From Jiella flava (GTDB taxonomy: Bacteria > Pseudomonadota > Alphaproteobacteria > Rhizobiales > Rhizobiaceae): a DNA stretch of 64,000 bases. The notes below the pieces were generated by a model. The model saw only the letters and a list, made by a program, of their open reading frames with translations, was not told where the DNA came from and did not search any database. The stretch covers positions 62,001-126,000 of the forward strand of contig NZ_JAFMPP010000010.1 in assembly GCF_017349315.1 (NCBI RefSeq), read 5' to 3'. Positions 1-64,000 of the stretch are shown here, in pieces. A program made the translations under genes and the position numbers. The first letter of the stretch is position 1; every line of letters starts with the position of its first letter.

Positions 1-68
1 AAATGGTTTAGGTTTCGTTCACCATACGCGTTGACGAAATGAAAACTTTTGCCACCCTCGGTCGACGC

Positions 69-692
69 TCAAAGATCCGAGGCGTCCGGCGCCTTCGGGC
101 GCTGCATCTGAAACACCTGGTCGCCCACGGTGTAATCGAGATAGCCGAGGCGGGCGAGCGGCGCGGCGAGCGTCATGTCGATCAGGCCGTCTTTGAGGAT
201 GGTCTCATCAATGTGGATCGCCACCACCTCACCGATCACGACGGTGTTGTTCGATCGCGTCGCGCCGAGTCCCTTCGGCCGGAAGTGATCGGTCACCTTG
301 CATTCGAGCGCCGCCGGGCTTTCGGCAACGCGCGGCGCGGCAACGATCCGGCAGGGCGCCTCGGTCAAGCCGGAGAAGCTGAATTCGCTCACGCCACGCG
401 GCGCCGGGGCGGAGCTGCGATTGAGAGGATCGGCGAGCGCCCGCGTCGCGAGATTGGCAACGAACTCGCCGCTTTCGATGGCGAAGCTCGCCGTGTCCTT
501 CATACCGGCCGAGGAGAACATGACCAGTTTCGGCTGATCGCTGATGGCGTTGAAAAAGCTGTAGGGCGCGAGATTGACCGCCCCGGCCGCGCTGCGGGTG
601 GAGATCCAGCCGATCGGCCGTGGCGCGACGATCGCCTTGAACGGATCGTGCGGCAGGCCATGGTCGTTGGTGTCGGTCGTGTAAGAGAGCAT
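69..692 (-). CDS. flavin reductase family protein (FMN-binding split barrel)
   Basis: The 207-residue product has the flavin reductase-like split-barrel fold, recognised from the N-terminal APRPIGWIST block (about residues 23-32), the NLAPYSFFNAIS block (about 41-52) and the central NLATRALADPLN segment. Proteins of this family bind FMN non-covalently and use NAD(P)H or accept electrons. The substrate is not readable from the sequence. Its start codon overlaps the stop of the upstream nitroreductase by one base (TGATG), so the two are almost certainly translated from one message. The pair may form a small flavoprotein module (inference). Confidence 0.88.
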   Translation of the reverse strand: MLSYTTDTNDHGLPHDPFKAIVAPRPIGWISTRSAAGAVNLAPYSFFNAISDQPKLVMFSSAGMKDTASFAIESGEFVANLATRALADPLNRSSAPAPRGVSEFSFSGLTEAPCRIVAAPRVAESPAALECKVTDHFRPKGLGATRSNNTVVIGEVVAIHIDETILKDGLIDMTLAAPLARLGYLDYTVGDQVFQMQRPKAPDASDL

Positions 693-1276
693 CAGGCCGC
701 TCCCGTCGCCGTCGCCTCGCTGACGATTTCGGCGAGATCGGGGCGTGGGCGCTCGGACGGCGGAACGCTCGGCGTGCCGATATGGATGAAGCCGACGACC
801 TTCTCCTCCGGCGTGATGCCAAGAATTGCCTTGGCCTCGTCGTCATAGGCGACCCACTCCGTCACCCAATTGGCCGCATAGCCATGGGCATGAACGGCAT
901 TGACGAGGTTCATCGCCACCGCGCCGCCGGACAATTCCTGTTCCCAGATCGGAATCTTCACATGCGCCTTGGCGGTCGAGATCACGCCGACGACGAGCGG
1001 AGCTCGGGTGAAGCGCTCCGCCTCGATCGTCTGACGCGTCTCGGTCATCCGCTCGCCCTCGCGCTCGGCGACGAGCCCGGCCAGGGCCTCGCCAACTTTG
1101 ACCGCAGCATCGCCGCGATACAGAACGAAGCGCCATGGCGCGAGCTTGCCGTGGTCGGGCACCCGCGCGGCAATCGTCAGGATATGATCGAGCGCCTCGC
1201 CCGACGGCGCCGGTTCGGCGAGCATCGGGATCGGGATCGAACGACGGGTGGACAAGAGTTCAATAGCGTCGGTCAA
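692..1276 (-). CDS. nitroreductase family protein
   Basis: A 194-residue FMN-dependent nitroreductase of the compact YdjA-like type. The N-terminal LLSTRRSIP segment and the VPDHGKLAPWRFVL block (about residues 38-51) carry the usual FMN phosphate and isoalloxazine contacts. The GAVAMNLVNAVHAHGYAANWVT segment (about 117-138) forms the dimer/FMN core, and VVGFIHIGTP closes the fold. Length is normal for the short subfamily. It is the first gene of a two-gene minus-strand unit with the flavin reductase. The natural electron acceptor is unknown. Confidence 0.9.
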   Translation of the reverse strand: MTDAIELLSTRRSIPIPMLAEPAPSGEALDHILTIAARVPDHGKLAPWRFVLYRGDAAVKVGEALAGLVAEREGERMTETRQTIEAERFTRAPLVVGVISTAKAHVKIPIWEQELSGGAVAMNLVNAVHAHGYAANWVTEWVAYDDEAKAILGITPEEKVVGFIHIGTPSVPPSERPRPDLAEIVSEATATGAA

Positions 1277-1439
1277 GGCTTCGTCTCCGCAAATGTCACG
1301 GCAGAGCTAGGTGCTCGTGCAAGGCTTAGCAATCGTGTCGGCCGATGAACACCGTGTCGTCCACCGCGACGCGTAGGCTTCGCCTTGAATTTGTCGATGA
1401 TTTGCGCTCAACACAAAAGCCATGGGGGAAGCGTTCACG

Positions 1440-2795
1440 ATGGCGCCGCGGCGACGGCCTCGCAATCCGGCCAAGAGATTTGGCGGGAGCGTTGAGGCGT
1501 GTCGTGATGCAAGCCATCGCGCTTTCTGCGACGCACTTTGCGCGGATTCTGCGGCGAGCGCGCCACGCCCCTTCCACCGGCGCAACATACTGAGCACGAC
1601 GAGGCTCGTCGCCTTGTTCTTGGCCTTTCTTCTCGCCGCCCCGGCCGCCATGGCGCAAGAACGCGGTGGTGGAGGCGGCAGCGGATTTCTCGGCGGCCTC
1701 GGTGACCTCCTCGGCGGCAAGCCGGACGGCCCTGCCCCTTACGTTTCGCCAAGTGCCAATGACCTGATCCCGAATGCCGGCGACGTCGGTGTGCCGCAGG
1801 CGCGCGCACCGAAGACGTTCGAGCCGATCACTCTGCCAAAGGCCGCACCAGGCAATCTGAAGGCACCGAAGATCGATCTGCCGGGTCTGCCCGCCTATGC
1901 GCCTCAAAGCGCTCCATCCCAGAATCTGTTGCGCCACAGCGCCAGCCTGTCGTTGCGCGCGGTGCTTGTCAAAGGCGGTGCAACGGTACCGAACGGCCTG
2001 ATCTGGCGGCTGTTTTCCGCCGTTCCCTCGCTCGAGGGCCGCTCGCCGCTGATCGCCTCGTCGCAAAGCGCGACGCCAAGCTTCGATGTGCCGCCCGGCT
2101 CGTACATTCTGCATGTCGCCTTTGGCCGTGCCGGCACCGTCAAGCGCATCGACTTTTCCGGGTTGAAAACCCAGGAGATCATCGATCTCGACGCGGGCGG
2201 GCTGAAGCTCAACGCCGTGGTCGGCGAACACGGCAAACCAATCCCCTCGCGACTGCGCTTCGACGTTTATGCCGAGGCGACGGATGATGCCGAGCGCAAG
2301 ATCGTGGCCAACGACGTCCCGCCCGGCAAGGTGCTGCGGCTGAACGCAGGTTCCTATCAGGTCGTCTCCCATTACGGAGCGGTCAATGCGGTCGTCAGGG
2401 CCGATATCCGCGTCCAGGCGGGCAAGCTAACGGAAGCGACGATGACCCAGCGGGCGGCGTTGCTGACGATGAAACTCGTGCGGGAACACGGCGGCGAAGC
2501 GATCGCCGATACCGCCTGGACGATCACCAATAACGAGGGCGATCTGGTCGGTGAAAGCGTCGGCGCTTTTCCCTCGATGGTGCTGGCCGCGGGCGACTAC
2601 GTCATCGTCGCGCGCAACAACGACAAGATCTATCAGCGCGACTTCACGGTCCAAGCCGGAAAAAACACCGATGTCGAGGTTCTCACCTCCGATATCGCGC
2701 CGAGCGAGGACGATGCGACACCGGAAGATGCGCCGCCGGATGATGCGCCAGTTGACGATGCAGCCGCCAATGCCTTGAAGGCAACCGGCGATTAA
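1440..2795 (+). CDS. exported hypothetical protein with tandem beta-sandwich-like repeats
   Basis: No catalytic family is recognised. The likely start is the ATG at 1440, which has GGGGAAG 8 bases upstream; an ATG at 1422 is also in frame. Both give an unusually long, Arg-rich N-region of about 50 residues before a clear signal segment (LVALFLAFLLAAPAAMAQ) with an AMA|Q cleavage site. The mature part has a Gly-rich stretch, then about three repeats of roughly 85 residues sharing patterns such as 'VPPGSYILHVAFG', 'VPPGKVLRLNAGSYQV' and 'MVLAAGDYVIVARN'. These resemble carboxypeptidase-regulatory or Ig-like domains. The C-terminus is very acidic (DDATPEDAPPDDAP). A periplasmic or surface role is likely; function unknown. 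Confidence 0.75.
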   Translation: MAPRRRPRNPAKRFGGSVEACRDASHRAFCDALCADSAASAPRPFHRRNILSTTRLVALFLAFLLAAPAAMAQERGGGGGSGFLGGLGDLLGGKPDGPAPYVSPSANDLIPNAGDVGVPQARAPKTFEPITLPKAAPGNLKAPKIDLPGLPAYAPQSAPSQNLLRHSASLSLRAVLVKGGATVPNGLIWRLFSAVPSLEGRSPLIASSQSATPSFDVPPGSYILHVAFGRAGTVKRIDFSGLKTQEIIDLDAGGLKLNAVVGEHGKPIPSRLRFDVYAEATDDAERKIVANDVPPGKVLRLNAGSYQVVSHYGAVNAVVRADIRVQAGKLTEATMTQRAALLTMKLVREHGGEAIADTAWTITNNEGDLVGESVGAFPSMVLAAGDYVIVARNNDKIYQRDFTVQAGKNTDVEVLTSDIAPSEDDATPEDAPPDDAPVDDAAANALKATGD

Positions 2796-2796
2796 C

Positions 2797-2826
2797 GCGC
2801 CGTGCGTTTGCTAGAACGCACGGCGC
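2797..2826 (+). terminator. 12-bp perfect hairpin after the exported-protein gene
   Basis: GCGCCGTGCGTT at 2797-2808 is exactly complementary to AACGCACGGCGC at 2815-2826, with a six-base loop. It begins two bases after the stop codon at 2795 and lies between converging genes (exported protein and thrS). There is no T-tract on either side, so it may act as an RNA 3'-end stabiliser or a weak bidirectional terminator. Confidence 0.5.
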
Positions 2827-2926
2827 TCAAATTGACGGCGACCAACGCGATTCCATGCGGGTTATGGACCACGCCGGCGGCGCTGCCCGGACCATGCGGA
2901 CCAGACAGCGCTCGCAAACGCGTTGC

Positions 2927-4918
2927 TCAGGCTGCGGCCTTGCCGGCTAGCAAGGCCTTGCGTTTCAGATCCGGCGGCACGGCCTCGTCGGCCAGCGCGG
3001 CGATCGCCGCGTCGAGCGGCAGCGCGGTCTGATCGCGCGAGCCCAGACGGCGGATGTTGACCGTCCGCTCCTCCGCCTCGCGCTTGCCGCAGACGAGCAT
3101 CACCGGCACCTTGGCGAGCGAATGCTCGCGGACCTTGTAGTTGATCTTCTCGTTGCGCAGATCGACGCTGGCCCGCAGGCCCGCCTCACGCAGCGCCGCA
3201 ACGACTTCCATGGCGTAGTCGTCCGCCTCCGAGGTGATGGTCGCGACGACCACCTGCTCGGGGGCGAACCATAGCGGCATGTGGCCGGCGAAGTTCTCGA
3301 TCAGAATGCCGAGGAAGCGCTCCATCGAACCGCAGATCGCCCGGTGGATCATCACCGGCTGACGCTTTTCCGAATTCTGGTCGATATAGAAGGCGCCGAA
3401 GCGTTCGGGCAGATTGAAATCCACCTGAGTGGTGCCACACTGCCATTCGCGGCCGATCGCATCCTTCAGAGTATATTCGAACTTCGGCCCGTAGAACGCG
3501 CCCTCGCCCGGCAAAATGCCGGTCTTTATGCGCCCACTCGACTTTGCGGCGATCTCCTCCAGAACCTCGCCCATGATGGATTCGGCGCGGTCCCAGCTTG
3601 CGTCAGATCCGACCCGCTTGTCCGGCCGGGTCGAGAGCTTCACCACGATCTCCTCGAAGCCGAAGTCCTCATAGACCGACAGGATCAGATCGTTGATGCG
3701 CAGGCACTCGGCCGCCATCTGCTCTTCGGTGCAGAAGACGTGAGCATCATCCTGGGTGAAGCCGCGCACGCGCATCAGACCGTGCATTGCGCCGGAGGGT
3801 TCGTAGCGATGGACGGCGCCGAATTCGGCCAGCCGGATCGGCAATTCGCGATAGGACTTTAGCCCGTGCTTGAAGATCTGGACGTGGCCCGGGCAGTTCA
3901 TCGGCTTCAGCGCGAAGACGCGTTCGTCCTCGGACTCCTCGTCGGCGCAGGTAACCGCGAACATGTTTTCGCGATACCAGCCCCAGTGGCCGGAGGTTTT
4001 CCAGAGCGAGTTGTCGAGCACCTGCGGGGCGTTGACTTCCTCATAGACGCCGTCGAGCCGGCGGCGCATATAGGCGACGAGGGTCTGGAACATGCGCCAG
4101 CCCTTGCCGTGCCAGAAGACGACGCCCGGCCCCTCTTCCTGGAAATGGAACAGATCCATCTCCCGGCCGAGTCGGCGGTGATCGCGCTTCTCGGCCTCTT
4201 CCAGCATGTGAAGATAGGCGGCGAGCTGTTCTTTTGTCGCCCAGGCAGTGCCGTAGATGCGGGTCAGCATCGGGTTGTTGGAATCGCCGCGCCAATAGGC
4301 GCCGGCCACCTTCATCAGCTTGAAGGCGTCGCCGATCTGGCCGGTCGAGGCCATGTGCGGACCACGACACAAATCGAACCAATCGCCCTGCGAATAGATC
4401 TTGACGTCCTGATCCTCGGGGATCGCGTCGACCAGCTCGACCTTATAGGCCTCGCCCTTGTCGGCAAAAACCTGCTTGGCCTTGTCGCGCGGCCACACGT
4501 CTTTGACGAAGGGCGCGTTGCGGCGGATGATCTCGGCCATCTTCTTTTCGATGACGGGAAGATCGTCCGGGGTAAAAGGCTCGTTGCGGGCGAAATCGTA
4601 ATAGAAGCCGTTTTCGATCACCGGGCCGATGGTGACTTGAGTGCCCGGCCATAACTCCTGCACCGCTTCCGCCATGACATGGGCCGCGTCGTGGCGGATC
4701 AGTTCGAGCGCACGGGGATCGTCGCGGGTCAGAATTTCAAGCGCGCCGGAGCGGCCGACCGGGTCGGACAGATCACGGACCTCGCCGTCGAGCGCATAGG
4801 CGATCGCCTTCTTGGCCAGCGACTTGGAAATGCCGGTGGCGATCTCCGCGCCGCTGGTGGCGGCATCGAAGGCACGTTCGGATCCGTCGGGGAAGGAAAG
4901 GGAAATGGCCTCGGCCAT
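2927..4918 (-). CDS. thrS: threonine--tRNA ligase
   Basis: Charges tRNA-Thr. The 663-residue product has the expected order: TGS domain (about 1-60, [13 protein letters not shown]), the editing/SAD domain with the metal-type motif HMASTGQ, the class II catalytic core with [10 protein letters not shown] (motif 1 region), [17 protein letters not shown] (motif 2) and [12 protein letters not shown] (motif 3), and a C-terminal anticodon-binding domain. The start at 4918 is chosen over the ATG at 4924 because AGGAG (4927-4931) lies 8 bases from the former and only 2 from the latter. No T-box leader is visible upstream, as expected for this phylum. Confidence 0.98.
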
Positions 4919-5089
4919 CGTCATGTCTCCTGTTGTCCAGTCCCGCCTACGAGCGCGGGTGGTTGCCTTGTGCGAAGGCCCAGGCTTCTATCGTCATCAT
5001 GCGGGGGAGTAAACCACCAGGCCAGAGGAGGCACTAGACGATGGCCCCCGACGGATGACCCCACAGCAACGTTGAGGAGAGGCAGGTCG

Positions 5090-5296
5090 ATGCAATCGAA
5101 CCAGCCAAGCCGCACGGCGGTGCGCGTGGCGCGCTATCGCGCCGATCATCAAATCCTCAAGGCCGGCGTGATCTTTCGCGATCCGTTCGCCGAGAAGATT
5201 CTCGGAAACGCGCGCCTGGCGCCGAAGGCGCTGGCGATGGCACTGACAGCGATCAGTCGAGATCTTCCGTCGGTGCATCAGGCACGTATTTCTTGA
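5090..5296 (+). pseudogene. truncated class I SAM-dependent methyltransferase (LCM/TIGR00027-like N-terminus)
   Basis: A 68-codon frame with a good ribosome site (GAGGAGAGG at 5074-5082). Residues 1-40 match the N-terminus of leucine-carboxyl-methyltransferase-like enzymes (SRTAVRVARYRADHQ, then FRDPFAEKILG), which are normally about 280 residues long. The SAM-binding core is absent. After about residue 55 the frame runs into the 3' end of the convergent DUF1508 gene (5253) and stops at 5296. I read it as a 5' remnant left by a deletion or rearrangement that brought the DUF1508 gene next to it. It could in principle still make a short peptide. Confidence 0.6.
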
Positions 5297-5429
5297 TCGA
5301 CTCGATCGCCCGATGGGCGCCCGACTTCGAGCTGTATCCCTCGGTCGCAAAAATGATTTCGGAATTGTATTTGAAGCGGACACGAAACTCACCCGCTTTG
5401 TCTTTATAGATCTCGAATTTGTGGGCCAT
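5253..5429 (-). CDS. DUF1508 (YegP-like) small protein
   Basis: A 58-residue protein that is one copy of the YegP/DUF1508 fold: FEIYKDKAGEFRVRFKYNSEIIFATEGY followed by the S-K-S-G helix start and the I-x-S-I-K helix. The family is widespread and of unknown biochemical function. The start at 5429 is set by GGGAGGAATT directly upstream at proper spacing; longer in-frame starts lack homology. The gene overlaps the methyltransferase remnant on the other strand by 44 bases, which suggests the locus was rearranged. Confidence 0.85.
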   Translation of the reverse strand: MAHKFEIYKDKAGEFRVRFKYNSEIIFATEGYSSKSGAHRAIESIKKYVPDAPTEDLD

Positions 5430-5615
5430 CGCGAATTCCTCCCGTAGAGGAAGAAATGTCGCCCACAAACAACGACACGTCAAGTTCCGGCGCGCCGAAG
5501 TCACCTTCATAAGCACCGCGCGACGACCTGATCGCGCGGCGCGCACTCTGATTCATTCGACCCGTCGGGCTTGCCGAAAGCGAGCCGATTGTCGGGCCGA
5601 TGCTCGAGCCCGACG

Positions 5616-6164
5616 TCAGTCGTTCTTGGCCGCCAACGCCGCCGTGGTGGTGATCTCGGCGCCGTAGATCGTCTTCAGATAATCGAGCGCGGCCGCCTGA
5701 TCGACACCGGGGAACACGCAGACCGCATCGGCGGGAACCTTGATGCCGTAACCGCGTGTGAAAGCGCCGTAGGCCGAGTGGCGTACACAGCAATGGGTGT
5801 GCTGGCCGGTGAGCACGACCTCCGTAACGCCATAGGCATCGAGGGTTTCGCCGAGGCCGGTCTCATCGAAGGCGCCGTAGAAGCGCTTGGGCGAGACGAT
5901 CTCGCGCTCCAGGCCGAGCGGCCGCAACGCATCGATCACGTCGGCGCCGGGCGTTCCGGCCATGGCATGCTTGCCCCACACGCCGATCTCACGATCGTCG
6001 GCGCGATGGGCGTCGTTGGAATAGACGACGATCCAGTCCGGCTGGCTGCGGGCGTGGTCGATCATCCGCTGAATCGCCGGCACGATGGCCATGGCATCCG
6101 CCTCATTGGCGAGTACGCCGGTAACGAAGTCATTCAGCATGTCGATGACGATGAGCGCTTTCAC
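5616..6164 (-). CDS. isochorismatase-family cysteine hydrolase
   Basis: A 182-residue hydrolase of the isochorismatase/nicotinamidase fold. The likely catalytic triad is Asp in VIDMLNDF (about residue 8), Lys in VSPKRFYGAF (about 93) and Cys in THCCVRHSAY (about 126). A cis-peptide-like region precedes the cysteine (VLTGQHTHCC). Small proteins of this type hydrolyse amides or vinyl ethers; nicotinamidase is possible, but the metal-binding histidines of PncA are not obvious, so the substrate is left open. Monocistronic on the minus strand. Confidence 0.88.
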   Translation of the reverse strand: MKALIVIDMLNDFVTGVLANEADAMAIVPAIQRMIDHARSQPDWIVVYSNDAHRADDREIGVWGKHAMAGTPGADVIDALRPLGLEREIVSPKRFYGAFDETGLGETLDAYGVTEVVLTGQHTHCCVRHSAYGAFTRGYGIKVPADAVCVFPGVDQAAALDYLKTIYGAEITTTAALAAKND

Positions 6165-6316
6165 GGGATCTTCCTCCTTGCTCGATGCGATTGCTTAGCC
6201 AGCCAGACTTATCGCACCGGACGAGCTATTCGCAGCCGGTCGGAAGTTGCATTGCGACCAACCACCACCCTTCCCCCGAAGCCGCAGTTGTATTGCAAAG
6301 GATCGCCGAGGGGCGG

Positions 6317-6571
6317 TCAATCGGGAACGTTATCGATCCCGTGGCCGCCGAAGGGACCGCATGTGGCGACGCGCTTGGCCGACAGCCAGCCGCCGCGCCA
6401 CAACCCATGGCGGGCGATCGCTTCATAGGCATATTCCGAACAGGTCGGCAGATGCCGGCAATGGCCGCCGACCAGCGGCGAAAAGGTCAGCTGGTAAAGC
6501 CGTACCAAGCCGACCCCGAACAGCCGGCCGGGCGTCTTCCGCCACGGTCCGGTGTAATTACGCGAGATCAT
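6317..6571 (-). CDS. yidD: membrane protein insertion efficiency factor YidD
   Basis: An 84-residue protein with the diagnostic YidD core: LVRLYQLTFSPLVGGHCRHLPTCSEYAYEAIARHG, including three cysteines and the SPL and PTCSEYA motifs. YidD is an amphipathic inner-membrane-associated protein that aids YidC-dependent insertion. The chosen start (6571) gives the usual length; a longer frame upstream overlaps the preceding gene and has no family similarity. Its start overlaps the end of the HEPN-like gene by 14 bases, so it is likely translated from the same transcript. Confidence 0.93.
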   Translation of the reverse strand: MISRNYTGPWRKTPGRLFGVGLVRLYQLTFSPLVGGHCRHLPTCSEYAYEAIARHGLWRGGWLSAKRVATCGPFGGHGIDNVPD

Positions 6572-6947
6572 AGTCGGCGGTGTCGGCATCGGGGAGCAAA
6601 GCTTCGATTCTGGCACTGCAATCGGGGATATCCCGAACCGCCGTCCACCAAAGTCGGTCAAAGGAGATCGGGTCATCGCGGTGAACGGGAACATGCCGCA
6701 TTGCGGCCGCGAGTGTCAGCCGCAGCTCCGGATGGGCCTGCGATAACATCGGATAGGTCTTGATGATCCCGACCGCAATCTCGTCCAACAGTTCGACCGC
6801 TATCGACAGGGCCAATTGGCGACGGTCGTTGGTCTGCAGGTTCGCAGGACTCATCTCGGGCAAAATGGGTTCAGCCCGTCGACACGCCGCCGACAAGCCG
6901 ACGAGACGATCCATGAAACCGTCGGGGAGATCCTGCGGCGCGGTCAC
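6558..6947 (-). CDS. HepT-like HEPN-domain protein with degenerate active site
   Basis: A 129-residue helical protein laid out like HepT (DUF86) toxins: NLQTNDRRQLALSIAVELLDEIA, then YPMLSQAHPELRLTLAAAMRHVPVHRDD, then the FDRLWWTAVRDIP segment. Active HEPN RNases carry R-X4-6-H-X-Y. Here the sequence is R-HVPV-H-R-D, so the tyrosine is replaced by aspartate. The GTG start overlaps the stop of the upstream nucleotidyltransferase gene (GTGA, 6944-6947), the usual coupling of MNT-HEPN pairs. Given the frameshift in the partner and the lost Tyr, the pair is probably non-functional as a toxin-antitoxin system (inference). Confidence 0.65.
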   Translation of the reverse strand: MTAPQDLPDGFMDRLVGLSAACRRAEPILPEMSPANLQTNDRRQLALSIAVELLDEIAVGIIKTYPMLSQAHPELRLTLAAAMRHVPVHRDDPISFDRLWWTAVRDIPDCSARIEALLPDADTADYDLA

Positions 6948-7235
6948 AGCGGTCTGAAGGACGGGCTGATCCGGCGAAAAACCGGATCCGAAAAATCGCC
7001 ATCGGTCCGAACTTCGATGCGGGTCTGCGATTTTGAGGACAACTTTTCCTCCAAACGAGCCAGGTCAAACAGCGAAAACTCGCCCGCGGCCTCGACGATA
7101 ATGTCGAGGTCGCTCTCCTCCGTATCCTCCCCCCTCGCGACCGAGCCGAAGAAAGCGGGGATTGCTCACAGGATAACGCGACAGGATCTCGCGGATCGTT
7201 TCACGATGCTTCTCAAGCGCTTCAGATGGCTTCAT
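6944..7235 (-). pseudogene. MntA-like minimal nucleotidyltransferase, frameshifted
   Basis: Starts at 7235 with AGGAG 8 bases upstream (MKPSEALEKHRETIREILSRY). At about 7149-7154 (TTTCTTC on the minus strand) one extra base shifts the frame. Removing it restores NPRFFGSVARGEDTEESD, including the GS-X10-D-L-D polymerase-beta signature, then a Leu-rich helix and an end at 6944 that overlaps the HEPN gene by four bases. In intact pairs MntA-type proteins AMPylate and silence HepT. The intact flanking motifs suggest a recent mutation or a sequencing error. Confidence 0.7.
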
Positions 7236-7286
7236 CCCGACAGCTCCTGCGAATGGATCGAACGCGCCGTTCTGTCGCATTCCCGC

Positions 7287-7766
7287 TCAGGCGGCCTCGC
7301 CCCGCCCCGCCTGTTCGATCGTATCGAGGGCTTCGACCACCGCATCGAAGGTCAGCATGGTCGAGGCATGGCGCGCCTTATGGTCGCGCACCGGCTCCAG
7401 ATATTTCAGATCCGCGAACCGGCCGGTCGGTGGCCGACCGTTTTCCTTCAGCATGGCCCGCATCGTCTCGCGCACCGCCCGTAATTCCTCCGGTGTCGCG
7501 CCGATGATGTTGCGAGCCATCACCGCGGACGACGCCTGGCCGAGGGCACACGCCTTGACCTCATGGGCAAAGTCCTCGACCCGGCCCTCTGCGATCTTCA
7601 GGTCGATGGTCACCGTCGAGCCGCAGAGCCGCGAATGGGCGGTCGCACTGGCATCGGGCTGCTCCAGCCGGCCGATGCGCGGGATATTGCCGGCAAATTC
7701 GAGTATCTTCGCATTGTAGACATCGTCGATCACGGCATAGTCCTCATTAAGAGGTTTTTGATTCAC
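7287..7766 (-). CDS. IscU/NifU-N-like iron-sulfur scaffold family protein
   Basis: A 159-residue member of the IscU-like fold. YNAKILEFAGNI corresponds to the N-terminal strand-helix, RLCGSTVTIDLKI holds the first cysteine and EVKACALGQASSAVM the second. In canonical IscU a third ligand sits in an H-C-S motif and an Asp follows the first Cys (C-G-D). Here these are H-A-S and C-G-S, so two of the usual cluster residues are missing. It resembles a divergent alphaproteobacterial branch of the family. It may be a carrier or regulator rather than an assembly scaffold. It lies just upstream of the MNT-HEPN-yidD genes on the minus strand and divergent from folE. Confidence 0.85.
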   Translation of the reverse strand: MNQKPLNEDYAVIDDVYNAKILEFAGNIPRIGRLEQPDASATAHSRLCGSTVTIDLKIAEGRVEDFAHEVKACALGQASSAVMARNIIGATPEELRAVRETMRAMLKENGRPPTGRFADLKYLEPVRDHKARHASTMLTFDAVVEALDTIEQAGRGEAA

Positions 7767-7852
7767 GCCCTGTCAAAGGCCGGTTTTCCAAATTATATAG
7801 GTTGCTGGGCACCGCTTCGATAGGGGCCGCCGACAGCGGTCAATGCGCCTTC

Positions 7853-7882
7853 GGACGATCTCACTTTGGACGATCTCACTTG
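7853..7882 (+). repeat. 15-bp tandem direct repeat upstream of folE
   Basis: GGACGATCTCACTT at 7853-7866 is repeated at 7868-7881, so two copies sit head to tail with a 15-base period in the promoter/leader region of folE. Two sites one and a half helical turns apart could bind a dimeric regulator, or could be a simple duplication. No known operator is recognised. Confidence 0.55.
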
Positions 7883-8022
7883 GGCGCCTTCATGATCCGT
7901 GAGGAACAACCATCGTGAAAAATCCTCTGTCCGTCGCGCAGCAAGGACGCCTGAACGGTGCGCCCGATCACCATTCGCTTTGGATGGCCGCCCGCATTCC
8001 GACGCTTTCGGAGAATGAGAAC

Positions 8023-8646
8023 ATGGAAGCCGTGATCAAGAAATTTCCCGAAAAGTCGGATGACGTCAGACCCGAACGCCCGAGCCGCGAAGAGGCCGAG
8101 CAGGCCGTCGAGACGCTGCTGCGTTGGGTCGGTGAGGATCTCTCGCGCGAAGGGCTGAAAGAGACGCCGAAGCGCGTCGTCAAGGCCTATGAAGAGCTCT
8201 TCAGCGGCTACCATCTCGACCCGAACGACGTTCTCGGCCGGGTGTTCGAGGAGGTTGCTGGCTATGACGACGTCGTCCTCGTCAAGGACATCAAGTTCTA
8301 CTCCCACTGCGAGCATCACATGGTGCCGGTGATCGGCAGGGCGCATGTCGCCTATCTGCCCGACGGCAAGGTGCTCGGCCTCTCAAAGATCGCCCGCCTG
8401 GTCGATATGTTCGGTCGCCGCCTGCAGACCCAGGAGGCCATGACCGCACAGATCGCCGACGCGCTCGATCAGGCGCTCAAGCCGCGCGGCGTCGCCGTCA
8501 TTCTCGACGCGGAGCATCTATGCATGTCGATGCGTGGGATCCGCAGTCACGGCTCATCGACGATGACGACCACCTATCGCGGTGTCTTTGCCGACGACAC
8601 CGAGCGCCAGGATCGCATCCTCCGCCTCGTCGGCGCGGGCAACTGA
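8023..8646 (+). CDS. folE: GTP cyclohydrolase I
   Basis: Converts GTP to 7,8-dihydroneopterin triphosphate, the first step of folate (and pterin) synthesis. Signature blocks are [20 protein letters not shown], the zinc/active-site [12 protein letters not shown] (Cys and His ligands), [20 protein letters not shown], and [12 protein letters not shown] with the second zinc Cys. From the ATG at 8023 it is 207 residues, matching rhizobial homologues that begin M-E/D-A-V-I-K. A GTG at 7915 with GAGGAA upstream is an alternative that would add 36 residues without family similarity. hisI follows 14 bases downstream. Confidence 0.97.
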
Positions 8647-8660
8647 TCGCTCATCACGCC

Positions 8661-9086
8661 ATGATGGAGACGACTTTTCCGCTGCCTTCCTCCGACACGG
8701 TCGAGCAGGAAGAAGGCACCACGCTGCGGCCGCGTTTCGACATAAACGGCTTGATCACGGCCGTGACCACCGATCATCAGAGCGGTGAGGTGCTGATGGT
8801 TGCCCATATGAATGCCGAAGCGCTCGAACGCACGATGGCAACCGGTATCGCCCATTACTGGTCGCGATCGCGCAAGACCCTTTGGAAAAAGGGCGAGAGT
8901 TCCGGTGCGTTGCAGATCGTGCGTCAGATCCGCATCGACTGCGATCAGGACGCCGTCTGGCTGAAGGTCGTGTGCGAGCGCAAGGAAGATACCTGCCATA
9001 CCGGCCGTGAGAGCTGCTTTTACCGGGCCATCAGCCCGGATGATGGCAGGCTGAAAATTCTCGTCGCGCCGCCATCGGCCGATTGA
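8661..9086 (+). CDS. hisI: phosphoribosyl-AMP cyclohydrolase
   Basis: Opens the adenine ring of phosphoribosyl-AMP in histidine synthesis. The 141-residue monofunctional enzyme shows [48 protein letters not shown], the metal-binding [11 protein letters not shown] and the cysteine cluster [15 protein letters not shown]. There is no fused HisE domain. Two ATGs are adjacent (8661, 8664). It follows folE closely, so folate and histidine genes appear to share a transcript here, an association common in this order. Confidence 0.97.
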
Positions 9087-9191
9087 CAGTCACGCGAGGG
9101 CCGCGTCCCGATGCCACGTCGCTCCTTAACACGATGGTCAAGAGTTCGGCCTAGGCTGACCAAGCGAAAGGAACGAGACCGGAGAGCGGAT

Positions 9192-10184
9192 ATGCTGGAG
9201 CGCGTATTCAGTTGGCGCGAAGACCCGCCCGCCCCTACGGGGTTGGCCTCTCCGATCGTGTCCGCCAAGCCAAAGCCGAAGAACGGCATTGCCTTGGCGC
9301 TCGGCGGCGGCGCCGCGCGAGGCTGGGCTCATATCGGTGTGCTGAAGGCGCTCGACGAATACGATATCCCGATCTCGATGATCGCCGGCACTTCGATCGG
9401 CGCCCTCGTCGGCGGCTGCTATCTCGCCGGCAAACTGGCCGAGCTGGAGGAATTTGCCCGCTCTCTGACCAAGCGCGGCCTGATCCGCTATCTCGACTTC
9501 CGCATCGGCGGCTCTGGCCTGATTGGTGGCCTGCGGCTCAGCAAGCGCCTGACCGAGGCGCTGCACGAAACCCGGATCGAGGATCTCGACCGAACGCTGA
9601 TCTGCGTCGCGACCGACGCGGAGACCGGCCATGAGGTCTGGCTCGATTCCGGCTCGCTGGTCCTCGCCATGCGGGCGTCCTATGCGCTGCCCGGCGTCTT
9701 CGAACCGGTCTTTTGCGGGGGGCGCCGGCTGATGGACGGCGCCCTGGTCAATCCGGTTCCCGCCAATGTCTGCCGAGTGTTCGAGCAGCAGAACGTGATG
9801 GCGGTCAACCTCCACTACGACCTGTTTGGTCGGGCCGCCGTGCTGCGGATGCGGGCCGTGGAGGATGATGCCGCGCCCGACGCGGTCTTCCGGCCGGTCT
9901 CGCCGCAGGACGAGATGACAGATGCGTCCCAGCGCCGCAAGAAGCTCGGCCTGACTCGAACGATGGTCGACGCTTTCAACATCATCCAGGACCGCATCTC
10001 CCGGGCCCGGCTCGCGGGCGATCCCCCCGACCTGTCGCTGCAGCCGCGGGTCCGCGATATCGGGCTGTGGGAGTTCTTCCGCGCCGCCGAGGCAATCGAG
10101 ATCGGCTACAGCGCCACCAAAAGCCGCATCTCCGAAATCCATCGCCTGGCCGAAAGCGACCACCCCGAGTTGATGCGCCTTTGA
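9192..10184 (+). CDS. patatin-like phospholipase (RssA-type)
   Basis: A 330-residue patatin-fold serine hydrolase. The oxyanion loop GGGAARGWAHIGVLKAL (about residues 37-53), nucleophile elbow GTSIGALVGG (about 69-78) and the Asp of DGALVNPVP (about 182) form the Ser-Asp dyad. Family members are cytoplasmic acyl hydrolases acting on lysophospholipids or acyl-CoA. No signal peptide is present. The start at 9192 follows GGAGAG; the upstream in-frame extension shows no family similarity. It converges on the CBS gene, 28 bases away. Confidence 0.92.
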   Translation: MLERVFSWREDPPAPTGLASPIVSAKPKPKNGIALALGGGAARGWAHIGVLKALDEYDIPISMIAGTSIGALVGGCYLAGKLAELEEFARSLTKRGLIRYLDFRIGGSGLIGGLRLSKRLTEALHETRIEDLDRTLICVATDAETGHEVWLDSGSLVLAMRASYALPGVFEPVFCGGRRLMDGALVNPVPANVCRVFEQQNVMAVNLHYDLFGRAAVLRMRAVEDDAAPDAVFRPVSPQDEMTDASQRRKKLGLTRTMVDAFNIIQDRISRARLAGDPPDLSLQPRVRDIGLWEFFRAAEAIEIGYSATKSRISEIHRLAESDHPELMRL

Positions 10185-10212
10185 CGCGCCGTCCGCCCTT
10201 GCCGCGCCGCGC

Positions 10213-10644
10213 TTAGCCTGCGGCGATGTATTCGCGCATCTTCTCCGCGTCGCGCTCGGCCTGTTCGATCTTGTTCTTGACGATGTCGCCGATCGAGACG
10301 AGGCCGACCAGACGGCCGTTCTCGACTACCGGCAGATGCCGGAATCGGCCTTTAGTCATCGTAGCCAGAAGATCGTCGATCGGTGTTTCCAGACCGCAGG
10401 TCTTGACCTTCACGGTCATCGCTTCGCCCACCGGCTTATCGAGGACCTCGGCGCCGGACTTGGCGAGCACGCGCACGATATCGCGCTCGGAAATGATGCC
10501 AGCGACACCGCCCCGGCCATCGACCAGGACGATCGCACCAATGCGGCGTTCGGCCAAAACGCTGACCGTCTCGGCCAACGTGGCCTTGGCGTCGAGCGTA
10601 TAGACCTCGGAGCCTTTCACACTCAGGATATGACCGACATTCAT
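10213..10644 (-). CDS. CBS-domain pair protein
   Basis: A 143-residue stand-alone Bateman module made of two CBS domains: residues about 10-60 (LAERRIGAIVLVDGRGGVAGIISERDIVR) and 75-130 (MTKGRFRHLPVVENGRLVGLVSIGDIV). Such pairs bind adenine nucleotides and modulate partner proteins. The partner is not evident. A charged C-terminal helix (EQAERDAEKMREYI) follows. It lies downstream of the rhomboid gene on the same strand. Confidence 0.92.
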   Translation of the reverse strand: MNVGHILSVKGSEVYTLDAKATLAETVSVLAERRIGAIVLVDGRGGVAGIISERDIVRVLAKSGAEVLDKPVGEAMTVKVKTCGLETPIDDLLATMTKGRFRHLPVVENGRLVGLVSIGDIVKNKIEQAERDAEKMREYIAAG

Positions 10645-10768
10645 ACTCGCCTCCCTTACCGTTTTGTAAGAAAAGTGAGCCAGACGACCGCGAAGGGCAA
10701 GAGCCCAGCGCACATCAAGGCCACAATTGTTCGTGGTCGATGAGCCGCTCTTTGCCTTCCGGGCCCGA

Positions 10769-11557
10769 TCAGCGGTGCGGCGTAACCCGGCGATCGAACA
10801 GCGGCAGACCCAAGAAGCCAAAAACGAAGCCGCCGAGATGAGCTTCCCAAGCGACTTGCGCTCCGCCGGTAAAGGCCCCGCCAAGACTGGTGCCAAGGAG
10901 AAAGTTGGTCCCGAAGAAAACCAGCGCAAATACCAGCACCGTGCGCTCGCGTAGCGCCTCGCCGATCGGCATGCAGGGCGCATTCGCCCCGGCGTCGAAA
11001 CCACCAAATGGCGCGCGCCGCACGAAGGCGAAGCGACAGGCGCCCCCCATCAGAGCCGACACCGCACCGGAGGCGCCGATGACCGGCTCGAGCAAGTTCG
11101 GATTGAAAGCGTAGAATACCGCCGCCCCGGCCAGCGCGCCGACCGCGGTGAACATCAAGAACCCGATATTGCCGAGCCGGCGCGCCACCGGCGTGCCAAA
11201 AGCCAGGAACCACACCGTATTGACGCCGAAATGCGTCCAGTCGCCGTGAAGAAACGCATAGGTCAGCGGCGACCACAGATCGGCGCCGGGCGAGCGCGCC
11301 AGACAATCGGGAATGGCCGAACCGTAGCAGCCGGGGATGAAGGCGAAATCGACCAGGAACCGCACGCCGGCGAGATCGCCGAGAGAGGTACGATACAAAT
11401 GGACGAGGCCCATCACCGCGATCAGCGCGAGAATAACGCCGGGAACGTTGATGGCCGGCGGCCGGCGGGACGGCTCACGCCGGATGTCGTTGTCGGATGA
11501 AAGCTCTTCCTGTGCCACGATCTCTCCAGCAGCCTCCAGCGTCGCCTCACATCGCAT
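10769..11557 (-). CDS. rhomboid family intramembrane serine protease
   Basis: A 262-residue integral membrane protein with about six membrane segments. Rhomboid hallmarks are HGDWTHFGVNTVWFLAFG (loop 1 and the conserved His/Asn of TM2), the catalytic Ser in GASGAVSALMGG (TM4) and the catalytic His in WEAHLGGFVFGFL (TM6). It cleaves transmembrane substrates within the bilayer; the substrate is unknown. The N-terminal 35 residues are polar and Arg-rich, and a nearby GTG start would shorten this part. It is followed by the CBS-pair gene. Confidence 0.92.
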   Translation of the reverse strand: MRCEATLEAAGEIVAQEELSSDNDIRREPSRRPPAINVPGVILALIAVMGLVHLYRTSLGDLAGVRFLVDFAFIPGCYGSAIPDCLARSPGADLWSPLTYAFLHGDWTHFGVNTVWFLAFGTPVARRLGNIGFLMFTAVGALAGAAVFYAFNPNLLEPVIGASGAVSALMGGACRFAFVRRAPFGGFDAGANAPCMPIGEALRERTVLVFALVFFGTNFLLGTSLGGAFTGGAQVAWEAHLGGFVFGFLGLPLFDRRVTPHR

Positions 11558-11677
11558 CAGATGGTCGCAATCCAGGATGCGCCCGCCCGACCGGCATGAG
11601 CGGCCACGCGTTTATCGCACCATCCGCATCGCCGCGCTTGCGATCGCCATTCCTCGACCGTTGCAATCCGCCTCTAA

Positions 11678-11723
11678 CGCATCGGCCCGAAAATCGAAAT
11701 CGATTTTCGGCAAAGACCAATGT
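11678..11723. repeat. dispersed palindromic repeat, copy 1 (degenerate right arm)
   Basis: The motif is CGCATCGGCCCGAAAATCG, then AAATCGATTTTCGGCAAAG, an imperfect palindrome centred on ATCGAAATCGAT. It shares CCTCTAACGCATCG at its left edge with the copy at 14451. The right arm (GACCAATG) has diverged from GCCCGATGC. Related copies lie at 42036 and 53584. It is intergenic. Confidence 0.7.
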
Positions 11724-11895
11724 GTCGCGTCCATCAGTGAGAGTCTCCGTTTGTGCGTTCCGTCACACGCATGGCGCCTTATCAGGGCGGCGCCGCCGAG
11801 GCGAGAGGACGGGATGGCGGCCGGGCTCTGGCCCGGCGTCGCGGCGGCACCGAATGGACACGCTGCACGCCCTCGAATGCCCCTGACGCGCAACG

Positions 11896-11922
11896 AAAAA
11901 ACCGCCCGGAAAACCGGGCGGT
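11896..11922 (-). terminator. strong intrinsic terminator read on the minus strand
   Basis: ACCGCCCGG (11901-11909), loop of four, CCGGGCGGT (11914-11922); on the minus strand the stem is followed by six T residues. No annotated minus-strand gene ends here, so it implies an unannotated transcript coming from the region between this point and the PilZ gene. Confidence 0.75.
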
Positions 11923-12110
11923 CAAGTTGAGGTCAGCGATCCTTAACGGATCGCGATCAAATGCGCTAAAAGACCGGACATGTCCGCTGCTCATGGGTAA
12001 CCGTCTCAATCCCCGCCCGCAACTGATTCTAAAAGTAATCCTTAACACGCCTGAAACCCCGCAATACCGGCGTTTCTTTGCGGGTTTCGGATGGATACGA
12101 TACAGTGCTT
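11896..12110 (-). ncRNA. candidate small RNA upstream of the PilZ gene (minus strand)
   Basis: Inference from structure. Before the terminator the minus strand contains three hairpin-forming segments: GAAACCCGCAAA pairing with TTGCGGGGTTTC (about 12051-12087), CGGACATGTCCG (about 11977-11988) and GCGATCC...GGATCGC (11936-11954). No credible frame is present. The 5' end is a guess. It would be divergent from the PilZ mRNA leader. Confidence 0.3.
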
Positions 12111-12188
12111 CCACGCTTCCTTAACCCTCCCGAATTAATGGTTGGAAAGGTGGCGCGCGCCAAAATCGAACGGAAAGAACCAGCGGCG

Positions 12189-12794
12189 ATGGACATGATG
12201 GCTGAGCCTCCGAAATCGGATACCAGCGACCGTCGCAGATTCAGCCGCGTCGATCTCGATTTGCTCGGCCGCTTCATGCGTGAAGATTTTCAGGAATATC
12301 CCTGCCGGGTCGAGAACATGTCGCCGGGCAGCGTCGCGGTAATCAGCCCGGTCGAGCCCCGCGAAGGCGAGCGTATCATCTTCTATGTCGATCACATCGG
12401 GCGGCTCGAGGGCAAAGTCTCGCGCATCTACCCCGGCGGTTTCGCCGTCGATCTGATCAACACCGATCGCAAGCGCGAAAAGCTTGCCGCGCAGCTGACC
12501 TGGTTCGCCAATCGCGGCGAACTGGATCTGCCCGAGGATCGCCGCCACCAGCGCCTCACTCCGAAGGATCCGCATGTCGAGATCGTTCTCGACGACGATC
12601 GCCGCTACCGGGTCAAGATCATCGATCTGTCGCTGTCGGGCGCGGCCGTCCAGTGTCCGGTGCGTCCGGCTCTGAACTCGCGCATCACCCTCGGCATGAT
12701 GCAGGGACGCGTGGTGCGCCACCTCGAAGAGGGCTTTGCGATCGAGTTCGCCTCGGTTCAGACCGAGCAGTCGCTGCGGTCGCTCCTCACCTGA
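12189..12794 (+). CDS. tandem PilZ-domain protein
   Basis: About 201 residues with two PilZ domains in series. The first has the c-di-GMP signature DRRRFSRV (about 13-20) followed by NMSPGS, where the last Gly of N/D-x-S-x-x-G is Ser. The second has DRRHQRL (about 117-123) and an intact DLSLSG. Between them lie YVDHIGRLEG and LAAQLTWFANR, typical of a rhizobial family that pairs two such domains. It is a cytoplasmic c-di-GMP receptor candidate for motility, envelope or polysaccharide control. Starts at 12078, 12138 and 12189 are all in frame; homology begins just after 12189. Confidence 0.85.
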   Translation: MDMMAEPPKSDTSDRRRFSRVDLDLLGRFMREDFQEYPCRVENMSPGSVAVISPVEPREGERIIFYVDHIGRLEGKVSRIYPGGFAVDLINTDRKREKLAAQLTWFANRGELDLPEDRRHQRLTPKDPHVEIVLDDDRRYRVKIIDLSLSGAAVQCPVRPALNSRITLGMMQGRVVRHLEEGFAIEFASVQTEQSLRSLLT

Positions 12795-12939
12795 CCCGCC
12801 CGGCCATTGCCGCAGCACCGAGACCTCTTCACATTCAAGACTCGCGTGCTGCAACGGCTGGGTTCACCAAAATGAGTTGGTCTTGACCCGAAGATCGATG
12901 GTAGCTTCCCTCCGTCGACGACCTGCAGAAGCTCCGGCG

Positions 12940-13557
12940 ATGATCACGATCTACGGCATGCCCGACTCCGGCAATTGCTACAAGCCGCGGCTGCTCTGCG
13001 CCTTGACCGGCCAAACGTTTCAGCATGTGACGGTCTCGATGATTGACGGCGGTACGCGCCGGCCCGCCTATCTCGCCAAGAACGCCAACGGCAAAGTGCC
13101 GCTGCTCGAACTCGGCGATGGCCGCCTCTTACCGGAATCAAACGCCATCCTCTGGTTTCTCGGCGAAGCGACGGCCTTTGTGCCCGCCGACGCCTTCGCG
13201 CGCGCCGAGATGCTCTCCTGGATGTTCTTCGAGCAATACAGCCACGAGCCGGCTATCGCCGTGCGCCGGTCGCTGATGATCCATCCCCACCGGGCAGAGG
13301 CGGCGACGCCGGAGCGTCTGGCCGAGACACTCGTCGGCGGTGAAGCGGCGCTGCGGGTGATGGAAGCTCGCCTCGCCGCGCAGGACTGGCTGGCCGGAAG
13401 CGGCCCAAGCCTCGCCGACATCGCGCTCTACGCTTACACCCACGTCGCTGAGGAGGGCGGATTCGAGTTGACGACATTTCCGGCGGTGTCAGCCTGGCTC
13501 GCCCGCGTCGCCGCCCTGCCCGGCTACCAGCCGATGACGTGGCTCCCGGAAACCTGA
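12940..13557 (+). CDS. glutathione S-transferase family protein
   Basis: A 205-residue cytosolic GST. The N-terminal thioredoxin-like half (ITIYGMPDSGNCYKPRLLCAL) has Ser/Asn near the position of the catalytic hydroxyl, then NGKVPLLELGDGRLLPESNAILWFLGE with the cis-Pro (VP) and the ES glutathione-binding pair. The C-terminal helical half contains DWLAGSGPSLADIALYAYTHVAEEGG, the conserved N-capping box. Substrate unknown. It converges with the GntR gene 30 bases away. Confidence 0.92.
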   Translation: MITIYGMPDSGNCYKPRLLCALTGQTFQHVTVSMIDGGTRRPAYLAKNANGKVPLLELGDGRLLPESNAILWFLGEATAFVPADAFARAEMLSWMFFEQYSHEPAIAVRRSLMIHPHRAEAATPERLAETLVGGEAALRVMEARLAAQDWLAGSGPSLADIALYAYTHVAEEGGFELTTFPAVSAWLARVAALPGYQPMTWLPET

Positions 13558-13587
13558 CGCCAACGCCGGCGACGGCCGGTTCTCTCG

Positions 13588-14343
13588 TCAGGGCTTCAGC
13601 GTTGCCACGAGATCGGCGAAACGCTCGCCCTGGACGAGGATATGCCCCTTCAGCTCCGCTTCGGCCCCCGGCCCGTCGCCGGCTTCGATCGCCGCGACGA
13701 TCCGCCGATGCTCGGCCAGCGACTGGCGCATCCGATGCGGAAAACGCAGTTGCAACCGGCGGAAGGCTTTGAGCCGCAGATGCAGGCGCCGCGCCTCGCC
13801 GGCCAGGAAGGCATTGCCGCAGGCGTCGTAGATCGCCTCATGGAACCGCTCGTTCTCGTAATAATAGGCGTCGTGGGCCTCCCGGTCCGCCGCCGCTTCA
13901 CAAGCGACCAGCGCCGTCTCCAGGCGCTTGGCGCCCGCCGCGTCGATCCGCCGGGCGGCAAGCCGACCCGCCATCGCCTCAAGCTCCGCCATCACCTCGA
14001 ACATTTCGACGAGTTCGGCGAGCCCCATCGCCCGGACGAAAGCGCCCCGATTGGGAATGCGTTCGACGAGGCCGCCAGCGACAAGCTGATTGATCGCTTC
14101 GCGCACCGGCGTGCGCGAAACACCGAAGCGCGCGGCGATGACCTGCTCGTCGAGACGCTCGCCGGCCGGATGCGTTCCGGTCGCGATCTCCTGCTCGAGC
14201 CGATCGCGAATGTCACCGGCTTTGCGCTTGACGCCGCCGGCCGGCCCAGCCGACGAAGCGGCCGGCAAACTCCGATCCGCCGGCTCGCCGGCCTTTAATG
14301 TCGAAGGGGCGGTGTCGATCGCGCTGTCCATCGATCCGTGCAT
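13588..14343 (-). CDS. matR: GntR-family (FCD) transcriptional regulator, probable malonate repressor
   Basis: A 251-residue regulator. The winged-helix domain (about 45-110) contains RLDEQVIAARFGVSRTPVREAINQLVAGGLVERIPNRGAFV. The C-terminal FCD ligand domain has the metal-binding positions in YENERFHEAIYDACGN, SLAEHRRIVAAIEAGD and LKGHILVQG. It is transcribed divergently from the malonate TRAP/matAB operon, exactly as MatR is in rhizobial mat loci, and a GTATAC-centred operator lies between them. Assignment as MatR is by context plus family. It carries an extra Pro/Ala-rich N-terminal extension of about 35 residues. Confidence 0.85.
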   Translation of the reverse strand: MHGSMDSAIDTAPSTLKAGEPADRSLPAASSAGPAGGVKRKAGDIRDRLEQEIATGTHPAGERLDEQVIAARFGVSRTPVREAINQLVAGGLVERIPNRGAFVRAMGLAELVEMFEVMAELEAMAGRLAARRIDAAGAKRLETALVACEAAADREAHDAYYYENERFHEAIYDACGNAFLAGEARRLHLRLKAFRRLQLRFPHRMRQSLAEHRRIVAAIEAGDGPGAEAELKGHILVQGERFADLVATLKP

Positions 14344-14374
14344 CGTGTCGTTTCAGGAAAATGCCAAAGCCATT

Positions 14375-14390
14375 CAATCGTATACAATCG
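14375..14390. promoter_or_regulatory. candidate MatR operator
   Basis: CAATCGTATACAATCG centres on GTATAC and fits the FadR/GntR-type pattern T-N-GT-N2-AC-N-A. Read on the minus strand it contains TTGTATAC, the core of the palindrome reported for rhizobial MatR (TCTTGTA/TACACGA as I recall it). It lies 32 bases before the regulator start and about 230 before the TRAP binding-protein gene. A TTGACA box (14393-14398) is immediately adjacent. Confidence 0.55.
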
Positions 14391-14450
14391 ACTTGACACC
14401 GTGTGCAAGTCGATGTTGGCTCGAGACCGAGGGCTTGGAGGAGCCTCTAA

Positions 14451-14496
14451 CGCATCGACCCGAAAATCGGGATCGATTTTCGGCAAGGCCCGATGC
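14451..14496. repeat. dispersed palindromic repeat, copy 2
   Basis: A 46-bp imperfect palindrome: CGCATCGACCCGAAAATCGG, GATCGATTTTCGGCAAGGCC, CGATGC. Its inner arms CCGAAAATCG/CGATTTTCGG are perfect. It lies in the leader between matR and the TRAP genes and is followed directly by a short duplication (TTGCTTGCATGAGTG repeated in tandem at about 14499-14530). Confidence 0.75.
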
Positions 14497-14617
14497 CGTT
14501 GCTTGCATGAGTGGTTGCTTGCATGAGTGAGAGCGTCTTTCGTGCGTCCTGTCGGATACGCGGCGCTCTCAGCGGCGGCCGTTGACCGGCCTCTGCCTCA
14601 ATTTGGGAGGAAATGCC

Positions 14618-15607
14618 ATGAAACGACTGCTGATTTCGACGATCTGCGGCCTCGCGCTTTGCGGCTCCGCCGCAGCCGCCGACATCACGCTGCGCGCCTC
14701 GCATCAATGGCCGGGGGGCAAGGGCGACGTGCGCGACGAGATGGTTCGCATCATCGGCAAAGAACTGGAGAAGGATAATGTCGGCCTGAAGCTGCAGGTC
14801 TTCCCGGGCGAGTCGCTGTTCAAGGCGAAGGATCAGTGGGGCGCGGTGACCAAGGGCCAAGTCGACATCACGGCCTTCCCTCTCGACTACGCCTCGGGTC
14901 GGCATCCCGCCTTCTCTGCCACCTTGATGCCCGGCCTCGTCGGCAATCACGAACGCGCCGCGCGGCTCAACGATTCGCAGTTCATGAAGGACATCAAGGC
15001 GGAGATCGAAAAGGCCGGCGCGATTGTTCTGTCCGACGCGTGGCTGGCCGGCGGTTTCGTCTCATCGAAGGAATGCATCACCGCGCCGGAGACCGCAAAG
15101 GGCCAGGTTCTGCGCGCCGCGGGTCCCGCCTTCGAGCAGATGCTCGTCGGCGCCGGCGCGTCGATCTCCTCGATGCCGTCGTCGGAAATCTACACGGGGA
15201 TGCAGCAGCACGTTCTGACCGGCGCCAACACCTCGTCCGGATCGCTGGTTTCCTATCGCATCTACGAAGTGTCGAAGTGCCTGACGGCGCCAGGCAAGAA
15301 CGCCCTATGGTTCATGTATGAGCCGATTCTGATGTCGAAGCGCTCCTTCGACCGGCTGGACGAGAAGCAGCAGAAGGCCATCCTCGCCGCCGGCAAGGTG
15401 GCGCAAGAGTATTTCTCCGGCGAAGCCAAGAAGCTCGATCAAAAGCTCGTCGATATCTACAAGAAGAACGGCGTGAAGGTTGTCACCATGTCGAAGGAAA
15501 ACTACGACGCCTGGCTGAAGATCGCCAAGCAGACCTCCTATAAGGAGTTCGCCAAGAAAGTGCCGAACGGCCAGAAGTTGATCGAAGAGGCGCTGGCGGT
15601 CAAGTAA
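14618..15607 (+). CDS. TRAP transporter solute-binding protein (malonate-type, DctP family)
   Basis: The periplasmic receptor of a TRAP uptake system. 329 residues with a signal peptide (LLISTICGLALCGSAAAA, cleavage AAA|A-D). The mature protein begins ITLRASHQWPGGKGD. DctP features follow: GQVDITAFPLDYASGRHPAFS, the substrate-carboxylate region around QVLRAAGPAFEQMLVG, and NTSSGSLVSYRIYEV. The ribosome site GGGAGGAAA sits 5 bases upstream. As first gene of an operon with malonyl-CoA decarboxylase and synthetase, malonate is the expected ligand; the same arrangement is known as matPQMAB in Sinorhizobium. Confidence 0.93.
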   Translation: MKRLLISTICGLALCGSAAAADITLRASHQWPGGKGDVRDEMVRIIGKELEKDNVGLKLQVFPGESLFKAKDQWGAVTKGQVDITAFPLDYASGRHPAFSATLMPGLVGNHERAARLNDSQFMKDIKAEIEKAGAIVLSDAWLAGGFVSSKECITAPETAKGQVLRAAGPAFEQMLVGAGASISSMPSSEIYTGMQQHVLTGANTSSGSLVSYRIYEVSKCLTAPGKNALWFMYEPILMSKRSFDRLDEKQQKAILAAGKVAQEYFSGEAKKLDQKLVDIYKKNGVKVVTMSKENYDAWLKIAKQTSYKEFAKKVPNGQKLIEEALAVK

Positions 15608-15743
15608 TCACGCCGGTCCGACGGTCGGGGACGGCACGTGTCGTCCTCGTGCCAAGCTTGAGCAGCGCGGACCGGCTACGCTCGCCGCGCTCCTCGTTCC
15701 TTCCCTTCGGCCGGCTCTTCGGCAGACATTCGGGTTCGGCACC

Positions 15744-16286
15744 ATGCGTCTCTTCATCCAGGCGATCTCGGCGATCTCGCGCGGCCTCGGCCTCGTCGCC
15801 GGCCTGCTTCTCTTCTCCGCCGTCCTGTCGGTGAGCCATATGGTTTTCGTGCGCTCGGTGCTCGGGCATTCGACCGTCTGGCAGACCGAATACACCGCCT
15901 ATGCGATCGTCGCGGCAACGTTTCTGGGAGCGCCTTGGGTGCTGATCCAGCGCGGCCACGTCAATGTCGACCTCCTGCAGCTCGCCGCGCCGGCGCCGAT
16001 GCGTCTCGTGCTGCAAATCCTGTCGGCCCTTGCCTCACTGCTCTTCGTCGGCCTGCTGGCCTATGCCGGCTGGTACCACTTCGAAGAAGCCTGGACGAAT
16101 GGCTGGACTAGCGACACGGTCTGGGCGGTGCCGCTGTGGATGCCGCTGCTGCCGATGCCCGTCGGCACGGTGATGCTGGCGCTGCAATATGTCGCCGAGA
16201 TCATGCGCCTCATCCTCGACGGGGCCGACGACGTCGGTCACGAGCCGGCTCTGATGTCCGACAGCAGGCGCGAGGCCCGCCCGTGA
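15744..16286 (+). CDS. TRAP transporter small permease (DctQ family)
   Basis: A 180-residue inner-membrane protein with four hydrophobic segments (about 10-32, 48-66, 88-108 and 128-150). The WQTEYTAYAIVAATFLGAPWVLIQRGHVNVD stretch is the DctQ hallmark. It partners the large DctM subunit. A gap of 136 bases separates it from the binding-protein gene, while its stop codon overlaps the DctM GTG start (GTGA, 16283-16286), so the two permease subunits are translationally coupled. Confidence 0.93.
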   Translation: MRLFIQAISAISRGLGLVAGLLLFSAVLSVSHMVFVRSVLGHSTVWQTEYTAYAIVAATFLGAPWVLIQRGHVNVDLLQLAAPAPMRLVLQILSALASLLFVGLLAYAGWYHFEEAWTNGWTSDTVWAVPLWMPLLPMPVGTVMLALQYVAEIMRLILDGADDVGHEPALMSDSRREARP

Positions 16287-17611
16287 CACCGCTTCTCTCC
16301 GGCCTCGTGATGCTCGTGGTGCTGCTCGCCCTGCTGGCGATCGGCACCCCCATCGCCTTCTCCCTCGGCTTGGTTGCCATGGGTGCGCTCTACGCTGTCT
16401 ACGGCGCCTATTTTCTGCAGACGGTGGGCGAGCAGTTCTTCGGCTTTTTGTCGCCCTTCAGCCTCGTCGCGGTGCCGATGTTCATTCTGATGGGTGCGGC
16501 GGTCGCCTCGTCGCCCGCCGGCAAGGATCTTTACGAGGCGTTGGATCGCTGGCTGAACCGAGTGCCGGGCGGGCTGGTCCTGTCCAATCTCGGCGCCTGC
16601 TCGATCTTCGCCGCGCTTTCCGGCTCCTCGCCCGCCACCTGCGCCGCCATCGGCAAGATGGGCATTCCGGAGATGCGCCAGCGCGGCTATCCCTCGGAAA
16701 TCGCCGCCGGCTCGATCGCTGCCGGCGGCACGCTCGGCATCCTGATTCCGCCCTCGGTGACGATGATCATCTATGGCATCGCCACCGAGACCTCGATCGG
16801 CCGGCTCTTTCTCGCCGGTCTGTTGCCGGGGCTGATGCTGACGATCTTCTTCATGGTCTGGACGATCATTGCCTGCAAACGGCGCGGTCTCGGCCTGTCG
16901 GAACTGACCCAAAGCTTCACCATGCGCGAGCGCTTCGCCGCGCTGCCCCGGGTCATCCCGTTTCTCATCATCATCGCCGGCGTCCTCTACGTGCTCTATG
17001 GCGGCGTTGCGACACCCTCGGAAGCAGCCGGCGTCGGCGCGCTGTTCTGCCTGGTCCTCGTCGCGGTGGTCTACGGTCTCTTCAGCCGCAGCTGGAAGTT
17101 CTCCAGCATGTCGACGATCTTCCGCGACACGCTCAAGGAGAGCGTGATGATCATGCTTGTGATCGGCGCGGCGGATCTCTTCGCCTTCGCTCTCTCATCA
17201 ATGTTCATCACCCAGTCGATCGCCCAGGCGATCGCCGACATGGAGGTCAATCGCTGGGTGCTGATGGCGGTGATCAACCTGTTCCTGCTGGTCGCCGGCT
17301 TCTTCCTGCCGCCGGTCGGCGTGATCCTCATGACCGCGCCGATCCTTCTGCCGATCATCACCAATGCCGGTTTCGATCCCTATTGGTTCGCGGTCATCCT
17401 GACGATCAACATGGAGATCGGGCTGATCACCCCGCCCGTCGGCCTCAACCTTTATGTGATCAACGGCATCGCCCCGGACATCTCACTCGGCTCGATCCTT
17501 CGGGGATCCCTGCCCTATGTGCTGTGCATGGTGCTCGGGATCGTCGTCCTTTGCGTCTTCCCCGAGATCGCCCTGTTCCTTCCCAACGTCGTCATGGGGC
17601 CGGGAGGATGA
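16283..17611 (+). CDS. TRAP transporter large permease (DctM family)
   Basis: A 442-residue, roughly 12-segment membrane subunit that carries out Na+- or H+-coupled substrate transport. Family motifs: PIAFSLGLVAMGALY, SSPAGKDLYEALDRWLNRVPGGL, GSSPATCAAIGKMGIPEM, GGTLGILIPPSVTMIIYG, TPSEAAGVGALF and ITPPVGLNLYVI. The GTG start is fixed by the overlap with the small-permease stop. Its own stop overlaps the matA start (ATGA at 17608-17611), tying transport to malonyl-CoA metabolism. Confidence 0.96.
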   Translation: MTPLLSGLVMLVVLLALLAIGTPIAFSLGLVAMGALYAVYGAYFLQTVGEQFFGFLSPFSLVAVPMFILMGAAVASSPAGKDLYEALDRWLNRVPGGLVLSNLGACSIFAALSGSSPATCAAIGKMGIPEMRQRGYPSEIAAGSIAAGGTLGILIPPSVTMIIYGIATETSIGRLFLAGLLPGLMLTIFFMVWTIIACKRRGLGLSELTQSFTMRERFAALPRVIPFLIIIAGVLYVLYGGVATPSEAAGVGALFCLVLVAVVYGLFSRSWKFSSMSTIFRDTLKESVMIMLVIGAADLFAFALSSMFITQSIAQAIADMEVNRWVLMAVINLFLLVAGFFLPPVGVILMTAPILLPIITNAGFDPYWFAVILTINMEIGLITPPVGLNLYVINGIAPDISLGSILRGSLPYVLCMVLGIVVLCVFPEIALFLPNVVMGPGG

Positions 17612-18963
17612 GCCGCGTCTCGCTTCTTTCCGATCTGCTCAGTTCGATCGGCGCCAGCAGTTGGTTCGCCGGTGACGAGGCACCGATGCGGGTCGAGGTG
17701 CCGGAGATCGCAGCGCTCTGCCATCGGCTGGTGTCCTCGCGCGGCGAAGCCACCGGCGTGCGAATGGCGGCCGATGTGATCAACGGCGTGCGCGGCCTCG
17801 ACGACAAGGGCATCAAACGCTTCTTCCATATGCTGGCCGAGGAGTTTTCGCCCGATCCGATCGACCTGGCGGAGGCCGCCACGGCCTATGCGGCCGATCC
17901 CAATCCGCAGACCCTGCGCCACCTCCAGCATGTGGCCGAACCGCCGCGCCAAGAGCTGTTCCGGCGCCTCAATCTCGCGCCCGGCGGAACCGCCGAACTG
18001 GTCAAGCTGCGTGAGCGTTTGTTGCCCTTGATGCGAAAGGATCCGGTGCGGCTCGGGCCGGTCGACACCGATCTCGTGCACCTGTTCCAGTCCTGGTTCA
18101 ATCGCGGCTTCCTGCTGCTACGCCCGATCGACTGGAACACCCCGGCCTCGATCCTGGAGAAGATCATCCAATACGAGGCGGTCCACGCGATCGGCGATTG
18201 GGACGAATTGCGCCAACGTCTCGCCCCCAGCGACCGGCGCTGCTTCGCCTTCTTCCACCCCTCGATCCCGGATGATCCTCTGATCTTCGTTGAGGTGGCG
18301 CTCACCGACGAGATCCCGAGCTCGATCGCCGCCGTGCTCGATCCGGATCGGCCGGTGATCCCGGCGGAACAGACCCAGACCGGCGTGTTCTATTCGATTT
18401 CCAACTGCCACAAGGGACTCGCCAGCGTTTCCTTCGGCTCGTTCCTGATCAAGCAGGTGGCCGAGGATCTGAGGGAGCATTTCCCCAATCTGAAGACCTT
18501 CGTCACCCTCTCGCCCGCCCCGGGCTTTGCGGCCTGGCTCGGCGCCCTGCCGAAGGATTTTCGCGAGCGCCTCGAGCCGGCCGAGCGCCGGGCGCTGGAA
18601 CTCATCGGGACCGAGCATTGGCAGGCTGATCCGACGGCGGTCGATGAGGCCCGGCCGGGGATGATGTCGCTCGCCGCGCGCTATTTCCTGCGGGCCAAGC
18701 GCCCGGATGGGCGACCGCAGGATCCGGTGGCGCGCTTTCATCTCGGCAACGGCGCGATCCTCAGTCGGATCATGCATCTCGGCGACCCGTCGGCCAGAGG
18801 CCTCGCCCAGGCCCACGGCCTGATGGTCAACTATCTCTACGATCTGCCACGGGTGGAGCAGCGCCACGAGGCCTATGCCACAGACGGCGAAATCGCCGCC
18901 AGCCGCGCCGTCACCGGCCTGCTTCCCGGCCGCAGCGGACACACTTTGAAGGACGTCGCATGA
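17608..18963 (+). CDS. matA: malonyl-CoA decarboxylase
   Basis: Decarboxylates malonyl-CoA to acetyl-CoA and CO2. The 451-residue protein has an N-terminal helical domain (about 1-160) and a C-terminal GNAT-like catalytic domain. The latter contains FFHPSIPDDPLIFVEVALT, SISNCHKGLASVSFGSFLIKQV (putative catalytic Ser) and ARFHLGNGAILSRI (catalytic His). LVNYLYDL-like sequence and a Lys-rich end close the protein. It overlaps its neighbours by four bases on both sides, so the five structural genes form one tightly coupled operon. Confidence 0.95.
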   Translation: MSRVSLLSDLLSSIGASSWFAGDEAPMRVEVPEIAALCHRLVSSRGEATGVRMAADVINGVRGLDDKGIKRFFHMLAEEFSPDPIDLAEAATAYAADPNPQTLRHLQHVAEPPRQELFRRLNLAPGGTAELVKLRERLLPLMRKDPVRLGPVDTDLVHLFQSWFNRGFLLLRPIDWNTPASILEKIIQYEAVHAIGDWDELRQRLAPSDRRCFAFFHPSIPDDPLIFVEVALTDEIPSSIAAVLDPDRPVIPAEQTQTGVFYSISNCHKGLASVSFGSFLIKQVAEDLREHFPNLKTFVTLSPAPGFAAWLGALPKDFRERLEPAERRALELIGTEHWQADPTAVDEARPGMMSLAARYFLRAKRPDGRPQDPVARFHLGNGAILSRIMHLGDPSARGLAQAHGLMVNYLYDLPRVEQRHEAYATDGEIAASRAVTGLLPGRSGHTLKDVA

Positions 18964-20471
18964 CCAACACGCTGTTCGACGCGCTCTACCAGCACGGCCG
19001 CGCCAATCCCGACCGCCGGTTCGCCCTCCTGCCGAACGCTCGCCAGCTCAGCTACGGCGACGTCGAAGCGCTCTCCTCCCGCTTCGCCACCGCGCTCGTC
19101 GATCTCGGCGTCAAGCCCGGCGACCGTGTCGCGGTGCAGGTGGAAAAGTCGATCGACGCGCTGGTGCTCTATCTCGGCACGCTTCGGGCCGGCGGCGTCT
19201 TCCTGCCGCTGAACACCGCCTATACGCCGGCCGAGATCGACTATTTTCTCACCGATGCGGGACCGACTGTTTTCGTCGCCGATCCGAAGAGGAAAGACGC
19301 CCTCACCCCGATCGCCAAGACGGCGGGCGCCACGATCGTCACGCTTGGCGCCGACGGCACCGGCAGCCTTGCTAACGCGGTCGCCGCGGCCGGTCCCGGC
19401 TTCGACAGCGTCGCCCGCGCTCCAGAGGATTTGGCGGCGATCCTCTACACCTCCGGGACGACCGGGCGCTCCAAGGGCGCGATGCTGAACCACGCCAACT
19501 TGCTCTCCAATGCCGAGGTGTTGTGCGAGACCTGGGGCTTCACCGCCAAGGACGAACTTCTCCATGCATTGCCGATCTTCCACACCCACGGCCTGTTCGT
19601 CGCCTCGAACACGGTGATGATCGCCGGCGCCGGGCTGATCTTCCTGCCGAAATTCGATCCCGACGCCGTGTTCCATCACCTGCCACAGGCGACCACAATG
19701 ATGGGGGTGCCGACCTTTTACACCCGACTTCTCGCCGACGATCGTCTGAACAAGGAGTCCACCGCCCATATGCGGCTGTTTACCTCCGGCTCGGCGCCGC
19801 TTTTGGCCGAGACCCACAAGGCCTTCGAGGCGCGCACCGGCCAGCGCATTCTCGAGCGCTACGGCATGACCGAAACCAACATGAACACCTCCAATCCCTA
19901 TGACGGGGAGCGCCGGGCGGGGACCGTCGGTTTTCCGCTCACCGGCACGGATCTTCGAATTGCTGATCCGGACAGCGGCAAGCTGCTGCCGCAGGGCGAG
20001 ATCGGCGTCATCGAGGTAAAGGGGCCGAACGTTTTTGCCGGCTACTGGCAGATGCCGGAAAAGACCGCGTCGGAATTTCGCGCCGACGGCTTTTTCATCA
20101 CCGGCGATCTCGGCTTTATCGATCAGGACGGCTACGTCACCATCGTCGGACGCGGCAAGGATCTCGTGATCACCGGCGGCTACAACGTCTATCCGAAAGA
20201 GGTCGAGCTGGCGATCGACGCGCTGGACGGCGTCGTCGAGAGCGCGGTGATCGGGGTGCCGCACAAGGATTTCGGCGAGGGCGTCGTCGGCTGCGTAGTG
20301 GCGTCGAAGCCGCTGGAGGAGGACGCGGTCATCGCCGCTCTGACCGCCAAGCTCGCGCGCTTCAAGCAGCCCAAGCGCATCGTCTTCGTCGACGAATTGC
20401 CGCGCAACACCATGGGCAAAGTGCAGAAAAACATTCTGCGCGAGACTTACAAGGATCTCCTTGGCGGTTAA
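18960..20471 (+). CDS. matB: malonyl-CoA synthetase (AMP-forming)
   Basis: Activates malonate to malonyl-CoA using ATP and CoA. The 503-residue ANL-family enzyme shows the P-loop-like YTSGTTGRSKGAMLNH (about 163-178), HALPIFHTHGLFV, the aromatic/ERYGMTETNM motif (about 299), GDLGFIDQDGYVTIVGRGKD and the catalytic lysine motif PRNTMGKVQKN near the C-terminus. The conserved Arg residues that choose malonate over acetate were not checked by alignment, so substrate is assigned mainly from the adjacent matA and regulator. Confidence 0.95.
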   Translation: MTNTLFDALYQHGRANPDRRFALLPNARQLSYGDVEALSSRFATALVDLGVKPGDRVAVQVEKSIDALVLYLGTLRAGGVFLPLNTAYTPAEIDYFLTDAGPTVFVADPKRKDALTPIAKTAGATIVTLGADGTGSLANAVAAAGPGFDSVARAPEDLAAILYTSGTTGRSKGAMLNHANLLSNAEVLCETWGFTAKDELLHALPIFHTHGLFVASNTVMIAGAGLIFLPKFDPDAVFHHLPQATTMMGVPTFYTRLLADDRLNKESTAHMRLFTSGSAPLLAETHKAFEARTGQRILERYGMTETNMNTSNPYDGERRAGTVGFPLTGTDLRIADPDSGKLLPQGEIGVIEVKGPNVFAGYWQMPEKTASEFRADGFFITGDLGFIDQDGYVTIVGRGKDLVITGGYNVYPKEVELAIDALDGVVESAVIGVPHKDFGEGVVGCVVASKPLEEDAVIAALTAKLARFKQPKRIVFVDELPRNTMGKVQKNILRETYKDLLGG

Positions 20472-20501
20472 GCCGAGACCTGACGCGGGCACACGCTGCG
20501 C

Positions 20502-20523
20502 GCCGGCGGCGGTGTCCGCCGGC
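20502..20523 (+). terminator. GC-rich hairpin after matB
   Basis: GCCGGCGG (20502-20509) pairs with CCGCCGGC (20516-20523) around a six-base loop, 31 bases after the matB stop. No T-tract follows, so it may be a weak or Rho-assisted end of the malonate operon. Confidence 0.35.
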
Positions 20524-20598
20524 CGGGACTGAAAGAACGCCGATGCTCACGCCGAAAAACGGTTGACTTCGCGGCGCCGCATTCGCATCTCCCAAGCC

Positions 20599-21162
20599 AT
20601 GCGTGTCGCCGAAGCTGATATTCTCATCATTCCCGGATACAAGGGATCGCCTGACGATCACTGGCAGACCCGTTGGGAGCGCAAGCTCTCGACAGCCCGC
20701 CGTGTCGCACAGGCCGAATGGTCAAAACCCGTCGTCGAGGATTGGACCGCGGCCGTCGCCAGCGCCGTCAACAGCGCCAAGCGGCCGGTGGTGCTGGTCG
20801 GTCATTCGCTGGGCGTTGCCGCCGCCGTCCACGCCGTGCCGAAATTTACCCGGCCGGTGGTCGGGGCGTTCTTCGTCGCGCCGCCGGATGTCGCGAACGA
20901 CGCGATCCGGCCCAAGCATCTGCGCACCTTCGGCCCCTATCCGCGCGATCCGCTGCCGTTTCCGAGCGTCGTCGTCGCCAGCCGCAGCGACATGTTCTCC
21001 TCCTTCGAAGCGGCGGAGGACATCGCCGGTGCCTGGGGCTCACTGTTCGTCGATGCCGGCGATGTCGGCCATCTGAATGCCGAGAGCGGCCATGGGCCGT
21101 GGCCCGAGGGCCTATTGACCTTCGGGCGTTTCATGAGCCGGTTGTCGCCGGCATCCGCCTGA
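20599..21162 (+). CDS. RBBP9/YdeN-type alpha/beta hydrolase
   Basis: A 187-residue serine hydrolase. The N-terminus ADILIIPGYKGSPDDHWQTRWE is the hallmark of the RBBP9/YdeN family. The nucleophile is in VVLVGHSLGVAAAV (about residues 68-81), the acid likely Asp in VASRSDMFSS, and the catalytic His is in DVGHLNAESGHGPWPEG. Cytoplasmic, substrate unknown. The start is the first ATG consistent with the family N-terminus. Confidence 0.88.
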   Translation: MRVAEADILIIPGYKGSPDDHWQTRWERKLSTARRVAQAEWSKPVVEDWTAAVASAVNSAKRPVVLVGHSLGVAAAVHAVPKFTRPVVGAFFVAPPDVANDAIRPKHLRTFGPYPRDPLPFPSVVVASRSDMFSSFEAAEDIAGAWGSLFVDAGDVGHLNAESGHGPWPEGLLTFGRFMSRLSPASA

Positions 21163-21179
21163 CGGCGCCGGCGCACAGC

Positions 21180-21497
21180 TCAGTCGTCGTGGACCTGCTT
21201 TTCGGCCTCGGCCAAAAGCTCCGCCATGTGCCGGTGGATTTGATGGTCGGACTGATCCACGCCGGCGCCGTCGAGATCGGCGCGGATCTTTTGGAAAATC
21301 CCGTCCTCGCCCGGAGTCTGGAAGGCGATGTTGATCACCTCCTGCGCGTAGCGCGTCGCATCGTCGCCGGTCAGACCCATTTTCTCCGCCGCCCATAGAC
21401 CCAGAAGCTTGTTGCGGCGGGCCTCGATCCGGAAACGGAGTTCCTGATCGTGCAGATAACGCGATTGGAAGTCATGTGCGCGATCGTTGAAGGACAT
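21180..21497 (-). CDS. DUF1476 protein, alphaproteobacterial F1-ATPase inhibitor zeta subunit
   Basis: A 105-residue protein of the DUF1476 family. MSFNDRAHDFQSRYLHDQELRFRIEARRNKLLGLWAAEKMG covers the N-terminal inhibitory helix and the start of the four-helix core. In Paracoccus this family was identified as the zeta inhibitor of the F1FO ATP synthase, which blocks ATP hydrolysis. No ATP synthase gene is nearby, which is usual. Start at 21497 chosen because the family begins M-(S/T)-x-F-x-D-R. Confidence 0.88.
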   Translation of the reverse strand: MSFNDRAHDFQSRYLHDQELRFRIEARRNKLLGLWAAEKMGLTGDDATRYAQEVINIAFQTPGEDGIFQKIRADLDGAGVDQSDHQIHRHMAELLAEAEKQVHDD

Positions 21498-21792
21498 GCA
21501 TCTTTCCTCACAGCTCGGCCCCGTACGGGCGATGGGCTCTGACATACGGAAAGGCAAGCGGTTTTTGAAGCAAAATCAATTCGCCCAGACGGCATTTGCC
21601 AGCCCGGTCTCATCGCGCCGGTGCTGAGCATGGCCGCCCTGACCCGGTGGCGGATTTCACACGGTCGCCCGCCGCCCGCGACCGCGATGTGACGGGCTTG
21701 ATCGGAGGCGGACTTGCCGCGCCGCTCGCTCGCCGCTTAAACCCGGTCGGCCGCGACAGACACTGCGGCGCCGGCTCGAAAGGACATGCGCC

Positions 21793-22485
21793 ATGCCATC
21801 ACCGACCGCCGCCACGATCATCTTCGACCTCGACGGAACGCTGATCGACACCGCCCCCGATCTTGCCGCCGCGCTCAATTACTGTCTCGGCGAAGCCGGT
21901 CATGGCACCGATGCCTTGGCGGTCGTGCGCCCTGAGGCCGGCCACGGCGCCCGCGCCATGCTCACCGCGGCTTACGCGCGGCGCGGCGTCCCCCTCGACG
22001 AACCGATGATGCTTGCCGCCCTCGACCGCTTTCTTGGCTATTACGAAGCCCATATCGCCGATGCCTCCCGCCCCTATCCGGGCGTCGTCACCGCGATGGA
22101 TGCTCTAACCGAGGCCGGCTTCGAGCTTGCCGTGTGCACCAACAAGCGCGAGAGGCTGGCAACGGTGCTTCTTGACCAGCTTGGCCTGTCGGCCCGCTTT
22201 GCGACGATCTGTGGTGCCGACACGGTCGCCCATCGCAAGCCGCATCCAGACCATATCCGCGAAACGCTCGGCCGAGCCGGCGGCAGCGTCGCGGCGGGCG
22301 CCATCATGATCGGCGATTCGGCGGCGGACATCGACGCCGCCGATGCCGCCGGTATCCCATCGATTCTGGTCGATTTCGGCTATGCGCCGGAGGCGGACGC
22401 CCGTGCAAAGGCGTCGATCACCTTGGCCGATTATCGCGATCTCACCCCCAAGCTGGCGTGGCGGCTGCTCGCACATCGCCCGTAA
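21793..22485 (+). CDS. gph: HAD-family phosphatase, probable phosphoglycolate phosphatase
   Basis: A 230-residue HAD hydrolase. Motif I is IIFDLDGTLIDTAPD (nucleophile Asp), motif II VCTNKRE, motif III Lys in VAHRKPHPDHI and motif IV MIGDSAADIDAADAAGI. The helical cap between motifs I and II matches the Gph/PGP group, which removes 2-phosphoglycolate produced by DNA repair or oxygenase side reactions. Other HAD substrates cannot be excluded. Confidence 0.87.
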   Translation: MPSPTAATIIFDLDGTLIDTAPDLAAALNYCLGEAGHGTDALAVVRPEAGHGARAMLTAAYARRGVPLDEPMMLAALDRFLGYYEAHIADASRPYPGVVTAMDALTEAGFELAVCTNKRERLATVLLDQLGLSARFATICGADTVAHRKPHPDHIRETLGRAGGSVAAGAIMIGDSAADIDAADAAGIPSILVDFGYAPEADARAKASITLADYRDLTPKLAWRLLAHRP

Positions 22486-22723
22486 GCTGCGCCGGTCTGC
22501 CCGAATTGTTGCAGCGCCGCGCCGACGGAATGTGAAGACAGGTCGCCGCAGCGCCGATCGCATATTGACGGGAGCGCCTGCAGCGCCCTATAGGCTGTCC
22601 CTGCGTCGCCATGCGACGCCGAGCGTGATCCAATCATGTGTGGGGCGATTTTCGCCTGGATCGATGCGGGAAAAGACCAACGGCAGGCCAAGCGTTTCGG
22701 CGCGACACGGCCGCAGGCCGAAT

Positions 22724-22798
22724 GGGCGCGTAGCTCAGCGGGAGAGCACTTCGTTCACACCGAAGGGGTCACAGGTTCGATCCCTGTCGCGCCCACCA
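22724..22798 (+). tRNA. tRNA-Val (anticodon CAC)
   Basis: A complete cloverleaf: acceptor GGGCGCG/CGCGCCC, D-arm GCTCAGCGGGAGAGC, anticodon stem CTTCG/CGAAG with loop TTCACAC (anticodon CAC at 22756-22758), T-arm ACAGGTTCGATCCCTGT, discriminator A and an encoded CCA at 22796-22798. Confidence 0.97.
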
Positions 22799-22851
22799 TG
22801 ATTTTCGATGCTTCACACGAGTTTCGACGCGGCATTACGGCTCACGGCTTT

Positions 22852-23514
22852 TCACCAGCTCGCCAACGCGGTGACCGTATCGCCGGCCCCGTCGATCAGC
22901 GAACCAATCTGGTGAGAGACAAATCGTGCGCCATTCGAAATCGGTGCTGTGACGCGATCTGCGACGCCTTGAGCTGCCGGCGCATGACGATTGCGCTCGG
23001 CAATCCGCAAATTTGTACCGGCAGCGCGGTCGCCATCAGACCGTGCTGCGATCGGCAAAGAGGCGACCGGCAGGATCGCGGCGGGTGTCTCGTTTTCGAC
23101 GAGCCTCGGATCGTGAGATTCGCACCGGGTGCGGCATTCGGTGAACAATGTCACGCCGGATGGAATCGCCAGACCGTGGCCCAGATCGCGGCCCAGATCA
23201 CGGCTTTGACCGGCTGACGATTTCAGCGCTCGCGCCGGCTCGGCGGCTGGCTGGGGAGAAACGAAGCTGGCCGACGCGATGATGGGCTCGGCTTCGGCTT
23301 GGCGGGTGAGACGCGCGGATTTGCCGGCCCGATCGACATCGCCCCTCGCCCCCAGCGGCGCATCGCGGCTTGGGCCGACGGTGCCGTCATGGCCGAAGAT
23401 GAGCGCATAAAGACCGGCGCCACCGCCGATCGCGTGAAGCGCGACCATGACGGAGCCCGAGATCACGGCCTGCGAAGCAAAGCGGCGCGAAAACCGCGCA
23501 ATGACTGCGATCAT
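22852..23514 (-). CDS. hypothetical protein with one N-terminal membrane segment
   Basis: A 220-residue frame not recognised as any family. The start at 23514 has GAGGA 8 bases upstream. Residues about 18-40 (AVISGSVMVALHAIGGGAGLYALIF) form one hydrophobic segment; the remainder is Ala/Arg/Ser-rich and probably disordered, with a CRTRC pair mid-protein and a C-terminal helix (QIGSLIDGAGDTVTALA). Composition is close to that of a random GC-rich frame, so it may not be a gene. No homologue-like motif is visible. Confidence 0.4.
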   Translation of the reverse strand: MIAVIARFSRRFASQAVISGSVMVALHAIGGGAGLYALIFGHDGTVGPSRDAPLGARGDVDRAGKSARLTRQAEAEPIIASASFVSPQPAAEPARALKSSAGQSRDLGRDLGHGLAIPSGVTLFTECRTRCESHDPRLVENETPAAILPVASLPIAARSDGDRAAGTNLRIAERNRHAPAAQGVADRVTAPISNGARFVSHQIGSLIDGAGDTVTALASW

Positions 23515-23747
23515 CGAGTGTCCTCGTCCCCGATTGGACCACACCGCCTCCGCTTTGGCGCAGGCGTTGGAATGGCGGTCAGGATAACGGCCATTCCCAG
23601 TGGTCGACGAACGAAGATTTCATGCCACATCCCGGCTAAAATCGGACGCCGGGATGACGATTTGTTGCAGTCCCGAAAATTTCCGGCCGAGCGCCGCCGA
23701 ATGGCGGTGGTCTCAAGCCGCCCCGTTCGGCCTGGCGCAACGACAGC

Positions 23748-25268
23748 TCAGAGCGTCGCGCCGATTTTCCAGGGGACGAATTCGTGGTCCCCGTAGCCGA
23801 ACTCTTCCGAGCGGCTCTTCTTGCCCGACGCAACGTCGAGGATCGTCTCATAGATCGACCGCCCGAGGGTTTCGAGGTCGATCTCGCCGGAGAGCACCCG
23901 GCCGCAATCGATATCCATATCCTCGGGCATCGAATTGAACAGCGCCGTGGTCGAGGCCAGCTTGATGCTCGGCGTCGGCTTGGCCCCGAAGCAGGAGCCG
24001 CGGCCCGTGGTGAAGGCGATGATGTTGCCGCCGCTCGCCACCTGACCGGTCGCAGACACCGGATCGTATCCGGGACTGTCCATGAAGACGAAGCCGTTGC
24101 GGTCGATCGGCTCGGCATAGGCATAGGCGCCGGCAACCGGCGCGCGTCCGCCCTTGGCAACGGCACCGAGAGATTTTTCGAGAATTGTCGTCAACCCCCC
24201 GCGCTTGTTGCCGGGCGACGGATTGTTGTCGAGCTCGGCGCCGTTCTTGCCGGTGTAGTCGCGCCACCACTCGATCATCTTGGTAATCTTCTCGCCGGCT
24301 TCTGCGTCGGATCGCGCGATCAGGAGATGCTCGGCGCCAAAGATTTCGGGGGTTTCGGACAAGATCGAGGTGCCGCCGGCGGCGACCAGCAGGTCGGACG
24401 CAACGCCAAGCGCCGGATTGGCAGAGATTCCAGAGAACGCGTCTGACCCGCCACACTGCATGGCGAGCGTCAACTTCGACACCGGCTGCTCGCTGCGCCG
24501 GTCCTGATTGGCCGCCGCCGCGATCGGTTCGAGAATTTCCAGCGCCCGGCGCACGGCGGAGGCCGAGCCGCCGACGTCCTGAATATTGAAAGTCGCAAAG
24601 CGCTCCTTGGTCCAGTCGCTCGACCGGTAGAGGGTGAGCTGGTTGACCTCGCAGCCGAGCCCGACGATCAAAATGCCGCCGAAATTTGGATGATCGCGAT
24701 AGCCTTTGAGGGTGCGCACCAGCGTCTCGAAGCCCTCCCCGGCGCCGGCCATGCCGCAGCCCTGATCGTGGACGATCGCGGCAAAACCATCAATGCCCGG
24801 AAACCGTGGCAAAAGCCGCTTTTCGGCCTCGGCGGCGATGGCATGGCAGACGGTGGTCGAGCAATTCACCGAGGCGAGAATGCCGATGTAATTGCGGGTT
24901 CCAACGCGTCCGTTCGGACGCAGAAACCCTTGGAAGGTCCGGCGCGCGGGAAGGTCGCGTTGCGACGCGCCGCCCGGTCCCGCCGCATTGCGCAGATCCG
25001 CCATGCCGCAATTGTGGCTGTGGACATGTTCGCCAGCGGCGATCGGCTGGGTCGCGCGCCCGATCACCTGGCCGTATTTGACGATCGGATCGCCTTCGGT
25101 GCGTGCCACGAGCGACAGTTTATGACCCATCGGGATCGGGTTGGTCAGCGTCAACCCCTCGACGGTCTCGCCGATCGCCAGCGGACGCAGGGCAACCACA
25201 ACGTTGTCGCTCGCGTCAAGCTTCAAAACGTTCGACGCCACGCCAGAAGTCATTGCCGGGTCTTCCAT
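23748..25268 (-). CDS. UxaA-family hydro-lyase (altronate/galactarate dehydratase type)
   Basis: A 506-residue dehydratase with an N-terminal SAF domain (about 20-95, HKLSLVARTEGDPIVKYGQVIG, ending GEHVHSHNC) fused to the large catalytic region. That region contains FLRPNGRVGTRNYIGILASVNCS, IDGFAAIVHDQGCGMAG, MQCGGSDAFSGISANPALG and GNIIAFTTGRGSCFG, whose Cys residues bind Fe. The family acts on sugar acids such as altronate or galactarate; which one is not resolvable here. The start at 25268 has GGGAGG 9 bases upstream. The next gene upstream on this strand is a sugar-acid-type zinc dehydrogenase, so the pair probably serves hexuronate/aldonate breakdown. Confidence 0.9.
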   Translation of the reverse strand: MEDPAMTSGVASNVLKLDASDNVVVALRPLAIGETVEGLTLTNPIPMGHKLSLVARTEGDPIVKYGQVIGRATQPIAAGEHVHSHNCGMADLRNAAGPGGASQRDLPARRTFQGFLRPNGRVGTRNYIGILASVNCSTTVCHAIAAEAEKRLLPRFPGIDGFAAIVHDQGCGMAGAGEGFETLVRTLKGYRDHPNFGGILIVGLGCEVNQLTLYRSSDWTKERFATFNIQDVGGSASAVRRALEILEPIAAAANQDRRSEQPVSKLTLAMQCGGSDAFSGISANPALGVASDLLVAAGGTSILSETPEIFGAEHLLIARSDAEAGEKITKMIEWWRDYTGKNGAELDNNPSPGNKRGGLTTILEKSLGAVAKGGRAPVAGAYAYAEPIDRNGFVFMDSPGYDPVSATGQVASGGNIIAFTTGRGSCFGAKPTPSIKLASTTALFNSMPEDMDIDCGRVLSGEIDLETLGRSIYETILDVASGKKSRSEEFGYGDHEFVPWKIGATL

Positions 25269-25440
25269 CACTGTCAGCCTCCCATCAGCGGACTTGCCGC
25301 TGGCCTTGATCTCGGGCCCGCCGGGACCGTCCAAAATCGCTCGTTCGGCCTCTCCCCCTTGATCCGCCGCCTGCGACGCAGGGCTCCCACCGGGACATCA
25401 GCCGTTTCAACGAGCGATCAAACTTGATGGCGCACGAAAT

Positions 25441-26448
25441 CTAAGCGACTTCGACGATCGCCTTGATGATCATCGAGCGATCGCGACGCCACTCTTCCAA
25501 GCCCGCCACGATATCATCGAATCGGGCGCGGTGGGTGGCAAGAGCGTCGGTGTCGACGTCGCCGCGCCGGATCGCGGCGGCCACCGTTTCGAAGTCTTCG
25601 CGGGTGGCGTTGCGGCTGGCAAGCAGGCTCATCTCGCGCTTGTGGAATTCGCTATCGGAAAAGCGGATCGCGTCTTTGACGACGCCGACGAAAACCAATT
25701 GCCCGCCATGGGCGACCAGCCCAAAGGACGCCTCCATCGCAGCGGCATGGCCGGTCGCATCGAAGACGCAGTCGAATCCGTCCGGCTGACCGCTTGCGGC
25801 CAGAACGTCGACGTCCTTCCCGGCCAAGGCCGCACGCTCGAAACCAAATCGGGCCGCCAAAACCGCGATCCGGTCGGCGTTGGTATCGACCAGCGTCACC
25901 GTTGCGCCGGCGATCCGGGCAAACAGCGCCGCGCCGATGCCGATCGGGCCAAGCCCAACCACCGCGACCTCGGCGCCGGCCGAAAGCCGCGCCCGGCGCA
26001 CCGCATGGGCACCAATCGCCAAAAATTCGACCATCGCCGCTTGATCAACGCTCAGCCCTTCCGCTGGGTAAAGATTGCCGGCCGGCACCGCGATCCGCTC
26101 CGTCAGCCCGCCATCGCGATGGACACCCAGCACTTCAATGCTCTGGCAGCAATTCGGCATATCTTTGCGGCAGGCCCGGCATTTGCCGCAGGACACATAA
26201 GGATTGACGATCACCAGATCGCCGGCCCGATACCCGGGACCGTCGGAATACGCGCGGCCGCTCAGTTCGTGACCGATAAGCCGTGGATATTGCAGAAAAG
26301 GGTGCTTGCCATCGATGATGTGATAGTCGGTTCCACAGATTCCGACCCGCGCGACGTCGACCAGAACCCAGCCATCCGGCGCAACTTCAGGTCGCACCCG
26401 GTCGACCAAGGCGATCCGGCCCGGTGCCTCGACTGCCAAGGCTTTCAT
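25441..26448 (-). CDS. zinc-dependent alcohol dehydrogenase family protein (sugar acid type)
   Basis: A 335-residue MDR enzyme. The catalytic zinc site is GICGTDYHIIDGKHP plus IGHELSG. The structural zinc loop SCGKCRACRKDMPNCC has all four Cys. The NAD(P) Rossmann motif is VVGLGPIGIGAALFA. Close relatives include L-galactonate/threonate-type dehydrogenases, consistent with the downstream UxaA-family dehydratase (172 bases away, same strand). The start at 26448 follows GGGGAGG. Confidence 0.9.
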   Translation of the reverse strand: MKALAVEAPGRIALVDRVRPEVAPDGWVLVDVARVGICGTDYHIIDGKHPFLQYPRLIGHELSGRAYSDGPGYRAGDLVIVNPYVSCGKCRACRKDMPNCCQSIEVLGVHRDGGLTERIAVPAGNLYPAEGLSVDQAAMVEFLAIGAHAVRRARLSAGAEVAVVGLGPIGIGAALFARIAGATVTLVDTNADRIAVLAARFGFERAALAGKDVDVLAASGQPDGFDCVFDATGHAAAMEASFGLVAHGGQLVFVGVVKDAIRFSDSEFHKREMSLLASRNATREDFETVAAAIRRGDVDTDALATHRARFDDIVAGLEEWRRDRSMIIKAIVEVA

Positions 26449-27024
26449 GCTTGCCTCCCCTGGTGTCGTGGCCGGCTGTGCCCATCGCCGAACAACACTG
26501 CCCACACAGTTCGTTCGGACCGGACGTTTCATTCGCCTCCGCGCGGCCGCGACTCTTCGCAGGCGAACTTATCGCAGTTCACGCATGACAGCCAGAGCAT
26601 CGAGCCCTGGCCGACTTTTCGATACGCAACATCATCGCCGCAGCCGCAGCACCAGATCGGGCAAACGGTAACACGTGATCGGACGTGAAAGATGAACGAG
26701 ATGCTGAGCGGCTCATGCACGTCGAAGCGACGCGCGAACGCGCGATGTTCTTCCGCCCTCATGCACGATCGACCGGCATCGTCATCAGCAAGCCGAGAGC
26801 CGCATCAGGGCAATGAAATCGCTCGGAGCAATCCATCGCAAACCAGAACTCGCGACGTAAGGCACATGGGCAAGCCCGTGACGCCAACGTTCACAGGACA
26901 TCTGTTCAGCGCCACACCGGTCGGCGCGGCCGCGCGGGTCCGGCGATGCGATGGGCAGACTCTTACTCCGCGCGGTCCTGCCCATCTCATCATTCGACGG
27001 GCAAGACCGAGCGAGCGGAAAAGC
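26449..27024. other. 575-bp region between the dehydrogenase and hupB
   Basis: Apart from one doubtful cysteine-rich frame on the minus strand (26529-26762), no gene is supported. Base composition is less GC-rich than the flanks. No repeat, hairpin terminator or RNA gene was recognised. Confidence 0.4.
26529..26762 (-). CDS. possible small cysteine-rich (zinc-ribbon-like) protein
   Basis: A 77-residue frame with eight cysteines, seven of them in two clusters: CPIWCCGCGDD (about 34-44) and LSCVNCDKFACEE (about 58-70). The spacing suits one zinc-ribbon. There is no clear ribosome site and no recognised family, so this is a tentative call based only on the ordered cysteines in an otherwise empty 575-bp stretch. 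Confidence 0.33.
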   Translation of the reverse strand: MRAEEHRAFARRFDVHEPLSISFIFHVRSRVTVCPIWCCGCGDDVAYRKVGQGSMLWLSCVNCDKFACEESRPRGGE

Positions 27025-27300
27025 TTACTTGTTGACGGCGTCCTTGAGACCCTTGCCCGGAGCGAACTTCGGGACGTTCCGAGCCGGGATGTCCACCTCA
27101 GCGCCCGTCGACGGGTTGCGGCCCTTGGAAGCGGCACGGTGCGACACCGAGAAGGTTCCGAAACCAACAAGGCGCACGTCGTCGCCCTTGGCCATGGAAG
27201 CTTCGATAGCGTCGAAAACGGCATCGACGGCCGCGCCGGCCTGCTGCTTGGAGAGCTCCGCCTGTTCGGCGACGGCGGAGACGAGGTCATTCTTATTCAT
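27025..27300 (-). CDS. hupB: HU-family DNA-binding protein
   Basis: A 91-residue histone-like protein: [29 protein letters not shown] dimerisation helices, then [28 protein letters not shown], the beta-arm with R-x-G-x-NP, and a closing [15 protein letters not shown]. It bends and compacts DNA as a dimer. The start at 27300 follows AGGAGG at proper spacing. It lies downstream of lon on the same strand but is separated by the lon terminator, so it has its own promoter in 27307-27420. Confidence 0.97.
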
Positions 27301-27423
27301 TGGCAATCCTCCTGGGGAGCATCATCGCTCATGTGATTCCATATTGAGAACCAGCGTTTACTCTCGCGGATCGCCTGAATTTCGGCAATGTCCACAAGGC
27401 TCGAATCGAGCTAACAGCACGAA

Positions 27424-27449
27424 AATGCCGCCCCGCAGGGCGGCATTTC
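27424..27449 (-). terminator. intrinsic terminator of lon
   Basis: Read on the minus strand, ATGCCGCCC and GGGCGGCAT form a 9-bp stem around a four-base loop, followed by TTTTC. It sits 24 bases after the lon stop and before the hupB promoter region. Confidence 0.85.
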
Positions 27450-27472
27450 ATGACATAGTTTCGCAACTGCGG

Positions 27473-29893
27473 TCAGTGCGCAACAGCCGTCGCGCCCTCA
27501 TCGGTCGGTTCGGGCCCCTTCAGCGGCTCTTCCGTCTCCGACCATTCGACCGGCTTCAACGGCTCGATCAGGGCATGCTGGAGCACTTCGCCCATCCGCG
27601 AAACCGGGACGATCTCAAGCCGGTTCTTCACATTGTCCGGGATATCGGCCAGATCCTTGGCGTTCTCCTCGGGAATCAGAACCTTCTTGATGCCGCCGCG
27701 CAGTGCCGCGAGTAGTTTCTCCTTCAATCCGCCGATCGGCAAGACCCGGCCGCGCAGGGTGATCTCGCCGGTCATGGCGATATCGCGGCGCACCGGAATG
27801 CCGGTCATCACCGAGACAATCGCGGTCGCCATCGCGGTGCCGGCCGACGGCCCGTCCTTCGGGGTCGCCCCCTCCGGAACGTGGACGTGGATGTCGCGCT
27901 TTTCGAACAGCGGCGGCTTGATGCCGTAGTCGAGAGCACGCGAGCGCACATAGGATGCCGCTGCGGAGATCGACTCCTTCATGACGTCCTTCAGATTGCC
28001 CGTCACCGTCATCTTGCCCTTGCCGGGCATCATGACGCCTTCGATCGTCAACAACTCGCCGCCGACCTCGGTCCAGGCCAGGCCGGTCACCACACCGACC
28101 TGATCGTCGAGCTCGGCCTCGCCGAAGCGGAAGCGCGGCACGCCGAGGAAGTCGGAAATGTTGTCCGCCTTGACCTCCACCGTCTCGGTCTCGCCCTTGA
28201 GGATCTTGGTGACCGCCTTGCGGGCAAGCGTCATCAGCTCGCGCTCGAAATTGCGCACGCCCGCCTCGCGGGTGTAGCGCCGGGCGATTTCGCGCAACGC
28301 GTCCTCGGAAACCGAGAACTCGCCATCCTTCAGAGCATGATCGCGAACGGCCTTCGGCAACAGGTGCCGCCGGGCGATCTCGACCTTCTCATCCTCGGTG
28401 TAGCCGGCGATGCGGATGATCTCCATCCGGTCCATCAGCGGCGCCGGGATGTTGAGCGTATTCGCCGTGGTCACGAACATCGTCGCCGACAGATCGTATT
28501 CGACCTCAAGATAATGGTCCATGAAGGTGGCGTTCTGCTCGGGATCGAGCACTTCGAGCAAGGCCGAGGACGGATCGCCGCGAAAATCCATCCCCATCTT
28601 GTCGATCTCGTCCAGAAGGAACAGCGGGTTCGCCTTCTTCGCCTTCTTCATCGACTGCACGACCTTGCCTGGCATCGAGCCGATATAGGTCCGCCGATGA
28701 CCGCGGATCTCCGCCTCGTCACGGACACCGCCGAGCGCCATACGGACATACTCGCGCCCGGTCGCCCGCGCGATCGACTTGGCCAGCGAGGTCTTGCCGA
28801 CGCCCGGAGGGCCGACAAGGCACAGGATCGGCCCCTTCAGCTTGTTCTGCCGGCTCTGCACGGCGAGATATTCGACGATCCGTTCCTTGACCTTGTCGAG
28901 GCCGTAATGGTCGGCGTCGAGAATCTCCTCAGCCTTCTTCAGGTCGATCTTGACCTTCGACTTGACGCCCCAGGGCAGGCCGAGCAACCAGTCGAGATAG
29001 TTGCGCACGACCGTCGCCTCGGCGGACATCGGCGACATCTGCTTCAGCTTCTTCAGCTCAGCATTCGCCTTCTCCCGCGCCTCCTTGGAGAGCTTGGTCT
29101 TCTTGATCCGCTCCTCGAGCTCGGCCATCTCGTCGCGGCCGTCTTCGCCGTCGCCGAGTTCCTTCTGGATCGCCTTCATCTGCTCGTTGAGATAGTATTC
29201 GCGCTGGGTCTTCTCCATCTGGCGCTTCACGCGCGAGCGGATGCGCTTCTCGACCTGCAGGACCGAGATCTCCGCCTCCATGAAGCCGAGCGCGCGCTCC
29301 AGCCGCTCCCGTACCGAGTAGAGCGAGAGCATCTCCTGCTTCTCGGGAATCTTGATCGCCAGATGCGAGGCCACCGTGTCGGCGAGCTTCGAATAGTCCT
29401 CGATCTGGCCGGCCGCACCAACGATTTCGGGCGAGATCTTCTTGTTGAGCTTCACATAGTTTTCAAATTCCGAAACCACGGAGCGCGCCAACGCCTCGAG
29501 CTCGACGGGATCATCCTCGCTGTCACCGACGACGTCGGCCTCGGCTTCGTGCCATTCCGTACGGGAGCTGAACGACTGGATAATCGCCCGCGAGATGCCT
29601 TCGACCAGCACCTTCACGGTACCGTCCGGAAGCTTCAAAAGCTGCAGAACATTCGCAATGGTGCCGACCGGGTAGATGCCATCCGGCGCCGGGTCTTCGT
29701 CGCTGGCATTCTTCTGGGTGGCAAGCAGGATCTGCTTGTCCGCGCCCATCACCTCTTCGAGCGCCTTAATCGACTTCTCACGGCCGACAAAAAGCGGCAC
29801 GATCATATGCGGAAACACAACAATGTCTCGGAGCGGCAGCACTGGGAACAATGCCGTCTCTCCCGCCTCCGGACGTTCTGGCGTATTGGACAT
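27473..29893 (-). CDS. lon: ATP-dependent protease Lon
   Basis: An 806-residue Lon of normal length. The N-terminal substrate-binding LON domain (about 15-205, [24 protein letters not shown]) is followed by a coiled helical linker. The AAA+ module has Walker [16 protein letters not shown] and Walker [11 protein letters not shown]. The C-terminal protease domain carries the nucleophile Ser in [12 protein letters not shown] with the partner Lys in [13 protein letters not shown]. It degrades misfolded and regulatory proteins; in alphaproteobacteria this includes cell-cycle factors. It follows clpX after a terminator, so transcription is probably independent. Confidence 0.98.
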
Positions 29894-30062
29894 GAATTTT
29901 CCTTTCTACGGCGACGACCGCATGCAGCCCTCAAGGGCAAGCCTTAACTTGAAGACCTTGCGCAAAAGGCCATTCGCCAATGCCAATTTGGCGTCCTAGT
30001 CCTTGTTTTTCAAGCAGCAGACAGATTGTTCGCAATGCAGCAACAGACCGGCGCAAGCATGG

Positions 30063-30092
30063 AAAAGCCCGCTCCGAAATCGGAACGGGCTC
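30063..30092 (-). terminator. intrinsic terminator of clpX
   Basis: On the minus strand GAGCCCGTTCCGATTTCGGAGCGGGC folds into a stem-loop followed by TTTTCC, 36 bases after the clpX stop. Confidence 0.85.
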
Positions 30093-30127
30093 GCACAAAT
30101 CTCAGTCGAGTGGGACGCTGACGTTCG

Positions 30128-31396
30128 TCACGCCGAGACGTTCTCCTTCTCGTCGCTCCGGTCCGCGTAGATGTAAAGCGGCCGTGCGCTGCCGTCGATC
30201 ACCTCTTCCGAAATCACGACTTCCTGCACGCCTTCCAATGTCGGCAGATCGAACATGGTGTCGAGCAACATCGCTTCCATGATCGAGCGCAGGCCACGTG
30301 CGCCGGTCTTGCGCTCGATCGCCTTGCGGGCGATGGCCTTCAATGCGTCCTCGTGGAAGGTCAGCTCGACATTTTCCATCTCGAACAGGCGCGCATACTG
30401 CTTGACGAGCGCATTTTTCGGCTGTTCGAGGATCTGAACCAGAGCGACCTCGTCGAGATCCTCCAGCGTCGCCAGAACCGGCAAGCGGCCGACGAATTCC
30501 GGGATCAGGCCAAACTTCAACAGATCTTCCGGCTCGACCTGACGGAACAGCTCGCCCGAGCGCCGGTCTTCCGGCGACTCGACATTGGCGGCGAAGCCGA
30601 TCGACGTCTTGCGGCCGCGATCAGAGATGATCTTGTCGAGGCCGGCAAAGGCGCCACCGCAGATGAACAGGATGTTCGCGGTGTCGACCTGCAGGAATTC
30701 CTGCTGCGGATGCTTGCGGCCACCCTGGGGCGGAACCGACGCAACCGTTCCTTCCATGATCTTCAGCAGCGCCTGCTGGACACCCTCGCCCGACACGTCG
30801 CGGGTGATCGAGGGGTTGTCCGACTTGCGGCTGATCTTGTCGATCTCGTCGATATAAACGATGCCGCGCTGCGCGCGCTCGACATTATAGTCGGCCGACT
30901 GGAGCAGCTTCAGGATGATGTTCTCGACATCCTCGCCGACGTAGCCCGCCTCGGTCAGCGTCGTCGCGTCGGCCATGGTGAACGGCACGTCGAGGATGCG
31001 GGCGAGCGTCTGCGCGAGCAGCGTCTTGCCGCAACCGGTCGGGCCGATCAGCAGGATGTTCGACTTCGCCAGCTCGACATCGTTGTTCTTCTGCGCGTGA
31101 GCCAGACGCTTGTAATGATTGTGGACCGCGACCGACAAGACCTTCTTCGCGTAGGACTGGCCGATCACATAGTCATCCAGAACCGCGATAATCTCCTGAG
31201 GTGTGGGCACGCCTTCACGCGACTTCACCATGGAGGATTTGTTTTCCTCCCGGATGATGTCCATGCAAAGCTCGACACACTCGTCGCAGATGAAGACCGT
31301 AGGCCCGGCGATCAGCTTGCGGACTTCGTGCTGGCTCTTTCCGCAGAAAGAGCAATAGAGCGTGTTTTTGGAATCGCCGCCGCTCGTTTTGCTCAT
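30128..31396 (-). CDS. clpX: ATP-dependent Clp protease ATPase subunit ClpX
   Basis: A 422-residue unfoldase that feeds ClpP. The N-terminal C4 zinc-binding domain has CSFCGKSQ and CDECVELC (about 15-40). The AAA+ core has Walker [16 protein letters not shown], Walker [11 protein letters not shown], the GYVGEDVE pore loop, [19 protein letters not shown] (sensor/RKH region) and the ClpP-docking loop IGF in KTSIGFAAN. The start at 31396 (MSKTSGG) follows GGAAGGAAAG and matches family N-termini; a longer frame extends upstream without similarity. Directly downstream of clpP. Confidence 0.98.
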
Positions 31397-31569
31397 TCGT
31401 CTTTCCTTCCGATCGGGTGCAATGCGCCCGTTAGCGTCTCTTCCGCGAAACCGCACCTTTCCAAAGATAGTCTTCAGACCGTCTCTGCAAAGGCGCAAGC
31501 CCCTCCCCGGACATCACATAGCAATCCACATCTTAAGGCATAACGCCAATTGCTTATGTGGCCCTTAAC

Positions 31570-31581
31570 GGGACGCGTCCC
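31570..31581. promoter_or_regulatory. 12-bp perfect palindrome between clpP and clpX
   Basis: GGGACGCGTCCC is flanked symmetrically by TAAC and ATTA, giving an operator-like site in the clpX upstream region. No known regulator motif is recognised, so this is a candidate only. Confidence 0.3.
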
Positions 31582-31632
31582 ATTATCGACGCTCAACTGT
31601 GGCCGACAAGTGACGAAGCCGTGCAAATCGCG

Positions 31633-32265
31633 CTATTGCGACAATTCCTTCTCCAGCGCCTCGCGTGAAGAGTAAACTTTGTCAATCAGGCCGAAGGCCT
31701 GCGCTTCGCCTGCCGTCATGAAGTGGTCACGATCGAGCGTGCGTTCAACAGTCTCGTAGTCTTGCCCCGTATGCTCGACATAGACCTCATTGAGGCGCCG
31801 CTTCAGCTTGATGATGTCCTGGGCGTGACGCTCGATGTCTGACGCCTGACCCTGGAAGCCACCGGACGGCTGATGGACCATGATGCGCGCATTGGGCGTG
31901 GCAAAGCGCATGTCCTTGTGGCCGGCGCACAGAAGCAGCGAGCCCATCGACGCCGCCTGACCGATGCACAGCGTCGAAACCGCCGGCTTGATGAACTGCA
32001 TGGTGTCGTAGATCGCCATGCCGGAGGTGACGACACCACCGGGAGAATTGATGTAAAGCGCGATTTCCTTCTTCGGGTTTTCGGCCTCGAGGAAAAGGAG
32101 CTGGGCGCAGACCAGCGTCGCCATCGAATCTTCGATCGGACCGGTGATGAAGATCACCCGCTCTTTCAGAAGACGCGAGAAAATGTCGTAGGCGCGTTCG
32201 CCGCGATTGGTCTGCTCGACCACCATCGGGACGAGGTTCATCGCGGTTTCCATCGGGTGTTTCAT
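31633..32265 (-). CDS. clpP: ATP-dependent Clp protease proteolytic subunit ClpP
   Basis: A 210-residue serine peptidase that forms the tetradecameric chamber. The nucleophile is Ser in [13 protein letters not shown], the His in [14 protein letters not shown] and the Asp in the TLDRDHFM region. The N-terminal [25 protein letters not shown] matches the hydrophobic-pocket/axial loop region. The first ATG (32265) adds eight residues of propeptide-like sequence. It heads the clpP-clpX-lon series. Confidence 0.98.
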
Positions 32266-32487
32266 GATCGTGTCTCAAACATCGCGAATATGAATGGCTT
32301 TGCCCGTCCGCGACGAATCACGGCCGGCCGGCTTGGAGTCTAGATAGGGCCTTGCATCGGCGATCCGCAACCCGTCCGAAGCCGGGCTGCGCGATCAAGC
32401 GATCTTGCGGTAAATTCGTCGGCTGCCGCCGCCCCTTGCGGCCGCCAACCGCCCACCTCGCGCGGCGATCGCTGTCAGCCTGTGCGG

Positions 32488-34911
32488 CTAACCCCGACCG
32501 CCCCCGGCCGTGTCGATATCGACCGCATCTGGCGGGATCGGCTTGCCGCCGCCGTCGCTGGTGCCGTGCTTGGAAAGGTCGCGGTCGTAGCCTTCGTGCC
32601 CCTCCTTGGTTTCGGCGGTGTGATCGACGATCTTCGCCGGCTCGGCCGGCTCCTCGCGCATGCGCACCGGCGGCGCCTTGCCGTTTCGATCTTCGCCGAA
32701 CCACACCGTCATATGCGGGAATGGGATCTCGATGCCGCGCTCGTCCGCCATGCGCTTGATGATTTCGCGATAGGCGCGGCCGACGCCCCATTGGGTGCCG
32801 GGCTTGGTCATCACCCGGCCACGCACCACCACCGCCGAGTCGCCGAGTTCGTTGACGCCCCACATATCGAAGCCGGAGATCAGATTCTCGCCGACATTGG
32901 TGGTCTTCAACTCCTCGAAGGCGTCGATCATCATCGCCTTCACATCCTCGACATTTTCCCGATAGGCGACGCCGATATCGGCGACATAATAAGCAAAGTC
33001 CTTGGAGAAGTTCGCCACCCGATCGACCGCAGAGAACGGGATCAGGTGCCAGGTGCCGTCAACGCTGCGCAGCCCGACCGAGCGCACGGTCAGTTGCTCG
33101 ACGACGCCCGACACCCCGTTCAGCTCGACGACGTCGCCCTCGTTCATGGCGTTCTGGATCTGGATGAAGGCGCCGGTGATGATGTCCTGAACCAGCTTCT
33201 GCGCACCAAAACCAATCGCCAGACCGACGACACCGGCACCGGCGAGCAGCGGCGCGATGTCGATGCCAATCTGCGAGAGAACGAGCATCGTAATCACCAC
33301 CACGAGGGTGATGGTAAAGGCATTGCGGAACAACGATAGGAGCGTGCGCTCGCGCGCCGTCGGCACCGTCCCGTAGTTCGGATTGAGCCGATATTCGATC
33401 CAGGACGACACCCCGAGATAGATCGCACAAGCGATCATGACGATCAGCAGCGCCCCGAGGAAGCCCGACACCACCTGCTGCCCGAACGTCGAGCTGAACC
33501 AGCTGCCGACCGTCGAAATGCCCCAGGAATCGAGGATGATGACAAAGACCACGGCGACGACGAGGAGGCTGATCATGGTGAGCAGCTTCGGCACGAAGCC
33601 GTTCAGCCGCCGCTCCAGCAGCGGCAAGCGATATTTCAGCTCCTGCGGAATGATCACGCCATGGGCGATCATCCGCGACAGGATCGAGAACAGTAGTCCA
33701 CCCAGCGCCATCGCGGCGACCGACTTGCCAGCCGCCGTCGCGACGAAGGCAAGACCGTCCTCGGGGCTCTGCAGCCAGACCACAAAGAGCGAGAGGGTCG
33801 CGACGATTGCCAAGAGCCACCAGATCTGACCGATAAAGGCGTGGGCCCTCGCCCGGAAGCTGGTGTCGCCATTTTTACGCGCCCGCTTCAGCCGCTCGCG
33901 CACCACCCCGCGGTTTTTCAGGATCAGGCCAATCGTCAAGCAGAGCGCGCCGAACGCCACGATGAACTGCGTGGCCTCCGCCGCCGCCTGGGTCGAGGCC
34001 CATTGCACGATCGGCGCGATGAAGAGGAAGGTGTAGCCGATGATCGAGATCAGGCGCGAGATCCAGAAATACCAGTAGCTCGCCTGGCGATTGGAGAACG
34101 GCGTCAGCCGCAGCTCGGGATAGTTCGGCGCGACGAAGGCGGAGAGCACAACCTTGATCATCTCGATCAGCAGGAAGGCGTTGAGGAACAGCGCCTGGCT
34201 GAAGATCGGCCGGGTACCGCTGTAAAGCGTCGCAATCAGGTAGCCGCAGGCCCAGCTCAGCACCACGGCGACCAACTCGACCAAGGCCGAAATGACGAGA
34301 TAGCTCAGCTTGCGCAGCGGTCCGGCATGCTCGGTACCGTCGGCGAGCTTGCGAAAAATCTTCCGGGAGAAATAGCGCCCGACGAACAACATCGCGAAGA
34401 CCACAAAGGCCACCAGCGCGACCGGCAGGATCGCCTTGAAGATGTTCGGCAGGTCGATCGATTCGGCGCCCGACAGCATCTGCGTCGACAGATTGATGTA
34501 ATGCGGGATCTCCGACACGCTTTCGACCACCGCGCCGATCGCCATGCGGCTGTATTCGGCGACCCGGCCGGGCAGCGAGCGCACGATCTGGCCGGGATTC
34601 TTGGCCTGTTCCGCCTGTTGCTGCGGCTGCTGAGCGCTCTGCTCCGGCGCCTTATAGGCAGCCGCTTTCAGCGATTCGATCAGCTTCTTGCGGGTGTCGT
34701 CGTTTTCGAGAATCTTGATGAGGTCGTCGAGCGATGGCTGCTTGGCGGCCGCGCCACTGTCGGCCTGTTCGGCAGGTTGCGACGAGCCCGTCAGCGTGGA
34801 CAGGCTCTGCGCCTGCACAACCGACGTCGCCGCCGCGAGAACGACAAACAGGGCGGCGAACAACGCCGCAAGGCAGCGCGATGAAAACAGCGGTCTGACG
34901 CAGCGATTCAT
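32488..34911 (-). CDS. large MscS-type mechanosensitive ion channel
   Basis: About 807 residues. A signal-like N-terminus (LAALFAALFVVLAAATSVVQA) is followed by a Gln-rich periplasmic region of about 110 residues and roughly 10-11 membrane segments. The MscS pore and beta domain come near 560-720 (GIDIAPLLAGAGVVGLAIGFGAQKLVQDIITGAFI, then EGDVVELNGVSGVVEQLTVRSVGLRS), and the C-terminal cytosolic tail ends in an acidic, Gly-rich stretch. Such YbdG/YjeP-like channels release solutes on osmotic downshift. The start at 34911 (ATG) is preferred to upstream TTG codons. It lies between tig and clpP, which are often closer neighbours. Confidence 0.9.
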   Translation of the reverse strand: MNRCVRPLFSSRCLAALFAALFVVLAAATSVVQAQSLSTLTGSSQPAEQADSGAAAKQPSLDDLIKILENDDTRKKLIESLKAAAYKAPEQSAQQPQQQAEQAKNPGQIVRSLPGRVAEYSRMAIGAVVESVSEIPHYINLSTQMLSGAESIDLPNIFKAILPVALVAFVVFAMLFVGRYFSRKIFRKLADGTEHAGPLRKLSYLVISALVELVAVVLSWACGYLIATLYSGTRPIFSQALFLNAFLLIEMIKVVLSAFVAPNYPELRLTPFSNRQASYWYFWISRLISIIGYTFLFIAPIVQWASTQAAAEATQFIVAFGALCLTIGLILKNRGVVRERLKRARKNGDTSFRARAHAFIGQIWWLLAIVATLSLFVVWLQSPEDGLAFVATAAGKSVAAMALGGLLFSILSRMIAHGVIIPQELKYRLPLLERRLNGFVPKLLTMISLLVVAVVFVIILDSWGISTVGSWFSSTFGQQVVSGFLGALLIVMIACAIYLGVSSWIEYRLNPNYGTVPTARERTLLSLFRNAFTITLVVVITMLVLSQIGIDIAPLLAGAGVVGLAIGFGAQKLVQDIITGAFIQIQNAMNEGDVVELNGVSGVVEQLTVRSVGLRSVDGTWHLIPFSAVDRVANFSKDFAYYVADIGVAYRENVEDVKAMMIDAFEELKTTNVGENLISGFDMWGVNELGDSAVVVRGRVMTKPGTQWGVGRAYREIIKRMADERGIEIPFPHMTVWFGEDRNGKAPPVRMREEPAEPAKIVDHTAETKEGHEGYDRDLSKHGTSDGGGKPIPPDAVDIDTAGGGRG

Positions 34912-35045
34912 CTTCAACAAAGGTCTCTTCTGGATCCGGATTGGCAGGATGCGCAGCGGCAGATGCAGTTGAGATCGAGCACGTCACGCTGCGGCGCGCG
35001 CGTCAGCCTATCACCGATGGCTTTGACGACAGTGGGGCAGAAAAT

Positions 35046-35077
35046 GCAAAAGGGCCGGCATTGACCGGCCCTTTTGC
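35046..35077 (-). terminator. intrinsic terminator of tig
   Basis: GCAAAAGGGCCGG, short loop, CCGGCCCTTTTGC: a symmetrical 13-bp stem with A/T tracts on both sides, 23 bases after the tig stop. It would work in either direction, but genes on both sides are on the minus strand. Confidence 0.85.
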
Positions 35078-35099
35078 AATGACAGTTCAATGTCGTCGA

Positions 35100-36464
35100 T
35101 CAGCTGGCGGCGAGCGCGCCGTCTTCGGCTTCGTCCTCGGCCATCAGCTCTTCCTTGGTCACCGTCTTATCGGTCACATCGACCTGACCGAGAAGATGAT
35201 CGACGACCTTCTCCTCGTAAAGCGGCGCCCGGATGCTCTGGATCGCTTCCGGGTTCTCCTGCAACATCTTCAGGATTTCCTGTTCCTGGCCCGGGAAGCG
35301 CTGCATCTGCTCGAAGACCGCGCGCTGCAGCTCCTCCTCGGCGACCTGCACGCCGGCCGTCTCGCCGATCTGCGACAGAACGAGCCCGAGACGCACCCGG
35401 CGTTCGGCGAGGCGGCGGTAATCCGCCCGAGCCTTTTCCTCGGTCGTCTCCTCATCCTCGAAGGTCTTGCCGTTGTCATTCAGCTCGCGCTGCACCTGGG
35501 TCCAGATGTTGTCGAACTCGGCTTCGACCAGCTTCTCGGGGAGCGGAAAGTCGTATTCCTTGTCGAGAGCGTCGAGCAGCTGGCGCTTGACCTTCTGGCG
35601 GGTGGCCATGCCGTACTGGCTCTGGATCTGATCGCGAACGATCTCCTGAAGCTTCTCCAGCGACTCCAGACCGAGCTTCTTGGCCATCTCGTCGTCGATC
35701 GCCGTCTCGGTCGGAGCCGACACCGCCTTGACGGTAACGTCGAACTTCGCCGCCTTACCGGCAAGATGATCTGCGCCGTAATCCTCTGGGAAGGTCACAT
35801 CGAGCGTCTTTTCGTCTCCGGCTTTGGCACCGACCAGTTGCTCCTCGAAGCCGGGGATAAAACGGCCGGAACCGATCACCAGATCGGCGCCCTCGGCCGA
35901 ACCGCCCTCGAAAGCCTCGCCGTCGATCTTGCCGACGAAATCAATGGTCAGCTTGTCGCCGGTTTCGGCAGCCCCGTCCTTTTCCTCGTATACGCGAGCG
36001 TTCTCCGCGATCCGCTCAACCTGCTCGGAGACCTCCGCCTCGGAGACCTCAACAATCGGCCGCTCGATCTTGATACCGCTAGTGTCCTTGATCTCGAACT
36101 GCGGCAGCGTCTCGTAGGAGACCGTGAACTTGAAGTCGCTCTGACCGTTCAAGACCTTGTCGGCCTCGGCCTCGTCCTCGGTCATGGCGATCTCGGGGCG
36201 CATGGCGGCGCGTTCGTTGCGCTCGGCCATCACCGACCCCGGCGTCTCGTTCAAGATCTCGTTGACGATCTCGGCCATCAGCGACTTGCCGTACATCTTG
36301 CGCAGATGATTGACAGGCACCTTGCCGGGACGGAAACCCTTCAGCTGCACCTTGTCCTTCGCCTCGAAGAGGCGGGTCTGAAGGCGCGCCTCAAGGTCCG
36401 AGGCGGGCACGACAATCTCGATCTCGCGCTTGAGGCCCTCGGCCTTGGTCTCCGTAACCTGCAT
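35100..36464 (-). CDS. tig: trigger factor (ribosome-bound chaperone)
   Basis: A 454-residue chaperone that binds at the ribosomal exit tunnel. The ribosome-binding N-domain carries the signature [18 protein letters not shown] (about 40-57). The FKBP-like peptidyl-prolyl isomerase domain spans about 160-245 ([37 protein letters not shown]). The long C-terminal helical chaperone arms end in an acidic tail ([12 protein letters not shown]). The start at 36464 gives the usual MQVTE N-terminus. Confidence 0.98.
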
Positions 36465-36554
36465 GCTTTATAACCTTCTCGATCCTGTTTGACTGCACCG
36501 GCCCGCTGATTTTGCGGATTTACGACCGAGAACAGTCCTGTTGAATTCGGCAAA

Positions 36555-36639
36555 TGGTGCGGGTGGAGGGACTTGAACCCCCATGCCTCTCGGCGCTTGG
36601 ACCTAAACCAAGTGCGTCTGCCAATTCCGCCACACCCGC
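36555..36639 (-). tRNA. tRNA-Leu (anticodon UAG)
   Basis: Class II cloverleaf on the minus strand: acceptor GCGGGTG, D-arm GGCGGAATTGGCAGACGC, anticodon stem CTTGG/CCAAG with loop TTTAGGT (anticodon at 36603-36605), long variable arm CGCCGAGAGGCATG, T-arm GGGGTTCAAGTCCC. CCA is encoded (36555-36557). Confidence 0.97.
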
Positions 36640-36975
36640 AAGACGCGTCGGCCACACAGGTTGCGAAGCGCGGGCCTCTATATCACCGCGAATCCGACCA
36701 TGAAAGGGCAAAACCGCCTGTCTTGCGGCCGCATCGGCACCGATTGGTGCCCGGGATGCTCCAACACGCTATCGGCGAACGGCCCCCGCACTGCGCGGGA
36801 ATAAAGCATTCTTTATGACAAATTAACGACAGATCGCCTCAACGATTGACTCCAAGTCATTGTGATAACTGGGTCATTGCAAAGTTTTGCTGCGATGCAC
36901 AACTCGCATTGCAGCCATGCATTTCGCCGTCTAGCTCACCTCGTCGGCCGCGCATAGATTGCAATCACAACAGCG

Positions 36976-37003
36976 GGAAACGGACGTTGATCCGAAGCTC
37001 GTT
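36976..37003 (+). promoter_or_regulatory. possible stress-sigma (EcfG-like) promoter for the DUF1127-sRNA unit
   Basis: GGAAAC at 36976-36981 and CGTT at 37000-37003 are separated by 18 bases. The EcfG general-stress consensus is GGAAC-N16/17-CGTT, so this is a near match with one extra base on each count. It would start transcription about 25 bases before the DUF1127 ATG. Weak evidence; an RpoH-type promoter is the alternative expected from other species. Confidence 0.3.
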
Positions 37004-37035
37004 GGCTGAAGTTTGAATGATTAAGGACGTTCGTC

Positions 37036-37179
37036 ATGAACCTGGTTCGTTCGTACAAGACCTGGCGCCGTTACCGTGAGACGTTGAACGAGCTGAGCCG
37101 TCTGTCGCGTCGCGAGCTTGCCGATCTCGGCATTTCTCGCTCGGACATCCCGACGGTTGCTCGCCAGACCGTTCTCTAA
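37036..37179 (+). CDS. DUF1127 small protein (CcaF1-like), upstream of the sRNA array
   Basis: A 47-residue, Arg-rich protein. It starts MNLVRSYKTWRRYRETLNEL and continues with the DUF1127 signature SRLSRRELADLGISRSDIP. The ribosome site AAGGA is 8 bases upstream. DUF1127 proteins are small RNA-related or stress-related factors in alphaproteobacteria; the Rhodobacter member CcaF1 is co-transcribed with the CcsR sRNAs and has been reported to affect RNA processing. Here too three anti-Shine-Dalgarno hairpin units begin 43 bases after the stop, so the same operon logic is very likely. Confidence 0.9.
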   Translation: MNLVRSYKTWRRYRETLNELSRLSRRELADLGISRSDIPTVARQTVL

Positions 37180-37221
37180 GTCAAGGCGCTCGACGTCAGA
37201 GAATGCCACGGAAGTTTTGAG

Positions 37222-37354
37222 TTTCGTCGCGGCCATCCTCCTCCCAGGCCAAGACGGAAAACGGTCTGCCAACCTCCTCCCAACCGGCAGACCATCCTTT
37301 GAGCCCGCCGGGTCCTCCCCCCGGCGGGCGCATCGGGACCCAAGAGTTTCATAG
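37222..37354 (+). ncRNA. CcsR/'cuckoo'-type sRNA unit 1
   Basis: First copy of a 133-bp unit. Hairpin 1: GGCC (37231-37234) / GGCC (37247-37250) exposing ATCCTCCTCCCA, extended by GTC/GAC outside. Hairpin 2: GGTCTGCC (37263-37270) / GGCAGACC (37286-37293) with loop AACCTCCTCCCAACC. Hairpin 3: CCCGCCGG (37304-37311) / CCGGCGGG (37321-37328) with loop GTCCTCCCC. The CCTCCTCCC loops mimic the 16S anti-Shine-Dalgarno sequence, the hallmark of CcsR/cuckoo RNAs. No T-tract follows, so release of this unit would need RNA processing. Confidence 0.8.
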
Positions 37355-37487
37355 TTTCGTCGCGGCCATCCTCCTCCCAGGCCAAGACGGAAAACGGTCT
37401 GCCAACCTCCTCCCAACCGGCAGACCATCCTTTGAGCCCGCCGGGTCCTCCCCCCGGCGGGCACATCGGGATCCAAGAGTTTCACAG
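37355..37487 (+). ncRNA. CcsR/'cuckoo'-type sRNA unit 2
   Basis: Second 133-bp copy, differing from unit 1 at only a few bases near its end (GCACATCGGGATCC in place of GCGCATCGGGACCC, and CACAG for CATAG). The three hairpins recur at +133 (37364-37383, 37396-37426, 37437-37461) with the same anti-Shine-Dalgarno loops. Again there is no T-tract after hairpin 3. The near identity of units 1 and 2 indicates recent tandem duplication or gene conversion. Confidence 0.8.
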
Positions 37488-37600
37488 TTTCGCCGAGGCC
37501 ATCCTCCTCCCAGGCCAAAAGCGGAAAACGGTCTGCCAACCTCCTCCCAACCGGCAGACCATCCTTTGAACCCGCCGGGTCCTCCCCCCGGCGGGTTTTG
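37488..37600 (+). ncRNA. CcsR/'cuckoo'-type sRNA unit 3, with terminator
   Basis: Third copy, slightly diverged (TTTCGCCGAGG at the start, one extra base in AAAAGCGG) but with both CCTCCTCCC hairpins preserved; hairpin 2 is GGTCTGCC 37530-37537 / GGCAGACC 37553-37560. Hairpin 3 (37571-37595) is followed by TTTT, making it the transcript terminator. The DUF1127 gene and three units therefore look like one roughly 0.6-kb transcript ending here. Confidence 0.8.
37571..37600 (+). terminator. intrinsic terminator ending the DUF1127-sRNA transcript
   Basis: CCCGCCGG/CCGGCGGG stem of 8 bp with a nine-base loop, then GTTTTG. The equivalent hairpins of units 1 and 2 lack the T-tract, which makes this the only canonical terminator of the array. 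Confidence 0.8.
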
Positions 37601-37691
37601 CGTTTTCAAGGCGCTCGTCTCGCTCGAATTTGACAGCTTTAATGGCCGGAAGCCGGTTTCGTTTTCGCGCGCCGTCGCGTAGATTCCGGCC

Positions 37692-39113
37692 ATGTCAAAC
37701 AAAACCGTCCATGTCGTCGGCGGCGGCCTTGCTGGGTCGGAAGCCGCCTGGCAGCTTGCCCATGCCGGCATCCCCGTCATCCTTCACGAAATGCGCCCGC
37801 TGCGCGGCACCGAGGCCCACAAGACCGACGGTCTCGCGGAGCTGGTCTGCTCGAACTCGTTTCGCTCCGACGATGCGACGGCCAATGCCGTCGGCGTCCT
37901 GCACGCCGAGATGCGGCTTGCCGGTTCGCTGATCATGACGATGGCAGACCAACATCAGGTGCCGGCCGGTGGCGCCCTCGCCGTCGATCGCGAAGGGTTT
38001 TCGGCGGCCGTCTCGAAAGCGCTCGAGGATCACCCGCTGGTCACCATCGAGCGCGGGGAAGTCGACGGCCTGCCGCCGGAAGACTGGGGCACGACCATCG
38101 TCGCCACCGGGCCGCTCACCGCGCCAAAGCTCGCGGAAGCGATCGGCGCGGCCACCGGCCAGGATGCCCTCGCCTTCTTCGACGCCATCGCGCCGATCGT
38201 CCATTTCGATTCGATCGACATGGACAAGGCCTGGTTCCAATCGCGGTACGACAAGGTCGGGCCCGGCGGCACCGGCAAGGACTACATCAACTGCCCACTC
38301 GACCGCGAAACCTATGAGCGCTTTGTCGCGGCGCTTGTCGAAGGCGACCGGGCGGCGTTCAAAGAGTGGGAGGGCACGCCCTATTTCGACGGCTGTCTGC
38401 CGATCGAGGTGATGGCCGAGCGCGGCCCCGAGACCTTGCGGCACGGGCCGATGAAGCCGATGGGCCTGACCAACGCCCATCAGCCCGACATCAAACCCTA
38501 TGCCGTCGTCCAGCTGCGCCAGGACAATGCGCTCGGCACGCTCTACAACATGGTCGGCTTCCAGACGAAGCTGAAATACGGCGCGCAGGCCGAGATCTTC
38601 CGGATGATCCCGGGGCTGGAAAGTGCCGAATTCGCGCGGCTCGGCGGCCTGCATCGCAACACCTATCTGAATTCGCCGGTGCTCCTCGATGCGACGCTCA
38701 CCCTGAAGGCGCGCCCGCATCTGCGCTTTGCCGGCCAGATCACCGGCTGCGAAGGCTATGTCGAATCGGCCGCGGTCGGCTTGATGGCGGGACGCTTCAC
38801 AGCCGCGGAACGCCGGGGCCAATCGCTTCCTCCGCCGCCCCAGAGCACGGCGACCGGCGCGCTGATCGCCCATATCACCGGCGGCCATCTCGCCCGGCAG
38901 GACGATGGCGGCAAACGCTCGTTCCAGCCGATGAACGTCAATTTCGGCCTGTTTCCGCCGCTCGAGCCGGGCGCAATCCAGAAGCCCGAAGGCCAGAAGC
39001 GCTTTCGCGGCAAGGAAAAGGCGCTTGCCAAAAAGAACGCGCTCTCGCGCCGGGCCCTTGCCGACTTCGCCGCCTGGCTCGGCGAAAAGGATCTGCGCCA
39101 AGCGGCCGAGTAA
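37692..39113 (+). CDS. trmFO: methylenetetrahydrofolate--tRNA-(uracil-5-)-methyltransferase TrmFO
   Basis: Makes ribothymidine at U54 of tRNAs using methylene-THF and reduced FAD. The 473-residue protein begins with the FAD-binding [18 protein letters not shown]. The [18 protein letters not shown] block and [10 protein letters not shown] hold conserved cysteines, and [26 protein letters not shown] and [21 protein letters not shown] are family blocks. The C-terminal FGLFPPLE segment is also diagnostic. The gene starts 92 bases after the sRNA terminator. Confidence 0.97.
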
Positions 39114-39161
39114 TCCCCGAAACGGCAGCGATGCGCGCTAACGGCACACTTCTGCCGGACC

Positions 39162-40985
39162 TCAGGACCAGTCGGCGCTGCGGAAAAAGGCGTCAAATTC
39201 AAGATAGTTGATCTGGCCCGAATCGCTCTGGGCGACGCGACGCAGGACGATCCGCAGGCGCTTGCCGTCCTGGGCGATCAAATCGAGAACCGGCGGCGTG
39301 ATTACCTGCGCCGGCTCGTCGAAGAGCTGATCGGGCAGCTCGTCGATGGCCTTCTTGATCGGAAAGTGGATCACCGTCGTCCCCCGCGAGGCAACGAGAT
39401 CGCCCCCTTCGAGAGCGAAGGTCATGCCGGCAATCGCGTCGCCGTTGTCGTCTTTGCTTTCGTCGACGCCGGGAATGACGACCCGGGCGAGCACGGCTCT
39501 GTCATAGCCGCCGGTCGCGATCTCCGTGCCCTTCAGCGCCACGAAACCGCGCGGACGCGCCTTCACCCATGTCGAGGTGTCGATATGCAGACTGTCGACC
39601 AAGAGCGCATAGGCGTCGCCCGGATCGTTGCGCAGCGCCGTCATCAGCCGCGCGGCCAGATCGTGATCGAGATAGGGCGCAAGATCGCCGAGGCGGTCGG
39701 CGTCGGCGAGCGCCCCCAAACGCGATTCGAGCCGGGTGACGCGCTGCGCATGCTGTTCCTTGCTCGGCCGCAAAGCCAGCTGATCGCTGCCGGGAACCCT
39801 TGTCGCGAACTCCGCAACGATCCGTGCCGTCTGGCTGTCGCCAGATACGCTCGCCGCTCCCCAAGGACCGATGGCCGACAGTCCGACGAGCGCAATAGGC
39901 ACCAACGCCATCAGCCGGATGTCGCCCGCGAGCCGGGGCACCAGCTGGCAGGCGAGCACGATCACCGCCGCCAGGATCGCAAGCGCGACATAATAGCGTT
40001 CGAGCGTGACGCCCTCGGCCGCGATGCGCTGCCAGATCCCGATCGCGGCGAGAATCAGCGGGACAATCAGAATGACGCCCCAGCTTTTGGCAAACAGCCG
40101 ACTCGGGAGCCCGCCCGTGGCAAGAAACGGCTCGGCGGCAATCCGCAGCGCAAGCACCAGGAAGGCGTCAAAGGTGACGATCCAACCGACGGCGTTTTGC
40201 GGCAGGCGGCCTGCAAGAGCGATCTTGACGGCGTAAAGATGCAGAACCAGCGCCGTCGTCAGTGCGAGCGGAATGGCGACCCAGGAGATCAGCAGGCGCA
40301 CGCCGCTGACCAGCCGATCCTCGGCGAAAGCCGGCCGATCCTCAAAGCTTCGCGGCAGACGACCAAGCGCGAAGAGCGGACCGACGAGGGTGAAGGCCGT
40401 GACGTAGATATGTTCGTAGTCGGTCGCGCTCAGTCCGATATCGAACAGGAACCGAACCATCTCGAAGATCGCCGAGAGACCGACCACGAACAAGAGGACC
40501 GACAGGAAAGCAAGCGCCGCGCCGACGAACGACCAGAGCGTGAAGGTCCAAAACCGCACCGGTCCGCCCCGCCCCAAAAACGGCGCGAGCGGGACCAGCA
40601 AGGTCAAAGCCGGCGTCAGGGCCGGCAGATGATTCTCCGCGCGCCCACCGAAATAGACGACCGCGGCCAGCAGCGTGGCGACGCCGAGCGCCGCCAGTTG
40701 AATCGGCAGATCTCGCCAGTCGCGCGCCTCGCCGGCCAGCGTGGCCGAAACCGCGGCAACCGCCCCGCAATAGAGCGCACCGATCAGCCAGAGAAGATCG
40801 TCGATCCGGTCAAAATCGTGCCCGGCAACCTCCATATTGCTCAGGATCGCAATGGCGATGAATCCGAGCGAAGCCACCGGAAATCGGACAAGGGCAATCT
40901 CGGTGCCCCGGGCAAGCGTCGCCGCGGCCCGGTTGAACCAACCGCTGGTTTGCGCCGAAGCGCGCCTGTCCACGATCCGCTGCAT
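39162..40985 (-). CDS. DUF4153 polytopic membrane protein
   Basis: A 607-residue protein with about 10-12 hydrophobic segments in the first 400 residues (for example LVRFPVASLGFIAIAIL, FLSVLLFVVGLSAIFEMVRFLF, VILIVPLILAAIGIWQRIA), as in the DUF4153 family. A soluble C-terminal part of about 190 residues with several beta-like stretches follows (VRARGFVALKGTEIATGG, TVIHFPIKKAIDELPDQLF). Function unknown. The start at 40985 (MQRIVDRR) is preferred; the frame continues upstream without similarity. It converges with trmFO. Confidence 0.82.
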   Translation of the reverse strand: MQRIVDRRASAQTSGWFNRAAATLARGTEIALVRFPVASLGFIAIAILSNMEVAGHDFDRIDDLLWLIGALYCGAVAAVSATLAGEARDWRDLPIQLAALGVATLLAAVVYFGGRAENHLPALTPALTLLVPLAPFLGRGGPVRFWTFTLWSFVGAALAFLSVLLFVVGLSAIFEMVRFLFDIGLSATDYEHIYVTAFTLVGPLFALGRLPRSFEDRPAFAEDRLVSGVRLLISWVAIPLALTTALVLHLYAVKIALAGRLPQNAVGWIVTFDAFLVLALRIAAEPFLATGGLPSRLFAKSWGVILIVPLILAAIGIWQRIAAEGVTLERYYVALAILAAVIVLACQLVPRLAGDIRLMALVPIALVGLSAIGPWGAASVSGDSQTARIVAEFATRVPGSDQLALRPSKEQHAQRVTRLESRLGALADADRLGDLAPYLDHDLAARLMTALRNDPGDAYALLVDSLHIDTSTWVKARPRGFVALKGTEIATGGYDRAVLARVVIPGVDESKDDNGDAIAGMTFALEGGDLVASRGTTVIHFPIKKAIDELPDQLFDEPAQVITPPVLDLIAQDGKRLRIVLRRVAQSDSGQINYLEFDAFFRSADWS

Positions 40986-41096
40986 TCCGCCGTCCCGCTC
41001 GTCCCTTCGCCCAATCCCGACGCGCACGGGCCGGTCCGCACATGGCGCCAAAGCCGCACCACCCGGTGCCATGCCGACCGTTGCGCCGCGACACGC

Positions 41097-41951
41097 TCAG
41101 CCGCGCATCGCCCGCCAGTAAGCGAACACCTTGCGCGGTGCCGAAAGGTCTGGCGATTGGCGCAGCACGTTCGCTCCTGACCGTTCGATACGGTCCAAAT
41201 ATGGCGAGGCGAGCCAGGCCGGCAGGAAGGCGGCCCGAACCGGCTTCGGCAGCCGACGAGAATGGCGGCGCGCTTCGCCGACATGATAACGGCCAAAGGC
41301 CACCATCGCGGCCATTGCCCGCTGCGACGGCTCCGCCTCCCCGGCATTCAGCACCTCGGGCGAACAGCCGGCTGCCGCGAGAATGTCGGCCGGCAGATAG
41401 CACTGCCCGCGCGCGCGATGGATCGGCAGCAGGCGCAACACCCCTGCCACCGTCTGGGCGACGCCGGCGTGCCCCGCCGCATCGGCAATCTGACCGGCAT
41501 CGGCGGGCGACAAAATCGTCGCGGCGAGCATAATCAGCGTCGAGGCGGTTTCACCGGCATAGGCCTCGAAATGCTCACGGCTCGGCATCGGATCGTCATA
41601 AAGATCGAAGGCCCGCGCTTCGAGCATCCGGTCGAACGCCGCCTTGGACAGATGATGGCGCTCGATCGTCTGGAGCAGCCGGCTCGCCACCGGATGGCCG
41701 GCCTCACCGCCCCCCGCTGCGCCCTTCTCCGATCCGCCGCCGGCGATCACGTCCCGCCACCATTGCAGGCGGATCTCCCCAGGCAACGGCTGGCGGATCT
41801 GATCGCGCACCTTGGCGATCTCGATATTGAAGGCGTAAAGCGCGGCGAGATCACCGCGTCGATCGGCCGGCGCGAAGGCCAACGACAATGCCCGGTCGCG
41901 ATCTTCGGCCTCGACGAGGTCGTGGCAGGTGTCGCTCGGGCTGGCGCTCAT
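41097..41951 (-). CDS. phytoene/squalene synthase-family protein (NDUFAF6-like)
   Basis: A 284-residue all-helical isoprenoid-synthase-fold protein. ALSLAFAPADRRGDLAALYAFNIEIAKVRD is the start typical of the NDUFAF6-like branch, followed by LPGEIRLQWWRDVIAG, and later HRARGQCYLPADIL. The Asp-rich metal motifs of true prenyl synthases are poorly kept, so enzymatic condensation is doubtful. Mitochondrial NDUFAF6 assists complex I assembly; a similar role is inferred here because the NDUFAF3-like gene lies nearby on the same strand. The start at 41951 (MSASPSD) is chosen by similarity. Confidence 0.85.
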   Translation of the reverse strand: MSASPSDTCHDLVEAEDRDRALSLAFAPADRRGDLAALYAFNIEIAKVRDQIRQPLPGEIRLQWWRDVIAGGGSEKGAAGGGEAGHPVASRLLQTIERHHLSKAAFDRMLEARAFDLYDDPMPSREHFEAYAGETASTLIMLAATILSPADAGQIADAAGHAGVAQTVAGVLRLLPIHRARGQCYLPADILAAAGCSPEVLNAGEAEPSQRAMAAMVAFGRYHVGEARRHSRRLPKPVRAAFLPAWLASPYLDRIERSGANVLRQSPDLSAPRKVFAYWRAMRG

Positions 41952-42035
41952 GCGGTGATCCTGATCGGCCCGTCCGGTTCGAATGACGGGCAAGTTGCAA
42001 GCGTCGGCGTCGTCCGAGAGCGACCTTTGAATCGA

Positions 42036-42082
42036 CGCATCGTGCTTTGCCGAAAATCGATTCCGATGTTCAGGCCGATGCT
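42036..42082. repeat. dispersed palindromic repeat, copy 3
   Basis: CGCATCGTGCTTTGCCGAAAATCGATTCCGAT... ending GGCCGATGC. It is preceded by CCTTTGAATCGA, which it shares with the copy at 53584 (CCTTTGAACCGA). It is immediately followed by the unrelated TAGAGC repeat pair. Confidence 0.75.
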
Positions 42083-42084
42083 GT

Positions 42085-42192
42085 TAGAGCATGATGTGAT
42101 CCGAAAAGTTGCATGACTTTTCGGATCACATCATGCGTCAAAATAATGACCGGGAGCAGAATGACGATTTCAGTTCATCGCATTCCGCTCCA
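42085..42192. repeat. TAGAGC repeat element, copy 1
   Basis: Begins TAGAGCATGATG and ends GCATTCCGCTCCA, so the outer ends are inverted (TAGAGC / GCTCCA, one mismatch from GCTCTA). It contains a long hairpin with arms GTGATCCGAAAAGT and ACTTTTCGGATCAC around TGCATG. The second half carries GGGAGC, AATGACGATTTC and CAGTTCATCGCA. Non-coding. Confidence 0.75.
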
Positions 42193-42209
42193 ACGAAGGC
42201 GCGAGCGGA

Positions 42210-42313
42210 TAGAGCATGGTGCCGAAAAGTTGCACGACTTTTCGGGTCACATCATGCGGTAAAACAATGGCTTGGAGCGAAATGGCGATTCCAGTTCATC
42301 GCATCCCGCTCTA
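42210..42313. repeat. TAGAGC repeat element, copy 2
   Basis: Same orientation as copy 1, 17 bases after it. Begins TAGAGCATGGTG and ends GCATCCCGCTCTA, giving perfect six-base terminal inverted repeats (TAGAGC/GCTCTA). The hairpin arms are CCGAAAAGT/ACTTTTCGG around TGCACG. The two copies match along their whole length with scattered substitutions. The pair occupies most of the gap between the NDUFAF6- and NDUFAF3-like genes. Confidence 0.78.
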
Positions 42314-42362
42314 GCGTCAAGCAGTTTGCCAACCGCGACGGCCGGCACCAGATGGCGCCAGC

Positions 42363-42746
42363 TCAGTCGACGGCGACGAGAGCGGCGCCGACCGGACGGC
42401 CCTCGGAAAGCATGATGTTGAAGGTGCGCACCGCCGCTCCGGTCGACATCGGATCGCAGGAGATGCCGGCCCGCTTCAGGCGCTCGGCAAGGCCCGGCGG
42501 CAACCGGCGGATATTCTTGCCCGTGCCAAACAGCAAAAAGCGAATCTCCTCATCGAAAATCCGCTCGAGCCGCTCGCCCAAAAACGGCTCTTCCGCCGTC
42601 GCCGACCAGCCGTAGATGCCGGATGGCAGGCACAGGATCGAGCCCCGATGCGACATCTCGGCAAAGCGGAAACCGCCATTGCCATACGCCTCGATCGGCG
42701 CGCGGCCAGGAAAATGCGCTTCCCGGATTTCGATTCCCTGCACCAT
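42363..42746 (-). CDS. Mth938-like domain protein (NDUFAF3/DUF498 family)
   Basis: A 127-residue single-domain protein: IEAYGNGGFRFAEMSHRGSILCLPSGIYGW (about 18-47), RIFDEEIRFLLFGTGKNIRRLP (the FGTG-type loop) and STGAAVRTFNIMLSEGRPVGAALVAV. The human homologue NDUFAF3 is a complex I assembly factor, and its bacterial relatives usually sit beside secDF as here (2-base gap). No catalytic residues are known. Confidence 0.9.
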   Translation of the reverse strand: MVQGIEIREAHFPGRAPIEAYGNGGFRFAEMSHRGSILCLPSGIYGWSATAEEPFLGERLERIFDEEIRFLLFGTGKNIRRLPPGLAERLKRAGISCDPMSTGAAVRTFNIMLSEGRPVGAALVAVD

Positions 42747-42748
42747 GA

Positions 42749-45337
42749 TCAGGCCTGCCCGGCGCTGATCTGCCCAGGCTCGGCCGCCTTCTTCTTCTCG
42801 TCAAGGTCCGCCGCCCTGGCGGCTTCCGCCGCATCGGTCGAGCGTAGATTGAAGAAAACCAGCACCGGCGCGGCGACGAAAATCGACGAGAAGGTGCCGA
42901 TGATCACGCCGAACAACATCGAGGCGACAAAGGAGCGGATCACCTCGCCACCGAAGACGAACAGCGCGGCCAGTGCGAGCACGGTCGTCGCCGACGTCAT
43001 GGTCGTGCGCGACAGCATCTCGTTGTCGGACAGATCGAGCAACTGGCCGAGCGGCATCTTCTTGAACCGCCGCAGATTCTCGCGGACGCGGTCGTAGATG
43101 ACGACGGTGTCGTTCAGCGAATAGCCGACGATGGTCAGGATCGCCGCGACCGTCGACAGGCTGACGTCGAGCTGCGTCACGGTAATGAAGCCGAGAGTCA
43201 GGATGACATCGTTGACGGTGGCGATGATCGCACCGAGGGCGAACTGCCACTCGAAGCGCAGCCAGACATAGACCAGGATCGCGACCAGCGACGCGAGAAC
43301 GCCGATGATCGCGGCCCAGGCGAGTTCGCCGGAGACCGTTGGGCCGACGACTTCGGTCCGCCGGATATCATATGTCTGCGACAGCGCCTGGCTGGCCGTG
43401 TCGACCAGTTTCTGCTGGGATGAGTCGGACACCTCACCGAAGGCGCCGATCCGGATCAGCGCCTCGTTCTGGGTGCCGAACTCCTGCACCTGCGGGTCGG
43501 CGATGCCCGCCTTGGTCAGCTGGGTGCGGATGTCGCCGGTATCGGCCGCGCCCTGCTTGGCCTGCACCTCGATCAAGGTGCCGCCGGTGAAGTCGATGCC
43601 GAAATTCGGGCCGATGGCAAAGAGCGAGACGATCGAGGCGATGCAGAGCGCCATCGACACGCCGAAGATCTTCAGACGGACCTTCATGAACGGGATCTTC
43701 GTCACCTCGGGCACGAGGCGCAGATAACCTTTCGGCAGCTCCTTCGGGCGCCGGCGGCGCACCCATGCGGCGACCAGCCAGCGCGTCAGCGTGAAGGCGG
43801 TGAAAACGGTGGTCAGAATACCGATCGCCAACGTCACGGCGAAGCCGCGCACCGGGCCGCTGCCGAGGAAGAACAGGACGACAGCGGCAATCAGCGTGGT
43901 GATGTTGGCGTCAAGAATCGTCGCCAGGGCCTTCTGAAAGCCGGCGTCGATCGCCTGCACGACCGAGCGTCCCTGCCGCCGCTCGTCGCGGATCCGCTCA
44001 TAGATCAAAACGTTCGAATCGACCGCCATGCCGAGCGTCAGCACGATACCGGCGATACCAGGCAGTGTCAGGGTCGCCCCGATCACCGTGAGGACCGCGA
44101 ACAGAAGGATCAGGTTGGCGGCCAAAGCGATATTGGCGATGACACCGAGGAAGCCATAGGCCGCGAGCATGAAGACGACGACCGCCACCGCGCCGATCAC
44201 GCCGGCCATCTCGCCGGCGTCGATCGAGTCGGCGCCAAGGCCCGGCCCGACGGTTCGCTCTTCGATGATATTGAGCGTCGCCGGCAGCGCCCCGGCCCGC
44301 AACAGCACCGCCAAATCGTTGGCTGACTGGACCGTGAAGCTGCCGCTGATCTGCGCCTGCCCCCCGAGAATGGCGGTGCGGATCACCGGCGCCGACAGCA
44401 CCTTGTCATCGAGAACGATGGCGAAAGGCTTGCCGACATTGGCCTGGGTGACCCGGCCGAAGCGCTGGGCGCCTTGCGAGTCGAAGCGAATGTTGACCAC
44501 CGGCTCGTTGGTCTGCTGATCGAAGCCCGGCTGCGCGTCGGTGAGATTTTCACCCGAGACCATCACCTGTCGCTTCACCAGGATCGGTCGGGCCGGCTTG
44601 TCGTTGGTGTAGAGCAGCACGTCGCCCGGCGGCACTCGTCCGCCCTTGGCGACCGTCTCGGCGTTCTCGCTCTGATCGACCAATTGGAAGGTGAGTTTGG
44701 CGGTCTGGTTGAGCAGTTCCTTCAACCGCTTCGGATCGCCGAGGCCCGGCACCTGGACCATGATGCGGTCGGCGCCTTGGCGCTGGATGATCGGCTCGGT
44801 GGTGCCGAGCTCGTCAACACGCCGACGCACGACTTCGATCGACTGCGTCACCGCCGTCGACACGCGGTAAGCGATGCCCTGATCGGTCAAGGTGGCGGTG
44901 ATGACGCCGGCTTGCGGCTGCGCCAACTCGACTTCGGCGACGGAGCCACCGGACATCAGGCCGCTGGAAATCGGCTGGGTCAACTGCTCGAGCGCCGACT
45001 GCGCGTCTGAAGCCTGCGCCGGATCGCGCAGCCGAACCGAGATGGTGTGGTCCTTGGTGGCAATCGCCGAGTAGCCGATGCGCTTTTGGCGCAGCAGCTG
45101 ACGGACCTCGTCCTGCACCGACTGCAGACGCTCCTTGACGAGCGAGGCCCGGTCGACCTCCAGCAAAATATAAGAACCGCCCTGAAGATCGAGACCGAGC
45201 GTCACCGACTTGTCGGGCAGCCAGCTCGGCAGCCCCTCGGTCCAGCTCCGCGGAAGAACGTTGGGAGCGGCATAGGCGAGGCCTATCAGCACCGTCAGCC
45301 AGATGAGGATCGTCTTCCAGCGCGAGAAATACAGCAT
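42749..45337 (-). CDS. secDF: fused protein translocase subunit SecDF
   Basis: An 862-residue single chain combining SecD and SecF, which uses the proton gradient to pull preproteins out of SecYEG. The N-terminal SecD half has TM1 (ILIWLTVLIGLAYAAPNVLP), the LGLDLQGGSYILLEVD motif, the P1 head domain and IAGIVLTLGMAVDSNVLIYERIRDE. The SecF half begins near residue 560 (FGIDFTGGTLIEV) and has VNDVILTLGFI and VGYSLNDTVVIYDRVREN. The start at 45337 (MLYFSRWK) follows typical SecD N-termini. yajC lies 130 bases upstream, as usual. Confidence 0.97.
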   Translation of the reverse strand: MLYFSRWKTILIWLTVLIGLAYAAPNVLPRSWTEGLPSWLPDKSVTLGLDLQGGSYILLEVDRASLVKERLQSVQDEVRQLLRQKRIGYSAIATKDHTISVRLRDPAQASDAQSALEQLTQPISSGLMSGGSVAEVELAQPQAGVITATLTDQGIAYRVSTAVTQSIEVVRRRVDELGTTEPIIQRQGADRIMVQVPGLGDPKRLKELLNQTAKLTFQLVDQSENAETVAKGGRVPPGDVLLYTNDKPARPILVKRQVMVSGENLTDAQPGFDQQTNEPVVNIRFDSQGAQRFGRVTQANVGKPFAIVLDDKVLSAPVIRTAILGGQAQISGSFTVQSANDLAVLLRAGALPATLNIIEERTVGPGLGADSIDAGEMAGVIGAVAVVVFMLAAYGFLGVIANIALAANLILLFAVLTVIGATLTLPGIAGIVLTLGMAVDSNVLIYERIRDERRQGRSVVQAIDAGFQKALATILDANITTLIAAVVLFFLGSGPVRGFAVTLAIGILTTVFTAFTLTRWLVAAWVRRRRPKELPKGYLRLVPEVTKIPFMKVRLKIFGVSMALCIASIVSLFAIGPNFGIDFTGGTLIEVQAKQGAADTGDIRTQLTKAGIADPQVQEFGTQNEALIRIGAFGEVSDSSQQKLVDTASQALSQTYDIRRTEVVGPTVSGELAWAAIIGVLASLVAILVYVWLRFEWQFALGAIIATVNDVILTLGFITVTQLDVSLSTVAAILTIVGYSLNDTVVIYDRVRENLRRFKKMPLGQLLDLSDNEMLSRTTMTSATTVLALAALFVFGGEVIRSFVASMLFGVIIGTFSSIFVAAPVLVFFNLRSTDAAEAARAADLDEKKKAAEPGQISAGQA

Positions 45338-45467
45338 GTCGGTCTCGGAGATGTCGGCTCGCGCCAAGGCGTTGGAACCGGTTTCGGCGTCTGTCGCCGT
45401 CCCGCTAGAGTTGAGAGCGGAGCGGCTCGGATCTGCGGCATGGCGGACCTGCGGCCCGTGCCGCCTG

Positions 45468-45809
45468 CTACTTGCTGTTGGCGGCGGCCGGCTCGCCCTT
45501 GACGCGGACGTCGCTGAGCGTTCCCTGCAGCACCCGGACGCGAACCTGATCGGAGATCTGGACTTCCAGTTCGCCGTTGTCGTGGACCTTGGTCACCTTG
45601 CCGACGATGCCACCACCGGTGACGACCGTGTCGCCGCGCCGAATGTTCTTCAGCATCTCCTCGCGCTTTTTCATCTGCGACCGCTGGGGGCGGATGATCA
45701 GGAAATACATGATCGCGAAAACCGCGATAAACGGAAGAACACTGATCAGCAATTCGCTCCCACCGGCAGCAGTGGCACCGGTCTGGGCGAAAGCCTCGGA
45801 CACGAACAT
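45468..45809 (-). CDS. yajC: preprotein translocase subunit YajC
   Basis: A 113-residue accessory subunit of SecDF. An N-terminal signal-anchor region (SELLISVLPFIAVFAIMYFLIIRPQ, ending in the diagnostic RPQ) is followed by the cytosolic domain KKREEMLKNIRRGDTVVTGGGIVGKV. Adjacent ATGs are at 45812 and 45809; the second has better spacing (7 bases) from GAGG. It forms a transcription unit with secDF and the NDUFAF3-like gene. Confidence 0.95.
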   Translation of the reverse strand: MFVSEAFAQTGATAAGGSELLISVLPFIAVFAIMYFLIIRPQRSQMKKREEMLKNIRRGDTVVTGGGIVGKVTKVHDNGELEVQISDQVRVRVLQGTLSDVRVKGEPAAANSK

Positions 45810-46075
45810 CATCGACCTCGCAAGAATGAGTTTGCAACAAAAGCGCGTCGAAACGAACGTCCCGCCGACGGCGCCCAAGATCTCCAAGAGACCTGTCTGG
45901 ACGTGGCCGCAATATACGATCGGCCTATGCCTTTGCAACAAGCTGCGGCATTTACAGCCCGCCGCAGGGCCGCTTATGCCATTACAATGCTGTCACCAAC
46001 CCGTCAGTGCGACGTGAACGCCCGTGCTCCACATGATGCGCGCCGTTGCGTTTTGACCACGGAGGAAAAGCCTCG

Positions 46076-46981
46076 ATGACCTCACCCGCCGACCTCTCGC
46101 GGATCGCGATCGCGCTCGAATCGATCGCCGAACGGCTCGCCGAAGCTCTGCCGTCGCGCCCGGCCAAGCCCGACTTTGCGGCAGCCGACTGCTTTGTCTT
46201 CGATCCGAAGAAAGGGTTGAAGGCCGTTCCGAAGGTCAATCGCGTGCCGATCACGCTGTTGAAAGGCATCGATCGCTCGCGCGACATCCTGTTCGACAAC
46301 ACGCTGCGCTTTGCCAAGGGTCTGCCCGCCAATAACGCACTGCTTTGGGGCGCACGCGGCATGGGAAAGTCGTCGCTCGTGAAAGCGGTGCACGCCTCGG
46401 TCAACGCAGAGCTTCATGGCTCCGCCCAGGCCCCGCTCAAGCTGGTCGAAATCCCGCGCGAAGATATCGCGCACCTGCCGGAGCTGATGGATCAACTCGT
46501 AGCCGCCCCTGCCCCGGTGCTGTTATTCTGCGACGATCTCTCCTTCGATCACGACGACACCGCCTACAAATCTCTGAAGGCCGCTCTTGAAGGCGGCGTC
46601 GAGGGACGGCCAGACAATGTGCTGTTCTACGCCACGTCGAACCGCCGGCATCTTCTGCCGCGAGACATGATCGAGAACGAGCGCGCAACGGCAATCAATC
46701 CCGGCGAGGCGGTTGAGGAAAAGGTGTCGCTGTCGGATCGCTTCGGCTTGTGGCTGGGATTCCACAATTGCAGCCAGGATCAATATCTGGCGATGATCGA
46801 CGGCTATGTCGCAGCGTACGGGCTCTGCGACACGGTGACGCCGGACGAACTGCGCCGCGCCGCGCTGGAATGGGCGACGACACGCGGCAGCCGCTCGGGG
46901 CGGGTCGCCCACCAGTTCATGATGAATTTGGCCGGCGAACATGGCCGCCGCTTGGAGATCGCCGAGGGCCGACCAGGCTGA
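46076..46981 (+). CDS. DUF815-family ATP-binding protein
   Basis: A 301-residue AAA-like ATPase. DUF815 features are the KAVPKVNRVPITLLKGIDRSRDIL segment, Walker A LLWGARGMGKSSLVKAV (about 91-107), Walker B PVLLFCDDLSFDHDD and the sensor YATSNRRHLLPRDMIEN. Its role is unknown. The start at 46076 follows GGAGG. It is divergent from yajC. Confidence 0.9.
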   Translation: MTSPADLSRIAIALESIAERLAEALPSRPAKPDFAAADCFVFDPKKGLKAVPKVNRVPITLLKGIDRSRDILFDNTLRFAKGLPANNALLWGARGMGKSSLVKAVHASVNAELHGSAQAPLKLVEIPREDIAHLPELMDQLVAAPAPVLLFCDDLSFDHDDTAYKSLKAALEGGVEGRPDNVLFYATSNRRHLLPRDMIENERATAINPGEAVEEKVSLSDRFGLWLGFHNCSQDQYLAMIDGYVAAYGLCDTVTPDELRRAALEWATTRGSRSGRVAHQFMMNLAGEHGRRLEIAEGRPG

Positions 46982-47485
46982 CCCTTGTCGAGGCCGGACC
47001 AGCCGATCAGCTGTTCAAGATCGCCGAAAGCCATCAGCCCAGACCGGCAGGCTTGATCGTGCGCAGGGCCAAGGGATCGATATGCGGGCGCGACGCACGA
47101 GAAGGTGAGGTAGGCCCAAAAAAGGTGAGGCCGGCAGGCGCCCCTCCTGCCGGCACACACCCTTCGGCTCGCCGTCGGCTCTGCCGGCGACGCGTCGATC
47201 TTCTGATTGGCTCAGCGCGACAACCAGGTACGGCATCGCCCAATCCGCCAACCCACACTCCACGAACCAGCCCCATCCGGTGACGGGACGATCACGTCTT
47301 GATCACCGCCAAAATCCGATCACAACCGCACGCCATCAAAAAAACAACCTATGCGATTAAATAGCCGAGCCCCGCCCCCAGACCCGCGATTATCTGCAAC
47401 TAAAAGATCACAATTGTGCAAAACTGTCGAGATTTTGTTTTAAACACTTATCAATTTTTCTCCAGGACGCTGCGGAAGATTCGGT
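46982..47485. other. 504-bp intergenic region between convergent genes
   Basis: No credible gene. It contains a GC-rich 9-bp hairpin (47130-47154) preceded by a repeated AAGGTGAGG (47101-47130). From about 47330 to 47465 the DNA is strikingly AT-rich (for example GATTTTGTTTTAAACACTTATC), unlike the flanks. No RNA gene was recognised. Confidence 0.45.
47130..47154 (-). terminator. GC-rich hairpin, possible minus-strand terminator
   Basis: GCCGGCAGG (47130-47138) and CCTGCCGGC (47146-47154) form a 9-bp stem. On the minus strand TTTTTT follows after a six-base spacer (CTCACC). The nearest minus-strand gene end is about 330 bases away, so the assignment is uncertain. Confidence 0.4.
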
Positions 47486-48118
47486 TCAGTTTGCGCCGAG
47501 AAACGCCTCAATCGCGGCAAGCACCTGATCGGCCGGACGAAACCCGATCGCAAGCGCCGCATAATGGCCTTCCCGGCCGTCGACCGGCCCCGCCACCAAG
47601 GTTGGAAAGCCGGTCACGCCGGAGGATTGGGTGACGGCAAAGTCCGCAAGCGTTTCCTGCTTGGTCGCCTCATCGTCGAAAGCTGGCAGGAACGCATCTC
47701 GATCAAGACCCTCGGCGACTGCCAGATTAGCCAGCACCTCACGCTTCGTCACGTCGCGGTTTTCCGCATAAAAAGCCCGCGAAATCCGCTGCTTTAGCGG
47801 AAAAACATGCGCGGGATCGAGCCGCCGCGCTGCCACCACCGCCCGCGCCGCCGGCTCGGTGTCGTAGACGAAACTCTCGCGATCGAAGAAAGCATAGTCG
47901 AAGGGCTGGCCGCTCGCCGCCTCCACATGCTCCCAATGATGACGAATTTCCGCCTTCGCCTGCTCGTCCATCGGTCGGTCGTTGAACGGCCGCAAGCCCC
48001 CCAGCACGAGGCGGATGGCAAGATCGGGATGGGCCTTGGCGATGGCGTCGATGGTCGGAGAGAAGCCCCAGCACCACGAGCACATCGGATCGGCGAAATA
48101 AACAAGATGGGGAATCAC
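47486..48118 (-). CDS. DsbA-family (FrnE-like) oxidoreductase
   Basis: A 210-residue thioredoxin-fold protein with HLVYFADPMCSWCWGFSPTIDAI near the N-terminus (CSWC active site). An inserted helical domain follows, then SGVTGFPTLVAGP with the cis-Pro. There is no signal peptide, so it is a cytoplasmic FrnE/HCCA-isomerase-like member rather than a periplasmic DsbA. The GTG start at 48118 has AAGGA upstream and gives the family N-terminus. Confidence 0.88.
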   Translation of the reverse strand: MIPHLVYFADPMCSWCWGFSPTIDAIAKAHPDLAIRLVLGGLRPFNDRPMDEQAKAEIRHHWEHVEAASGQPFDYAFFDRESFVYDTEPAARAVVAARRLDPAHVFPLKQRISRAFYAENRDVTKREVLANLAVAEGLDRDAFLPAFDDEATKQETLADFAVTQSSGVTGFPTLVAGPVDGREGHYAALAIGFRPADQVLAAIEAFLGAN

Positions 48119-48288
48119 GACCCTGTTCCTTCGGTTCGAGTGGCCGGGGCTCTTCTTGAGCCCAAGCATGGCACAAACCGAAGGTTCCAAGGCGTCGACA
48201 GATCGTTCACCGCCACAGCGGTGGCCGGACGCGCCAGCGAGCAAAGCCTGCGGGCCTCACTGTGGCAACGATCCTGTTCACCGGATCA

Positions 48289-50109
48289 TCACAAGGGCCG
48301 TGTGACAGCCTCCAGCCAGGTGGCGTCCTGCGCTGAAAGATGCGGTGAAAGCGCCTCGCGCACCCGCCGGTGATAAGCGTTCAGCCACTGGCGCTCATCC
48401 TCGCCAAGCAGCGTCGCATCGATCAACCGCCGATCGATCGGCGCAAGCGTCAGCGTCTCAAAGCCGAGCATCAGCGCATCGCCCGCCTCGATCGGCGCGG
48501 GCTCGGTGACGACCAGCAGGTTTTCGATGCGGATCCCGAAGACGCCCTCTTTGTAGTAGCCGGGCTCATTGGAAACGATCATGCCGGGCTCCAGCACCGC
48601 CATGCCCCGGCGCGAGATCGACTGCGGCCCCTCATGAACCGCCAGAAACGCGCCGACGCCGTGGCCGGTGCCGTGGGCATAGTCGCAGCCGGCCTTCCAC
48701 AATGCGATTCGGGCCAGCGGATCGAGATCGACGCCGCGGGTGCCCTTCGGAAAGCGAGCGAGCGAGATGGCGATCATGCCCTTCAGAACCTGGGTGAAGC
48801 GCGTGCGCATCAGCGTGTCGGGCGCCCCGATCGGCACGGTGCGGGTGATGTCGGTCGTGCCATCGCGGTACTGCCCGCCGGAATCGATGAGGAAGAGTTC
48901 GCCCGGGCCGAGCACCCGATTCGATTCGCGGTTGACCCGGTAATGGGCGATGGCCCCGTTCGGCCCGGCCGCCGCGATCGTGTCGAAGGAGATGTCCACC
49001 AGCGGCATGCCCGCCGCCTCTCCGGCCTCGACACGGCAACGCTCCAGCGTCTCGGCCGCGGTGATTTCATCGATCGTCCCCGGCTCCTGGCGCACCAGCC
49101 AGGCCAGGAATTTGACCATGGCGACGCCGTCACGCTGGTGCGCCGCGCGGCTGCCGGCAAGTTCGCCAGCGTTCTTGGTTGCCCGCGGCCGCTGCGCCGG
49201 ATCGGCGAGATCGACGACGGTCCCGCCCGCGCTCGCGGCGATTTCCCCGAGGCGCGCGGCCGCCAGATTGGGATCAAGAGCCACAATCTGTTGCTTGGCC
49301 ATCTTCGCCAAATCGCTTTCGAAACGGTCGGGCGTCCTGAGCGCAACAAGCGGCTTCAAATGCGCTTCGAGCGCCGCGTCGATCTTCTCCGGATCGACGT
49401 AAAGCTGCGCCTCGCCCGTCGCCGGCACAATGGCAAAGCTCAGCATCAGCGGGTTATGGGCGATGTCGGACCCACGCAGATTGAACGTCCAGGCGACCGA
49501 CGAGGGGTCGGTCAGCACCGTCAGGTCGGCCTTGTGCTTGATGATCGCCGCCCGGATCTCGGCAAGCTTGTCCGCCGCGCTGCGACCGGCCAGCGCGTCG
49601 TCCTGGACAAACGCCTGGCCCTTCGGCGGCGCGGGTCGGTCGTTCCAGATGCAGTCGACGGGATTGTCAGCCATCGCGACCAGCTTGCCGCCGACTTTCT
49701 GCAGGATCTCGGCGAGGCGCCGGACCTCGCCAACGGTATGCAGCCACGGATCATAGGCGATTGTCTTGCCGGCCCCTTCCGCTTCGAGAACGGCGCTGAG
49801 AGGCGTTTCCAGCGACGACAGCGGCGTCACCACAGCCAAGTCGACCTGCTGGCGAACCTGCAGCGTATAGCGCCCGTCGACGAGGATCGCGGCCTTGTCG
49901 CCAAGGATGACGACCACCCCGGCCGAACCGCTAAAACCGGTCAGCCATTCCAGCCGAGCCGCGGAGGGCGGGATGTATTCGCCCTGATGCTCGTCGGCGC
50001 GCGGCACGATGAAGCCGTCGACACCGCGCTCGCGAAGCAGCTTGCGCAACGCGCCGATCCGCGCGGCGCTGTTCGAGAAATCAATCGGATTGTCGAAACT
50101 CTGAAACAT
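48289..50109 (-). CDS. pepP: M24-family aminopeptidase P (Xaa-Pro aminopeptidase)
   Basis: A 606-residue three-domain aminopeptidase P of the large (XPNPEP1-like) type. Two creatinase N-domains (about 1-300) begin with RIGALRKLLRERGVDGFIVPRADEHQGEYI. The pita-bread catalytic domain carries LFLIDSGGQYRDGTTDITRTV (two metal Asp), GTGHGVGAFLAVHEGPQ (His) and MIVSNEPGYYKEGVFGIRIENLLVV (Glu). It removes N-terminal residues before proline using two Mn2+ or similar ions. Confidence 0.95.
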   Translation of the reverse strand: MFQSFDNPIDFSNSAARIGALRKLLRERGVDGFIVPRADEHQGEYIPPSAARLEWLTGFSGSAGVVVILGDKAAILVDGRYTLQVRQQVDLAVVTPLSSLETPLSAVLEAEGAGKTIAYDPWLHTVGEVRRLAEILQKVGGKLVAMADNPVDCIWNDRPAPPKGQAFVQDDALAGRSAADKLAEIRAAIIKHKADLTVLTDPSSVAWTFNLRGSDIAHNPLMLSFAIVPATGEAQLYVDPEKIDAALEAHLKPLVALRTPDRFESDLAKMAKQQIVALDPNLAAARLGEIAASAGGTVVDLADPAQRPRATKNAGELAGSRAAHQRDGVAMVKFLAWLVRQEPGTIDEITAAETLERCRVEAGEAAGMPLVDISFDTIAAAGPNGAIAHYRVNRESNRVLGPGELFLIDSGGQYRDGTTDITRTVPIGAPDTLMRTRFTQVLKGMIAISLARFPKGTRGVDLDPLARIALWKAGCDYAHGTGHGVGAFLAVHEGPQSISRRGMAVLEPGMIVSNEPGYYKEGVFGIRIENLLVVTEPAPIEAGDALMLGFETLTLAPIDRRLIDATLLGEDERQWLNAYHRRVREALSPHLSAQDATWLEAVTRPL

Positions 50110-50369
50110 GTTCGCCCCTGCTTGCCGAGAGCGCCGCGACGCCGTTTGCGATGTGTCCGAAATTTCCAGCCTGACCGCAAGGTCGGAGCGTTCGCAGCCG
50201 CTCTCAAAGCCACCGCTCGCAGCATTTTGCCCGAAGACCGACCAAGCCCTGTCGCGTTGCAGACAGCGGATAGGACCTATGCAACGGAACCGCTACCGAA
50301 GCCGCTCAGCCAGCGTCATATTGCACTGCAACGGGAGGCCGAAAACAGCTTTCTGAAGGAGATTGCACC

Positions 50370-50573
50370 ATGGCCAGCAACGACCGCACCAACGACCGCC
50401 AGCGCCAGCAAAATGCCGGCATCATGCGCACGGTTATCAATCGGATGATGGAAGCCCGCGAGCGCGAAGCGCGCCGCTACATCGCCAGCCACTACGGCAA
50501 GCGCTTCCACCCCGACGTCTTCGGCGGCGAGACCGTCTCGAATTTCGAAAGCCGCGCTCCGCAGCGCTCGTAA
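50370..50573 (+). CDS. small hypothetical protein, 67 residues
   Basis: Not recognised as a named family. It is a real gene on local signals: AAGGAGA lies 8-9 bases upstream of the ATG, and a strong terminator follows 36 bases after the stop. The sequence is hydrophilic, with an amphipathic Arg/Glu-rich helix (IMRTVINRMMEAREREARRYIASHYG) and a loop FHPDVFGGETVSNF. In size and charge it resembles alphaproteobacterial stress mini-proteins, but it lacks the DUF1127 signature. Confidence 0.7.
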   Translation: MASNDRTNDRQRQQNAGIMRTVINRMMEAREREARRYIASHYGKRFHPDVFGGETVSNFESRAPQRS

Positions 50574-50608
50574 CAGCGCCGCGCCTATCTCAGGCTTCTA
50601 CGATATGA

Positions 50609-50645
50609 AAGCCCGGCGGATTCCATAGTGGCCGCCGGGCTTTTC
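50609..50645 (+). terminator. intrinsic terminator after the small gene
   Basis: AAGCCCGGCGG (about 50609-50619) pairs with CCGCCGGGCTT (about 50632-50642), followed by TTTCC. It also overlaps the end of the convergent prmA gene region and could serve both strands. Confidence 0.85.
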
Positions 50646-50648
50646 CGT

Positions 50649-51524
50649 TCAACCCGCGGCGCGAAGATGCAGCGCCACCCATTCGCCCATCACCAGCGTC
50701 CGGCAATGGACAAAGCCCTGCGCCCGGAACGCGGCCCGCACCGCAGCCGCCTGCTTGATGAGAATGCCGGACAAAATGACGTCGGCACCGAGTGCCGAAT
50801 GCCGGCGAAACTCCGGCGACAGCATCATCAGCGGGCCGGCAAGAATATTGGCGACGATCAGATCGAACGGCGCCCGTTGGCGCACCGCCGGCGTCGCAAA
50901 GCCGTCGGCCCGCACCGTCTCGACCAATGCCGCAACGCCATTGGCGTGGGCATTGTCGGCCGCGACCGCGACGGCGACCGGATCGACATCGGTCGCGAGC
51001 ACCTTCACCCGGGCGAGTTTGGCAAGTGCGATGGCCAACACCGCGCTCCCGGTGCCGAGATCAAGAACCGCTTGCGGCCGGCGCAGCCGCACGACTTGGT
51101 CGATCAGCGTCAGGCAGCCGGCCGTGGTGCCGTGATGACCGGTGCCGAAGGCGAGTCCCGCTTCGATTTCGATCGCATGTTCGTGCGCCCCGACCTGATT
51201 GCGGTCATGGGCGCCATGGACGATGAAGCGGCCGGCGCGCACCGGCTTCAGCTCGGCCAGAACCGCCGCCATCCAATCCTTGTCGGGTAGCTCCTCGCGG
51301 CCGATCTCGACCGTCTCCCCGAGCCCGGCGGCATGACGGAACGCATCCGCCCGATCCTCGCCCGGCTCGACGTCGAAATAGGCGGCGACCTCCCAGACAT
51401 CGCCCGCTTCGTCGATCTCGGTGATGGCGATCGGTGCGCCTTCATCCTCGAAGATCGTCTCGATCCCGACATAGGCGTCTTGGGCGGCCGCCTTTCCCGC
51501 CCTTAGGAAATATCGAATCTGCAC
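50649..51524 (-). CDS. prmA: ribosomal protein L11 methyltransferase
   Basis: A 291-residue SAM-dependent enzyme that trimethylates L11. The N-terminal L11-recognition domain precedes the Rossmann part: AFGTGHHGTTAGCLTLID, VLDLGTGSAVLAIALAKLARVKVLATDVDPVAV and FDLIVANILAGPLMML (the NILA-type motif of PrmA). The GTG start at 51524 lies 2 bases after the stop of the antiporter gene on the same strand, so translation is probably coupled. Confidence 0.95.
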   Translation of the reverse strand: MQIRYFLRAGKAAAQDAYVGIETIFEDEGAPIAITEIDEAGDVWEVAAYFDVEPGEDRADAFRHAAGLGETVEIGREELPDKDWMAAVLAELKPVRAGRFIVHGAHDRNQVGAHEHAIEIEAGLAFGTGHHGTTAGCLTLIDQVVRLRRPQAVLDLGTGSAVLAIALAKLARVKVLATDVDPVAVAVAADNAHANGVAALVETVRADGFATPAVRQRAPFDLIVANILAGPLMMLSPEFRRHSALGADVILSGILIKQAAAVRAAFRAQGFVHCRTLVMGEWVALHLRAAG

Positions 51525-51526
51525 GG

Positions 51527-53437
51527 TCAGTTGGCCCCCTCGGACTGCTTGGCGACGTCCTCCGCCGTCTTGCGTGCCCGTTCTGCCCGTGCCTCGCGCT
51601 CCGTCAAGGTTCCGCGGACGATCTTTTCCTGATCACGCTCGGCCCGGGGTGGGCCAAAGGCGATGATGACGTCGCCGACGTCCGGCTCGCCCGCCCCTTC
51701 AGCCGCAGCAAAGACGATGTCCTGCGAGGGCTGAATCCACAAGACCGGCGTCGTGCCTTCCGGCCGGGTCTCGAAGAACTGCTCCAGCCCGAACTCCGGT
51801 GTCAGCCGCGTCGCCTGGAAGGTCCAGCCATCGATGATGTCGTCGCGCAGCTGGTTGTAGGTGCGCGGCGGCTTGAACAGCGGCATGCCGCCGAGGGTGA
51901 AATGCATCGCATGGCGCGCCCCCGAGGTCTGCTGACCGCTGCTGGTCGAGCCGACCTGAAAGACTTCCGAGCGGCCGATCTCGGCGCCGAAGTCGGTACA
52001 GACCAGAGCGTTGTAAGCGTCGTTGTCGGTCGCCGCGATCATGTGATCGAAGCGCGAGAGATCCAACGAATGATGGGCTTCTTCCGACAGGATCTCGCCG
52101 AACCAAACGTCGACCTCGGCAAGCCGCGCCTCGGAGACGTGCGACCAGTTGGCGTCGGCGATCACCACCGGCACCTCCTGCGCCTTCAGCCGGCGCGCCA
52201 GCGCGATCGAGAACCGTGAGGCGCCGACGATCAGAATGCCCGGCCGATTGGTCACGCGCAGATCGAGGATCCGGGCAAGCGGCTTTAACGAAAAGCCGTG
52301 CAGGAGGATCGTCGCGGCGACGACGGCGAAGGTATAGGCGACCATCCGGTCCGCATCCGCAACGCCGATCCGCGCCAGCGTCGTACCGAACAGACCGGCG
52401 ACCGCCACGGCGACGATACCGCGCGGGGCGATCCAGCTGACCAGCAGCCGCTCCTTGAATTCGAGCCCGGCGCCGGTCGTCGAAACGAAGATCGCGATCG
52501 GGCGAATCACCAAAAGAACGAGAGCCAGGAAGACCACGACCCGCCACTCCAGGCTCATGATCACCGAGAGCTGCAGCGACGCGGTCAAGACGATGAACAG
52601 GCCGGAGACGAGGAGAACGGTGATCGTCTCCTTGAACTTGCGCAGTTCATTGAGGCTGGCGAGTTTGGAATTGGCCATGGTGATGCCCATGATCGTCACC
52701 GTCAAAAGCCCCGCCTCCTCCAAAAGCAGATTGGTGAGGGCGTTCATGCCGACGACGACGGCGAAGAGGATCGGCGCTTTCAGATATTCCGGCGCGTGGC
52801 CGCGCGCGAAGAAGATCGTCAGCGCCCGACCGCCAAGGATGCCGCCCGCCACCGCAACGACCAAGGCCGCAAGAGTGGTGACGATCAGATGCTCGGCATC
52901 GTGGGCGCCACGCAGCACCAGATAGGCCTCGAAGGAAACCACGGCGAAGAGCGCGCCGACGGGATCGTTGAGGATCGCCTCCCAGCGCAAGAGTGAAGCC
53001 GGCCGCGCTTTGAGTCGCGCGTGGCGCAAAAGCGGCATGATCACCGTCGGGCCGGTGACCACCAGCAGCGCGCCGAGGATCAGCGACACCGGCCACGACA
53101 TGTCGCCGACATAGCGGGCGGCGAGCGCCGTCATGATCCAGACCATTGGTCCGGAGACCATCACCACCCGCCTCACCGCCGTCGAGGTCTCTCGGATCTC
53201 ACGCAATCGCAGCGTCAAACCGCCTTCGAACAGGATGATCGCAACGGCGGTCGAGACCAGCGGCGTGTAGAGTTCGCCGAAATCGGACCGCGGATTCATC
53301 ATGCCCGTCAGCGGCCCGAAGATCAGGCCGACGGCGAGGAGAATGACGATCGCGGGAATCTGGAAACGCCACGCCAACCATTGCGCGGCAATTCCCGCGA
53401 CACCGATCACGGCGATTTGCATGGCAAGGTCATGCAT
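51527..53437 (-). CDS. CPA1-type cation/proton antiporter with C-terminal RCK-like domain
   Basis: About 636 residues. Twelve or so membrane helices in the first 400 residues include GPLTGMMNPRSDFGELYTPLVSTAVAIILFEGGLTL, LVVTGPTVIMPLLRH and LRWEAILNDPVGALFAVVSF with the ND transport motif. A cytosolic TrkA-N/RCK-like domain follows (PGILIVGASRFSIALARRLKAQ), plus a charged C-terminus. It exchanges Na+ or K+ for H+. The start at 53437 (MHDLAMQ) has AGGAT 8 bases upstream; an ATG at 53446 is also possible. An in-frame extension reaching 54097 is antisense-like noise across the SCO gene and the repeat. Confidence 0.9.
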   Translation of the reverse strand: MHDLAMQIAVIGVAGIAAQWLAWRFQIPAIVILLAVGLIFGPLTGMMNPRSDFGELYTPLVSTAVAIILFEGGLTLRLREIRETSTAVRRVVMVSGPMVWIMTALAARYVGDMSWPVSLILGALLVVTGPTVIMPLLRHARLKARPASLLRWEAILNDPVGALFAVVSFEAYLVLRGAHDAEHLIVTTLAALVVAVAGGILGGRALTIFFARGHAPEYLKAPILFAVVVGMNALTNLLLEEAGLLTVTIMGITMANSKLASLNELRKFKETITVLLVSGLFIVLTASLQLSVIMSLEWRVVVFLALVLLVIRPIAIFVSTTGAGLEFKERLLVSWIAPRGIVAVAVAGLFGTTLARIGVADADRMVAYTFAVVAATILLHGFSLKPLARILDLRVTNRPGILIVGASRFSIALARRLKAQEVPVVIADANWSHVSEARLAEVDVWFGEILSEEAHHSLDLSRFDHMIAATDNDAYNALVCTDFGAEIGRSEVFQVGSTSSGQQTSGARHAMHFTLGGMPLFKPPRTYNQLRDDIIDGWTFQATRLTPEFGLEQFFETRPEGTTPVLWIQPSQDIVFAAAEGAGEPDVGDVIIAFGPPRAERDQEKIVRGTLTEREARAERARKTAEDVAKQSEGAN

Positions 53438-53583
53438 AGGCGACATCCTGTCGGTTCGGGCCGGCGACGGCTCGCCCGGCAGCATCAATCGTCTGGAAAC
53501 ACATAAGGCACGGCTTGGTTCGGCCCATAGAGCGCCCTGCGTCCTATCGGATGCAGAAAGGTCGCTCTCACCCTTTGAACCGA

Positions 53584-53629
53584 CGCATCGTGCTCTGTCG
53601 AAAATCGATTCCGATTTCCGGGCCGATGC
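53584..53629. repeat. dispersed palindromic repeat, copy 4
   Basis: CGCATCGTGCTCTGTCGAAA, ATCGATTCCGATTTCCGGGC, CGATGC: the 46-bp palindrome in the same orientation as copy 3, preceded by CCTTTGAACCGA. It lies in the 290-bp gap between the SCO and antiporter genes. Confidence 0.75.
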
Positions 53630-53733
53630 TGGAGCCAGGCCGAGCGAGCCACTGACTGTAACGGCAGATCCGCCCACCGGATGCGCCGCGGATCGCCCGG
53701 TGAGCCGGCCTGTCGTGGAACGGGCCGGGCGCG

Positions 53734-54324
53734 TCAGACGCCGGCGAGCTTGTCGAGTTTGCCGGTCACCGCCTTGGGATCCTCGCCATAAGCGAGCGTG
53801 CCGGCGAGATCGCCCTTGGCGTCGATCAGGAAGGTCGTCGCCGTGTGGTCCATCAGATAGTCTTCGCCAGTGCCCTGCTTGCGGTAATAGGCACCCCATC
53901 CCTTGGCGACCTTGGCGATATCGGCGGACTTGCCGGTCAACGCGATGATGTGCGGATCGACGGCATTGACATAGTCCTTCAGGATCGCCGGCGTATCGCG
54001 CTCGGGGTCGATGCTGATGAAAACGATGCCGAACTCGCCGCCCCGCGTCTCGATTTTCTGGCGCCGCGAGGCGAGTTCGAACAGCGTCGTCGGGCACACG
54101 TCCGGGCAGTGCGTATAACCGAAGAACAGCGCATAGGGCTTGCCAGCGAGTTCTTTCGAGCTGAAAGTCTTGCCGTTCTGGTCGACCAGCGTGAACGGCG
54201 TGCCGTAGGCCCCGTCAGCGGCGGCGCCGCGATTGGACATGTCGACATAAAGAAAAGTCAGCGCCCCTGCGATTAGCAGCACCATCGCCCACAGGCTCGC
54301 GCGTATCATCGTCTTGGGTTTCAT
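53734..54324 (-). CDS. SCO1/SenC family protein
   Basis: A 196-residue copper-binding assembly factor for cytochrome c oxidase. An N-terminal membrane anchor (ASLWAMVLLIAGALTFLYV) is followed by the thioredoxin fold with the copper site FFGYTHCPDVCPTTL (CxxxC) and the later His in YLMDHTATTFLI. IVFISIDPERDTPAILKDYV is the SCO hallmark. It acts on the periplasmic side of the inner membrane. No oxidase subunits are adjacent. Confidence 0.94.
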   Translation of the reverse strand: MKPKTMIRASLWAMVLLIAGALTFLYVDMSNRGAAADGAYGTPFTLVDQNGKTFSSKELAGKPYALFFGYTHCPDVCPTTLFELASRRQKIETRGGEFGIVFISIDPERDTPAILKDYVNAVDPHIIALTGKSADIAKVAKGWGAYYRKQGTGEDYLMDHTATTFLIDAKGDLAGTLAYGEDPKAVTGKLDKLAGV

Positions 54325-54707
54325 GCTCCAGCTCTCCGATCGATCGTCGCCGTCATCTGCTGGCGGCCTTGCAAGGCTCGCGCGTGTCCGCCGAAGCGGG
54401 TGCCGTCAAGCGGGACGAGTGACGAGCCGCAGGCACGGTGCGCTTCGCGACCAGGGAAACCGCCCGTTCAAGTGACAACCGCGTGGCATCCAACGGCATG
54501 GGCGTCGCGATCATGCCATCGCGGCCGCTCGAAAGCCCTCATTCCGTGCGCTGCGTCTCCGGGATAAGGCATAAGCGAGTTCGACGGATGAACGCCAGCG
54601 CTTGATTCCATCGAATGCGCGATAATTTTTCCACTCACGCGCAAAGGTTGGCATGGCAATCATGCGCTGTGGCGCCGCCACCCGTTTCCTCTCGGAGTGC
54701 AACCCCG
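54325..54707. other. 383-bp intergenic region between divergent SCO and OpgC-like genes
   Basis: It presumably contains promoters for both genes, but no convincing -35/-10 pair, operator, repeat or terminator could be picked out by eye. A short AT-rich spot (GATAATTTTTCCAC, about 54622-54635) lies upstream of the OpgC-like gene. Confidence 0.4.
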
Positions 54708-55901
54708 ATGTCGCGCATCCGGGAAAATCGCATCGATCTCGTGCGCGGCATCTCGCTGCTTCTGATCTTCGTCGATCATTGCAATCTGACCTTCTCCGGG
54801 TTGCTGCAGCACAGCCGAGGTTTTTCCGATGCGGCCGAGCTGTTCGTAACGATGGCCGGCATGTCGGCCGCGTTGGCCTATCATCCGGCGCAAGGCCCAG
54901 CGGCTCCGCTCGCCATCGCCAAACGCACATTCAAACGGGCGTTCAAACTCTATCGGGTTCATCTGGCGCTGCTCGCCATTCTCGCCGCCTTCGTCTACAC
55001 GCTGCGGTTCCCGCACCGCCAGGAGCTCGTCGCGCAATGGGCCCTCGAACCGCTGTTCGCGCCATCCGTGCAGATCGGCATCGACGTGGTTCTGCTGCGT
55101 TATCTGCCGGCCGGACTCGACATTCTGCCGCTTTACGTCGTCCTCGTCGCCGCGATCCCGCTGTTCTTTGTCGCCATCGACCGCTCGCCCTGGCTCGCCC
55201 TCGCGGCGTCGGCCGCATTATGGCTTGCCGCAGGTCTCTTCCACCTCAACCTGACCAATCTGGCGGAACCCAAGGGCGTCTGGTTTTTCAATCCGTTCTC
55301 CTGGCAATTGGTGTTCGTCTGCGGATTGATCGCCGGCCTGCGGCTGCGGCATGGCCAAACGCCCTTTCCATTCTCCCGCCCGTTGTTCGTCGCCGCCCTG
55401 GTCTTCTGCCTCGCCGCGATTCCGGCCAACCTTATCGTCCATGTCGGCAAGCTCGCAGACAGCGGTCCGCTGCATCTGCTGGTGTCCAAGACCAGCGAGG
55501 GACCGTTGCGGCTGATCAATGCCTTGGCCATCGCCTACGTCGTCTTCAATCTCGATATTTTGAAACGTCTGTCCCCCGACGGCATCCTGCGCCCGCTCTT
55601 TGCCACCGGGCGCAACAGCCTCCCCGTATTCTTGACCGGCATCGTTCTGGCGGACATCACCACGGCCGCCGTCGTCGCCAATGCCAGCCTGCCACTCGCG
55701 CTTGAGCTGACGATTGTCGCTCTTGGCTGCGCGATCCAGCTGATGCTCGCCACCAGCCGCGATCGCAGCGCCCGCCAAGCTTTCGGCAGATGGGCCGGCT
55801 CTTTGGTGGTGGCGTCCGATCCGCTCCCGGATTACGACGAACCAGCAAGCGCCAACGAAACCGCCGACATCCGCCATGCCGCCCGAAACACCCCGTCCTG
55901 A
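54708..55901 (+). CDS. OpgC-family membrane acyltransferase
   Basis: A 397-residue protein with about ten membrane segments. [25 protein letters not shown] and [21 protein letters not shown] are the OpgC-family start (R-D-x-R-G). [14 protein letters not shown] and [19 protein letters not shown] are also typical. OpgC-type enzymes add succinyl or other acyl groups to osmoregulated periplasmic glucans. The start at 54708 follows GGAG. It overlaps the next gene by 26 bases. Confidence 0.9.
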
Positions 55902-56562
55902 GAACTTCGAAGAATTGCGCTTTCGCCCGTCCGAGCCACGGATTGCGACGACGGCGGAGCTGAAACGGGTGAAGCTCGGCCGCCATGCGGAGATCGGCCC
56001 GCGCTGCGTGCTGCGCGAGGTGACGGTAGGGGACTTTTCCTATTTTGAGCGCGGCGGCGAGGCGGTCTATACGAGCATCGGCAAATTCTGTTCGATCGCC
56101 GCCAATGTCCGGATCAACGCCCTCGCCCATCCGATGGAGCGGTTGACCACCCATAAGATCAGCTACCGGCCGAACGAGTATTTCCGCTGGCTGCCGGTCG
56201 ATCAGAGCGTGATCGATCGCCGCAAGGACGATGCGGTGACGATCGGCCACGACGTCTGGATCGGCCACGCCGTCGTCATTATGCCCGGGGTTTTTATCGG
56301 CAACGGCGCGGTGATCGGCGCCGGGGCGGTGGTCACACGCGATGTCGCGCCCTTCACCGTGGTCGCGGGCGTCCCGGCCCAGCCGATCAAGCCGCGCTTT
56401 GCCGAGCCGATCGCCACCCGGATCGCCGCGCTCGCCTGGTGGGACTGGCCACCCGAAACGCTTTACGACGCGATCCCCGACATGCAGGCGCTGCCGATCG
56501 AAGCCTTCCTCGACAAATGGGAAGGCCGTCAGCCCTTTTTGCCGTCCACCACGACGAAATAG
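55876..56562 (+). CDS. hexapeptide-repeat acetyltransferase (TIGR03308-like)
   Basis: A 228-residue left-handed beta-helix acyltransferase. Repeats such as [48 protein letters not shown] and the catalytic-loop segment [20 protein letters not shown] (His) precede [26 protein letters not shown]. The [13 protein letters not shown] and [29 protein letters not shown] segments match the phosphonate-locus transferase subgroup rather than chloramphenicol acetyltransferases. It overlaps opgC-like by 26 bases upstream and the convergent MFS gene by 34 bases downstream. Confidence 0.88.
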
Positions 56563-57737
56563 AAAAGCGCCACCGCCGGCATCGCCATGCCGATCACGCA
56601 GATGCCGAGCCAACCGAACGCCTCCAGCACAGGACTCGCCAGGGCCGAACCGATCGCCCCGCCGATGAAGAAGGTGGTCATATAGACGGCGTTCAGGCGG
56701 TTTCGGATATCCGGCGCCAGGCCATAGATCTCCCGTTGACCGAAGACGAGATTGGCCTGGACGCCGAGATCGACCATCACAGCGCTAACGATCAGCGCCA
56801 TGAGTGAATGCGTCCCGAACAACGCCGCAGCAAAGGCCGCCACCACCATCGCCAACGCCGCCGTGGTGCCGATCCGCGTATAACCGCGATCGGCGAGCCG
56901 CCCGGCGACGGGCGCTGCGAAAACGCCGAGCACGCCGGCCAGCGCGAACAGCGCGACGCCGCTCGGCGTGAAATTGAACGGCGCACGCATCAAGAGGATC
57001 GGCGCCGCTGTCCAGAACAGCGAGAAGGCGCCGAACATCGCCGCGTGATAGAGCCCGCGCCGGCGTAAGACCGGCTCGGTGACGAACAGCTGGCCGAGCG
57101 AGCGAATGAGCGCGCCATAGCCGCGCTGGCCGGCCGGCACCCGGCGCGGCAGCAGCGCCAGCGAGATGGCGGCGAGTGCGGCGATCAGCGCTCCCGAAAG
57201 ACCGAAAACCCAACGCCATCCGACGATGCCGGCGAGAAAGCTGGACACCGGCCGGGCGAGCAGAATGCCGCCGAGCAGACCGCTCATGACATTGCCGACC
57301 ACCGCGCCGCGCTGCTTTTCCGGCGCCAGATTGGCCGCGAGCGGCACCAGCATCTGCGCCGCCGCCGAGGTCGTCCCGACAACCAGCATCATGGCAAAGA
57401 GCGCGGCGGCACCGGGCGCGACGGCCAGCCCCAGGAGGCTCACCACATTGGCCGCCATGGTGACGAGGATCAGCCGGCGATTCTCGAACAGATCGCCGAG
57501 CGGCACCAGGAAGACGAGGCCAATGGCATAGCCGATCTGGGCGAGCGTCACGATGGCGCTCTCGACGGCGATCGGCAGGCCGAGATCGGCTCCCATCAGC
57601 GCGACCAGCGGCTGGGCGTAGTAAAGATTGGCGGCAAGCGCCCCGCAGGACACCGCGAAGAGAAATGTCAGCATCGGGCCGAGCCCGCTGCCTTCGGCGG
57701 TCTCATCGGCCGGCATCGTCGTCGCCGCGTCGCTCAT
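56529..57737 (-). CDS. MFS transporter (DHA1-like)
   Basis: A 402-residue, 12-segment major facilitator. Motif A-like sequence between TM2 and TM3 is [16 protein letters not shown]4/5 contains [41 protein letters not shown], and the second half has [12 protein letters not shown]. The pattern is that of YnfM-like drug/metabolite efflux proteins; no substrate can be named. The start at 57737 (MSDAATT) is supported by the cytosolic N-terminus preceding TM1. The last 34 bases overlap the opposite-strand acetyltransferase gene. Confidence 0.9.
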
Positions 57738-58031
57738 GGCACGAACCCTCTCACTGCGGCACGCCGAAGCCCTTCGGCGGCACGATCGGTGGTGACGCAT
57801 TCTGTCCGGTGACAGAGCCGGTTCCGCGAGTGGGCCGGCAAATCCACGCTTGTAACCTAACGGCCGCCGCCGATCATTCCAGACAGGCAGCGCGCGCCGT
57901 CAGCGAACATTGCGACAATCGCCGCGGCGCCGCGGTTTGCAACCCTGGCTGAGGCGCTTATGGTTGCGCCGGACGGCCGGCTCTTTGATGTTCCACCGCC
58001 AGCGATTTCCAACGACAGACCAGGATCCGCC

Positions 58032-58868
58032 ATGCGCTTTACCGGAACAAAGAGCTACGTCGCCGGCAAGGATCTGATGGTGGCCGTCAATGCCGCGATC
58101 ACGCTTGAGCGCCCGCTGCTTGTCAAAGGCGAACCAGGAACCGGCAAGACCGAACTCGCCTTCCAGATCGCCGATGCGCTTGGCCTGCGGCTGATCCAAT
58201 GGACGGTAAAATCAACGACAAGGGCCGCGCAGGGGCTTTACGAATATGACGCGGTCTCGCGGCTGCGCGACAGCCAGCTCGGCGACGAGCGGGTCTACGA
58301 CATCAAGAACTACATCAAGCCCGGCAAGCTTTGGGACGCCTTTGCCTCGAGCGAACGGGTGGTGCTGTTGATCGACGAGATCGACAAGGCCGACATCGAG
58401 TTTCCCAACGACCTGTTGCAGGAGCTCGACAAGATGAGCTTCGACGTGGTCGAGACCGGCGAGACCATTGCCGCGATCCATCGGCCGATCGTCGTCATCA
58501 CCTCGAACAACGAAAAGGAGCTGCCGGACGCCTTTCTGCGCCGCTGCTTCTTCCACTATATCCAGTTTCCCGATGTCGAAACGCTGCAGCAGATCGTCGA
58601 CGTCCATCATCCCGGCATCAAGCAGGATCTGGTGCGCGCCGCCCTCACCCAATTCTACGAGATCCGCGAGCAGCCGGGGCTGAAGAAGAAGCCCTCGACC
58701 TCCGAGGCGCTCGACTGGATCCGCCTGCTGGTCGCCGAGGACGTCGAAGCCAAGGATCTGCGCGAGAGCCCAACCAAGGTTTTGCCGAAGCTGCATGGCG
58801 CATTGCTGAAGAATGAGCAGGACGTGCATCTGTTCGAGCGGTTGGCGTTTTTGGCGCGCCGGGGGTAA
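58032..58868 (+). CDS. MoxR-family AAA ATPase
   Basis: A 278-residue AAA+ protein. Walker A is LVKGEPGTGKTELAFQIA (about 33-50), Walker B VLLIDEIDKADIEFPNDLLQELD, sensor 1 PIVVITSNNEKELPDAF and the arginine finger in LRRCFFHYI. MoxR ATPases act as maturation chaperones, usually beside a VWA (CoxE/CobT-like) gene; none is present here, the next gene being a cell-wall hydrolase. The start at 58032 (MRFTGT) is preferred because AGGAT lies upstream and similarity begins there. Confidence 0.92.
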   Translation: MRFTGTKSYVAGKDLMVAVNAAITLERPLLVKGEPGTGKTELAFQIADALGLRLIQWTVKSTTRAAQGLYEYDAVSRLRDSQLGDERVYDIKNYIKPGKLWDAFASSERVVLLIDEIDKADIEFPNDLLQELDKMSFDVVETGETIAAIHRPIVVITSNNEKELPDAFLRRCFFHYIQFPDVETLQQIVDVHHPGIKQDLVRAALTQFYEIREQPGLKKKPSTSEALDWIRLLVAEDVEAKDLRESPTKVLPKLHGALLKNEQDVHLFERLAFLARRG

Positions 58869-59191
58869 TCGGCGGCAAGGAACGCGATTTCGTTCGACGC
58901 GGCAAGAATGATGATCGACGCCCGTGGCGAGCTCGCTTCCTCGCCTCACCGTTCGGAGTCGGCGCGCCCGACATGAATGTGCGTTGGCGCGACCGATCTT
59001 GGGAACGGATTTTGCTGTCATTGTCGGTCTTGCGCATGCGAACGGCCCCAACCGTTCAGCTTTTCGTCAATTCTTAACCATCTTGCCGAATTCTCTGATA
59101 TCCGTGCCAATTTCGCACTCCACATTAACGCTTCAACGCGAAAATCGCAGACTCGAAAACCTGTCTCCGTACACGCTCACCGAGTTCTGCA
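58869..59191. other. 323-bp intergenic region upstream of the SleB-like lipoprotein
   Basis: No gene seen. The half nearest the lipoprotein gene is AT-richer, with TTAACCATCTTGCCG at about 59076 (a TTAACC half-site of the kind bound by CtrA) and CATTAACG at about 59124. This suggests a promoter but is not proof. Confidence 0.35.
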
Positions 59192-59950
59192 ATGCTCCTT
59201 CCGAAATCGGCGAAAGCGCTTCGAACGGCCCCGTTCCTCATGCTCGTGGCCAGCCTGTCGGGCTGCGCATCGGGTTCGCTGTTCAGCCGGCCGATGACCG
59301 CGCATGAATGCATGACGCGCGTGATGTATTTCGAATCCAACCGCTCGAGCCCGGTCGGGATGCTCGCCGTCGGCACCGTGGTGATGAACCGCGTCGAGAG
59401 CCAGCACTTTCCGGACACGGTCTGTGGCGTGGTCGCCCAGCCCAACCAGTTTGCCCCCGGCGTGACCACCCGGCGGATGGGCCGGGGGAGCCAGCTTGCG
59501 TCCGAAATGGCGACCAAGGTGCTGAATGGTGGGCGCCACCGCTATGTCGGCAAGGCGCTCTATTTCCATACCGCCGGCATGACCTTCCCCTACACCAACA
59601 TGCATTATCTCGTCGAAGCCGGCGGCAACGTCTTTTACGACAAACGCAAGAACGCCCGGAGCCGGAGCGATCCGCCCTTCGTCAATCCGCAAGGGTTGGA
59701 GGCTGCGAACCGTGCCGCCAACGTCATGCTGACGGGCTATCAGACCGCACCCGCGAGCCAGCGGATAGCACCGCAACCTCAGCCAGAATATCAGCCGCGA
59801 CGGATCGAGCAGCCCGCCGCCGTGCCGCTGCCGGAAGCGCCGCCGGAGGCCACCTATGCGGACAACCGCCCGGTTCCGCGCTCGGCCGGCAGCGCGATGC
59901 TGCAACCGGTCGATATCGACGATCTGATCCGCGCCAACGGCGGCTATTGA
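59192..59950 (+). CDS. SleB-type cell wall hydrolase, lipoprotein
   Basis: A 252-residue predicted lipoprotein with signal APFLMLVASLSGCAS (lipobox LSGC, acylated Cys about residue 25). The hydrolase-2/SleB domain follows: MTAHECMTRVMYFESNRSS (catalytic Glu region), VGTVVMNRVESQHFPDTVCGVV and GKALYFHTAGMTFPY. The C-terminal 80 residues are Pro/Gln-rich and disordered. It probably cleaves glycan strands in the envelope. Confidence 0.87.
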   Translation: MLLPKSAKALRTAPFLMLVASLSGCASGSLFSRPMTAHECMTRVMYFESNRSSPVGMLAVGTVVMNRVESQHFPDTVCGVVAQPNQFAPGVTTRRMGRGSQLASEMATKVLNGGRHRYVGKALYFHTAGMTFPYTNMHYLVEAGGNVFYDKRKNARSRSDPPFVNPQGLEAANRAANVMLTGYQTAPASQRIAPQPQPEYQPRRIEQPAAVPLPEAPPEATYADNRPVPRSAGSAMLQPVDIDDLIRANGGY

Positions 59951-60028
59951 GTCTGCAAGACGGCCGCACTTTGCGCATCTCGTCGGGCCAAGAGGCAGAG
60001 CCGGCCGGGGTCAATCCGCATCCCTTTG

Positions 60029-60931
60029 TCAGGCGAACAGCCGTAAATTCTGCCCTGTCCGCTCGCCAAAACTCGCCGCGACGTGCTCGGCCAACGCCTC
60101 GGCGACAGGGCCCGCGCCGTCCCGGGTGAGCATGTCCACCCTGTAAGTGCCAATCGGCGGAAGACCGCCCACGCCATCGAGCCGCACAAGCCGTGGCGAC
60201 AGCACGCTGGTCGGAAGGGCCGCGACCGCAAGATCGGCCTCGACAGCGGCAATCTGCGCCTGACACTGACCGCTGGAATATGCGATGCGGTAGTCGAGCC
60301 CGGCCTGTTGGAGCGCCGAAAGTGCCAGGGACCGCCAGAAGCAGCCATGCTCCGCCACGGCCAATGGCAGGGGATCGTGCATCGCCGCGCAGCCATTCTT
60401 CATTCCAACCCAGACCAGCATCTCGGTATGCACGGGACGCACCGGCAGACCGAAGCCGTTCTCACAGGTAAACAACACGACATCGAGGTCTCCGGCAAGG
60501 CAGCGACGGCGCAGCTCGTCGCTGGTGTCGAGCCGCACCTCGACCTCGACCTGAGGATGGGTCGAGGCGAAGCGTTTCAGAATTTCCGGGATCGCGAAGA
60601 TGCCGGAATCATCCGGCGCGCCAAACCGCACTCGCCCCTCCATCACCGGCCGGCGGAAATGCTCAAGCGCCTCGTCGTTCAGCCGCAAAAGTTTGCGGGC
60701 GAAGCCAAGCAGGCATTCACCATCGATCGTCAGCTCCACCGAGCGCGTCTCGCGGCGAAACAGCGGGCGGCCGACCAAATCTTCCAGCTTCTTGACCTGC
60801 AGGCTCACCGCCGAGGGCGAACGAAACACCCGCTCTGCCGCGCGGGTGAAATTGCCGGTTTCGCAGATGGCCACGAAGGTCCGCAGAAGATCGACGTCGA
60901 GATTGGCGACGACCGGTGCCAGTTGATTCAT
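60029..60931 (-). CDS. LysR-family transcriptional regulator (LrhA-like)
   Basis: A 300-residue LTTR. The N-terminal helix-turn-helix is DLLRTFVAICETGNFTRAAERVFRSPSAVSLQVKKLEDLVGRPLFRRE. The effector domain starts near 95 (RVRFGAPDDSGIFAIPEILKRF), which resembles the LrhA/HexA subgroup. The start at 60931 (MNQLAPV) has GGAG 8 bases upstream; an ATG at 60943 lacks a ribosome site. It is divergent from a small gene at 61044, its most likely target. Confidence 0.92.
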   Translation of the reverse strand: MNQLAPVVANLDVDLLRTFVAICETGNFTRAAERVFRSPSAVSLQVKKLEDLVGRPLFRRETRSVELTIDGECLLGFARKLLRLNDEALEHFRRPVMEGRVRFGAPDDSGIFAIPEILKRFASTHPQVEVEVRLDTSDELRRRCLAGDLDVVLFTCENGFGLPVRPVHTEMLVWVGMKNGCAAMHDPLPLAVAEHGCFWRSLALSALQQAGLDYRIAYSSGQCQAQIAAVEADLAVAALPTSVLSPRLVRLDGVGGLPPIGTYRVDMLTRDGAGPVAEALAEHVAASFGERTGQNLRLFA

Positions 60932-61043
60932 CGACGACTCCATCAGGTCAATGACGAATACTCATAGATCAGTTTAAACCTTTTCGTTCGACTCATCAAT
61001 CATCTCCCGGCAGATTACCCCCGCACCACCAAAGGAGAACGCC

Positions 61044-61340
61044 ATGCTGGGTTGGGTCTATGCGCCTCGGATCGAAGACACCGCAGCTGTGCACCACGAA
61101 ACCGGTTTCAGCTGGCTCTGGTCCTGGACAGCCAAACGGCGCCGACAAAGGCTGCGGCGCAATGCCATGGCGACGCTGCTGCGGGTCGATGCCGACACGC
61201 TGCGCGACATCACCGGACTCGAACGTTTGCAGGTCGAAGCAGCGGCGCGGCTGCCCCTGAGCATCGACGCTCTCGACCGTCTGCAACAGATGCAGCGCGC
61301 GGACAGCATCACCGCAGCCTCGCGCGCTGTGCGTCAGTGA
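61044..61340 (+). CDS. small hypothetical protein divergent from the LysR gene
   Basis: 98 residues, with AAAGGAGAACGCC directly before the ATG. The middle is strongly basic (SWTAKRRRQRLRRNAM). The second half, TLLRVDADTLRDITGLERLQVEAAARLPLS, has the layout of DUF1127-like proteins (basic stretch, then L-x-D-I/L-G-L/I) but not the exact signature. A regulatory or stress role under the divergent LysR protein is inferred. Function unknown. Confidence 0.68.
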   Translation: MLGWVYAPRIEDTAAVHHETGFSWLWSWTAKRRRQRLRRNAMATLLRVDADTLRDITGLERLQVEAAARLPLSIDALDRLQQMQRADSITAASRAVRQ

Positions 61341-61934
61341 AAACGCACACAACCAAACGACCACTTCAGCGAAAGACGAAGACGCTTCGATATCAAAACA
61401 CGTCCGCTGAAAGATCGGCTTCTTTGGTTTTGATGCGGAGAAGAAAGCACATGATAACCTTGAAATAAAATATCTTTCCCGCGTTACATCGATCTGCGCG
61501 GGGAGACGTTTAAGCCCAGCGAAAACCGATCGGGTTGGTCGAAAAAGAGAACCTCTCCTTCATTTCCAAATATGAATTTCAGCTGAAAGACAGAACCGAC
61601 GGCACAACGCGCCACTCGGTTAAATTCTTCAACAGTTACACAACTTTTTATAATATCAATTTATTCAAAAATCAACAAAAAAGAAAGAAAAACGTATGTT
61701 TCAGTGTGAATTAATATTCTTAGATAATATATTAACTCATTTGTCCATTTCAACAAAATTAACATTTAACGTGCTACGAAAAGTCCCGAACGATAGCACG
61801 CCGTGACTGAATCACTTGGTTTTTATCGCGAAATGAAAGGAGTGACGCTGCGATGGGACCCAGGACCACAGCGTCAGGGGCCACGCAGGACCGCACGAGT
61901 AAGCGATCAACCAATTTGGGTATGGAGGAGACGA
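61341..61934. other. 594-bp AT-rich region upstream of the chemoreceptor
   Basis: No gene is supported. From about 61440 to 61800 the sequence is the most AT-rich in the window, with A-tracts and T-rich runs (for example TTTATAATATCAATTTATTC at about 61650 and AAAAAAGAAAGAAAAACG at about 61676). Such islands in alphaproteobacteria often bind Ros/MucR-type regulators; binding here is an inference. TTAACATTTAAC lies at about 61758-61769. Confidence 0.5.
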
Positions 61935-63725
61935 ATGTTTGGCATGAATGGCAGATCTGGATCGACATCCGCGGCAATCTTGGACGCGATCGACAAATCG
62001 CTCGCGATGATCGAGTTCAAGCCGGACGGCACCATCCTCTCGGCGAATAAGAATTTCTGTACCGCCTTGGGCTACGACGCCAGCGAGATCATCGGCAAAC
62101 ATCACTCGATATTCGTCGGAGCGGCCGAGGCCGGCTCAGCGCATTATCAAGAGTTTTGGGCCAAGCTCAGACGCGGCGAATTCGACGCCAGGCAGTATAA
62201 GCGCATCGGCAAGGGCGGCCGGGAGATCTGGATCGAGGCGACCTACAACCCCGTCTTCCATGGCCGCAAGGTCGTCAAGATCGTCAAGATTGCGACCGAC
62301 ATCACCAAGACCAAAAGCGTTGCGACCGAGAACGCCGGCAAACTCGACGCCATTTCGCGATCCCAGGCGGTTATCGAATTTTCGACCGACGGCACGATTC
62401 TGACCGCCAACGAGAATTTCTGCAAAGCGCTCGGCTACAGGCTGGATGAAATCCAGGGCCGCAAGCACGCCATGTTCGTCGATCCGGCCTATACCAAGAG
62501 CAGCGCCTATGAGCGCTTCTGGGCAACGCTCGGACGCGGCGAATTCGTCTCCGACGAATTCACCCGGATCAGCAAGAACGGTCAGAAAGTCTACATTCAG
62601 GCGACATACAATCCGATCTTCGACATGGACGGAAAAGTGACGAAAGTGGTCAAATTCGCCACGGACGTCAGCGGACGAGTGAGGGCCGTCAACACCATCG
62701 CCGAGGGGCTGGGCCGCTTGGCCGAGGGCAATGTCGCGCAGACGCTGGACGAACCGTTCACGGCCGATCTCGACAAGCTGCGGCTCGATTTCAATGCCTC
62801 CGTCGGGGTGCTACGCGAGACGCTGTCGGCCGTTGGCGACGCCGCCTCGGCGATTACGGCCGCGACCGAGGAGATCCGCGTCGCTTCGGACGACCTTGCC
62901 CGCCGAACCGAGCAACAGGCAGCGTCCGTCGAACAAACCTCGGCGGCGATCGGCGAGCTGACCGAAACCGTGCGCGATTCCGCCGATCGCGCCGAGAAGG
63001 CCGGAAGTCTTGTCGCCCGGACCAAGACGAATGCGGAATCCTCCGGAACGGTCGTCTCGCGCGCCGTCGCCGCCATGTCCGAGATCGAGGCTTCGTCCAA
63101 CCAGATCTCCCGCATCATCGGCGTCATCGACGAAATCGCCTTCCAGACCAATCTCCTCGCCCTCAATGCCGGCGTCGAGGCAGCCCGCGCCGGTGAAGCC
63201 GGCAAGGGCTTCGCAGTAGTTGCCCAGGAAGTTCGCGCCCTCGCCCAGCGCTCGGCGGAAGCGGCCAAGGAAATCAAAGGGCTGATCCAGAAATCGACGT
63301 CGCAGGTCGACAAAGGCGTCGAACTGGTCGGCGAAACCGGCGCAGCCTTGCAGACGATCGTGGCCGAGGTCAGCGATATCGACGCCAACGTCCGCGCCAT
63401 TGTCGAAGCGAGCCGCAACCAAGCCACGGGCCTTGCCGAAATCAACAAGGCCGTCGCTTCGATCGACGATGGCACGCAGCAGAATGCGACGATGGTCGAA
63501 GAAGCGACGGCCGCCTGCCACAACCTCGCCGGCCAGACCAAGGATCTCGACGCACTCTTGGCGAAATTCTCCACCGGCCGCAAACGTGTTTCCTCGACAA
63601 ACAACAACGCAAAGTCACGGGCCAAGGCCGCCGCGTCCGCTCGTGAACTCCAGACGAGCGTGAAGACCGCCTTTGCCTCGAATGGCAGCGCCGCCCTCAA
63701 ACAAGACACTTGGGAAGAATTTTGA
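61935..63725 (+). CDS. soluble methyl-accepting chemotaxis protein with two PAS domains
   Basis: A 596-residue receptor with no membrane segment. PAS 1 (about 13-125, [25 protein letters not shown]) and PAS 2 (about 135-250, [24 protein letters not shown]) are close repeats, each ending in a PAC-type strand ([24 protein letters not shown]). A HAMP-like linker is followed by the signalling domain with the hairpin tip [37 protein letters not shown]. The last residues, DTWEEF, match the xWxxF pentapeptide that tethers CheR/CheB. The start at 61935 (MFGMNG) has GGAGGAG upstream. cheW overlaps its stop by one base. Confidence 0.94.
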
Positions 63726-64000
63726 TGCTCGCCCAACGGCTCGACAGCACCGCTCATGATCTCGGCGAGGCCGCGATCGAAATCATCGCCTTCGAAATCG
63801 GGGGCCAGCGCTTCTGTGTCCGCACCACGGCCGTCCGCGAGATCCGAGGCTGGAGCAAGAGCACGCCCCTGCCCCAGGCACCGCGGGAAATCATGGGCAT
63901 GATGAACCTGCGCGGCTCGATCATTCCGATCGTCAACATGGCCACCAAGCTAGGCATGCCGGCGTCGGAGCCGGACGGGCGCAGCGCGGTCATCGTTGCC
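63725..64000 (+). CDS. chemotaxis protein CheW (partial, cut by window end)
   Basis: The first 92 codons of a CheW-domain protein: IEIIAFEIGGQRFCVRTTAVREIRGW, then STPLPQAPREIMGMMNLRGSIIPIVNM, the classic CheW beta-barrel motifs (NLRG). It couples chemoreceptors to CheA. The ATG overlaps the receptor stop (TGATG), so receptor and coupling protein are made together. The 3' part lies outside the window. Confidence 0.95.
   Translation, partial: MLAQRLDSTAHDLGEAAIEIIAFEIGGQRFCVRTTAVREIRGWSKSTPLPQAPREIMGMMNLRGSIIPIVNMATKLGMPASEPDGRSAVIVA

Follow-up and report, generated by a model that had tools for sequence, protein, structure and literature searches.

Cuckoo RNAs consist of two to four adjacent hairpins each. 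Alphaproteobacteria often carry short DUF1127 genes accompanied by CcsR-like sRNAs, an association that was named the CIN1 locus (Reinkensmeier and Giegerich 2015, as cited in PMC10253847). In Rhodobacter sphaeroides, the ccaF1-CcsR1-4 operon comprises a DUF1127 gene, several homologous RNAs with CCUCCUCCC loops, and one final terminator; its reported promoter is of the RpoHI/RpoHII type (PMC10253847). CcsR1-4 are reported to be matured by RNase E from the ccaF1 3′ region (PMC8625941), and CcaF1, the DUF1127 protein, binds RNA and affects this maturation (PMC10253847). For a DUF1127 protein of Salmonella, no RNA binding is reported in PMC12501420, and the same paper describes the conflict between RNA-binding and protein-binding roles of DUF1127 proteins.

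The ar14 family is typified by NfeR1 (Smr14C2) of Sinorhizobium meliloti, which is present in six copies (PMC7143759). NfeR1 is a separate transcript reported to silence named mRNAs through its loops, and most of the targets proposed for it are mRNAs of ABC transport (PMC10746234). The LysR-type regulator LsrB/VtlR is the reported activator of nfeR1 (PMC10746234), of Agrobacterium atu1667, which is taken as a DUF1127 gene from stated orthology (PMC7486931), and of Brucella DUF1127 genes (PMC12595884). At the locus analyzed here, these two regulon branches, the short DUF1127 proteins and the NfeR1-type sRNAs, apparently share one transcript.

Structured anti-Shine-Dalgarno units behind a DUF1127 gene

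The window, a stretch of 64,000 nucleotides, sits on contig C1 of its 4.16-Mb host genome. Our analysis confirmed that it contains, together with a short DUF1127 gene, an array of structured anti-Shine-Dalgarno sRNA units (Table 1). A first-pass annotation made from the sequence had read a 47-residue DUF1127 frame at this position, and Pfam bears this out. The gene and the array are co-oriented and lie between the trigger-factor/tRNA side and a trmFO-type gene, the product of which has its best named match in Aurantimonas sp. 22II-16-19i (89%), pointing to an Aurantimonas-like host. The genome contains four DUF1127 genes in total; the three others (C16:11288, C12:231466, and C4:24286) have weaker scores and longer open frames of 109–128 aa.

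Table 1. Features of the DUF1127-array locus, with positions in the window
Feature	Position	Strand	Evidence
Trigger-factor gene, upstream neighbor	35100–36464	-	
tRNA gene, upstream neighbor	36558–36639		
LsrB/VtlR-type LysR box, putative activator site	36890–36921	+	Match to box conserved upstream of relatives' DUF1127
Putative -10 hexamer CATAGA	36953–36958	+	Manual alignment of upstream sequences
Short DUF1127 protein gene, 47 aa	37036–37179	+	PF06568, E 2.2e-15
sRNA unit 1, no T-tract	37222–37354	+	TRF; ar14 54.3 bits; fold; T count
Hairpins of unit 1 (approximate)	37222–37259, 37263–37293, 37303–37329	+	
sRNA unit 2, no T-tract	37355–37487	+	TRF; ar14 56.6 bits; T count
sRNA unit 3, terminal T-tract	37488–37606	+	ar14 57.2 bits; fold; T count
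Third hairpin of unit 3, putative intrinsic terminator	37568–37598	+	T count; terminator scan
trmFO-type gene, downstream neighbor outside the unit, synteny anchor	37692–39113	+	Pfam GIDA 3.6e-96

TRF delimited a tandem array at 37220–37595 with a period of 133 bases, 2.8 copies, and 96% matches, in agreement with the 133-bp unit initially estimated at 2.85 copies. Each unit forms three hairpins, and a spacer of about 25 bases separates hairpin 3 from hairpin 1 of the next unit. The three hairpins and their anti-Shine-Dalgarno loops had been recognized before; one detail was corrected, as loops 1 to 3 hold CCUCCUCCC, CCUCCUCCC, and UCCUCCC, so that the full CCUCCUCCC is found only on hairpins 1 and 2. 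The unit folds reach z-scores of -4.97 (unit 1) and -5.15 (unit 3), with no equally stable fold in 200 shuffles, and the fold of 37180–37612 has a z-score of -6.97 (0 of 100 shuffles). Exact copies of the 9-mer CCTCCTCCC occur six times in the window, all inside the array and on the plus strand, compared with a mean of 0.59 and a maximum of 4 in 100 shuffles of the window; genome-wide, the 29 places with this motif, against 34 for its reversed control, amount to no enrichment, and it is unusual only by its clustering in the array.

Long minus-strand open reading frames (172 and 143 aa) run through the array, as might be expected if the repeat were protein-coding or mobile and its hairpins incidental. 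This explanation has next to no probability: the period is not divisible by three, BLAST places the array at a single position in its own genome, and both the covariation of the stems described below and the relation to ar14 argue against it.

An Rfam search at relaxed threshold related all three units to ar14 (RF02344), 1.6–4.5 bits short of the cut-off of 58.8, a relation hidden in the default search of the window, which returned two tRNAs only. The scores against CcsR1 (RF02791) were 25.3, 25.3, and 20.8 bits with a cut-off of 65.3, and membership in CcsR by Rfam was rejected. The original assignment to a CcsR/"cuckoo"-type array thus holds in kind, with anti-Shine-Dalgarno units behind a co-oriented DUF1127 gene, kept stems, and one end terminator, but the nearest Rfam family is ar14/NfeR1 (54–57 bits), not CcsR1. 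Upstream of trmFO, ar14 exceeds the Rfam cut-off in 12 of 13 relatives' loci, the remaining one (L007) having six units and none over the cut-off. Three out of 14 control genomes without relation to the host likewise gave ar14 matches at E up to 1, all under the cut-off, so that a weak ar14 match by itself means little. We infer that the units share common descent with ar14 and that the Rfam model is slightly narrow for this clade.

The units resemble ar14/NfeR1 in their three hairpins, C-rich anti-Shine-Dalgarno loops, length of about 120 nt, terminator-like third hairpin, and putative LsrB-type box, as well as in the trmFO neighborhood among relatives that pass the model. Unlike NfeR1, they are arranged three in tandem, lack internal T-tracts, have one box ahead of DUF1127 where each NfeR1-type gene has its own promoter, score just below the Rfam cut-off, and have a third loop shortened to UCCUCCC, whereas NfeR1 is described with CCUCCUCCC in all three loops (PMC10746234). 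As this third loop and the lack of a promoter for each unit depart from the strict published description of ar14, we refer to the units as ar14-like. With the ccaF1-CcsR1-4 operon they share the order of a DUF1127 gene, homologous CCUCCUCCC-loop RNAs, and a single final terminator; the units here have three hairpins, however, and those of Rhodobacter two, and the protein has 47 instead of 71 aa. The adjacent hairpins with C-rich loops beside a short DUF1127 gene likewise fit the description of the cuckoo RNA/CIN1 locus. As DUF1127 genes with CcsR-like RNAs have already been described under that name, the array looks like a repeated form of a known alphaproteobacterial regulator rather than a new type of system.

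Elsewhere in the genome, a further candidate sRNA stands alone at C3:43069–43153 on the minus strand and has two hairpins, one with a CCUCCUCCC loop and one of terminator type (L005:1501–1585; ar14 41.9 bits, under the cut-off; fold z -7.42). None of the four DUF1127 genes of the genome was seen beside it. A weaker two-hairpin candidate of similar appearance, with a loop containing CCUCCUCCU, lies on the minus strand at C3:2434–2527 (L006:1501–1594; ar14 31.1 bits; fold z -3.95).

T-tracts, gene order, and unit number among relatives

The ten bases past the GC core of the third hairpin contain one, two, and seven T in units 1, 2, and 3, respectively, which agrees with the initial observation of a T-tract on the last unit only. 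A terminator scan returned the third hairpin of unit 3 and a weaker candidate at 37644, two matches being not above chance (shuffle mean 1.4). We made the same T count for terminator-type hairpins across loci. Where the hairpins are spaced by no more than 200 bases, the 36 internal ones have a mean of 2.6 T (0–6) and the 21 last ones a mean of 7.0 (6–8). All 21 close-spaced rows have more T at the last unit than the mean of their internal ones. The same holds for all 18 rows that are left without L089, which repeats L008, and without L069 and L080, whose spacings of 64 and 71 bases probably do not represent whole units; since the species are related, these rows are not independent events. Copies with wider spacing have means of 6.3 T (2–9) for 15 internal and 7.8 for 13 last hairpins, and single terminator-type hairpins (n = 43) a mean of 7.3.

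Every spaced copy in the Rhizobium and Sinorhizobium loci retains its T-tract, a pattern that would suit units acting as independent sRNA genes, each with its own promoter, as reported for S. meliloti nfeR1. For the window, we regard this arrangement as highly improbable in view of the short spacers between units, the single box before DUF1127, and the absent internal T-tracts. Packed arrays, with low internal and high terminal T counts, instead look made for read-through, and spaced copies, with high counts throughout, for self-termination. Together with unit number, which ranges from one to six in relatives, the absence of internal T-tracts is what is notable about this locus; no ar14 arrays lacking internal T-tracts were described in the literature searched, which is weak evidence of absence, as the search covered few subscription papers.

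Gene order was surveyed at 80 named trmFO loci, using thresholds of our own choice and including some contigs that end early. A DUF1127 gene is followed by an array within 150 bases in 29 loci; 19 contain both in another order or at another distance, mostly with the array first and about 200–400 bases apart. DUF1127 without a detected array occurs in 20 loci, an array without DUF1127 in one, and neither in 11. The 20 loci without an array and the 19 with another order indicate that the coupling is not universal. The latter loci also bear on the idea that the hairpins form a structured 3′ untranslated region, which would stabilize or attenuate the DUF1127 mRNA and release no free sRNAs. Although the array begins only about 40 bases past the DUF1127 stop codon, such a role is quite improbable given these deviating arrangements, the conservation of loops in addition to stems, and the separate NfeR1 transcript of S. 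meliloti (PMC10746234).

Covariation was assessed on 22 units from the window and six relatives, leaving out the units of L092, L093, and L107. Both-sided changes with retained pairing were found in 14 of 26 consensus pairs, including six of eight in hairpin 2; the stems are thus retained under change, where drift without stems had been named at the outset as the outcome that would speak against structured RNAs. Paired cells amount to 98.2%, compared with 91.6% in shuffles (0 of 500 reaching 98.2%) and 37–49% when the partner is slid by one to three columns, controls that flatter the structure, since it was derived from this very alignment and the units share ancestry. Of the five measures, one, the number of pair types, is only weakly raised (24 versus 20.7 in shuffles; 15 of 500). 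These compensatory changes across seven genomes support the predicted stems.

The first two units of the window are 99% alike; for unit 3, the figure is 93%. In a tree, the window units form one clade (88/84) and the L007 units another (97/100), with units 1–3 of L088 sharing an unresolved fork with the L007 clade. The units of L008, L090, and L092 are intermixed, and the last unit of L088 groups, with weak support, with single-copy Aureimonas units. The nearest unit lies within the same genome for 17 of 23 units and elsewhere for six; 12 of the tree's 23 inner branches are open. The high homogenization proposed in the first-pass annotation therefore applies to the window and its nearest relatives but, given the mixed units, to only part of the clade, and we rejected it as a general rule.

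Hairpin counts yield three units in the window, six in L007, four each in L008 and L088, three each in L090, L092, and L107, and one each in L054 and L108. The array detector misses hairpins (L045, nine by another count versus two; L075, four versus no array). We tentatively raise the possibility that the array serves as a device by which dosage can evolve: an sRNA gene that followed DUF1127 and terminated itself may have become a read-through array by losing internal T-tracts, with unequal exchange homogenizing the units and changing their number (one to six in near relatives). The sRNA yield per transcript would then evolve fast, at constant promoter and protein, and a precursor that stays uncut, with its nine or more loops, may bind several mRNAs simultaneously. 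The copy-number series with its absent internal T-tracts makes the transition from single sRNA gene to processed array testable in close relatives. Separately, the relative G023 carries a long array of at least 15 hairpins that runs up to the edge of the sequence covered for that genome (L093, 32–700 on the trmFO strand). In Pleomorphomonas sp. (L080, 4540–4885), DUF1127 is followed by eight or nine irregularly ordered hairpins with CCTCC loops, a layout unlike the three-hairpin units of other loci.

Upstream box, proposed transcript, and candidate targets

The LysR-type box, CTGCGATGCACAACTCGCATTGCAGCCATGCA, lies 115–146 bases ahead of the DUF1127 start codon, occurs once in the window, and contains an exact TGCA-N6-GCAT at 36896–36909. 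Among 47 loci in which DUF1127 directly precedes an array, counting the window as well as L089, which repeats L008, 41 have an upstream match of at least 17/23 and six fall below this threshold. None of 940 shuffled windows reaches 17/23 (best 16); the consensus was drawn from some of the same loci, and the shuffles preserve base content only. A generic sigma-70 promoter scan gave no matches. From the start of the box to the -10-like hexamer, the distance is 57–58 bases in the window and the six relatives checked. With this hexamer, TGCA-N6-GCAT would fall near -69 to -56; it is the LsrB motif of S. meliloti, reported at about -72 to -57 of nfeR1 (PMC10746234). The Brucella VtlR motif CAATGCAGCCATGCA (PMC12595884) is matched at 14 of 15 positions, and a GCAT-N3-TG-N3-T motif in the box has one mismatch. 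The array had initially been taken for the same stress-RNA operon as in Rhodobacter, a view not borne out: the conserved upstream element here is a predicted LsrB/VtlR-type box, whereas the promoter reported there is of the RpoHI/RpoHII type (PMC10253847).

A candidate LsrB/VtlR gene, of LysR type, directly follows trxB on contig C46 (L183:3631–4572), and a gene behind trxB is the arrangement described for vtlR (PMC12595884). As in the LsrB/VtlR regulon of Rhizobiales, where a box precedes short DUF1127 genes (Brucella; atu1667) and nfeR1, the box here stands before a short DUF1127 gene; it differs in that the two gene types seem to share a single box, and in that no AbcR-type or other Rfam match was found near the trxB-linked LysR gene (within L183, E up to 0.1).

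Building on the parts and their order, the covarying stems, the absent internal T-tracts, the conserved box, and the relation to ar14, all read from the sequence, we infer transcript ends, activator, processing, and targets as follows. A LysR activator of the LsrB/VtlR kind would bind the box and drive transcription from a predicted start near 36965, yielding the DUF1127 mRNA followed by three ar14/NfeR1-like units. Lacking T-tracts, the terminator-like third hairpins of units 1 and 2 would let RNA polymerase read on and stop after unit 3. Linker cuts, by RNase E in analogy with ccaF1-CcsR, would release RNAs some 120 nt long. Through base pairing of their C-rich loops with ribosome-binding sites of the GGGAGGA type, these would keep mRNAs, most likely those of transport proteins, from being translated. 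We consider this model of one activated transcript, cut to mRNA-silencing RNAs, likely overall. The apparently shared transcript offers a handle on why DUF1127 and NfeR1-type genes travel together, and the locus bears on the dispute over what DUF1127 proteins act on, RNA or other proteins.

An array with nine loops per transcript, and up to 18 in L007, could also serve mainly as a decoy or scaffold, its C-rich loops binding Shine-Dalgarno sequences in bulk or a protein, such as Hfq or the DUF1127 product, with specific silencing being secondary. The reported RNA binding of CcaF1 and its effect on CcsR maturation (PMC10253847) would fit such a role, which is nevertheless rather unlikely, since NfeR1 is reported to silence named mRNAs via these loops (PMC10746234) and GGGAGGA sites are biased to solute-binding-protein genes. 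GGGAGGA-N4-11-ATG occurs at 96 sites in the genome, versus four for the reversed control. For Pfam comparison, 70 stretches for the 96 sites gave 68 distinct frames, of which 58 of at least 60 aa were kept; 30 of 71 control sites gave 28 frames, with 19 kept. Among the best 25 of 109 families in the 58 frames, solute-binding-protein and ABC permease families recur (Peripla_BP_4, 3; SBP_bac_1, 2; Peripla_BP_6, 2; NMT1, 2; BPD_transp_1, 2; BPD_transp_2, 1; families may overlap within one protein), and AMP-binding (3) is also frequent. None of these solute-binding or permease families is among the best 25 of 26 families in the 19 control frames, which include two non-ABC transporters.

A GGGAGGA site lies within 260 bases before the domain in 5 of 15 Peripla_BP_4 and 3 of 26 SBP_bac_1 cases, together 8 of 41, where 1.0–1.3 would be expected by chance at an estimated 3900 or 3000 genes; both families were picked after viewing the family list, and the 260-base limit lets in one match at 256. 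The control AAGGAGG-N2-9-ATG gave 0 of 41 (Fisher p 0.02 between the two site sets), the test being run on 95 of the 96 sites and on 70 of the 71 control sites because each set contained one overlapping duplicate. As NfeR1 candidates are mostly ABC transport mRNAs, this bias fits NfeR1-like targeting, short of proof. The motif GGGAGGAGG-N-ATG occurs at four sites: at two of them the frame that follows has 31 or 18 aa, the stretch of a third (C49:94646) yielded another frame, and one precedes a 333-aa ABC permease frame (L251).
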